From IMG/VR virus record IMGVR_UViG_3300030098_002212, positions 1 through 28,288 of that record: a DNA stretch of 28,288 bases, one strand, 5' to 3'. Under the pieces are notes generated by a model that saw only the letters and a program-made list of their open reading frames with translations, did not search any database and was not told the origin of the DNA. The stretch comes from a virus. A program made the translations under genes and the position numbers. Below, piece by piece: positions 1 to 28,288 of the stretch (positions within the stretch are counted from its first letter, which is position 1; every line of letters begins with the position of its first letter).

Positions 1-213
1 ATACCTGAATGGGGAACATTGAGACAAAAACAAAGAAACCAAGTAAAGTCTAAATTTTATTACATCTTTTGGGGTGTAGCAACAGCATCAGTTGTATTAG
101 GACAACTATATGTTGGTTCTGGATATAGAATATTTGCTGGTTCATTAAATAGAATTTTTGATACTATTGAAATAGAAGTTGGTAGAGACTATAATGGGGA
201 TAGGTTTTATTAG
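1..213 (+). CDS. Small membrane protein, 5' end outside the window
   Basis: The reading frame is open from base 1 (I-P-E-W-G-T-L-R-Q-K...) to a TAG at 211-213, so the gene probably starts upstream of the window; a TTG at 19 is possible but has no clear ribosome site. The visible 70 residues hold a basic segment (RQKQRNQVKSK), then one hydrophobic stretch (YYIFWGVATASVVLGQLY) that could span the membrane, then a polar acidic C-terminus. I recognise no enzyme motif. Small one-pass proteins of this kind are common beside the clamp-loader genes of T4-like cyanophages. The stop overlaps the next start by one base, so the two are probably translated together. Function unknown. Confidence 0.6.
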   Translation: MPEWGTLRQKQRNQVKSKFYYIFWGVATASVVLGQLYVGSGYRIFAGSLNRIFDTIEIEVGRDYNGDRFY

Positions 214-425
214 TGAGACCTGAAACAAGAGAAGCAATGGAGATGTTATTCTGTGCGAAATGGAATGTTCCACAGGCAGCAAAACATTGTAATCTAACAC
301 GTAAGGAAATGATGATTACTTTTAATGAGTATTGTGCCTTACATGGACCAACTTATATTAAATTTGATAACGCAATTCAGTTGCATTTAAATTATGAGCA
401 AGAAATCATTAAAGACACCACTTAG
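213..425 (+). CDS. Small conserved protein with helix-turn-helix-like segment
   Basis: 70 aa from a GTG start that shares one base with the preceding TAG; purine-rich GGGGATAGG lies just upstream. The middle (VPQAAKHCNLTRKEMMITF) has the spacing of a helix-turn-helix: an Ala-Ala pair, a turn around Cys-Asn-Leu, and a second helix. That suggests DNA binding or a protein contact such as a transcription co-factor, but this is inference from shape only. It overlaps the methylase gene by 32 bases. Functional assignment is not possible from the sequence; a small T4-like transcription accessory factor is one alternative. Confidence 0.6.
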   Translation: MRPETREAMEMLFCAKWNVPQAAKHCNLTRKEMMITFNEYCALHGPTYIKFDNAIQLHLNYEQEIIKDTT

Positions 426-1227
426 GTATCCTGGTGGTAAGTCCCGTGCTTGTACTAAGATGGGACAGTTCTTTCCAAACTTTAGTAAGTATAGAGAATT
501 TCGTGAACCATTTCTTGGTGGAGGAAGTGTAGCACTTTATATCTCTAAGATGTATCCTGAATTAAGTATTTGGGTTAATGATTTATATGAACCTCTTGTA
601 AACTTTTGGCAGAACATACAGGATGATGGCCAGAATCTTCAAGATATGATATGGAGTCTGAAGAATAAATATCCTGATAGAGATACCGCTAGGGAACTCT
701 TTAACAACGCAAAAGAAAAGATTAACAATGAAGAATTATCCAGTAGAGAACGTGCAGCGTATTTTTATATTGTTAATAAGTGTAGCTTTTCTGGTCTCAC
801 TGAGTCGAGTTCTTTTTCAGCCCAAGCCAGTGAATCTAATTTCTCCTATAGAGGAATTGAAAAGATTACAGGATACCAACAAATAATTGAGAACTGGAAG
901 ATTACTAATGTATCTTATGAAGATCTTTTAACAGATTGGGATGGTGCATTTATATACTTAGATCCTCCTTATGATATTAAAGATAACCTTTATGGTAAGA
1001 AAGGTGATATGCATAAGAAGTTTGATCATGATAAGTTTGCAGAAGATTGTGATAGACATACTGCTCACATGATGGTATCATATAATTCTTCCCAGTTAGT
1101 CAAGGATCGTTTTAAGGAATGGACTGCTACTGAATTTAATCTTACTTACACAATGAGATCTGTTGGTGAATATATGTATGATCAACAACAAAGAAAAGAA
1201 CTGCTTTTGTTGAATTATAATGTCTAG
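394..1227 (+). CDS. dam: DNA adenine-N6 methyltransferase (Dam / D12 class)
   Basis: 277 aa from an ATG at 394. The protein opens with LRYPGGKSRA, the conserved D12-class N-terminal motif, followed by the SAM-binding FLGGGS motif near residue 42 and the catalytic DPPY near residues 190-193 (IYLDPPYDI). Order and length (Dam proteins are about 260-290 aa) fit a complete alpha-type adenine methylase. Members of this class usually methylate GATC; the target here is inferred, not shown. In phages such enzymes protect DNA from restriction or mark it for replication or packaging. The start lies 32 bases inside the upstream gene and the stop lies inside the start of the next one (ATGTCTAG), giving a tightly coupled run. 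No cognate restriction gene is seen. Confidence 0.93.
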   Translation: MSKKSLKTPLRYPGGKSRACTKMGQFFPNFSKYREFREPFLGGGSVALYISKMYPELSIWVNDLYEPLVNFWQNIQDDGQNLQDMIWSLKNKYPDRDTARELFNNAKEKINNEELSSRERAAYFYIVNKCSFSGLTESSSFSAQASESNFSYRGIEKITGYQQIIENWKITNVSYEDLLTDWDGAFIYLDPPYDIKDNLYGKKGDMHKKFDHDKFAEDCDRHTAHMMVSYNSSQLVKDRFKEWTATEFNLTYTMRSVGEYMYDQQQRKELLLLNYNV

Positions 1228-1384
1228 ACTATGGAGGATATGGAAGTATGCGTTGGGTAGCTTCGCTGATGAAAGAACTAAACGATACGACAATCACGTT
1301 GTTTTGGTACGTTCTACTATTTTCTTTTCTTATCTCATTACTAATTGTTTTATTATTGCAGGGGTGATTCGACATTGGAATTAA
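1220..1384 (+). CDS. 54-aa membrane protein of T4-like cyanophages
   Basis: A short frame from ATG 1220 to TAA 1382-1384, overlapping the dam stop by 8 bases and the gp62 start by about 10. It encodes a basic, aromatic N-terminus (MSRLWRIWKYALGSF), a charged middle (DERTKRYDNH) and a hydrophobic C-terminal half (STIFFSYLITNCFIIAGV) ending in IRHWN. It matches from memory a small protein found between dam-like genes and gp62 in other cyanophages. One membrane span is likely, with the basic end in the cytoplasm. It was preferred over an overlapping 39-aa frame (1248-1367) because it fills the whole gap with junction overlaps typical of this genome. Function unknown. Confidence 0.65.
   Translation: MSRLWRIWKYALGSFADERTKRYDNHVVLVRSTIFFSYLITNCFIIAGVIRHWN
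1359..1366 (+). promoter_or_regulatory. Ribosome binding site deciding the gp62 TTG start
   Basis: AGGGGTGA is close to a perfect complement of the 16S rRNA 3' end and lies 8 bases before TTG 1375, in the frame of the clamp-loader subunit. It supports starting gp62 at this TTG rather than at TTG 1345, which has no such site. Confidence 0.6.
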
Positions 1385-1755
1385 AAGACTGGTTAAATTC
1401 TATTAATCAAACAAAGAAACATTTGATTGATGAAGATCCTTCATTGGAGAAAGAGTATTCTCCATATATTATTAATCGAATTTTCTCTGGACATCTTGAT
1501 GCAATCATGTTTTCTAATGAGATGAATAGGTATCATTTCCTACCAAAAAAACTTCAATATGATTTTTATCTAAATACACTGAGAACTAAGAAGAGATTCT
1601 CTCCTTGGTTACGTAAAGATGAGATTAAAGATCTTGACTTGGTGAAACGTTATTATGGTTATAGTAACGAAAAAGCAAAACAGGCTCTAAGAATCCTAAC
1701 AAAAGAACAACTTAATTTTATAAGATCTAAATTTGAAACTGGAGGAAGACGATGA
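1375..1755 (+). CDS. 62: Clamp-loader small subunit (T4 gp62-like)
   Basis: 126 aa from TTG 1375 (MELKDWLNSINQTKKHLIDED...). The opening LKDWLNSIN, the central basic YDFYLNTLRTKKRF and the position immediately before regA identify it as the cyanophage form of gp62. It is shorter than T4 gp62 (187 aa), as is usual in cyanophages. With gp44, expected just upstream of the window, it forms the gp44/62 complex that uses ATP to load the gp45 sliding clamp onto primed DNA for gp43. The stop overlaps the regA start as ATGA. The frame is open upstream to TTG 1345, but that start would give an unrelated 10-residue extension (MFYYCRGDST) overlapping the membrane-protein gene. Confidence 0.8.
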   Translation: MELKDWLNSINQTKKHLIDEDPSLEKEYSPYIINRIFSGHLDAIMFSNEMNRYHFLPKKLQYDFYLNTLRTKKRFSPWLRKDEIKDLDLVKRYYGYSNEKAKQALRILTKEQLNFIRSKFETGGRR

Positions 1756-2189
1756 GCGTGGTTCAAGAACCTGAAGTAAAGTGGGCACCCGAACAGATGG
1801 TAGAGGTGACACTAAACGAACCAGATGATTTCTTAAAGGTAAGAGAAACTCTCACAAGAATTGGTGTAGCATCAAGAAAGGAAAAGAAGATATATCAATC
1901 ATGTCATATACTGCATAAGCAGGGAAGGTATTTCCTTGTTCACTTTAAAGAATTATTTGCACTTGATGGAAAACATGCTAACCTTACTTCTAACGACGTT
2001 CAGCGTAGGAACCGTATTGCTCAGTTGCTTGCTGATTGGGGATTGGTTGGTATCGTAGATGCTACTAAGATACAAGATATTGCACCTCTAAATCAAATTA
2101 AAGTATTAGCATATAGAGATAAAGGCGATTGGATACTAGAAACAAAGTATAATATAGGTAGCAAGAAGAAAAAAGTTGACGAATCCTAA
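1752..2189 (+). CDS. regA: RegA translational repressor of early genes
   Basis: 145 aa from ATG 1752 with a strong GGAGGA site at 1741-1746. Residues from about 16 onward follow T4 RegA closely: VEVTLNEPDDFLKVRETL, then IYQSCHILHKQGRY, VHFKELFALDGKH and LADWGLVGIV. T4 RegA has 122 aa; this one carries about 15 extra residues at the N-terminus and a lysine-rich tail (GSKKKKVDES). RegA binds the start regions of many early mRNAs, including those for replication proteins and itself, and blocks ribosome binding. Its place directly after gp62 is the T4 arrangement. The 3' end overlaps the phosphorylase gene by 14 bases. Confidence 0.93.
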   Translation: MSVVQEPEVKWAPEQMVEVTLNEPDDFLKVRETLTRIGVASRKEKKIYQSCHILHKQGRYFLVHFKELFALDGKHANLTSNDVQRRNRIAQLLADWGLVGIVDATKIQDIAPLNQIKVLAYRDKGDWILETKYNIGSKKKKVDES

Positions 2190-4566
2190 TAGTCTTTATA
2201 ATGGTATTAATGAACGTCTTTTCTATACATTAGGAAAACGTCCTGACAGTGCTTCACTTCATGATTTTTATATGGCATTAAGTTATGCTGTAAGAGATCA
2301 GATGATGAATTACTGGTTGTCTATGGAACCACCTACTGGAAAGGAGGTGGCATATCTATCTGCAGAATTTTTAATTGGACCACAACTTGGAAATAATCTT
2401 ATAAGTCTTGATATAAAGAAAGAGGCAGAAGAAGCATTAAAATCATTTGGATATACTTTAGATCAGATTTTAGATGTAGCAGAAGAACCTGGATTAGGTA
2501 ATGGTGGTTTAGGAAGACTAGCAGCATGTTATATGGACTCTCTAGCAACCTTACAGGTACCTGCTACTGGTTATGGTATAAGATATAAGTATGGTATTTT
2601 TAAGCAGCAGATAAGGGATAATCAGCAGATAGAAGTTACTGATAATTGGTTACATGGAGAGTGGCCATGGGAACTTTGTCATCCAGACGAATCTGTATTA
2701 GTTGGATTTGGTGGTAAAGTAGAGAACTATGTTTCAGATAGAGGAAATTATAGAGTACGTTGGGTTCCTGACGAACAGGTCATTGCTGTTCCATATGACA
2801 TCCTTCAATTAGGATATAAGGTTAATAACTGTAATAGAATAAGACTTTGGAGAGCAGATGCTACTGAAACATTTGATTTCTATGCATTCAATATAGGTGA
2901 CTATATGGGATCAGTAGAGCAGAGTGTTTCTTCTGAAACTATTTCTAAGGTTTTATATCCTAATGATGGTACAGATGCAGGTAAAGTATTAAGATTAAAG
3001 CAACAACATTTCTTTGTGAGTGCATCTCTTCAAGATATGTTGAGAAGTTTAGATAAGCGTGGATATGAAATAGAAGACTTCCCACATCATTGGCAGGTTC
3101 AGTTAAATGATACTCACCCTGCTGTTGCTGTAGCAGAACTAATGAGACTCCTTGTTGATGAAAGGCATCTTGAATGGGAACAGGCATGGGAAATAGTAAC
3201 TAAGTCTATTGCATATACAAATCATACATTAATGCCAGAGGCATTAGAGAAGTGGGATCTTAAATTATTTAAGACTCTTCTTCCAAGACACATGGAGATT
3301 ATCTATGAGATTAATAGAAGGTTTTTACAGGTAGTTAGACTTCATTATCCTGGCGATGATAGTATGTTGCAGAAGATGTCTATTATAGATGAGAGAGGTA
3401 ATAAGGCAGTTCGTATGGCACATCTTGCTACAGTAGGATCTCATCATGTGAATGGTGTTGCTGCATTACATTCTGAATTAGTTAAGACTCAGTTGATGCC
3501 AGAGTTCTATGATCTATGGCCACATAAGTTTACTAATGTTACTAATGGTGTTACTCCAAGAAGATGGATAGCATCTTCTAATCCAGGACTTACTGAAGTT
3601 CTTAATGATACTATTGGTACTGATTGGGTAACTAATATGGAGTTACTTAATAAGTTGGAGGATCATCAATATGATCCCATACTTAATGAGAAAATTGGAG
3701 AAACAAAGTTACTTGGTAAACATCATTTAGCAACGTATATTTTTGATAATCTAGGTATAGCTGTAGATCCTTCTAGTATGTTTGATGTGCAGGTTAAACG
3801 TATACATGAGTATAAGAGACAGCATTTGATGGCTCTTTGGATTATTGCACAGTATTTGAGAGTTAAAAATGGAGTTGATATTGTTCCTCGTACATTAATA
3901 TTTGGTGGTAAAGCAGCACCAGGATATTATATGGCAAAGTTGATTGTTCAATTTATATGCCATATAGCAGAAGTGGTCAATACTGATCCTGATATGGATG
4001 GTAAGTTGCGTGTGATATTCTTACCAAACTATAGTGTTAAGTTAGGAGAGAAAGTATATCCTGCTGCTGACTTATCAGAACAGATCTCTACTGCTGGTAA
4101 AGAAGCATCTGGTACTGGTAATATGAAGTTCCAAATGAATGGTGCTCTTACTATTGGTACATTAGATGGTGCTAATGTAGAGATACGTGATCTTGTAGGA
4201 GAAGAAAACTTCTTCTTATTTGGTCATGATGAAAAGGGTATATCAGAATTATGGCAAAATGGATATGATCCTAAACATCATATAACTCCAGAACTTTGGG
4301 AAGTTATAAACCTTGTTAAAGGTGGGCATTTTAGTCAGGGAGATAAGGAGAAATTTAGACCTCTAATAGATAATTTACTTAATCATGATCCTTTCTGTGT
4401 GATGGCAGACTTCTCTGATTATTGTGATGCACAAGATCGTGTGAGTAGTGCGTGGAAGAATCGTGATGGGTGGAATAGAATGTCTCTGTTAAATACTGCT
4501 AGATCAGGATTCTTTTCTTCTGATAGATCAATTAGAGATTATTGTGAAAGAATATGGACAATTTAA
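2176..4566 (+). CDS. glgP: Alpha-glucan (glycogen) phosphorylase, GT35 family
   Basis: 796 aa, near the family length of about 800-840. It would use phosphate to release glucose-1-phosphate from the ends of glycogen. Family signatures run in order: LYYTLGK-like NERLFYTLGKRPDSASLHD (residues 12-30), YLSAEFLIGPQLGNNL, GNGGLGRLAACYMDSLAT, QLNDTHPA, NVTNGVTPRRW, VQVKRIHEYKRQ and the PLP site EASGTGNMKFQMN, whose Lys near residue 651 carries pyridoxal phosphate. All expected active-site blocks are present, so it looks functional. The N-terminus is short: the regulatory extension of animal enzymes is missing, as in bacterial forms. The start is a TTG overlapping regA by 14 bases with only a weak purine-rich site; no ATG occurs in frame before about residue 33, which would cut conserved sequence. 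An auxiliary metabolic gene that probably came from a cyanobacterial host. MalP-type specificity cannot be excluded. Confidence 0.96.
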   Translation: MTNPNSLYNGINERLFYTLGKRPDSASLHDFYMALSYAVRDQMMNYWLSMEPPTGKEVAYLSAEFLIGPQLGNNLISLDIKKEAEEALKSFGYTLDQILDVAEEPGLGNGGLGRLAACYMDSLATLQVPATGYGIRYKYGIFKQQIRDNQQIEVTDNWLHGEWPWELCHPDESVLVGFGGKVENYVSDRGNYRVRWVPDEQVIAVPYDILQLGYKVNNCNRIRLWRADATETFDFYAFNIGDYMGSVEQSVSSETISKVLYPNDGTDAGKVLRLKQQHFFVSASLQDMLRSLDKRGYEIEDFPHHWQVQLNDTHPAVAVAELMRLLVDERHLEWEQAWEIVTKSIAYTNHTLMPEALEKWDLKLFKTLLPRHMEIIYEINRRFLQVVRLHYPGDDSMLQKMSIIDERGNKAVRMAHLATVGSHHVNGVAALHSELVKTQLMPEFYDLWPHKFTNVTNGVTPRRWIASSNPGLTEVLNDTIGTDWVTNMELLNKLEDHQYDPILNEKIGETKLLGKHHLATYIFDNLGIAVDPSSMFDVQVKRIHEYKRQHLMALWIIAQYLRVKNGVDIVPRTLIFGGKAAPGYYMAKLIVQFICHIAEVVNTDPDMDGKLRVIFLPNYSVKLGEKVYPAADLSEQISTAGKEASGTGNMKFQMNGALTIGTLDGANVEIRDLVGEENFFLFGHDEKGISELWQNGYDPKHHITPELWEVINLVKGGHFSQGDKEKFRPLIDNLLNHDPFCVMADFSDYCDAQDRVSSAWKNRDGWNRMSLLNTARSGFFSSDRSIRDYCERIWTI

Positions 4567-5234
4567 ATACACCTCCAACTTTAACTGACCAGATATTAAT
4601 TAAAAAGAAATTTTTATCAGAACAACAATGTCAAATTATTATTGACGAGTATGAGAATTTGCCAGGTGAACCTACCAGAGAACATTGTCCCCATGCTTTT
4701 ACTGGAGAAGATACTTGGTCAACCTTTACTATGAAAAATCCCACTACGGGTGGAGAAGCTTTTAAGTTAATTCATAATGCTGTTGAAAAAATGGTATGTG
4801 ATTATCAGGACTATCTTGATACTTTTAATGCTTTTCATGTGATGAGAAGAGTATCATTAATGTATCCACATATGTATCGTATCATGAAATATGATACTGG
4901 TGCATGGATTCATCCCCATGTAGATCATGATCCAGAGGTTTATGGTAGTTGTACTATTAATTTAAATGATGAGTATACTGGAGGAGATTTTGCTTTTTGG
5001 GGTGGTAAGCATAAGGTAAAGTTGGAGAAAGGAGATGCGATGATATGGCCAGCAGATTATTACTGGGTACATGAGGTGGAAGAAATAATGTCTGGATTTA
5101 GGTATTCTGTTAATTGTTTTCTTAGAAGTACTCCATTAACATTATCTGAAGAAAATAAATTTGACGTATGGGTTCCTGATAATATGAAGAAATTTGTAGC
5201 TTGTGATGGAAACCGACCACTAGGATACAAGTAA
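4554..5234 (+). CDS. 2OG/Fe(II) oxygenase, prolyl-4-hydroxylase type
   Basis: 226 aa from ATG 4554, overlapping the phosphorylase stop by 13 bases. The double-stranded beta-helix signature is visible: HPHVDHD (iron ligands His122 and Asp124), a strand pair around YTGGDFAFWGG, GDAMIWPADYYWVHEV (distal iron ligand His173) and GFRYSVNCF (Arg183, expected to bind the 2-oxoglutarate carboxylate). This is the P4Hc arrangement. Members hydroxylate proline or other residues, or small molecules, with O2 and 2-oxoglutarate; the substrate here is unknown. It is one of four members of this fold in the window, all divergent from one another. A -10 promoter motif follows its stop. Confidence 0.85.
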   Translation: MDNLNTPPTLTDQILIKKKFLSEQQCQIIIDEYENLPGEPTREHCPHAFTGEDTWSTFTMKNPTTGGEAFKLIHNAVEKMVCDYQDYLDTFNAFHVMRRVSLMYPHMYRIMKYDTGAWIHPHVDHDPEVYGSCTINLNDEYTGGDFAFWGGKHKVKLEKGDAMIWPADYYWVHEVEEIMSGFRYSVNCFLRSTPLTLSEENKFDVWVPDNMKKFVACDGNRPLGYK

Positions 5235-5239
5235 ACTAT

Positions 5240-5250
5240 TATAATTAGTA
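5240..5250 (+). promoter_or_regulatory. Putative promoter -10 element before hsp20
   Basis: TATAATTAGTA sits between the oxygenase stop and the Hsp20 start. The same 11 bases recur at 5810-5820 in the stronger promoter downstream, which suggests a shared element. No clear -35 box lies 16-18 bases upstream, as is common for cyanobacterial promoters. Transcription would begin around 5252, at the base of a hairpin. Confidence 0.45.
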
Positions 5251-5251
5251 G

Positions 5252-5270
5252 TGTACGCCTTCGGGGTACA
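5252..5270 (+). other. Hairpin with UUCG loop in the hsp20 leader
   Basis: TGTAC-(G)-CC-TTCG-GG-GTACA forms a 7-bp stem with one bulged G and a C(UUCG)G loop, an unusually stable tetraloop. There is no T-run after it, so it is not a standard intrinsic terminator. If the -10 motif at 5240 is used, the hairpin would be at the very 5' end of the mRNA, where such structures slow decay. An AAAGGAG site precedes ATG 5300. Confidence 0.45.
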
Positions 5271-5299
5271 TAATTCACACTCGCTTTTAAAGGAGAACA

Positions 5300-5734
5300 A
5301 TGACTAATTTAGCACAGTACCATTCTGCTAATCTTCCAGAACTAATGAAGATTATCAAACAAAATGGCATAGGTATGGATGATTACCTAGACAGATTTTT
5401 TAATGAACCCTCACAAACAACAAATTATCCACCTTACAATTTAATACAATTAAATAATCATGAATCGAAATTGGAAATCGCACTTGCAGGTTTCAAGAAG
5501 GATGAGCTCAAAGTCTATACGGAGTTTGGAAAGTTATATGTACAAGGCAAGAAAGAAGCAACAGAAGTCGATGGAACGTTTGTCCATAAAGGACTGGCCC
5601 AACGAAGCTTCGAGAGAGTTTGGACGGTCTCCGACGATACAAAGGTTGGATCCGTCGAGTTTGTTGATGGACTCCTCACCGTACAGTTGAACAAGATAGT
5701 TCCAGAGCATCATTCTAGAAAGGACTATATCTAA
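5300..5734 (+). CDS. hsp20: Small heat-shock protein Hsp20 (alpha-crystallin)
   Basis: 144 aa from ATG 5300, preceded by AAAGGAG. The alpha-crystallin domain starts at PPYNLIQLNN near residue 44, continues through KLEIALAGFKKDELKVY and LYVQGKKE, and ends with FVDGLLTVQLNKIVPE; the C-terminal KDYI tail is typical of the cyanophage form. Hsp20 proteins are ATP-independent holdases that keep unfolding proteins soluble; in cyanophages they are widespread, perhaps aiding virion assembly or protecting photosystem proteins. It forms its own short unit: a -10 motif and hairpin upstream and a strong terminator directly after. The second half (about 5480-5720) is clearly richer in G+C than the first. 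Confidence 0.92.
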   Translation: MTNLAQYHSANLPELMKIIKQNGIGMDDYLDRFFNEPSQTTNYPPYNLIQLNNHESKLEIALAGFKKDELKVYTEFGKLYVQGKKEATEVDGTFVHKGLAQRSFERVWTVSDDTKVGSVEFVDGLLTVQLNKIVPEHHSRKDYI

Positions 5735-5762
5735 ATAGAACTGAATATCGTTCGCCGCAGAC

Positions 5763-5804
5763 AGAGGGGAAACTGGCACAATCCAGTTGACACCCCTCTT
5801 TTTT
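5763..5804 (+). terminator. Intrinsic terminator after hsp20
   Basis: AGAGGGG (5763-5769) pairs with CCCCTCT (5793-5799), and AACTGG (5771-5776) pairs with CCAGTT (5783-5788) around the loop CACAAT. A run of six T (5799-5804) follows the stem, partly continuing its last pair. This is the only clear rho-independent terminator seen in the window. Its 3' arm contains the -35 box of the next promoter. Confidence 0.85.
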
Positions 5805-5820
5805 ATTGGTATAATTAGTA
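5787..5820 (+). promoter_or_regulatory. Consensus sigma70-type promoter for the small-gene cassette
   Basis: TTGACA (5787-5792), 17 bases, then TATAAT (5810-5815) with an extended -10 TGG just before it. Both boxes match the bacterial consensus exactly. Transcription would start near 5822, about 15 bases before ATG 5837. It should be read by unmodified host RNA polymerase, so early expression is likely. The -35 box is embedded in the terminator stem for hsp20. Confidence 0.8.
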
Positions 5821-5836
5821 CAGATAAAGTTTTATT

Positions 5837-6007
5837 ATGAGTGAAGACGCTAATCGAATTGCTTCAGCACTGGAAAGAATAGCTACTGCTCTTGAAAAAG
5901 GTGCTCATATAAACATCGATCATGGTCATATAGAGCATATAGATCATGTTGATGCTATTGATAATATTCAGCATGGAGATGTTGATGTTCACAACCATTC
6001 ATTTTAA
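5837..6007 (+). CDS. 56-aa histidine-rich protein
   Basis: A frame from ATG 5837 to TAA 6005-6007, just behind a consensus promoter. The N-terminal half (DANRIASALERIATALEKG) is an amphipathic helix. The C-terminal half contains eight histidines in about 31 residues, alternating with Asp and Ile (HINIDHGHIEHIDHVD... VDVHNHSF). This regular His/Asp pattern could bind metal such as Ni, Zn or Fe, or form a repetitive beta structure; both are inference. Start context is weak in Shine-Dalgarno sequence but the leader would be very short. Function unknown. Confidence 0.7.
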   Translation: MSEDANRIASALERIATALEKGAHINIDHGHIEHIDHVDAIDNIQHGDVDVHNHSF

Positions 6008-6009
6008 TC

Positions 6010-6303
6010 ATGCCTAAAGAAAAAGTACATGTTCCAGTAGTGGAACCAAAAACAACTTCATGTGTAGAATACATTGAACTCGGTAGGACTGTAACTCCTC
6101 AACCAGTATTCAGAAAGGATACTATTCGTGTTAGAGTATTGCAAAGAAGTTTGGGTAATCCAGCAGAAACTTTTGATACAGAAAAGCATTGGGAATATGA
6201 TGTTCCATGGCCTGTTGAAGAAGTTAAGGTTGAGGAAGTAGTTGTAGAGAAGCAACCAGAAAAGAAAACTGTATTGGAAAAAGTAAAGAGGGTAATATTA
6301 TAA
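6010..6303 (+). CDS. 97-aa protein, Val/Glu/Lys-rich C-terminus
   Basis: ATG 6010 follows the previous stop by two bases. The first 70 residues look folded, with beta-prone segments (CVEYIELGRTV, TIRVRVLQRSLGN) and a KHWEYDVPWP stretch; from about residue 70 the chain becomes a charged V/E/K tail (VEEVKVEEVVVEKQPEKK) that is likely flexible. No known domain recognised. The stop overlaps the next start (TAATG), so it belongs to the cassette driven from 5787. Function unknown. Confidence 0.65.
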   Translation: MPKEKVHVPVVEPKTTSCVEYIELGRTVTPQPVFRKDTIRVRVLQRSLGNPAETFDTEKHWEYDVPWPVEEVKVEEVVVEKQPEKKTVLEKVKRVIL

Positions 6304-6527
6304 TGCCTGAACAAACAAAACTTAAGTTTTCCATCAGACAAGATGGATTAGTTTCAGAAGAAGTTTTCGGTACTGTCGGTAACGAATGTGAAAACTTAAC
6401 TAAATCTATAGAAGAAAAACTTGGTGAAGTTACTTACATAGAACATAAACCAGAATACTATCAACAAGAAAATGTCACACTTCAGCACAATCAAGACCAA
6501 AATCAGGAACAAACCACAACTACTTGA
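6303..6527 (+). CDS. DUF2997 family protein
   Basis: 74 aa from ATG 6303. The segment KLKFSIRQDGLVSEEVFGTV then CENLTKSIEEKLGEV has the DUF2997 pattern: a beta hairpin with a D-G turn, followed by a helix carrying Lys-x-Ile-Glu-Glu. In cyanobacteria DUF2997 genes usually stand directly beside ycf35 (DUF1257), and the same pairing occurs here, with a 56-base overlap. The C-terminal tail (Q/N/T-rich, ending TTTT) lies in the overlap and is probably unstructured. The biochemical role of the family is unknown to me. Confidence 0.7.
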   Translation: MPEQTKLKFSIRQDGLVSEEVFGTVGNECENLTKSIEEKLGEVTYIEHKPEYYQQENVTLQHNQDQNQEQTTTT

Positions 6528-6852
6528 AGCTTTAGAACTTCTACAATATGATGTTCAAGAGGATCAAGAGTTAGTTAATCCTATTAATCATCAGCATGAA
6601 AAGGTAAAGGTGGATGTTTCTATAGGGAATGATATTGGATTTCGTTTGAATAGTAATGGTGAATATGAATTGGTTGCTGATATTCAAACATGGAATCAGT
6701 CTATTCCACCAGAAAGACTAATTGAAAAAGTCACTCAACAGTATGCTAGAATGACAATTCACAATACTGTTAAGGAAATGGGATTCCAAGTAGAAGAAGA
6801 ATGGGAGATGGATGATAATAGTATTGAATTAACAGTTACACGTTGGACTTAG
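6472..6852 (+). CDS. ycf35: Ycf35-like protein (DUF1257)
   Basis: 126 aa from ATG 6472. MSHFSTIKTKIRNKPQLLEAL is the hallmark start of Ycf35/DUF1257, followed by VDVSIGNDIGFRLNSNGEYELVAD and the C-terminal EEWEMDDNSIELTVTRW. Length and order fit a complete protein. Ycf35 is conserved in cyanobacteria and in some algal plastids; its function is unresolved. Its presence, next to DUF2997, argues for a cyanobacterial host and for capture of the pair as a unit. Four bases separate it from the next gene. Confidence 0.88.
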   Translation: MSHFSTIKTKIRNKPQLLEALELLQYDVQEDQELVNPINHQHEKVKVDVSIGNDIGFRLNSNGEYELVADIQTWNQSIPPERLIEKVTQQYARMTIHNTVKEMGFQVEEEWEMDDNSIELTVTRWT

Positions 6853-6855
6853 ATT

Positions 6856-7191
6856 ATGACACTTAAAGTTGTGGTTTTACAATCACAGGAACAATTAATT
6901 TCAAATGTAAAGGAAATTGTATCAGAGGATAAAGTAGTTGCTTATTTACTTGATAATCCTCATAGATTGGATGTAAGTACTTTTACTGCGGAAACTTCTG
7001 TAGAAGTTACTTTATCACCTTGGATATTAGCATCTGCTGATAAGGAGATACCAGTTCCCAATCATCATGTGGTTGCTATAGTGGAACCTTTAGACTCAAT
7101 TAAAGAAATGTATTTGGAGAAAACAAATGGAACAAGAAGTACAAACGATCAAACTGATAGTTCTGACGACGGGACAGAATCTGATAAGTGA
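6856..7191 (+). CDS. 111-aa protein, first of two tandem paralogs
   Basis: ATG 6856, four bases after ycf35. The protein begins with a beta strand (LKVVVLQSQEQLISNVKEI), contains LLDNPHRL and SPWI, and ends with IPVPNHHVVAIVEPLDSIKEMYLEKT, then a polar, acidic tail (NDQTDSSDDGTESDK) lying within the overlap with the next gene. The body aligns by eye with the next gene product: same start (xKxxVLxxxQxLIS), same NP block and the same VxIxEPxxxxxEKYLxxT end. No known domain is recognised; in cyanophages such genes sit just upstream of gp43. Confidence 0.7.
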   Translation: MTLKVVVLQSQEQLISNVKEIVSEDKVVAYLLDNPHRLDVSTFTAETSVEVTLSPWILASADKEIPVPNHHVVAIVEPLDSIKEMYLEKTNGTRSTNDQTDSSDDGTESDK

Positions 7192-7399
7192 AATTACAGA
7201 AATGGGTACTGCTGATATTGGGCAACCTGACTGTAAATTAACTAATCCTTATGTTCTAACTGGCGATAGGACACTTGAACAATTTTTAATAGGTGTCACA
7301 AGGGATGATGCTTTTATGATAGGATCTGATAAAATACTAACAATAGCAGAACCTACACCTACACTGCTTGAAAAATACTTGGATTTGACTAAGGAATGA
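7127..7399 (+). CDS. 90-aa protein, second of two tandem paralogs
   Basis: ATG 7127 with GGAG at 7116-7119; overlaps its upstream paralog by 65 bases and the polymerase start by 4 (ATGA). Visible blocks are IKLIVLTTGQNLISEITEM, LTNPYVL, then FLIGVTRDDAFMIGSDKILTIAEP and LLEKYLDLTKE. The pattern resembles a small beta-barrel (Sm- or SH3-like) with a C-terminal helix; that fold is a guess. The pair looks like a tandem duplication that later diverged. Possible partner or regulator of gp43 by position only. Confidence 0.7.
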   Translation: MEQEVQTIKLIVLTTGQNLISEITEMGTADIGQPDCKLTNPYVLTGDRTLEQFLIGVTRDDAFMIGSDKILTIAEPTPTLLEKYLDLTKE

Positions 7400-9891
7400 G
7401 ATTTTATACAAACGTTCAGATGGTTGGAGACAACTTCTTGGTACGTGGTTACGAAGATGGTAGACACTTCGCAACCCGTGAGAAGTTTTATCCAACCCTT
7501 TTTGTTGACTCAAAAAAGAAAACGAAGTATAAAACATTAGAGGGTGAATATGTAGAGGCGATTGAACCAGGTACTGTACGTGAAAGTAGGGACTTTATAA
7601 AGAGATATACTGACGTAGAGAATTTTAATATTTACGGTAATGAAAGATTTATCTATCAATACATTTCTGAGAAGTATCCAGAGAAGGAACTCAAGTTTGA
7701 TATTGAGAAGATTAAATTGGTTACTCTTGATATTGAGGTTAAGTCCGAACAAGGATTCCCTGATGTAGAATCTGCTGCTGAAGAGATACTTCTTATATCA
7801 ATACAGGATTATACTACCAAACAGATTAGAACTTGGGGTTTAGGTTCATTTAATAATAAACAAGATAATGTAACATATAAAGGGTTTAGAACAGAGTATG
7901 AACTTCTAAATGATTTTATTAATTGGTGGATGATAGAGGAGAATACTCCTGAAGTTATTACTGGTTGGAACAGTAAACTTTATGATATTCCATACATGTG
8001 TCGTAGGATTGAAAGAATCCTTGGTGAGAAATTAAAGAAACGTATGTCCCCTTGGGGATTGGTAACAGAAGATAGAACTGTTATCATGGGACGAGAGCAT
8101 ATTACATATGATATTGGTGGTGTATCACAGTTAGACTACTTAGACTTATATAAGAAGTTTACTTATAAGGCACAGGAATCTTATCGTTTGGATTATATTG
8201 CTAGTGTAGAACTTGGGCAGAAGAAATTAGATCACTCTGAGTTTGATACATTTAAAGATTTCTATACAAATGGTTGGCAGAAATTTGTAGAGTATAATAT
8301 AATTGACGTGGAACTTGTTGACCGTTTGGAAAGCAAGATGAAGTTGATTGAACTCGCACTCACTATGGCATATGAAGCCAAGGTGAATTATGAGGATGTA
8401 TTCTATCAGGTTCGTATGTGGGACACGATAATTTATAACTATTTAAAGAATAGGAATATAGTTATTCCTCCCAAGAACAGATCACAAAAAAGCGAAAAAT
8501 ACGCAGGTGCTTATGTCAAGGAACCGAAACCAGGAAAGTATGATTGGGTGGTTAGTTTTGACCTCAACAGTCTGTATCCTCATCTTATTATGCAATATAA
8601 TATCAGTCCAGAGACCATCAGGGAGACTAGACATCCCAGTTCGAGCGTTGAAAGGATCTTAAACAAGGAGTGTGAGTTTGATGGAGATTATGCAGTTTGT
8701 GCGAATGGAGCTCAATACAGGAAAGATGTGCGAGGCTTCCTTCCTGAACTTATGGACAAGATGTACGGGGATAGAGTTATATTCAAGAAGAAGATGCTTC
8801 AGGCAAAGCAGCAGTATGAGAAGACACCCACGGAAGCATTGGAGAAGGAGATTGCTAGGTGTAACAATATCCAGATGGCGAAGAAGATATCCCTTAATAG
8901 TGCCTATGGTGCTATTGGCAACCAGTATTTTCGTTACTATAAACTAGCAAACGCAGAAGCGATTACTCTTTCTGGACAAGTATCAATCCGTTGGATTGAG
9001 AATAAAATGAACCAAAAGATCAATAAGATCTTAAAAACTGAGGAGGTTGATTATGTTATTGCTTCAGATACTGATTCCATCTATCTTAATTTGGGGCCTT
9101 TGGTTGAAGCTGTATACAAGGGCAGAGAGAAAACTAATGAGAGCGTTGTTGGGTTCCTTAACAAGGTGTGTGAAAATGAATTTGAGCCTTTTATTGAAGG
9201 TTCTTACCAAGAACTGGCCGACTACGTAGGTGCTTATGATCAGAAGATGTTCATGAAACGTGAGAACATTGCTGAACGTGGTATCTGGACTGCTAAGAAA
9301 AGATACATTCTGAATGTATGGGATAGTGAGGGTGTTCGATATGATGAACCTAAACTCAAAATGATGGGTATTGAGGCAGTTAAATCTTCTACACCAGCAC
9401 CTTGTAGAGCAATGATTAAAGATGCTCTCAAGATAATGATGAATGGAACTGAGGAAGAAGTAATTAATTTTATTGATGACTCTCGTAAGAAATTTAAATC
9501 ACTTCCACCAGAAGATATTGCGTTTCCACGTTCAGCATCTAATGTAGAAAAGTATAAAGCACATGCTACAATCTATGCGAAAGGAACTCCTATACATATA
9601 CGTGGTGCATTGCTTTATAACCATTATGTTAAGCAGAAAAAATTAGATAATAAATATTCTGCTATCGGTAATGGTGAGAAGGTGAAGTTTCTGTATTTAA
9701 AGAAACCAAATATTATTCAAGAGAATGTTATTTCATTCATTCAAGACTTTCCTCACGAACTCGGTCTTGACAGATACATTGATTATGACTTACAATTTGA
9801 CAAGAGTTTCGTGGAACCACTAAAAACTATATTGGATGCAATTGGTTGGAACGTGGAAAAAACTGTAAACCTAGAACTATTTTTCTCCTAA
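7396..9891 (+). CDS. 43: DNA polymerase, family B (T4 gp43-like)
   Basis: 831 aa, the usual size in cyanophages (T4 gp43 is 898). The 3'-5' exonuclease motifs are TLDIEV near residues 111-116 and TGWNSKLYDIPYM near 192. Polymerase motifs follow: A, SFDLNSLYPHLI near 387; B, KKISLNSAYGAIGNQYF near 496; C, ASDTDSIYLN near 557. All catalytic acidic residues (Asp-Ile-Glu, Asp in A, Asp-Thr-Asp in C) are present, so both activities are expected. No intein or split is seen. It is the replicative enzyme, working with gp45 and gp44/62. The start shares ATGA with the preceding gene. A stretch around 8460-8940, covering motifs A and B, is richer in G+C than the rest. Confidence 0.97.
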   Translation: MRFYTNVQMVGDNFLVRGYEDGRHFATREKFYPTLFVDSKKKTKYKTLEGEYVEAIEPGTVRESRDFIKRYTDVENFNIYGNERFIYQYISEKYPEKELKFDIEKIKLVTLDIEVKSEQGFPDVESAAEEILLISIQDYTTKQIRTWGLGSFNNKQDNVTYKGFRTEYELLNDFINWWMIEENTPEVITGWNSKLYDIPYMCRRIERILGEKLKKRMSPWGLVTEDRTVIMGREHITYDIGGVSQLDYLDLYKKFTYKAQESYRLDYIASVELGQKKLDHSEFDTFKDFYTNGWQKFVEYNIIDVELVDRLESKMKLIELALTMAYEAKVNYEDVFYQVRMWDTIIYNYLKNRNIVIPPKNRSQKSEKYAGAYVKEPKPGKYDWVVSFDLNSLYPHLIMQYNISPETIRETRHPSSSVERILNKECEFDGDYAVCANGAQYRKDVRGFLPELMDKMYGDRVIFKKKMLQAKQQYEKTPTEALEKEIARCNNIQMAKKISLNSAYGAIGNQYFRYYKLANAEAITLSGQVSIRWIENKMNQKINKILKTEEVDYVIASDTDSIYLNLGPLVEAVYKGREKTNESVVGFLNKVCENEFEPFIEGSYQELADYVGAYDQKMFMKRENIAERGIWTAKKRYILNVWDSEGVRYDEPKLKMMGIEAVKSSTPAPCRAMIKDALKIMMNGTEEEVINFIDDSRKKFKSLPPEDIAFPRSASNVEKYKAHATIYAKGTPIHIRGALLYNHYVKQKKLDNKYSAIGNGEKVKFLYLKKPNIIQENVISFIQDFPHELGLDRYIDYDLQFDKSFVEPLKTILDAIGWNVEKTVNLELFFS

Positions 9892-10109
9892 TGGAATTAC
9901 CTATCGATCAGAAAGATTTGAAAACAATCGTAAATGCTCTGGCATTGGGAGGTGATACTAGACTTTATCATCTTCTAAGAGGACATATTGTTACTGAAGA
10001 ATTTCAAATGGATGGTAATGTAATAACAGGAGAATTTAAACCAGATGGTACTCAATTCTTCTCAGAGTCTGATGACTATCAATGTAAACAAGGAGCATGT
10101 GACATTTAA
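9891..10109 (+). CDS. Conserved 72-aa protein between gp43 and uvsX
   Basis: ATG 9891 shares one base with the gp43 stop (TAATG). The frame is also open to an upstream ATG at 9846, but those 15 residues lie wholly inside gp43 and are not expected to be used. The product begins with LPIDQKDLKTIVNALALGGD, continues with TRLYHLLRGHIVTEEF and ends with a Cys-containing tail (YQCKQGACDI). This small gene commonly sits between gp43 and uvsX in T4-like cyanophages. No known domain; function unknown. Confidence 0.8.
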   Translation: MELPIDQKDLKTIVNALALGGDTRLYHLLRGHIVTEEFQMDGNVITGEFKPDGTQFFSESDDYQCKQGACDI

Positions 10110-10112
10110 ACT

Positions 10113-11120
10113 ATGGATTTTTTGAAAGAAATTGTAAAAGAGATTGGTGACGAATACACCCAAGTCGCAGCAGACATCCAAGAAAACGAACGATTCATCG
10201 ACACAGGTTCATACATCTTTAATGGATTGGTGTCGGGTTCCATTTTTGGTGGCGTATCTAGCAATCGCATTACTGCCATCGCTGGTGAAACCTCTACTGG
10301 TAAAACGTATTTTTCCCTTGCTGTTGTTAAGAACTTCTTGGATAGTAATCCTGATGGTTATTGTTTGTATTTTGATACTGAAGCAGCAGTCAATAAGGGA
10401 TTACTTGAGTCTCGTGGGATTGACATGAACCGCCTTGTGGTGGTAAATGTTGTAACTATTGAAGAGTTTAGAAGTAAGGCACTTCGTGCTGTAGATATAT
10501 ACTTAAAAACATCTGAAGAAGAACGCAAACCGTGTATGTTTGTGTTAGACTCTTTGGGAATGCTTTCCACAGAGAAAGAGATAAGGGATGCATTAGATGA
10601 TAAGCAGGTTAGGGACATGACCAAATCCCAACTTGTGAAAGGAGCATTTAGAATGCTTACCCTTAAACTTGGTCAAGCAAATATTCCACTTATAGTTACA
10701 AACCACACCTACGATGTCATTGGTTCCTATGTCCCTACTAAAGAAATGGGAGGAGGCTCTGGTCTCAAATATGCCGCAAGTACGATCATTTATCTTTCAA
10801 AGAAAAAGGAAAAGGATAAGACGGAAATTGTTGGTAACATTATTAAAGCTAAGACGGCAAAGTCGAGACTCTCTAAAGAAAATAAAGACGTAAGTATTCG
10901 TCTTTACTATGATGAAAGAGGATTAGATAGATACTACGGTCTTCTAGAATTAGGAGAACTTGGTGGCATGTGGAAAAATGTTGCTGGTCGTTATGAGATG
11001 AATGGTAAGAAGATATATGCGAAGGAAATATTAAAGAATCCCACAGAATACTTTACTGATGATATAATGAAACAGCTTGATGCTGTTGCGAATCAACAAT
11101 TCTCTTATGGAACGAATTGA
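10113..11120 (+). CDS. uvsX: UvsX, RecA-like recombinase
   Basis: 335 aa from ATG 10113. The RecA core is clear: Walker A GETSTGKT at residues 58-65, the strand with YCLYFDTEAAV (catalytic Glu in the E-A-A context), Walker B CMFVLDSLGML, and the loop region VTNHTYDVIGSYVPTKEMGGGSG that in RecA proteins contacts DNA. UvsX coats single-stranded DNA and drives strand exchange, starting recombination-dependent replication and repair with UvsY and gp32. T4 UvsX has 391 aa; cyanophage versions are shorter, and this one looks complete. It overlaps gp41 by 14 bases. The first 200 bases or so are G+C-rich relative to the rest of the gene. Confidence 0.96.
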   Translation: MDFLKEIVKEIGDEYTQVAADIQENERFIDTGSYIFNGLVSGSIFGGVSSNRITAIAGETSTGKTYFSLAVVKNFLDSNPDGYCLYFDTEAAVNKGLLESRGIDMNRLVVVNVVTIEEFRSKALRAVDIYLKTSEEERKPCMFVLDSLGMLSTEKEIRDALDDKQVRDMTKSQLVKGAFRMLTLKLGQANIPLIVTNHTYDVIGSYVPTKEMGGGSGLKYAASTIIYLSKKKEKDKTEIVGNIIKAKTAKSRLSKENKDVSIRLYYDERGLDRYYGLLELGELGGMWKNVAGRYEMNGKKIYAKEILKNPTEYFTDDIMKQLDAVANQQFSYGTN

Positions 11121-12486
11121 GACTACAATTCTCAGAAACCTAATTTATAATGAAGAATATTCTAGAAAGGTTATTCCTTTTATAAGACCAGAATATTTTG
11201 AGAACAGAACTGAAAAGGTAATCTTTGAAGAGGTAACTCAATTCATTGTAAAGTATGGTTCTTCAATTACGATTGAAGCACTTAATATTGAGACAGAAAA
11301 TAGAACAGACTTAACAGAGTCTGAGATTGCAGAAGTTAGAGATATTAATAATTCTCTAACAAATGCTGCTGTAGAGAATCAGTGGTTAATAGATACTACT
11401 GAAAAGTGGTGTAGAGATAGAGCAATCTATCTTGCACTAATGGAATCTATTGCATTAGCAGATGGACAAGATGATACTAAAGGAAGGGATGCTATTCCTA
11501 CTATTCTTTCAGATGCACTAGCAGTATCATTTGATAATCATATAGGACATGATTACTTACAAGACTACGAAGACAGATACGAATCTTATCATCGAAAAGA
11601 GGATAAGATCCCATTCGACTTGGAATTCTTCGACAAGATTACAAAGGGCGGCCTTCCAAATAAAACACTCAATATTGCTCTCGCTGGCACTGGTGTTGGT
11701 AAGTCTTTGTTTATGTGTCATGTCGCAAGCAGTGTGTTACTCCAAGGCAAGAACGTATTATACATCACGCTTGAGATGGCTGAGGAGAAAATTGCTGAAA
11801 GAATTGATGCTAATCTTCTAAACGTTAATATACAAGATATAACAGACTTACCTAGACCAATGTTTGATTCTAAGGTAGAGTCTCTTGCTAAAAAGACACA
11901 AGGAACTTTAATTATAAAAGAGTATCCTACTGCTTCTGCTCATTCAGGACATTTCAAAGCATTACTTAATGAGTTAGCATTGAAAAAATCATTTAAACCT
12001 GATATAATATTCATAGATTATTTGAATATATGTGCGTCCTCCAGATACAGAGCAGGAAGTAATGTCAACTCATATTCGTTTATCAAGGCGATTGCGGAAG
12101 AACTTAGGGGGTTGGCTGTCGAAACTAACTTACCGATTGTTAGTGCTACTCAAACTACTCGTTCTGGTTTCGGCTCTAGCGATGTTGACCTTACTGACAC
12201 TTCGGAGTCCTTCGGACTCCCTGCTACTGCTGACCTTATGTTCGCTCTCATATCTACTGAGGAGTTGGAAGGATTAAATCAGATAATGGTTAAGCAGTTG
12301 AAGAATAGGTATAATGATCCTACTATCTTCAAGAGATTTGTTGTTGGTATTGATCGTGCTAAGATGAGATTGTATGATGTAGAACAATCTGCACAAGATA
12401 ATATACTTGATAGTGGACAGGAAGAAGAATATGTTAATGAAGAAAAGAAACCTAAGAAATCTTTTGAAGGATTTAAATTCTCATAA
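11107..12486 (+). CDS. 41: Replicative DNA helicase (T4 gp41, DnaB-like)
   Basis: 459 aa from ATG 11107 (MERIETTILRNLIYNEEYSRK...), the start favoured by the conserved METxxLRNL opening; an ATG at 11077 in the same frame lies deeper in uvsX. An N-terminal helical domain (residues 1-150) precedes the RecA-type motor: Walker A ALAGTGVGKS at 191-200, YITLEMAEEKIAERID (H1a-like), Walker B PDIIFIDYLNICAS, and the ATQTTRSG sensor motif (H3). gp41 is the hexameric 5'-3' helicase that forms the primosome with gp61. Its stop overlaps the next gene by one base. A perfect hairpin lies within the coding region at 12204-12220. Confidence 0.95.
   Translation: MERIETTILRNLIYNEEYSRKVIPFIRPEYFENRTEKVIFEEVTQFIVKYGSSITIEALNIETENRTDLTESEIAEVRDINNSLTNAAVENQWLIDTTEKWCRDRAIYLALMESIALADGQDDTKGRDAIPTILSDALAVSFDNHIGHDYLQDYEDRYESYHRKEDKIPFDLEFFDKITKGGLPNKTLNIALAGTGVGKSLFMCHVASSVLLQGKNVLYITLEMAEEKIAERIDANLLNVNIQDITDLPRPMFDSKVESLAKKTQGTLIIKEYPTASAHSGHFKALLNELALKKSFKPDIIFIDYLNICASSRYRAGSNVNSYSFIKAIAEELRGLAVETNLPIVSATQTTRSGFGSSDVDLTDTSESFGLPATADLMFALISTEELEGLNQIMVKQLKNRYNDPTIFKRFVVGIDRAKMRLYDVEQSAQDNILDSGQEEEYVNEEKKPKKSFEGFKFS
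12204..12220 (+). repeat. Perfect inverted repeat inside gp41
   Basis: GGAGTCC-TTC-GGACTCC is a 7-bp perfect stem with a 3-base loop in an otherwise AT-rich gene. It encodes E-S-F-G-L-P just after the helicase sensor region. There is no T-run, so it is not a terminator. Confidence 0.6.
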
Positions 12487-13097
12487 TGGAGACTTTTAAT
12501 TTATTTCCAACTTTGGTGATGAAATTCTCTTCTGTGATTACAGAATCGGAAAGAATCAATATATTTAATACTCTAAAGGAAAGAGAGTGTTTTAGTCATC
12601 AAACTCTTCCTAATGGTGGAGTGTCATCTCATTTACTCTCTCATCAATCTAATATATTTGATGAATTTGGAATAGCAAATAAAATACAAGAACATCTTGA
12701 TGTTTATTCAAGAACATTATCTATTCCTAATTTGAGGATTGATAATAGTTGGTTTAATATTCAACCTGTTGGTAGTAATTTGGAACAACATTCTCATCCT
12801 TGTAGTATAGCTTCAGCAGCATTGTATATTAATGTGGATCACAATAGTACACCATTAGTTTTTGAAAATCCAAATACGATTGCAGTTTTTAATAATTATC
12901 ATAATTCTGTATCACAGTATAATTGTCAAGCACATTCATTCATACCAGAGAATGGTCAATTGATTATTTTTCCTAGTTGGTTAAAACATGGAAGTTTTGG
13001 TAATAAGAATAATACTGATGCTAGAATGGTTATTAGTTTTAATACCAATTATTATATTGACAATCAAATTCAAATACCTTATAATAGTAGAAAGTGA
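12486..13097 (+). CDS. 2OG/Fe(II) oxygenase family protein (Oxy_5 type)
   Basis: 203 aa from ATG 12486, sharing one base with the gp41 stop. The pattern fits the phage-rich 2OG-FeII_Oxy_5 family: an NSWFNIQPVGSNLEQHSHP block with His102 and His104 as likely iron ligands (H-x-H in place of H-x-D), ALYINVDHNSTPLVFENPN, then GQLIIFPSWLKHGS (distal His168) and ARMVISFNTNYY (Arg180, 2-oxoglutarate). A hydroxylase role is inferred; the substrate is unknown. It stands between gp41 and an unrelated small gene and is more AT-rich than gp41, as expected for a recently gained cassette. Residue Asp is absent at the second ligand position, so metal binding through H-x-H should be regarded as probable, not certain. 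Confidence 0.8.
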   Translation: METFNLFPTLVMKFSSVITESERINIFNTLKERECFSHQTLPNGGVSSHLLSHQSNIFDEFGIANKIQEHLDVYSRTLSIPNLRIDNSWFNIQPVGSNLEQHSHPCSIASAALYINVDHNSTPLVFENPNTIAVFNNYHNSVSQYNCQAHSFIPENGQLIIFPSWLKHGSFGNKNNTDARMVISFNTNYYIDNQIQIPYNSRK

Positions 13098-13106
13098 AAT
13101 TAAGTA

Positions 13107-13421
13107 ATGACCGTTTATCCTTTTTATAGAGTCTTCGATGAAAACGGTGAGCAGTATTGTGACTGTGGATGGGAGAAACATGCACAAGAACTTATCATTC
13201 TTAATCAGACATGTTCTCTTGAATCTGATAGGAAGAACCTAACATATAAAAGAATAGATGCTCCTAAACCAATAGATCCAGAAACAGTTGATGTTGGTGT
13301 AATTCCTACTGAGGAATTACCTGGACAACAGGGATTACCTTCAGCAGTAGAAAGATTACATGCTGATTTGAGAACCGAACATGAAATTGGGTTACCCCAA
13401 AGCGATACCATTGAATTTTAA
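13107..13421 (+). CDS. Conserved 104-aa cyanophage protein
   Basis: ATG 13107, nine bases after the oxygenase stop. The N-terminus (YPFYRVFDENGEQYCDCGWEKHAQEL) includes a C-x-C pair and looks folded; the C-terminal half is Pro/Glu-rich (PKPIDPETVDVGVIPTEELPGQQGLP) and ends SDTIEF. Proteins of this form are frequent upstream of mazG in T4-like cyanophages as far as I remember. The single C-x-C pair is too little for a zinc site alone. Function unknown. Confidence 0.7.
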   Translation: MTVYPFYRVFDENGEQYCDCGWEKHAQELIILNQTCSLESDRKNLTYKRIDAPKPIDPETVDVGVIPTEELPGQQGLPSAVERLHADLRTEHEIGLPQSDTIEF

Positions 13422-13424
13422 TTA

Positions 13425-13841
13425 ATGACTAAACAAGTAGATACACAAAAATATACTGAGTTTGTAGACGCAGTAACATCTAAAGAATCAAATGATTATA
13501 TTGCATTTAATTCTAGATGCTTTGAGATACAGAAAGATCCTGATGGAATACCTGTTCATCGTCTTTTGACTGCTGCTCTTGGTATATGTGCAGAAGGTGG
13601 TGAGTTTACTGAAGTAGTAAAGAAGATTGTATTTCAGGGTAAACCAGTTAATGAAGATAATATCTTTCATATGAAGAGAGAACTTGGAGATATTATGTGG
13701 TATGTTGCTCAGGCATGTATGGCACTTGATACAGACTTCAATGAGATTATTGAAATGAATGTAGAGAAGTTAAAGGCAAGATATCCTGGTGGAGAGTTTG
13801 ATGTTCATTACTCAGAAAACAGAAAGGAAGGTGATGTGTAA
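13425..13841 (+). CDS. mazG: MazG-like nucleotide pyrophosphohydrolase
   Basis: 138 aa, the single-domain phage form. The metal-binding helix pair is visible: [12 protein letters not shown] (Glu57, Glu60, Glu63) and [14 protein letters not shown] (Glu86, Asp89), matching the ExxE...ExxD signature. MazG enzymes hydrolyse NTPs or dNTPs to monophosphates. A role in lowering host ppGpp has been proposed for cyanophage MazG, but biochemical work has favoured dGTP/dCTP-like substrates; which applies here is not visible. The stop overlaps the AICAR transformylase start (TAATG), placing it in the nucleotide block. Confidence 0.9.
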
Positions 13842-14782
13842 TGCATGATTCTTCTAAATTACTAACTGGGTTAAAGTTCAAGCAGACTTTAAGATATGGT
13901 GAGAATCCACAGCAACAAGCAACTTGGTGTGTTTATCCAGAGCATGGTTTATCATCAGCAAAACAATTACAAGGTAAGGAATTAAGTTATAATAATCTTA
14001 TAGATTTAGATGCAGCAGTATCAACAGTAAAGGAATTTCCTGATGAACCTGCTGCTGTTGTAATTAAGCATACAAATCCTTGTGGTGTTGCTATAGCACA
14101 AACTATAGATTTGGCACTTCGTAGAGCATTAGATTCTGATAGGATAAGTTGCTTTGGTGGCATCATTGCACTTAATAGAGAAGTAGATGCTTATTGTGCT
14201 AGAGAAATAGTTAGTGCTTTTTATGAGTGTATTGTTGCTCCTTCATTTAGTGAAGATGCTATAAAAATACTTTCCGATAAGAAGAACTTAAGATTACTTG
14301 AGTTGGATATTGATAATATTCAATTAAAACCATATAATGTTAGGAGTATTCTTGGTGGAGTATTGGTACAAGAAAAGGATAATGAACCAGCTAACATTGA
14401 TGAGTGGAAAGTTGTAACTGATAGACAACCAACAATTCAAGAAAGAATTGATCTTACTTTTGCATGGAAGGTTTGTCGTCATGTTCGTTCTAATGCTATT
14501 CTAGTTGCTAGTGATGGTGCTACATTAGGTGTAGGTGCAGGACAAATGAATCGTGTTGGTTCGGCAAAGATTGCTTTAAATGCATATACTCAAGTTAGTG
14601 GTGCTGCATTAGCAAGTGATGGATTCTTCCCATTCGGTGATACTGTAAGACTAGCATATGATTATGGTATTAAAGCAGTCATTCAACCAGGTGGAAGTAT
14701 TAAAGATCAAGAATCTATTGATGCTTGTAATGAGTTGAATATGACTATGATATTTACAGGTAGAAGACATTTCTTACATTAA
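13841..14782 (+). CDS. purH: AICAR transformylase, stand-alone C-terminal half of PurH
   Basis: 313 aa corresponding to the second domain of bacterial PurH (residues about 200-529 in E. coli). It starts just before LRYGENPQQ, the first block of the domain, and includes [14 protein letters not shown], the catalytic KHTNPCG (Lys76, His77), [41 protein letters not shown] and the typical C-terminal end FTGRRHFLH. The domain is therefore complete. It transfers a formyl group from 10-formyl-THF to AICAR, giving FAICAR. The IMP cyclohydrolase half is encoded separately 560 bases downstream, after an oxygenase gene, so domain order is reversed relative to the normal fused protein. In the fused enzyme dimerisation forms this active site; whether the separate halves associate is unknown. 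Confidence 0.93.
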
Positions 14783-15330
14783 TGGATTATAAAGTTCACA
14801 AATCTGAATTGATAATTAAACATCAATCAGATTTTATAGATCTTATTAATACATCTTATGATCTTCATCAAAGAATATTTAATGAAGATTCTACTTGGTC
14901 TTATTACAAATATAATTTTTTTTCATTATCTGCACCATCATTATTATCTTACAAATTATTTGTTGAACTCAAAAATCTTATCAATGAGTATATTCCGAAC
15001 GATGATGTAAAATGGATGCAGTGTTGGATGAATTATCACTATCCAGATCAAGTATTAGAATGGCATAACCATTATTGGGACTATCATGGATATATAAGCA
15101 TAGATCCAAAGAAAACCAGGACTGTTTTTTCTGATTATGAAATTAAAAATGAGGTTGGTAATATTTACATCGGTCCTGGATATAGAGAACATAAAGTCGT
15201 TGTTGATGAGGACTTTAATACTCCGAGAATTACTTTAGGATTTGATATATCACTTGAATTAGAAGATCCTAAATTTTTTAGAGATACCAGAACAATTGAT
15301 ATGTTATCTTTAATTCCAATTACACAATAA
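14782..15330 (+). CDS. 2OG/Fe(II) oxygenase-like protein between the PurH halves
   Basis: 182 aa; its ATG shares one base with the AICAR transformylase stop. The jelly-roll pattern is present: LEWHNHYWDYHGYISID (His95 and His97 as likely iron ligands), TVFSDYEIKNEVGNIYIGPG, REHKVVV (distal His137) and PRITLGFDI (Arg149). As in the other Oxy_5-like protein the second ligand appears to be His rather than Asp, within H-N-H. Similarity to the other three oxygenases is limited to these motifs. Substrate unknown. Twelve bases of AT-rich sequence (AAAAGAAAAATT) separate it from the cyclohydrolase gene. Its position between the two halves of a split enzyme suggests insertion into a permissive junction. 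Confidence 0.7.
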   Translation: MDYKVHKSELIIKHQSDFIDLINTSYDLHQRIFNEDSTWSYYKYNFFSLSAPSLLSYKLFVELKNLINEYIPNDDVKWMQCWMNYHYPDQVLEWHNHYWDYHGYISIDPKKTRTVFSDYEIKNEVGNIYIGPGYREHKVVVDEDFNTPRITLGFDISLELEDPKFFRDTRTIDMLSLIPITQ

Positions 15331-15341
15331 AAAGAAAAATT

Positions 15342-15926
15342 ATGTATTACGCATTATTAAGTGTTTCAGATAAAACAGGTATTGTAGATTTTGCAGAAGG
15401 ACTAGTTCGTGCAGGATATACTATTATTTCTAGTGGTGGAACTCATGCCGTTCTTCAAGCAGAAGGTATCCCTGTAATGAAGGTATCTGAGTATACTGGT
15501 TCTCCAGAGATTTTGAATGGAAGAGTTAAGACATTACATCCAAAGATTCATGGTGGTATTCTTGCTCAACGTGGTAATCCTAAACATGATTTAGATCGTA
15601 ATGCAAATGGTATAGAACTTATTGATATTGTTGCAGTAAATTTATATCCATTCAAAGAAACAGTTGCTAAACCAGATGTAACTCTTGAAGATGCGATTGA
15701 GAATATTGATATTGGTGGTCCTAGTATGGTCAGATCAGCAGCAAAGAATTATAAGGATGTTGCTATATTAACTAATCCAGGACAGTATGGTATTTACTTA
15801 GATTCAATCAAAGGTAATATATCAATTAAACCTGAGACTTTAAGAGAACAATTTATGAAAGAAGCATTCAAACATACTGCAGAGTATGATGCTGCTATTA
15901 GTGCATGGATGGAAAACAATGTCTGA
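15342..15926 (+). CDS. purH: IMP cyclohydrolase, stand-alone N-terminal half of PurH
   Basis: 194 aa, equal to the MGS-like first domain of PurH (about 1-199 in E. coli). Blocks in order: ALLSVSDKTGIVDFAEGL, GYTIISSGGTHAVLQ, VKTLHPKIHGGILAQRG, AVNLYPFKETV and ENIDIGGPSMVRSAAKNY. The final residues (TAEYDAAISAWMENNV) end where the linker to the transformylase would begin, so this is a whole domain rather than a truncated fusion. It closes FAICAR to IMP, the last step of purine synthesis. It overlaps purM by 8 bases. Confidence 0.94.
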   Translation: MYYALLSVSDKTGIVDFAEGLVRAGYTIISSGGTHAVLQAEGIPVMKVSEYTGSPEILNGRVKTLHPKIHGGILAQRGNPKHDLDRNANGIELIDIVAVNLYPFKETVAKPDVTLEDAIENIDIGGPSMVRSAAKNYKDVAILTNPGQYGIYLDSIKGNISIKPETLREQFMKEAFKHTAEYDAAISAWMENNV

Positions 15927-16899
15927 TTTTGAACCTCTTGATTTTAAGAAAGAAGGTATTGTATTAGATTACAAAACTGCTGGTGTTGATATAGATGCTG
16001 GCAATAAGTTTGTAGAAGATTTAAAACAAAAAGTTCCAGCCCTTGGTGGGTTTGGTGGTATGTTTAAGGTTCCCGTAGGATACGAGGAACCTGTTTTGGT
16101 TTCTGGAACTGATGGTGTAGGAACTAAGATTGATATTGCACAAGCTGCTAATGACTATACAACTATAGGAATTGATTTGGTTGCTATGTGTGTCAATGAC
16201 ATAATCACTTGTGGTGCTAAACCATTATACTTCTTAGACTATGTTTCTACTAAGAAGATAGATGGAAATGTTGCTGATATTATGGTAGGTATTCTTAAGG
16301 GATGTGAGATTGCAGAAATGAATCTCTTAGGTGGTGAGACAGCAGAACATCCAAGTTTTCAAAACAAGATTGATCTTGCTGGATTTTGTACTGGTATAGT
16401 AGAGCAGAAAGAAATTATAGATGGTAAGAGTATTAAACCAAGTGACAGAATTATTGGATTAGCAAGTAGTGGACTCCATAGTAATGGATATAGTATTGTT
16501 AATTATCTGGCACGTAGACTTAAACTAAACTATTGTAATTATCCTGAGTTACTTACACCAACTACAATCTATGCACCTGTAGTTAAAAAAGTATTGAAGG
16601 AAGGAGATTGGGTATATGGTATGGCACATATTACAGGTGGTGGTATTCCAGAGAACTTACCACGTTGTTTACCTAAAGGATTGAAAGCACATGTAGATTG
16701 GAATGCATGGAGTGTGCCAGAGATCTTCTTAGAGATCCAACGTCAGGGCAATATGGATGAGTTAGAAATGAGAAGAGTATTTAATCTTGGTATTGGATAT
16801 TGTATGATAGTTCCTGCTAATCGTGTAGAACTTACTATGGATATTATTAAGACTGAAGGTATAGATTGTTGGGAAATTGGTGAAGTATATGCTATATAA
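15919..16899 (+). CDS. purM: PurM, AIR synthetase
   Basis: 326 aa from ATG 15919 (MSDFEPLDFKKEGIVLDYKTAGVDIDAG...). An ATG at 15886 in the same frame lies inside the cyclohydrolase gene and would add non-conserved residues. Family blocks present: YKTAGVDIDAGN, VSGTDGVGTKIDIA, MCVNDIITCGAKPLYFLDY, LLGGETAEHP, LHSNGYSIV and HITGGGIPENLPR. Length is close to E. coli PurM (345 aa). It cyclises FGAM to AIR with ATP, step five of purine synthesis. Together with PurH it suggests that the phage supplements slow or limiting host steps; PurL and PurN are often present elsewhere in such genomes. Confidence 0.96.
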   Translation: MSDFEPLDFKKEGIVLDYKTAGVDIDAGNKFVEDLKQKVPALGGFGGMFKVPVGYEEPVLVSGTDGVGTKIDIAQAANDYTTIGIDLVAMCVNDIITCGAKPLYFLDYVSTKKIDGNVADIMVGILKGCEIAEMNLLGGETAEHPSFQNKIDLAGFCTGIVEQKEIIDGKSIKPSDRIIGLASSGLHSNGYSIVNYLARRLKLNYCNYPELLTPTTIYAPVVKKVLKEGDWVYGMAHITGGGIPENLPRCLPKGLKAHVDWNAWSVPEIFLEIQRQGNMDELEMRRVFNLGIGYCMIVPANRVELTMDIIKTEGIDCWEIGEVYAI

Positions 16900-16918
16900 G
16901 ATAGAATAAAATGATACA

Positions 16919-17122
16919 ATGAGAGATCAACTAATCAAAGCACTATTAGCACATGCACAAGGAGACATCCAGAAACATGTAGCAAACGTAGAAGTATATT
17001 TAACTAATCCTGCTGGTATTGGTGAGCACTCTAATATTGTAGAGGCAATTGAAGAAGAGATTAATATGATTGCCAAGTATCAGGATCAGATAGATGTTAT
17101 TAATAAGTACTTTAAAAAGTGA
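16919..17122 (+). CDS. Conserved 67-aa helical protein
   Basis: ATG 16919, 19 bases after purM in an AT-rich spacer. The protein is almost wholly helical by composition: RDQLIKALLAHAQGDIQKHV, a short NPAGIGEHSNIVEAI linker, then EEEINMIAKYQDQIDVINKYF. It resembles a small protein seen in many T4-like cyanophages in this neighbourhood. A two-helix hairpin or coiled coil is likely. Its stop overlaps the next start as GTGA. Function unknown. Confidence 0.75.
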   Translation: MRDQLIKALLAHAQGDIQKHVANVEVYLTNPAGIGEHSNIVEAIEEEINMIAKYQDQIDVINKYFKK

Positions 17123-17754
17123 ATGATAGGATATTTGGGATTCCTTTTTTTACATGTAAGATTGATCCTAAAAAATATGATAAAGAAAAAATAGTTAGTG
17201 ATATTGAATCTAATTATTTAAAAAATCCTGATAGGGTTGAGTGGGCTGCTCAAGAGTCTACTCAACTTATGTCATATAATAATGATTGGAATAATGATGA
17301 TATTAAATTAGATTTTACTAGTCTTAAAAAAGTATATCAAGATATAATTCCTCAATGTCTGAATGAATTTAATTTACAACATCCATACAGATGGACATTT
17401 TCATTTGCTAGTTACACTTGTATGAATGAAGGTGGTTATATGAGACCACATAATCATCCTGATTTGGATTTTGTTGCAGTTCATTATTTAAAGTTTGATC
17501 CAGAGATCCATACATCAACTAGATGTATAAATGAAAACCCGTGGGCAAACTATACAACTTATTTGAGACCAGAATTGATAGATATTTTAGGTGGTAATAT
17601 AAGTAATTCTTGGGCAAGTAGTGATTGGTTTTTACCTACAGAAGAAGATACCTTGTGTATAACTCCTGGTTTTTTATATCATGAAGTACCGCCTCAACAG
17701 AAATCTGATAAATTAAGAATGACTTTAGTTACTGCTATCAGACTATCTAAATAA
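17119..17754 (+). CDS. 2OG/Fe(II) oxygenase-like protein
   Basis: 211 aa from GTG 17119, overlapping the upstream stop by 4 bases. Motifs: SYTCMNEGGYMRPHNHPDLDF (His111 and His113 as likely iron ligands), HYLKFDPEIHTSTRCI, then TEEDTLCITPGFLYHEVPPQ (distal His188) and KLRMTLVTAI (Arg200). Order and spacing fit the phage putative 2OG-Fe(II) oxygenases. Base composition is extremely AT-rich (a 60-base sample at 17161-17220 has 10 G+C), lower than the flanking genes, consistent with separate ancestry. It is the last gene before a probable late-promoter motif. Substrate unknown. Confidence 0.72.
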   Translation: MNDRIFGIPFFTCKIDPKKYDKEKIVSDIESNYLKNPDRVEWAAQESTQLMSYNNDWNNDDIKLDFTSLKKVYQDIIPQCLNEFNLQHPYRWTFSFASYTCMNEGGYMRPHNHPDLDFVAVHYLKFDPEIHTSTRCINENPWANYTTYLRPELIDILGGNISNSWASSDWFLPTEEDTLCITPGFLYHEVPPQQKSDKLRMTLVTAIRLSK

Positions 17755-17757
17755 ATA
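17750..17757 (+). promoter_or_regulatory. T4-like late promoter motif
   Basis: AATAAATA, one base from the T4 late consensus TATAAATA, lies at the end of the oxygenase gene, 20 bases before ATG 17777 of the first large late-type gene. T4-like late promoters need only this -10 element, recognised by the phage sigma gp55 with the sliding clamp. Confidence 0.5.
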
Positions 17758-17776
17758 TTTAAAAAGTATATAATAA

Positions 17777-19510
17777 ATGGCTTTATATTCAGCATTAGGA
17801 TGGAAAGATTTTAAGTCTGGAAAACCTGTCGAAAGAGTAGAAACTTTTTTAGATAAGTTTGATGGTAAAGAAAATTTTATTTTACTTGATGGAAAGACTG
17901 CAAAGATTACTAAAATAAAAGTTGGTACTACATCTTATCCGCCTGGAAGTTCTGAATTAAGATCTTCTTGGATGAGTCAACCTACAACAGTGGGTACTGT
18001 TAAGTTTTCTGTTAAAGGAAAGGGTGAATTAACGTGGGGTAAATTTGCTAAGACTTCTGAATTTGGAGGTAAGGGTGCTGTAGCAAAAACTGGAAAAGTA
18101 GCAACTGGTGGTGTAATAACAGAAGTACTTAGTGAAGTTGGATTTTGTTTTTATTACGCCATGCTTGTTAATGGACATTTAGATACTTATACTCCTGAAG
18201 TATGGAAGCAAGTAAAGAATGCTGCTGGATTTAAGATGTTATGTAAACAATATACTGGAGTAAGTACAATGCTTACTTACGAATTTAATGATGTTAAAGC
18301 ATTAGATTCTCAACTTTCAAAGATGTATTCTTTTTTAACTAATGAAAAATGGAATGATGTATTAATAGCACAAACAAAAGCATTTAAGGACAAATTTAAT
18401 AATGTAGGAAAAAGTTATTTTTTAGCTAGACCAAGTGCTTTACCAGATAACATTAATCCATATACACCATATTCAAATCTTGCAACTTCATTAAAGGAAA
18501 TGATGGGACTGTCAAGAAAGATTGATCCTAATAAATGGAATCCAGCTGACTTTTGGATTTTTAGTAATACTGGATTGAGGTTAGTTAAACAGTGGGTTAC
18601 TAAATCTAGAAGATTTAAAGCTGTTAGATCTGAAACATATACTTCAAGTTATATGAATTTGGTTAATAAGCAACTTTTAAAATTGTATAAGGCAGGAGAT
18701 GTTTATCCAGTATCATTGAAAAAGAGTGGATTATCTCCAAGAATAATAGAAGTTAATAGTACTAATGTTGAAATTGAACAAACTGTTGAATATGATAAAG
18801 TTGTACTATCTGCAACTAACCAAGATGTTCAAATATTCTATAAGTTAAAAACTTTTGATAATAATAAACTTGTTTCTGATAAATCAATGTATGCAAAAAT
18901 GAAGACATTAGCAGGTGGATTTAGACTTGAATTGTATCAAAAAGATAAAGATGCTGAAGCAAGACATGGATCTATTGGTGTTGGGATACAATCTTTTATA
19001 ATAAAAAATACTGATGATAGTGGAATACAACAAGTAGAAGGTATTAGAGATGAATATCCAGAATTAAAAGGTATTGTTCCTCTTAGAAATTCTATGCAAT
19101 GGTTGGGAACTAACAAATATATAAAGATGGGATTGCAGGCTGAACAATTACTTCCATATTTAAATAAAATGATGGAAACTGTAAATGGTGTAGGAGAACA
19201 TTCACAATTTAAAATAGATATTTCAGATACAGATGCAAAAAAAGCAGAAAAAATTGCTACTAAAACAGGAGCATCTGAACTTGCTATTGCAGTTACAAAA
19301 ATTTTAAATAAACATGCAAGAGATATTACAATAGAGAATCTTCATTTAGCTGCTGGTTCTGCTGGAGTTCAAGTTGGTGCTAGTCCTCAACAAGTTAAAT
19401 CTAGATTTAAATTTCTTGGTATGAAGGAAGATGATATAATATCATTACGTGAAGATACTAAAGCGTTTGATGCATTATTAGAAGCTGGGTTCCATTTAAA
19501 AATACTATGA
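17777..19510 (+). CDS. 577-aa late protein with PD-(D/E)XK-like motif
   Basis: Starts at ATG 17777 (MALYSALGWKDFKSG). Unassigned by overall similarity. The middle contains KWNPADFWIF (Asp258) and, 50-60 residues later, VYPVSLKKSG (Ser313-Leu-Lys315), separated by a helical segment (YMNLVNKQLLKLYKAGD). A D...[S]-x-K arrangement after an N-P-A-D-x-W strand recurs in phage proteins with restriction-endonuclease-like folds, so a nuclease-like domain at about 235-330 is a reasonable guess. The N-terminal part is beta- and Gly/Lys-rich (SVKGKGELTWGKFAKTSEFGG); the C-terminal part, from about 460, is helical. A late-promoter motif directly upstream implies late expression, and it may be a virion or head-associated protein. 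Confidence is high for the gene, low for its function. Confidence 0.85.
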   Translation: MALYSALGWKDFKSGKPVERVETFLDKFDGKENFILLDGKTAKITKIKVGTTSYPPGSSELRSSWMSQPTTVGTVKFSVKGKGELTWGKFAKTSEFGGKGAVAKTGKVATGGVITEVLSEVGFCFYYAMLVNGHLDTYTPEVWKQVKNAAGFKMLCKQYTGVSTMLTYEFNDVKALDSQLSKMYSFLTNEKWNDVLIAQTKAFKDKFNNVGKSYFLARPSALPDNINPYTPYSNLATSLKEMMGLSRKIDPNKWNPADFWIFSNTGLRLVKQWVTKSRRFKAVRSETYTSSYMNLVNKQLLKLYKAGDVYPVSLKKSGLSPRIIEVNSTNVEIEQTVEYDKVVLSATNQDVQIFYKLKTFDNNKLVSDKSMYAKMKTLAGGFRLELYQKDKDAEARHGSIGVGIQSFIIKNTDDSGIQQVEGIRDEYPELKGIVPLRNSMQWLGTNKYIKMGLQAEQLLPYLNKMMETVNGVGEHSQFKIDISDTDAKKAEKIATKTGASELAIAVTKILNKHARDITIENLHLAAGSAGVQVGASPQQVKSRFKFLGMKEDDIISLREDTKAFDALLEAGFHLKIL

Positions 19511-19728
19511 ATAAAGAACTAAAGCAACTACTTAAAAACTTTGAGTCTAATTCAACAGGCAAGGAAAGGTTCTCTGATTTTATTAGATATTGTTACTATG
19601 CCTTTGAGGATAGAGTCAATTCTAAGAAAAATGGAAAGGGTATAAATAAATATGATATAATGAGACAACATCTCATCAACTATCTTATTGCAAACGAAAG
19701 AGCGATAACATTAGAATTATCAAAATGA
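19507..19728 (+). CDS. 73-aa helical protein
   Basis: ATG 19507 overlaps the preceding stop by 4 bases (ATGA), and its own stop overlaps the next gene likewise. The product is charged and helical: MNKELKQLLKNFESN, then ERFSDFIRYCYYAFEDRV, then NKYDIMRQHLINYLIANERAI. No known motif. Placed between two probable late proteins, it may be a small chaperone or partner for one of them, but nothing in the sequence proves that. A late-promoter-like TATAAATA occurs inside it (19641-19648). Confidence 0.7.
   Translation: MNKELKQLLKNFESNSTGKERFSDFIRYCYYAFEDRVNSKKNGKGINKYDIMRQHLINYLIANERAITLELSK
19641..19648 (+). promoter_or_regulatory. Possible late promoter within the 73-aa gene
   Basis: Exact TATAAATA, about 77 bases upstream of ATG 19725. 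It overlaps codons for G-I-N-K-Y, so it may be coincidental in an AT-rich genome. Confidence 0.3.
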
Positions 19729-21029
19729 AATCATTTTTAAATTTTATATCCGAAGCAACTGTAACTGCTGGTGGATCCAAAGCAGTTCAACAAGCCACCC
19801 GTATGGGATTGGTTGGTGATGGACATGGAGGATGGTATAAGAATGGAGAGTTTGTAGCAAAGACAGAGAAAGGACAATTAAAGTTTTATAATAAGAGACA
19901 GAGAGTAGGACAGCAAGATCCTGCACAGACAGAAAAAGAAAAGAGATTATCGCATACAACATCTGCAAAGGATGAAAGTCCTGCACAGATTATGCAGCAG
20001 AGACGTAATAATGATGATTTAGCAGGTGCACCTAATCAGAAACCAGTTCCTCAACAAGAACCAAAAGCTGAGGATGAAGCACAGTTTGATGGACCACCTG
20101 AAGTTGAGAAAACAAAAGGAACTCTTACTGTTGCATTTGGTAGATTTAATCCACCAACAACAGGACATGAAAAACTTTTAGATACTGTTTCTACATCTTC
20201 TGATGATGGTGATTATGTTATTGTACCTTCACGTAGTCAGGATAAGAAAAAGAATCCATTAGATGCTGATAGTAAAGTTGAAGTCATGAAGCAAATGTTC
20301 CCTAAGCATAGTGGGAAGATTGTAAATGATCCTGCCAATAGAACTATCTTTGATGTATTGAAGAAAGCACATAATGATGGATATGCGAACGTAAGAATTG
20401 TAGGTGGTGCTGATAGGCAAAAAGAATTTGATAAATTGATTAACTCTTATAATGGTAAGATGTATCAGTTTGATAAAGTAGAAGTTCGTTCTGCTGGTGA
20501 TAGAGATCCTGATGGTGATGGATTAGAAGGAATGTCTGCATCGAAACAGAGAAAGTATGCAGCAGACAATGATTTTAATGGTTTCTTACAAGGTGTTCCA
20601 ACTGCTATGAATAGGCAGATGGCAAAACAACTCTTCTCAAATATCCGTAAAGGAATGAAGATTGAAGAAGGTTGGAACCTTTGGGAGATCGCACCTAAGT
20701 TTGATTGGAAAAATCTTCGTGAGAATTATGTTAATAAAAAGATATTTAATATAGGAGAGACAGTTGAAAATCTTAATAATGGATTAGTTGGTAGAATTAT
20801 TCGCCGTGGTACAAGTTATTTGATTTGTGTTACTGAAGATAGAATTATGTTTAAGTCTTGGTTGAAAGATGTAACAGAAGCAGTAACAAATAGTAATGCA
20901 CCATCTGGTGTTCCTGCAAGTCAAAGGTTGGTTGGAACTGATGCTCATAGAAAGTATACAGAGACACTACTTCCTGGATCATCGTGGGGAAAACAATTCA
21001 TAAATAAATACAGGAAAAAGAGTAAGTAA
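19725..21029 (+). CDS. Nucleotidyltransferase-like protein with capsid-targeting N-terminus
   Basis: 434 aa. The first residues MKSFLNFISEA closely match the T4 internal-protein capsid-targeting start MKTYQEFIAEA, with I-S-E before Ala fitting the gp21 protease site. Residues 15-130 are polar and probably flexible. From about 131, TVAFGRFNPPTTGHEKLLDTV has the nucleotidyltransferase alpha/beta-phosphodiesterase fold signature (TTGH in place of HxGH), followed by IVPSRSQDKKKNPL, VRIVGGADRQKEF and, near 269-276, GMSASKQRKYA in the place of the I-S-x-T/S-x-x-R motif. Such proteins are usually adenylyl- or cytidylyltransferases (NadM or TagD-like). A D-x-D-P-D-G-D-G acidic loop precedes that motif. 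The C-terminus carries GSSWGKQFINKYRKKSK. Inference: it is packaged in the head and injected, or is a capsid-associated enzyme. Substrate unknown. Confidence 0.82.
   Translation: MKSFLNFISEATVTAGGSKAVQQATRMGLVGDGHGGWYKNGEFVAKTEKGQLKFYNKRQRVGQQDPAQTEKEKRLSHTTSAKDESPAQIMQQRRNNDDLAGAPNQKPVPQQEPKAEDEAQFDGPPEVEKTKGTLTVAFGRFNPPTTGHEKLLDTVSTSSDDGDYVIVPSRSQDKKKNPLDADSKVEVMKQMFPKHSGKIVNDPANRTIFDVLKKAHNDGYANVRIVGGADRQKEFDKLINSYNGKMYQFDKVEVRSAGDRDPDGDGLEGMSASKQRKYAADNDFNGFLQGVPTAMNRQMAKQLFSNIRKGMKIEEGWNLWEIAPKFDWKNLRENYVNKKIFNIGETVENLNNGLVGRIIRRGTSYLICVTEDRIMFKSWLKDVTEAVTNSNAPSGVPASQRLVGTDAHRKYTETLLPGSSWGKQFINKYRKKSK
21003..21010 (+). promoter_or_regulatory. T4-like late promoter motif before the 644-aa gene
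   Basis: AATAAATA within the last codons of the nucleotidyltransferase-like gene, 29 bases before ATG 21040. The spacing is like that of the stronger site at 23931. The bases also encode I-N-K-Y, so the match could be coincidental. Confidence 0.4.
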
Positions 21030-21039
21030 TTTATCTTCA

Positions 21040-22974
21040 ATGGAAAATACTGAGAAATCTGCTGCACCTGCAGCTACAGGTGCTGGTGGAGCGAAAGACA
21101 AAGTTGAAAAACAGGCAAGACAACTTGCTTACGATGTAAGATATAAAGTTCGTCAATCTCTTAAAGCACAAGCAGGTGGTAAGTCAGATCCTGCTGCTGT
21201 AAGAAAAGCATACATGGGTCAACTTGCTAAATCACCTTCTAACCCTGCAGTAAAAACAAGAGCAAAGCAAATGCTCATGGGTGAAGGATATATTGATGTT
21301 GATAGTCTTGTAGCACAAGGTGCTGCATCTGCAATGTATAAGGTATTTGTTGAGCATCATGAGAAAGATGCTGATGGTAATGTAATTCCACATGAAGAAA
21401 TAAACGAAGATGAAGTAAAGGAAAAGACATATAAGGTAAGAGTTACAGATAAAGAGACTGGTAATTCATATGTAAGGAATGCAACCCGTGCAAAGATTGC
21501 TGAACTTCGTAACAATCCAAACATTTCATCTGTTGAGATGACTGAGTATGGTGAAGTTACTAAGTCTGAAAAGCATAAGGGTTCACAAACTGCATCAGTA
21601 AAAGCAGGTAAAGGTGTAGATTATGATGGTGATGGTAAGAAAGAATCATCCAGTAAGGAACATGCTGGTGTAGTTCATAATGCTATCCAACGTAAGAAAG
21701 GTGGAACTCCTGATGGTAAAGATACTAGAAAGGAAGATTACACTTGGAAAGATGCTTTTGGTGAGTTGATTGAAAAAACTAAGGTTAAGAAAGAAGAAAC
21801 CGAAGATAAAAAAATCACTGGAGAAGGTGTTAACAATGCTAAGTTGATTAAAGTTTTCCCTGATGACATCAAGGAAGATGCAAAGTATGGATATGATAAA
21901 GATGGCAAGTCTTTAAATCCAGCAGATCAGGAAGAGGAAGAACGTGAAGATGATGAGTTATTTGGTTCTCCAAAATCTAAGAAAAAGAAAAAATCTAAAG
22001 ATGTGAAAGAAGGTGCTGTTAAAAAAGAAGTAGAAGATCTACAAACAGCAGCTGAAACTGGTAAAGGTAAGTATGTTGCTAAAGCAGATGCACAATCTGA
22101 CGTTGGTGGTACTCCTGCTTCTAAGCAAGATGAAGTTGAAGATCCAAGATCAATGTACACTAAGTGGAATCTTGTAAAGAATAGATTAAGAGCAATGGGA
22201 CTTAAGATGTCTCAAGAACTTGAAGGTGAAACTATTGAGGAGAGTGAGAAACTCGCTCAAAAGGCATATGATAGAGCACAAAAATTAGGTGCTAAGAGAA
22301 GAGCAAAGCAAGGTGTTAACCGTGGTGTAGGTAAGAGTGAGAGAGCTGGGTATAACTTAGCACAATCACAGAGAAGTCGTAACGCATCTGCAGAAACACA
22401 AGGTGGTAATCAAACAGGTGGTGGTTCTAAGTCATTTGGATATGCTAAGAACAAGAGTAATCCTGTAAAGTCTAAGAGAACTGGTGATACTGGTGCGTTA
22501 GGACATTACAAGAAGAGAGATGAAAAAACTTCTGTTGGTAAGAAGGGTGGAAAACTTAAGACTCCTAAGTACAAGTTAAGTTCTGGTGAGAGACTGGATC
22601 ATCATAGTACTCAGAGAGATAATCTAAAAGATCCTAAGAAGAATCCTAAGCATACTGCTAATGTAAAGAGTGAATCAGTTCAATCTGCATTAGATTCTTT
22701 GAACACTTACTATACCAAGAATGAAAAACTTCATGGTTCTATAGTTCAAAAAGAAGATGCTGCACTCGATTTTGTAAAAAAAAAGATTGAACGAGAGCAT
22801 GGAAAGGGTGCATACGTAAGTAAGGACAACCCTAGAAAACCACAAAGTGCTGCTGAAAAGGCAAAGGTTGCTGCTCATAAAGCAAAACTTGCCAAGCAAG
22901 ATCATAGAGATCCAACCGAAAAGGCATCAGATGGTAGATATTCTGATAGGTATTCTAATCGTGGGAGTGACTAA
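21040..22974 (+). CDS. 644-aa Lys/Glu-rich, largely disordered late protein with EF-hand-like loop
   Basis: ATG 21040, ten bases after the previous stop. The protein is very rich in Lys, Glu, Gly, Ser and Asp and poor in hydrophobic residues, so most of it is likely disordered. A compact part near 20-110 contains AYDVRYKVRQSLKAQ and YIDVDSLVAQGAASAMYKVF. DYDGDGKKES at 194-203 has the Ca-binding EF-hand/dockerin loop pattern, a motif seen in other cyanophage head-region proteins. Long basic tracts follow (PKSKKKKKSKDVKEG near 310; KLGAKRRAKQGVNRG near 415). Such composition suits an internal head, scaffold-like or DNA-binding protein. No enzyme motif seen. The stop overlaps the DUF3008-like gene by one base. 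Function unproven. Confidence 0.8.
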   Translation: MENTEKSAAPAATGAGGAKDKVEKQARQLAYDVRYKVRQSLKAQAGGKSDPAAVRKAYMGQLAKSPSNPAVKTRAKQMLMGEGYIDVDSLVAQGAASAMYKVFVEHHEKDADGNVIPHEEINEDEVKEKTYKVRVTDKETGNSYVRNATRAKIAELRNNPNISSVEMTEYGEVTKSEKHKGSQTASVKAGKGVDYDGDGKKESSSKEHAGVVHNAIQRKKGGTPDGKDTRKEDYTWKDAFGELIEKTKVKKEETEDKKITGEGVNNAKLIKVFPDDIKEDAKYGYDKDGKSLNPADQEEEEREDDELFGSPKSKKKKKSKDVKEGAVKKEVEDLQTAAETGKGKYVAKADAQSDVGGTPASKQDEVEDPRSMYTKWNLVKNRLRAMGLKMSQELEGETIEESEKLAQKAYDRAQKLGAKRRAKQGVNRGVGKSERAGYNLAQSQRSRNASAETQGGNQTGGGSKSFGYAKNKSNPVKSKRTGDTGALGHYKKRDEKTSVGKKGGKLKTPKYKLSSGERLDHHSTQRDNLKDPKKNPKHTANVKSESVQSALDSLNTYYTKNEKLHGSIVQKEDAALDFVKKKIEREHGKGAYVSKDNPRKPQSAAEKAKVAAHKAKLAKQDHRDPTEKASDGRYSDRYSNRGSD

Positions 22975-23339
22975 TGCCAGCAGTATCTAAAAAACAGCAG
23001 AGATTCTTTGGTATGGTACGTGCTGCACAGAAGGGAGAAGGTGCTTCTTCTCCTGAAGTAGCAAAGGTTGCTGATGAAATCAGTAATAAAGATGCTAAGA
23101 AATATGCTAAGACAAAACACAAAGGACTACCTGAAGTGAAAGAAAGTGTATTAGATGTTGTACGTAAGTACGCTAAAAAGAAAAAAGATAAGAAACCACA
23201 GAAAGCAATGGATGCTGGTGCCAGAGCTAAAAGGTTGTTACAAAGGAAAGAATATGCTTCTAAGGTATCTGGAAGCACGGATAATGTACCAGATGATTTA
23301 AGAGATTCTTTACAAATACTAAAACGTTTGATAAAATAG
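22974..23339 (+). CDS. DUF3008-like basic protein
   Basis: 121 aa; ATG shares one base with the upstream TAA. It opens MPAVSKKQQRFFGMVRAAQKGE, then VADEISNKDAKKYAKTKHKGLPEV, the pattern of DUF3008 proteins. The second half is strongly basic (KYAKKKKDKKPQKAMDAGAR, RAKRLLQRKEYA) and helical. DUF3008 proteins occur in many cyanophages and other marine phages; their role is not known to me, though the charge suggests binding to DNA or to acidic virion proteins. An antisense frame of similar length is present but is a shadow. Confidence 0.8.
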   Translation: MPAVSKKQQRFFGMVRAAQKGEGASSPEVAKVADEISNKDAKKYAKTKHKGLPEVKESVLDVVRKYAKKKKDKKPQKAMDAGARAKRLLQRKEYASKVSGSTDNVPDDLRDSLQILKRLIK

Positions 23340-23350
23340 AATCAGGTATT

Positions 23351-23695
23351 ATGAGTTTAATGTTAAATGATTTAGGTGTTGATCCTTATGAGTGGTTTGA
23401 TAATCCATTAGATAAAATGCCTATTGCTAAGGATGAACCAATAGAGTATGATAATAAGTATGCACCACCAGAAAAATTAGCGGAGTTAGAATCTATGCAA
23501 ATTATCGAATCTAATCCAAGACCTGAGGAGGAAGTTGCTAATGATTGGTTTGTTGAAACTCCTGAGATAAAGGAAGAAACCCCACATCACATAGCATATG
23601 ATATTGCTACTTCAAAGTATAATCCATTTGCTGTTGGAGGTTCAGAAAGCATTCATGATTTTGAGGGAGGTTCTGAAAAAATTCAGTCTATATAA
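23351..23695 (+). CDS. 114-aa acidic protein
   Basis: ATG 23351, eleven bases after the previous stop. Acidic and Pro-rich: MSLMLNDLGVDPYEWFDNPL, EPIEYDNKYAPPEKLAEL, then PRPEEEVANDWFVETPEIKEE and a final SKYNPFAVGGSESIHDF. No known domain. Its acidity contrasts with the two basic proteins encoded upstream, so an interaction with them is conceivable but unproven. It is followed by a 20-base AT-rich spacer containing two TATAAT hexamers. Confidence 0.65.
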   Translation: MSLMLNDLGVDPYEWFDNPLDKMPIAKDEPIEYDNKYAPPEKLAELESMQIIESNPRPEEEVANDWFVETPEIKEETPHHIAYDIATSKYNPFAVGGSESIHDFEGGSEKIQSI

Positions 23696-23715
23696 TACAG
23701 TTATAATTTAACAGT

Positions 23716-23919
23716 ATGTCAGACTTAGGACTTGATGCTTCACAGGAGACCAGATTGGCAGTGATGCAGTTGAAAATAGAGAGATTGGAAGAGAAGCAAG
23801 AAGATTTGCGTGATAGATTAAAGGTTGTAGAGAAGTGGGTTATCGGTGCAGCTGCAGTGCTTGCAGCAGGTACTACGGTCATAGGATTTGCCACTAATAT
23901 ATCTAAAGCCTATCTCTAA
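23716..23919 (+). CDS. 67-aa coiled-coil protein with C-terminal membrane span
   Basis: ATG 23716. Residues 9-44 form a heptad-rich helix (ETRLAVMQLKIERLEEKQ, EDLRDRLKVVEKW), followed by one hydrophobic span (VIGAAAVLAAGTTVIGFAT) and a short tail (NISKAYL). This topology recalls XhlA-like haemolysin or lysis-accessory proteins and small phage tail-anchored proteins. The membrane-proximal RLKVVEK resembles RLRVMEK in the protein encoded at 25956, suggesting the two are related. A role in lysis or superinfection control is inference only. TATAAT hexamers at 23691 and 23702 lie just upstream but lack -35 boxes. Confidence 0.7.
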   Translation: MSDLGLDASQETRLAVMQLKIERLEEKQEDLRDRLKVVEKWVIGAAAVLAAGTTVIGFATNISKAYL

Positions 23920-23930
23920 GTAGGTGGCGT

Positions 23931-23938
23931 TATAAATA
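23931..23938 (+). promoter_or_regulatory. T4-like late promoter
   Basis: Exact TATAAATA in a true intergenic gap (23920-23970), 33 bases before ATG 23971 of a probable structural gene. Transcription would start near 23945 and leave a short leader with a GATAGGA ribosome site. This is the best-supported late promoter in the window. Confidence 0.7.
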
Positions 23939-23970
23939 TTTGAAGAAAAAGATTTACGATAGGAAAAACA

Positions 23971-25044
23971 ATGGCTCTTTGGGGAAAGGATGACAACCTA
24001 GAAACACATCCATTAACTCAAACTGTATCACTAGCAACCACTAATTTTACAACTAGAATAATTACTGGAGCAGGTACATCGTTTGGAACAACTGGGTTCG
24101 GTGTTGTAGGTGACATAATTAGATTTGGTATTAGAAAATCTAGAGGTGGTGGTAATACTGGTGTATACTATGGTGATGCTATCATTGAAGAAGTTATTAG
24201 TGCTACTCAGGTTAAGATAGCAAGTACTGAGAGTTTAGCAGGATCTGAAGCTAACGGAGCAAACGTTAACGTTGCTTCTACTAGTTTCTATTTAAGTGAA
24301 TTACCAAAACAAACAACTTGGGATCATGAGTTTAGTGATACAAGAGACAATACAGGATCTTACAAAGCATATAAGAATAAAGAAGCTACTGCAGCTACTA
24401 TCGTAGGTGGTGATATACTTGGTATAGATAAGTATCACACATTAAAACTTCAGATTGATAAAACTCATCCTGACGTTCTAGTAAATGGTGTTAATGAAAT
24501 AAGAGTCGCTGGATTAGGAACTGGTGTTGTTGATGCTGCTACTGGATCTACTGTTGGATTCTCAACTTTATTTGTTGCTGCAGTCCCAGATGCTATTAAA
24601 GTAGGTCAAAGTGTAGGTAATCTCAATGCTGCTGGTCAGAAAATTAAGATTACATCAATAGCAGGAACCACGATTGGTCTTGGTGATACAATTGCTACTA
24701 AGATTGAAGCTGGTGAAGCTATCGTATTCCATAGTCCACATATTGTAAGTCTTGCTTCTACCATCGGTACAGCAGTTGCTTCTGGTGATGTATTACACTT
24801 TAATAGATTCTCAGGTGGATACGACAGACTTGTTTATGGTATCTCACCTACAACTGTTGGACACTATGAAAGTAGTAGTGGTAAGTACAGACTTGAAAAT
24901 GCTGGTTGGGTAGGTGTTACAACTTACATTGACTGTCATGGAGAATTCCGAGTTAAGAAAGAAACTCTAGTTGCTATCGGTGGCAATGTTGGTATTACTA
25001 CTGGCGATTACGGAATCAAATATCCTACTCCTGCAGCAAATTGA
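23971..25044 (+). CDS. Probable virion structural protein, 357 aa
   Basis: ATG 23971 behind a late promoter and a GATAGGA site. The protein begins MALWGKDDNLETHPLTQTV and is rich in Gly, Thr, Ser, Ala and Val with alternating hydrophobic residues, typical of beta-sandwich virion proteins; blocks such as GDIIRFGIRKSRGGGNTGVYYGDA and TTWDHEFSDTRDNTGSYKAY repeat this pattern. Several short segments recur in form (GDTIATKIEAGEAIVFHSPH, GTAVASGDVLHFNRFSGG), suggesting repeated beta units. Similar proteins in cyanophages are annotated from virion proteomics as structural, as far as I recall. It could be a capsid decoration or tail-associated protein. No enzyme motif. Confidence 0.82.
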   Translation: MALWGKDDNLETHPLTQTVSLATTNFTTRIITGAGTSFGTTGFGVVGDIIRFGIRKSRGGGNTGVYYGDAIIEEVISATQVKIASTESLAGSEANGANVNVASTSFYLSELPKQTTWDHEFSDTRDNTGSYKAYKNKEATAATIVGGDILGIDKYHTLKLQIDKTHPDVLVNGVNEIRVAGLGTGVVDAATGSTVGFSTLFVAAVPDAIKVGQSVGNLNAAGQKIKITSIAGTTIGLGDTIATKIEAGEAIVFHSPHIVSLASTIGTAVASGDVLHFNRFSGGYDRLVYGISPTTVGHYESSSGKYRLENAGWVGVTTYIDCHGEFRVKKETLVAIGGNVGITTGDYGIKYPTPAAN

Positions 25045-25055
25045 TATAATATGAA

Positions 25056-25427
25056 ATGAAATTTAATGAATTGAATGAGCATAATTATATGCTCTTTGCT
25101 ATAAAATTCTATGACAATCCTCAAGCATTAACTAAAGATGATTTTGAGGATGATTTAAAAAGAATCAAGTATGTTAAAAGACTCCTTAAAAGGTATAAAA
25201 ATACTGGAGTCTTAAGAACAGATTTAATTCTAAATCATCTTACCGTCTTGTTTAATGTATTTGAGGAAGCTGCTATTCCTTTACTGTTTTATAACTTAGA
25301 GGAAGATCTTTGGCCATCTATTAAAAGTTTTTTAGTATTTTTAAATAGAATACCTGAATACCCTAAGAGCCATATTCATGGTATTCCTGAAGATGAATAC
25401 TGTATTAAGGAGTTAAACTCAGTTTAA
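25056..25427 (+). CDS. Conserved 123-aa helical protein of cyanophages
   Basis: ATG 25056, eleven bases after the structural gene. The sequence (MKFNELNEHNYMLFAIKFYDN, then DDLKRIKYVKRLLKRY, then LILNHLTVLFNVF and EEDLWPSIKSFLVFLNRIPEY) belongs to a small family common in T4-like cyanophages near structural genes. It is largely helical with an aromatic core. The family is known to me only as a domain of unknown function. Its stop shares one base with the next start (TAATG). Confidence 0.78.
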   Translation: MKFNELNEHNYMLFAIKFYDNPQALTKDDFEDDLKRIKYVKRLLKRYKNTGVLRTDLILNHLTVLFNVFEEAAIPLLFYNLEEDLWPSIKSFLVFLNRIPEYPKSHIHGIPEDEYCIKELNSV

Positions 25428-25966
25428 TGGATATAAGTAGAGTTATTTCTATTGTTCGTACACTTAAGGAGCAACCAACAAACTCTGCTGGTGAAAATGG
25501 ATTCAGTAATGATGCCAATGCTGCTGGTCCAGTTGCAGGAATTGATAAGAGACTTTTCCCTGCAGCAATTGATGATTTAAGTCAAGATTACCAATCTCCA
25601 GGTCAGACAGGAATGGCTGTATGGAGATTTTCTAATGTTTATCCCGTTGAAAAATTAGGTGATGGGGGTGTTGATAGTATGGTAGATGCATCTAAGGAGT
25701 ATATGAAAATGTCAGACAATTCCAATTCAGATAATTTAAGTAGTTCTCGTTTAGATACGATCATTGATATGATTAGAGGACTTAAAGAAGAGATGACTAC
25801 TGGAAGTACTCCTGGTACTGCTGGATTTAGTAGTAAGGCACCTGCAAAAGGTCCAACTGCTGGTTATGATAAAGTATTAGAAAAGAAAAAAAGAAAACCA
25901 ACACCAGTAGGTAGATATGGATCACGTAAACTGTGGTTACAAGATTTAAAGAAGAATGGAAAATAA
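25427..25966 (+). CDS. 179-aa protein with internal duplication, probable virion protein
   Basis: ATG 25427 overlaps the preceding stop by one base. Two copies of one unit are visible: residues 4-43 (SRVISIVRTLKE, GFSNDANAAGPVAGIDKRL) and 107-151 (SRLDTIIDMIRGLKE, GFSSKAPAKGPTAGYDKVL). Each has an amphipathic helix, a Ser/Thr/Gly linker and a G-P-x-A-G-x-D-K motif. The C-terminus is basic (EKKKRKPTPVGRYGSRKLW). Repeated GPxAGxDK segments in cyanophages occur in proteins near structural genes, so a virion or assembly role is inferred. It overlaps the next gene by 11 bases. Confidence 0.75.
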   Translation: MDISRVISIVRTLKEQPTNSAGENGFSNDANAAGPVAGIDKRLFPAAIDDLSQDYQSPGQTGMAVWRFSNVYPVEKLGDGGVDSMVDASKEYMKMSDNSNSDNLSSSRLDTIIDMIRGLKEEMTTGSTPGTAGFSSKAPAKGPTAGYDKVLEKKKRKPTPVGRYGSRKLWLQDLKKNGK

Positions 25967-26354
25967 TACTCCACTGTTAGAAAGATTAGAACGTGTAATA
26001 GATACTCTTAGTGATAACTCAATCAAGATGGGACAGATGCTTGCTGTCCATGATGAGAAACTAGACAAGCAGGATAGAATAGATGCGGTATTATTCGAGA
26101 AAATTGAATCGCTTCATAGAGAAGTCAATCGTTCGACTAAAGAAATTAAGGAGGGATGTGAGAGAGATATTCGCCTTGTAGATAATAGACTCCGTGTAAT
26201 GGAGAAGAAGATGTGGAGTATATTTGGTGCGTTAAGTATAATAAGTTTCGTTGTAAGTCCCATTGGACAAAGAATTGTTGGTGCAGCATTGACACCAGAT
26301 CAACAAACAAGTATAATACCTCAAGAGATTACTCTTGTGAATGGATCTAGTTGA
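25956..26354 (+). CDS. 132-aa coiled-coil membrane protein
   Basis: ATG 25956. A long heptad-type region spans residues 5-85 (LLERLERVIDTLSDNSIKM, FEKIESLHREVNRSTKEIK, RDIRLVDNRLRVMEKK), then one hydrophobic segment (MWSIFGALSIISFVVSPIG) and a 30-residue polar tail (LTPDQQTSIIPQEITLVNGSS). It shares topology and the RLxVxEK junction with the product at 23716. Candidates are a lysis accessory or tail-anchored regulator; no experimental hint is visible. It overlaps the primase gene by 14 bases. Confidence 0.72.
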   Translation: MENNTPLLERLERVIDTLSDNSIKMGQMLAVHDEKLDKQDRIDAVLFEKIESLHREVNRSTKEIKEGCERDIRLVDNRLRVMEKKMWSIFGALSIISFVVSPIGQRIVGAALTPDQQTSIIPQEITLVNGSS

Positions 26355-27312
26355 TTCAAAATATATTGGACTAGTATCCTCTAGACTACAAAAATTTAAA
26401 CGGGTCAAGGCAGACCTCTACAACTTCCGTTGTCCTATCTGTGGTGACTCTCAGAAGCACAAGAACAAGGCACGGGGGTATTTTTATCAGGTAAAGACGA
26501 ACACTAATTTCAAGTGCCATAACTGTGGTGCTAGTTTGTCCTTTAATAATTTTTTAAAGCAGATAGATTCTACTCTTCATAAACAATATACTATGGAGAA
26601 GTTTAAGGATGGATTTACTGGTAAAGGATTTGTAGTAGAAGAACCTAAACTTGAATTTAAGAAACCAGTCTTTAAGTCTAAATTAGATTTACCAAGGGCA
26701 TCAGAAATTCCTGCTGCCAAGAAATATCTTGAAAAGAGGAAGGTAGATTCTACTCAGTTTTACTATGCTGCTAAGTTTAAAGAGTGGGTAAATACTAAAA
26801 AACAAACGTTCGATTTTATCAAAAAAGATGAGAGTCGAATTATAATTCCGATGTATGATACAGAACGTAATCTTATTGGGTTTCAAGGCAGAAGTCTAAT
26901 TCCTAATTCTGTTAAATATATCACAGTCATGTTGAATGAGGAGGCACCAAAAGTATATGGATTGGATAAAATCAATAAGGGAGAAATTGTCTACATCGTT
27001 GAAGGCCCTTTCGACTCAACCTTCGTTAGCAATAGTGTGGCTATGTGTGGGAGCGATAGTAGCTTGGAGTGTCTTGAAGGAAACAGCATTGTTTTTGTTT
27101 ACGATAACGAACCACGTAATAAAGAAATTGTCGGGAGAATCGACAAATGTATCTCAAGAGGTCAGCGAGTAATCATTTGGCCTTCAATAATTGAAGATAA
27201 AGACATTAATGATATGGTACTTTCAGGACATGATATAATGTCAGTTCTGAAATCAAATACATATTCAGGATTAGAAGCACAAATTAAATTTAACAACTGG
27301 AAAAAGGTATGA
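26341..27312 (+). CDS. 61: DNA primase (T4 gp61-like)
   Basis: 323 aa (T4 gp61 has 342). The N-terminal zinc-binding domain is clear: FRCPICGDS and, after a basic loop, FKCHNCGAS (four Cys). The Toprim domain follows with IVYIVEGPFDSTFVSN (conserved Glu) near 217-232 and FVYDNEPRNKEI (Asp-x-Glu) near 256. gp61 makes short RNA primers and forms the primosome with gp41. ATG 26341 overlaps the membrane-protein stop by 14 bases; the stop overlaps nrdA as ATGA. The zinc-finger and Toprim coding segments are G+C-rich (about half G+C in a 60-base sample at 26401) against an AT-rich middle. Confidence 0.94.
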   Translation: MDLVDSKYIGLVSSRLQKFKRVKADLYNFRCPICGDSQKHKNKARGYFYQVKTNTNFKCHNCGASLSFNNFLKQIDSTLHKQYTMEKFKDGFTGKGFVVEEPKLEFKKPVFKSKLDLPRASEIPAAKKYLEKRKVDSTQFYYAAKFKEWVNTKKQTFDFIKKDESRIIIPMYDTERNLIGFQGRSLIPNSVKYITVMLNEEAPKVYGLDKINKGEIVYIVEGPFDSTFVSNSVAMCGSDSSLECLEGNSIVFVYDNEPRNKEIVGRIDKCISRGQRVIIWPSIIEDKDINDMVLSGHDIMSVLKSNTYSGLEAQIKFNNWKKV

Positions 27313-28288
27313 GCAACGGCACCAAAGTTAAGAAGAGGAATGGCAGCATTGAGCCTCTTAACCTTGAAAAAATGCATGTTATGGTAGAGGAAGCATGTAA
27401 GGGACTTGCAGGAGTCTCTGCAAGTCAAGTAGAGATACAATCGGGGATACAGTTCTATGACGGAATTACTACGGAAGAAATACAGGAAATACTTATTCGC
27501 AGTGCTTCTGATCTTATCGATCTTGATCATCCTAACTACCAGTTCGTTGCTGCTAGGCTTCTTCTATTTGCTTTGAGAAAGCAGTTGTATGGACGTATGC
27601 ATGAGACTCCATCTGTCATAGATCACGTACAAAGATGTGTGAATAGTGGTGTATATGATGGAGAAATATTACAACTCTATTCCCAAGAAGAGTTTGATAA
27701 GTTAGAATCCTTTATAGATCATGATCGTGACTATCTTTTTACTTATGCTGGATTACGACAAGTAGCAGATAAGTATTTGGTACAAGATAGAAGTACTAGT
27801 GAGGTATATGAAACCCCACAGTTCATGTATCTTTTGATATCTGCGACTATATTTTCTAAATATCCACAGGAGACAAGATTAGACTACGTTAAAAAGTATT
27901 ATGACGCAATCAGCAAACACAGAATCAACATCCCAACCCCGATCATGGCGGGCGTACGGACCCCTATTCGTCAATACGCATCTTGTGTTTTGGTTGATAT
28001 TGATGACACCCTCGATAGTATTTTTAGCTCTGACATGGCTATTGGCAAATACGTTGCACAGAGGGCTGGTATCGGTATTAACGCAGGGCGAATCAGAGGG
28101 ATCAACAGTAGAATCCGTGGCGGCGAAGTACAACACACAGGAGTGGTCCCCTTTCTCAAAAAGTTTGAGTCAACTGTCAGGTGTTGCACTCAAAACGGGA
28201 TCAGAGGCGGTTCAGCAACTGTCCACTTTCCTATCTGGCACCAAGAAATCAGAGACATCCTCGTCCTCAAAAACAACAAAGGAACAGA
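27309..28288 (+). CDS. nrdA: Ribonucleotide reductase class I alpha subunit, 3' end outside the window
   Basis: The frame from ATG 27309 stays open to the window end, giving 326 residues. The N-terminal ATP-cone-like region (VKKRNGSIEPLNLEKMHVM) is followed by EEIQEILIRSASDLI, TYAGLRQVADKYLVQDR, ETPQFMYLLISATIF and IPTPIMAGVRTP. The RQYASCVLVDIDDTLDSI block carries the first active-site cysteine (E. coli Cys225 equivalent), and GIGINAGRIRG follows. It reduces NDPs to dNDPs with NrdB, expected downstream. Only the front part is visible, so the radical-site cysteine and the C-terminal cysteine pair cannot be checked. The last 400 bases are markedly richer in G+C than the start. Confidence 0.95.
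   Translation, partial: MSNGTKVKKRNGSIEPLNLEKMHVMVEEACKGLAGVSASQVEIQSGIQFYDGITTEEIQEILIRSASDLIDLDHPNYQFVAARLLLFALRKQLYGRMHETPSVIDHVQRCVNSGVYDGEILQLYSQEEFDKLESFIDHDRDYLFTYAGLRQVADKYLVQDRSTSEVYETPQFMYLLISATIFSKYPQETRLDYVKKYYDAISKHRINIPTPIMAGVRTPIRQYASCVLVDIDDTLDSIFSSDMAIGKYVAQRAGIGINAGRIRGINSRIRGGEVQHTGVVPFLKKFESTVRCCTQNGIRGGSATVHFPIWHQEIRDILVLKNNKGT

What the first reader, a model, noticed from the sequence alone, without database searches (positions are those of the whole stretch)
5763..5820. Terminator and consensus promoter share bases
The 3' arm of the hsp20 terminator contains the -35 hexamer TTGACA, its T-run lies in the spacer, and an extended -10 follows at exact 17-base spacing. One 58-base element both ends the hsp20 message and starts the next. 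Read-through polymerase would clear the promoter while termination would leave it free, linking the two units.
Basis: seen in the sequence. Interest (0 to 1): 0.55.

Follow-up and report, generated by a model that had tools for sequence, protein, structure and literature searches.

The report
Conserved cyanophage terminator-promoter RNA element
Many viruses that infect ocean cyanobacteria carry an 85-base switch in which a probable short RNA, the signal that ends it and the start signal for the next genes are packed into the same bases; its sequence is conserved between viruses that place it beside different genes.

Summary
In detail: TTGACA (5787-5792) lies in the 3' side of a strong hairpin, the T-run is in a 17-base spacer, and TG-TATAAT follows. 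It is far beyond chance. A conserved unit runs from 5731 to 5815: a late-promoter-like [AC]TAAATA, often sharing the upstream gene's stop codon; a near-invariant TATCGTCGNCGC; then the hairpin terminator with the embedded sigma-70 promoter. blastn matches 287 cyanophage records. It is single-copy in the 13 whole records with a strong match, and sits after hsp20, between hli-type genes and psbA, or after psbA. The RNA part persists where the promoter is missing (S-PM2, Syn9, S-PRM1), and the 3'-arm bulge that carries the -35 then usually shrinks too. Best reading: a late-promoted short RNA of about 62 nt, ended by a terminator that in most copies sampled doubles as a middle promoter, usually before the DNA-polymerase operon. 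Late transcription, the RNA, its target and any coupling are inferred. Read-through coupling is untested and cannot be the only reason for conservation.

The parts
5730..5737 (+). late-promoter-like TATA box (T)CTAAATA; its TAA (5732-5734) is the hsp20 stop codon; predicted late start about 5743-5744
   Evidence: Sequence. A or C precedes TAAATA in 163 of 165 sites. In six whole phage genomes [AC]TAAATA lies 10-60 nt before an ORF of at least 100 aa in 144 of 413 cases, [GT]TAAATA in 22 of 417. The start position is inferred from the T4 rule (passage of PMC2988020).
5746..5758 (+). conserved leader TATCG(T)TCGNCGC, unpaired in the consensus; the window has one extra T
   Evidence: Invariant columns in A1, whose 12 sequences came from blastn; present with at most 2 mismatches in 114 of 116 sites of a scan that did not ask for it, against 2 of 1255 control windows. 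A2 also shows it invariant, but most A2 rows were picked by a pattern containing it.
5763..5804 (+). intrinsic terminator: outer stem 5763-5769/5793-5799, inner stem 5771-5776/5783-5788, loop 5777-5782, 3' bulge 5789-5792, T-run 5799-5804
   Evidence: 156 of 165 sites have a hairpin plus T-run; own arms pair better than swapped arms, -14.1 versus -10.3 kcal/mol over 98 distinct arm pairs.
5743..5804 (+). predicted short RNA of about 62 nt, from the late start to the T-run (inferred, not observed)
   Evidence: Late-promoter-like box and terminator frame it; leader-to-hairpin lengths fall in all three frames, so no reading frame running from the leader into the hairpin is conserved.
5787..5815 (+). 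sigma-70 promoter: TTGACA 5787-5792, 17-base spacer, TG 5807-5808, TATAAT 5810-5815; predicted start about 5822
5300..5734 (+). hsp20 (144 aa), the upstream gene; a transcript running out of hsp20 would end at the same terminator
   Evidence: phrog_432, E = 8.6e-52.
5837..6007 (+). first gene downstream (56 aa, phrog_35332); the run of genes continues to DNA polymerase at 7396-9891

Best explanation
A single-copy, relocatable control cassette of T4-like cyanophages (Kyanoviridae). Late in infection the phage-modified polymerase probably starts at CTAAATA and makes a short RNA of about 62 nt with a conserved unpaired 5' leader and a conserved apical hairpin; the RNA ends at the intrinsic terminator, which also ends transcripts coming out of hsp20. 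In most copies sampled the 3' side of that terminator and its T-run have been shaped to be the -35 and spacer of a host-type extended -10 sigma-70 promoter. Here that promoter starts the genes leading to DNA polymerase at about 5822, downstream of the hairpin, so those transcripts do not meet the terminator. Shown by sequence: the motifs, their positions, their joint conservation, relocation as a unit, and survival of the RNA part without the promoter. Inferred: late transcription, existence of the free RNA, its regulatory role, and use of the promoter in the middle phase.
For: 287 phage records match the 106-base region at E <= 0.01 (161 of them over at least 80% of it), 285 at 80-95% identity. 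Contexts differ: after hsp20, between hli/small-gene clusters and psbA, after psbA. A scan not selecting for box or leader still has [AC]TAAATA in 114 of 116 sites (107 of 1255 control windows) and the leader in 114 of 116 (2 of 1255). A scan not selecting for the promoter has it at 10 of 12 or better in 98 of 120. In the 93 of 120 that fit an alignment pattern, the positions which that pattern leaves free are also conserved: T and G of the TG in 88 and 86, -10 positions 4 and 5 in 83 each. Promoterless copies keep box, leader, hairpin and T-run: Syn9 and S-PM2, S-PRM1. S-PM2's downstream neighbour is convergent and needs no promoter there. Unpaired bases in the 3' arm: at least 2 in 132 of 144 promoter-bearing copies, at most 1 in 10 of 14 promoterless ones, so the -35 bulge costs pairing and mostly goes with the promoter. 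Whole-record search of 19 phage records: 13 have exactly one strong match, 43 bits or more; nine of those 13 supplied sequences to the model. [AC]TAAATA stands before large ORFs genome-wide. Nucleic-acid-metabolism genes are middle genes in cultured cyanomyoviruses (passages of PMC7238727).
Against: No transcript data: neither end of any RNA was seen. Alignment-based covariation was weak: RNAalifold on A2 found only the 4-pair apical helix with a covariation term of -0.01; I put this down to the outer stem shifting register in the alignment, and the arm-swap test (141 of 165 sites parsed) stands in for it but ignores relatedness. No target: leader complements with up to 2 mismatches in 12 picocyanobacterial genomes number 106, against 126 for the reversed pattern. 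5 of 19 phage records have no convincing copy (P-HM2, P-SSM2, P-RSM4, HTVC008M, S-TIM5) and ACG-2014f scores only 34 bits. Four of 14 promoterless copies still have 2 or more unpaired bases in the 3' arm. In Syn9 the T-run directly precedes the start codon of gp213 with no promoter seen, which hints at regulated read-through rather than a stand-alone RNA. In 13 of the 34 scan-2 loci that lack the exact leader pattern the box lies 13-22 nt before the leader instead of about 5-9, so the leader is not always the very 5' end.
Confidence: 0.6

Rival explanations
1. Plain economy: a terminator and a middle promoter overlap because cyanophage intergenic space is short; there is no separate RNA and the TAAATA is incidental or a weak late promoter.
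For: Leaderless compact versions exist: of 791 hairpin terminators in six phage genomes plus the window, 9 carry a promoter of at least 11/12 with the -35 inside the hairpin, against 3 of 5418 T-runs without hairpin; 15 versus 36 at 10/12 or better. The element itself accounts for 3 of the 15 and 2 of the 9.
Against: Does not explain the near-invariant leader and apical loop, the [AC]TAAATA in 114 of 116 sites, or survival of leader plus hairpin where the promoter is missing.
Confidence: 0.17
2. Regulated read-through: leader plus apical hairpin bind a factor that lets polymerase pass the terminator, so the element is an attenuator of the downstream genes, with the sigma-70 promoter as an added entry.
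For: In Syn9 the terminator abuts gp213's start codon with no promoter seen; two metagenomic variants also have a long ORF starting right after a T-run (L106, L107); the leader lies between the late box and the terminator.
Against: In S-PM2 the next gene is on the other strand, and in the hsp20 context 84 of 87 copies supply their own promoter.
Confidence: 0.13
3. Transcriptional interference or recycling: polymerase from hsp20 or the late box terminates on top of the middle promoter, either blocking it late in infection or being recycled into it. The first reader's read-through idea belongs here.
For: The predicted 3' end (about 5804) lies between -35 and -10. Bacterial polymerase often stays on DNA after termination and can restart at a nearby promoter (abstracts of PMC6978322, and PMC11347151).
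Against: Promoterless copies keep the rest of the unit; no measurement available. The restarts reported in PMC6978322 were usually in the reverse direction (abstract).
Confidence: 0.07
4. A DNA element, for instance a replication origin built on a middle promoter.
For: One strong copy per record in the 13 records that have one; lies near replication genes in many phages.
Against: Cumulative GC-skew minima lie 25-69 kb from the element in four of five genomes; only S-SM2's is close, about 2 kb. Hairpin arms are matched to each other.
Confidence: 0.03

Closest known systems
Intrinsic terminator near a promoter, with post-termination recycling of polymerase (PMC6978322 and PMC11347151, abstracts seen)
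   Same: A hairpin-T-run terminator lies at a promoter, so terminated polymerase could be reused.
   Different: Here the two share bases (the -35 sits in the hairpin's 3' side) and are conserved jointly across a group of viruses, with a late box and leader in front.
3'-end-derived bacterial small RNAs with their own promoter (recalled class, not looked up)
   Same: Promoter overlaps the end of the upstream gene; the RNA ends at that gene's terminator.
   Different: Phage late-type box instead of a bacterial promoter; the unit is found beside different genes; the terminator also carries a promoter.
Cyanophage RNAs CfrI, PhotoRC-II, wcaG, manA (passages of PMC12197685, PMC9602691, PMC2864571)
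   Same: Non-coding RNA elements of T4-like cyanophages, some near psbA.
   Different: CfrI is antisense to psbA and about 225 nt; the window has no Rfam match at gathering thresholds and the region none of these at E <= 5. The S-SCSM1 paper reports two non-coding RNAs found by Rfam search, described as cis-regulatory (passages), although S-SCSM1 carries this element.
T4 late promoter (PMC2988020, two passages seen)
   Same: TATA-box-type promoter about one helical turn upstream of the start; that review says a highly similar consensus was identified in silico in cyanophage S-PM2.
   Different: Here the box is followed by a terminator whose T-run begins 62 nt after it (5737 to 5799).

Membership tests
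Intrinsic (Rho-independent) terminator | GC-rich RNA hairpin directly followed by a T-run | tested here: met
   (156 of 165 sites).
Intrinsic (Rho-independent) terminator | RNA 3' end in the T-run | not testable with these tools
   No transcript data available.
Sigma-70 extended -10 promoter | -35, 17-base spacer, TGN-TATAAT | tested here: met
Sigma-70 extended -10 promoter | Transcription start about 7 nt after the -10, active with host polymerase | not testable with these tools
   No expression data.
T4-type late promoter | TATA-box motif of the phage's late promoters | tested here: met
   [AC]TAAATA, the form found before large ORFs (144 of 413 versus 22 of 417); 163 of 165 sites have A or C. 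That those ORFs are late genes was not tested.
T4-type late promoter | Dependence on gp55, gp33 and the gp45 clamp | not testable with these tools
   Needs infection or in vitro transcription.
Phage small regulatory RNA | Own promoter and terminator, conserved and non-coding | tested here: met
   (leader-hairpin length in all three frames), as sequence features only.
Phage small regulatory RNA | Conserved antisense target | tested here: inconclusive
   Leader complements in 12 host genomes: 106 against 126 for the reversed pattern; in phage genomes, outside the element itself, only isolated one-mismatch sites in 3 of 6. Short seeds would be missed.
Phage small regulatory RNA | Expression as a discrete RNA | not testable with these tools
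   No RNA data.
Known Rfam families (PhotoRC-II, wcaG, manA and others) | Covariance-model score above gathering threshold | tested here: not met
   0 matches in the window; the one match at E <= 5 in 5200-6100 is a snoRNA model below its threshold, on the other strand at 5922-5997.

The most novel reading that the evidence does not exclude
A large share of T4-like marine cyanophages encode a previously undescribed late small RNA whose terminator doubles as the middle promoter of the replication operon: a three-layer temporal switch (late box, short RNA, middle promoter) in about 85 bp that has moved between genomic sites as one unit.
Probability: 0.45. Interest if true: 0.8.

Novelty: new variant of a known kind. 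Interest (0 to 1): 0.62.

Why it matters
T4-like cyanophages are abundant and well studied, yet a unit of about 85 bp that matches 287 of their records lies, in many of the records shown, where no feature is annotated. If it makes a late RNA, it is a regulator shared across the group whose target can now be sought. If the overlap couples ending one transcript to starting another, it offers a natural test of whether terminated polymerase is blocked from, or recycled into, an overlapping promoter. Phages with and without the promoter (S-RIM8 versus S-PM2 or Syn9) give a ready-made comparison.

Tried and rejected
Rfam: no known family. Coding leader: rejected, because leader-to-hairpin lengths fall in all three frames (34, 54 and 65 sites) and the window copy has a one-base insertion. 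Replication origin: skew minima do not follow the element. Antisense target in host or phage: nothing above control. Host origin: model R1 finds no copy at E below 0.1 in 12 picocyanobacterial genomes, best E = 0.32; only 150 first-look candidates per genome were scored. A general 'late box directly followed by terminator' class: 8 of 424 [AC]TAAATA versus 8 of 444 [GT]TAAATA, not enriched. Alignment-based covariation: uninformative for the outer stem. The Syn9 transcriptome paper is not held, so its mapped 5' ends could not be checked; what I say of it is recalled.

Rows dropped and limits: four scan-1 loci (L016, L040, L044, L052) were judged chance matches to the leader pattern and left out, but they are still in the counts. 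Three truncated loci were set aside; five loci were not used (three short, one without a T-run found, one too long), where 156 loci plus Syn9 and S-PM2 were counted. In one search, 141 of 165 sites could be parsed into arms. In some searches only 60 rows each were shown, and I fetched 11 of the 287 records. Many records are near-identical isolates, so the counts are not independent.

Full report
WHAT IS THERE. The window is 28,288 bases of a 51,668-base IMG/VR virus record with T4-like cyanophage genes: clamp loader, regA, 2OG oxygenase, hsp20, DNA polymerase, UvsX, helicase. Only 1 of 200 shuffles folds as well. The simple terminator scan did not list it, presumably because its rule has no place for a bulge.

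IT IS HALF OF A LARGER CONSERVED UNIT. blastn against 50,697 phage records matched the 106-base region in 287 records, 285 at 80-95% identity, 161 over at least 80% of the query; in many of the rows shown no feature is annotated there. Conservation runs from 5731 to 5815. Fetched examples place it after hsp20 (S-B43, where about 270 nt lie between, S-SCSM1, S-SM2), between hli or small-gene clusters and psbA (S-RIM8, ACG-2014a, S-RIM2, P-SSM7, S-ShM2, ACG-2014d) and after psbA (S-PRM1). A covariance model gave one strong match (43 bits or more) in each of 13 of 19 whole phage records (the tool's stricter filters may lose weak ones) and one in the window (88.6 bits). Nine of those 13 supplied sequences to the model (L001-L008 and L010), so for them the match itself is by construction, though its being the only strong one is not. 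Of eight records not chosen for carrying the element, Syn9 and S-PM2 match strongly and ACG-2014f at 34 bits; P-HM2, P-SSM2, P-RSM4, HTVC008M and S-TIM5 have no convincing copy.

ANATOMY. (1) [AC]TAAATA: A or C precedes in 163 of 165 sites. In 78 of 122 sites with enough flank its TAA is the stop codon of the preceding ORF, as it is for hsp20 here. In six whole phage genomes [AC]TAAATA stands 10-60 nt before a large ORF in 144 of 413 cases, against 22 of 417 for [GT]TAAATA, so it looks like this phage group's late-type promoter box; a T4 review says a highly similar late consensus was identified in silico in S-PM2 (passage of PMC2988020). That the ORFs concerned are late genes was not tested. 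All 12 matches in the window are on the + strand, against 23.65 expected on both strands in shuffles. (2) Leader TATCGTCGNCGC, where N is G, C or T but never A in 161 copies. (3) Hairpin and T-run in 156 of 165 sites. (4) The sigma-70 promoter.

TESTS THAT DID NOT PRESUPPOSE THE ANSWER. Scan 1 asked only for TAAATA and the leader: of 120 loci, 98 have a promoter of at least 10/12 against 23 of 1160 shuffles, 98 of the 107 with any pair have a spacer of exactly 17, 94 of the 107 have TG, and 13 have no pair. Scan 2 asked only for the apical hairpin and TTGAC: of 116 sites with 80 nt upstream, 114 have [AC]TAAATA (controls 107 of 1255) and 114 have the leader with at most 2 mismatches (controls 2 of 1255). 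So each half predicts the other.

NATURAL EXPERIMENTS. Syn9 and S-PM2 keep box, leader, hairpin and T-run but lack -35 and -10. S-PM2's next gene is convergent. In Syn9 the T-run abuts gp213's start. In scan 1 the promoter (at least 9/12) is present in 84 of 87 copies after hsp20, 5 of 12 in the psbA region and 12 of 14 unassigned, with 3 truncated and 4 judged spurious. Promoter-bearing copies have at least 2 unpaired bases in the 3' arm in 132 of 144; promoterless ones have at most 1 in 10 of 14. The -35 is therefore a separate constraint that the terminator tolerates, and the RNA part is conserved without it.

STRUCTURE. Each element's own arms pair at -14.1 kcal/mol on average versus -10.3 when arms are swapped, over 98 distinct pairs; the sequences are related, so the P value printed there is not to be trusted. 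RNAalifold saw only the apical helix and essentially no covariation; I attribute this to the outer stem slipping register in the alignment.

THE ARCHITECTURE RECURS. Leaderless short versions exist in the same genomes, for example in S-SM2, P-SSM7, S-PM2, P-HM2 and ACG-2014d: of 791 hairpin terminators 9 carry a promoter of at least 11/12 inside, against 3 of 5418 T-runs without hairpins; at 10/12 it is 15 versus 36. The element itself accounts for 3 of the 15 and 2 of the 9.

HOW IT LIKELY WORKS. Late polymerase starts at about 5743, makes a short RNA of about 62 nt and stops at about 5804; transcripts running out of hsp20 stop there too. Host-type polymerase starts at about 5822 and reads into the genes that lead to DNA polymerase. 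Nucleic-acid-metabolism genes are middle genes in cultured cyanomyoviruses (passages of PMC7238727); that cyanophage middle promoters are host-like is recalled from the Syn9 transcriptome paper, which is not held. Because the terminated polymerase would sit between -35 and -10, interference or recycling is possible; bacterial polymerase can stay on DNA and restart after termination (abstracts of PMC6978322 and PMC11347151). None of this is measured.

NOVELTY. No Rfam match. Ten answered paper searches list nothing that describes it, judged from capped listings and the passages read; subscription papers are mostly absent. The parts are each of known kinds; the conserved, relocatable three-layer combination is the new variant.

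Noticed in passing
window 13057-13085 and 26289-26317: Two further perfect TTGACA-17-TATAAT matches without TG, upstream of ORFs at 13107 and 26341 (the latter a primase); neither appears with a terminator in the scan lists.
   Followed up: no
window 1-28288, both strands: [AC]TAAATA occurs 12 times, all on the + strand, against 23.65 expected in shuffles: it seems avoided except in the sense direction.
   Followed up: partly
about L249:7163, L259:17786, L267:4322, L295:764, L287:15388: Leaderless compact terminators with TTGAC in the loop or an arm and a -10 at the right distance, a second class of shared-base terminator-promoter in cyanophages.
   Followed up: partly
L239:2688 (Syn9 gp213 start): Terminator T-run directly abuts the start codon of gp213 with no promoter seen, so expression of gp213 would seem to need read-through.
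   Followed up: no
L106, L107, L131, L079: Variants in which the conserved apical hairpin is separated from the terminator; in L106 and L107 a second [AC]TAAATA comes right before a hairpin-T-run that abuts a start codon.
   Followed up: partly
window 2176-4566: A 796-aa protein of unknown function (phrog_23782, E = 1e-284) sits between regA and a 2OG oxygenase.
   Followed up: no
L353 (PAZU01000034.1): A contig filed as a Euryarchaeota MAG encodes a psbA 91% identical to the phage query; probably a cyanobacterial or phage contig binned wrongly.
   Followed up: no
scan-2 loci such as L158, L159, L187, L152: 13-22 nt, often containing GGCTACC or a similar GC-rich stretch, between TAAATA and the leader in 13 of 34 loci without the exact leader pattern; meaning unknown.
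   Followed up: no
L356's genome (G006): C74, C80, C107, C113: Four identical one-mismatch complements of the phage leader in one picocyanobacterial genome; perhaps a repeated sequence of that genome.
   Followed up: no
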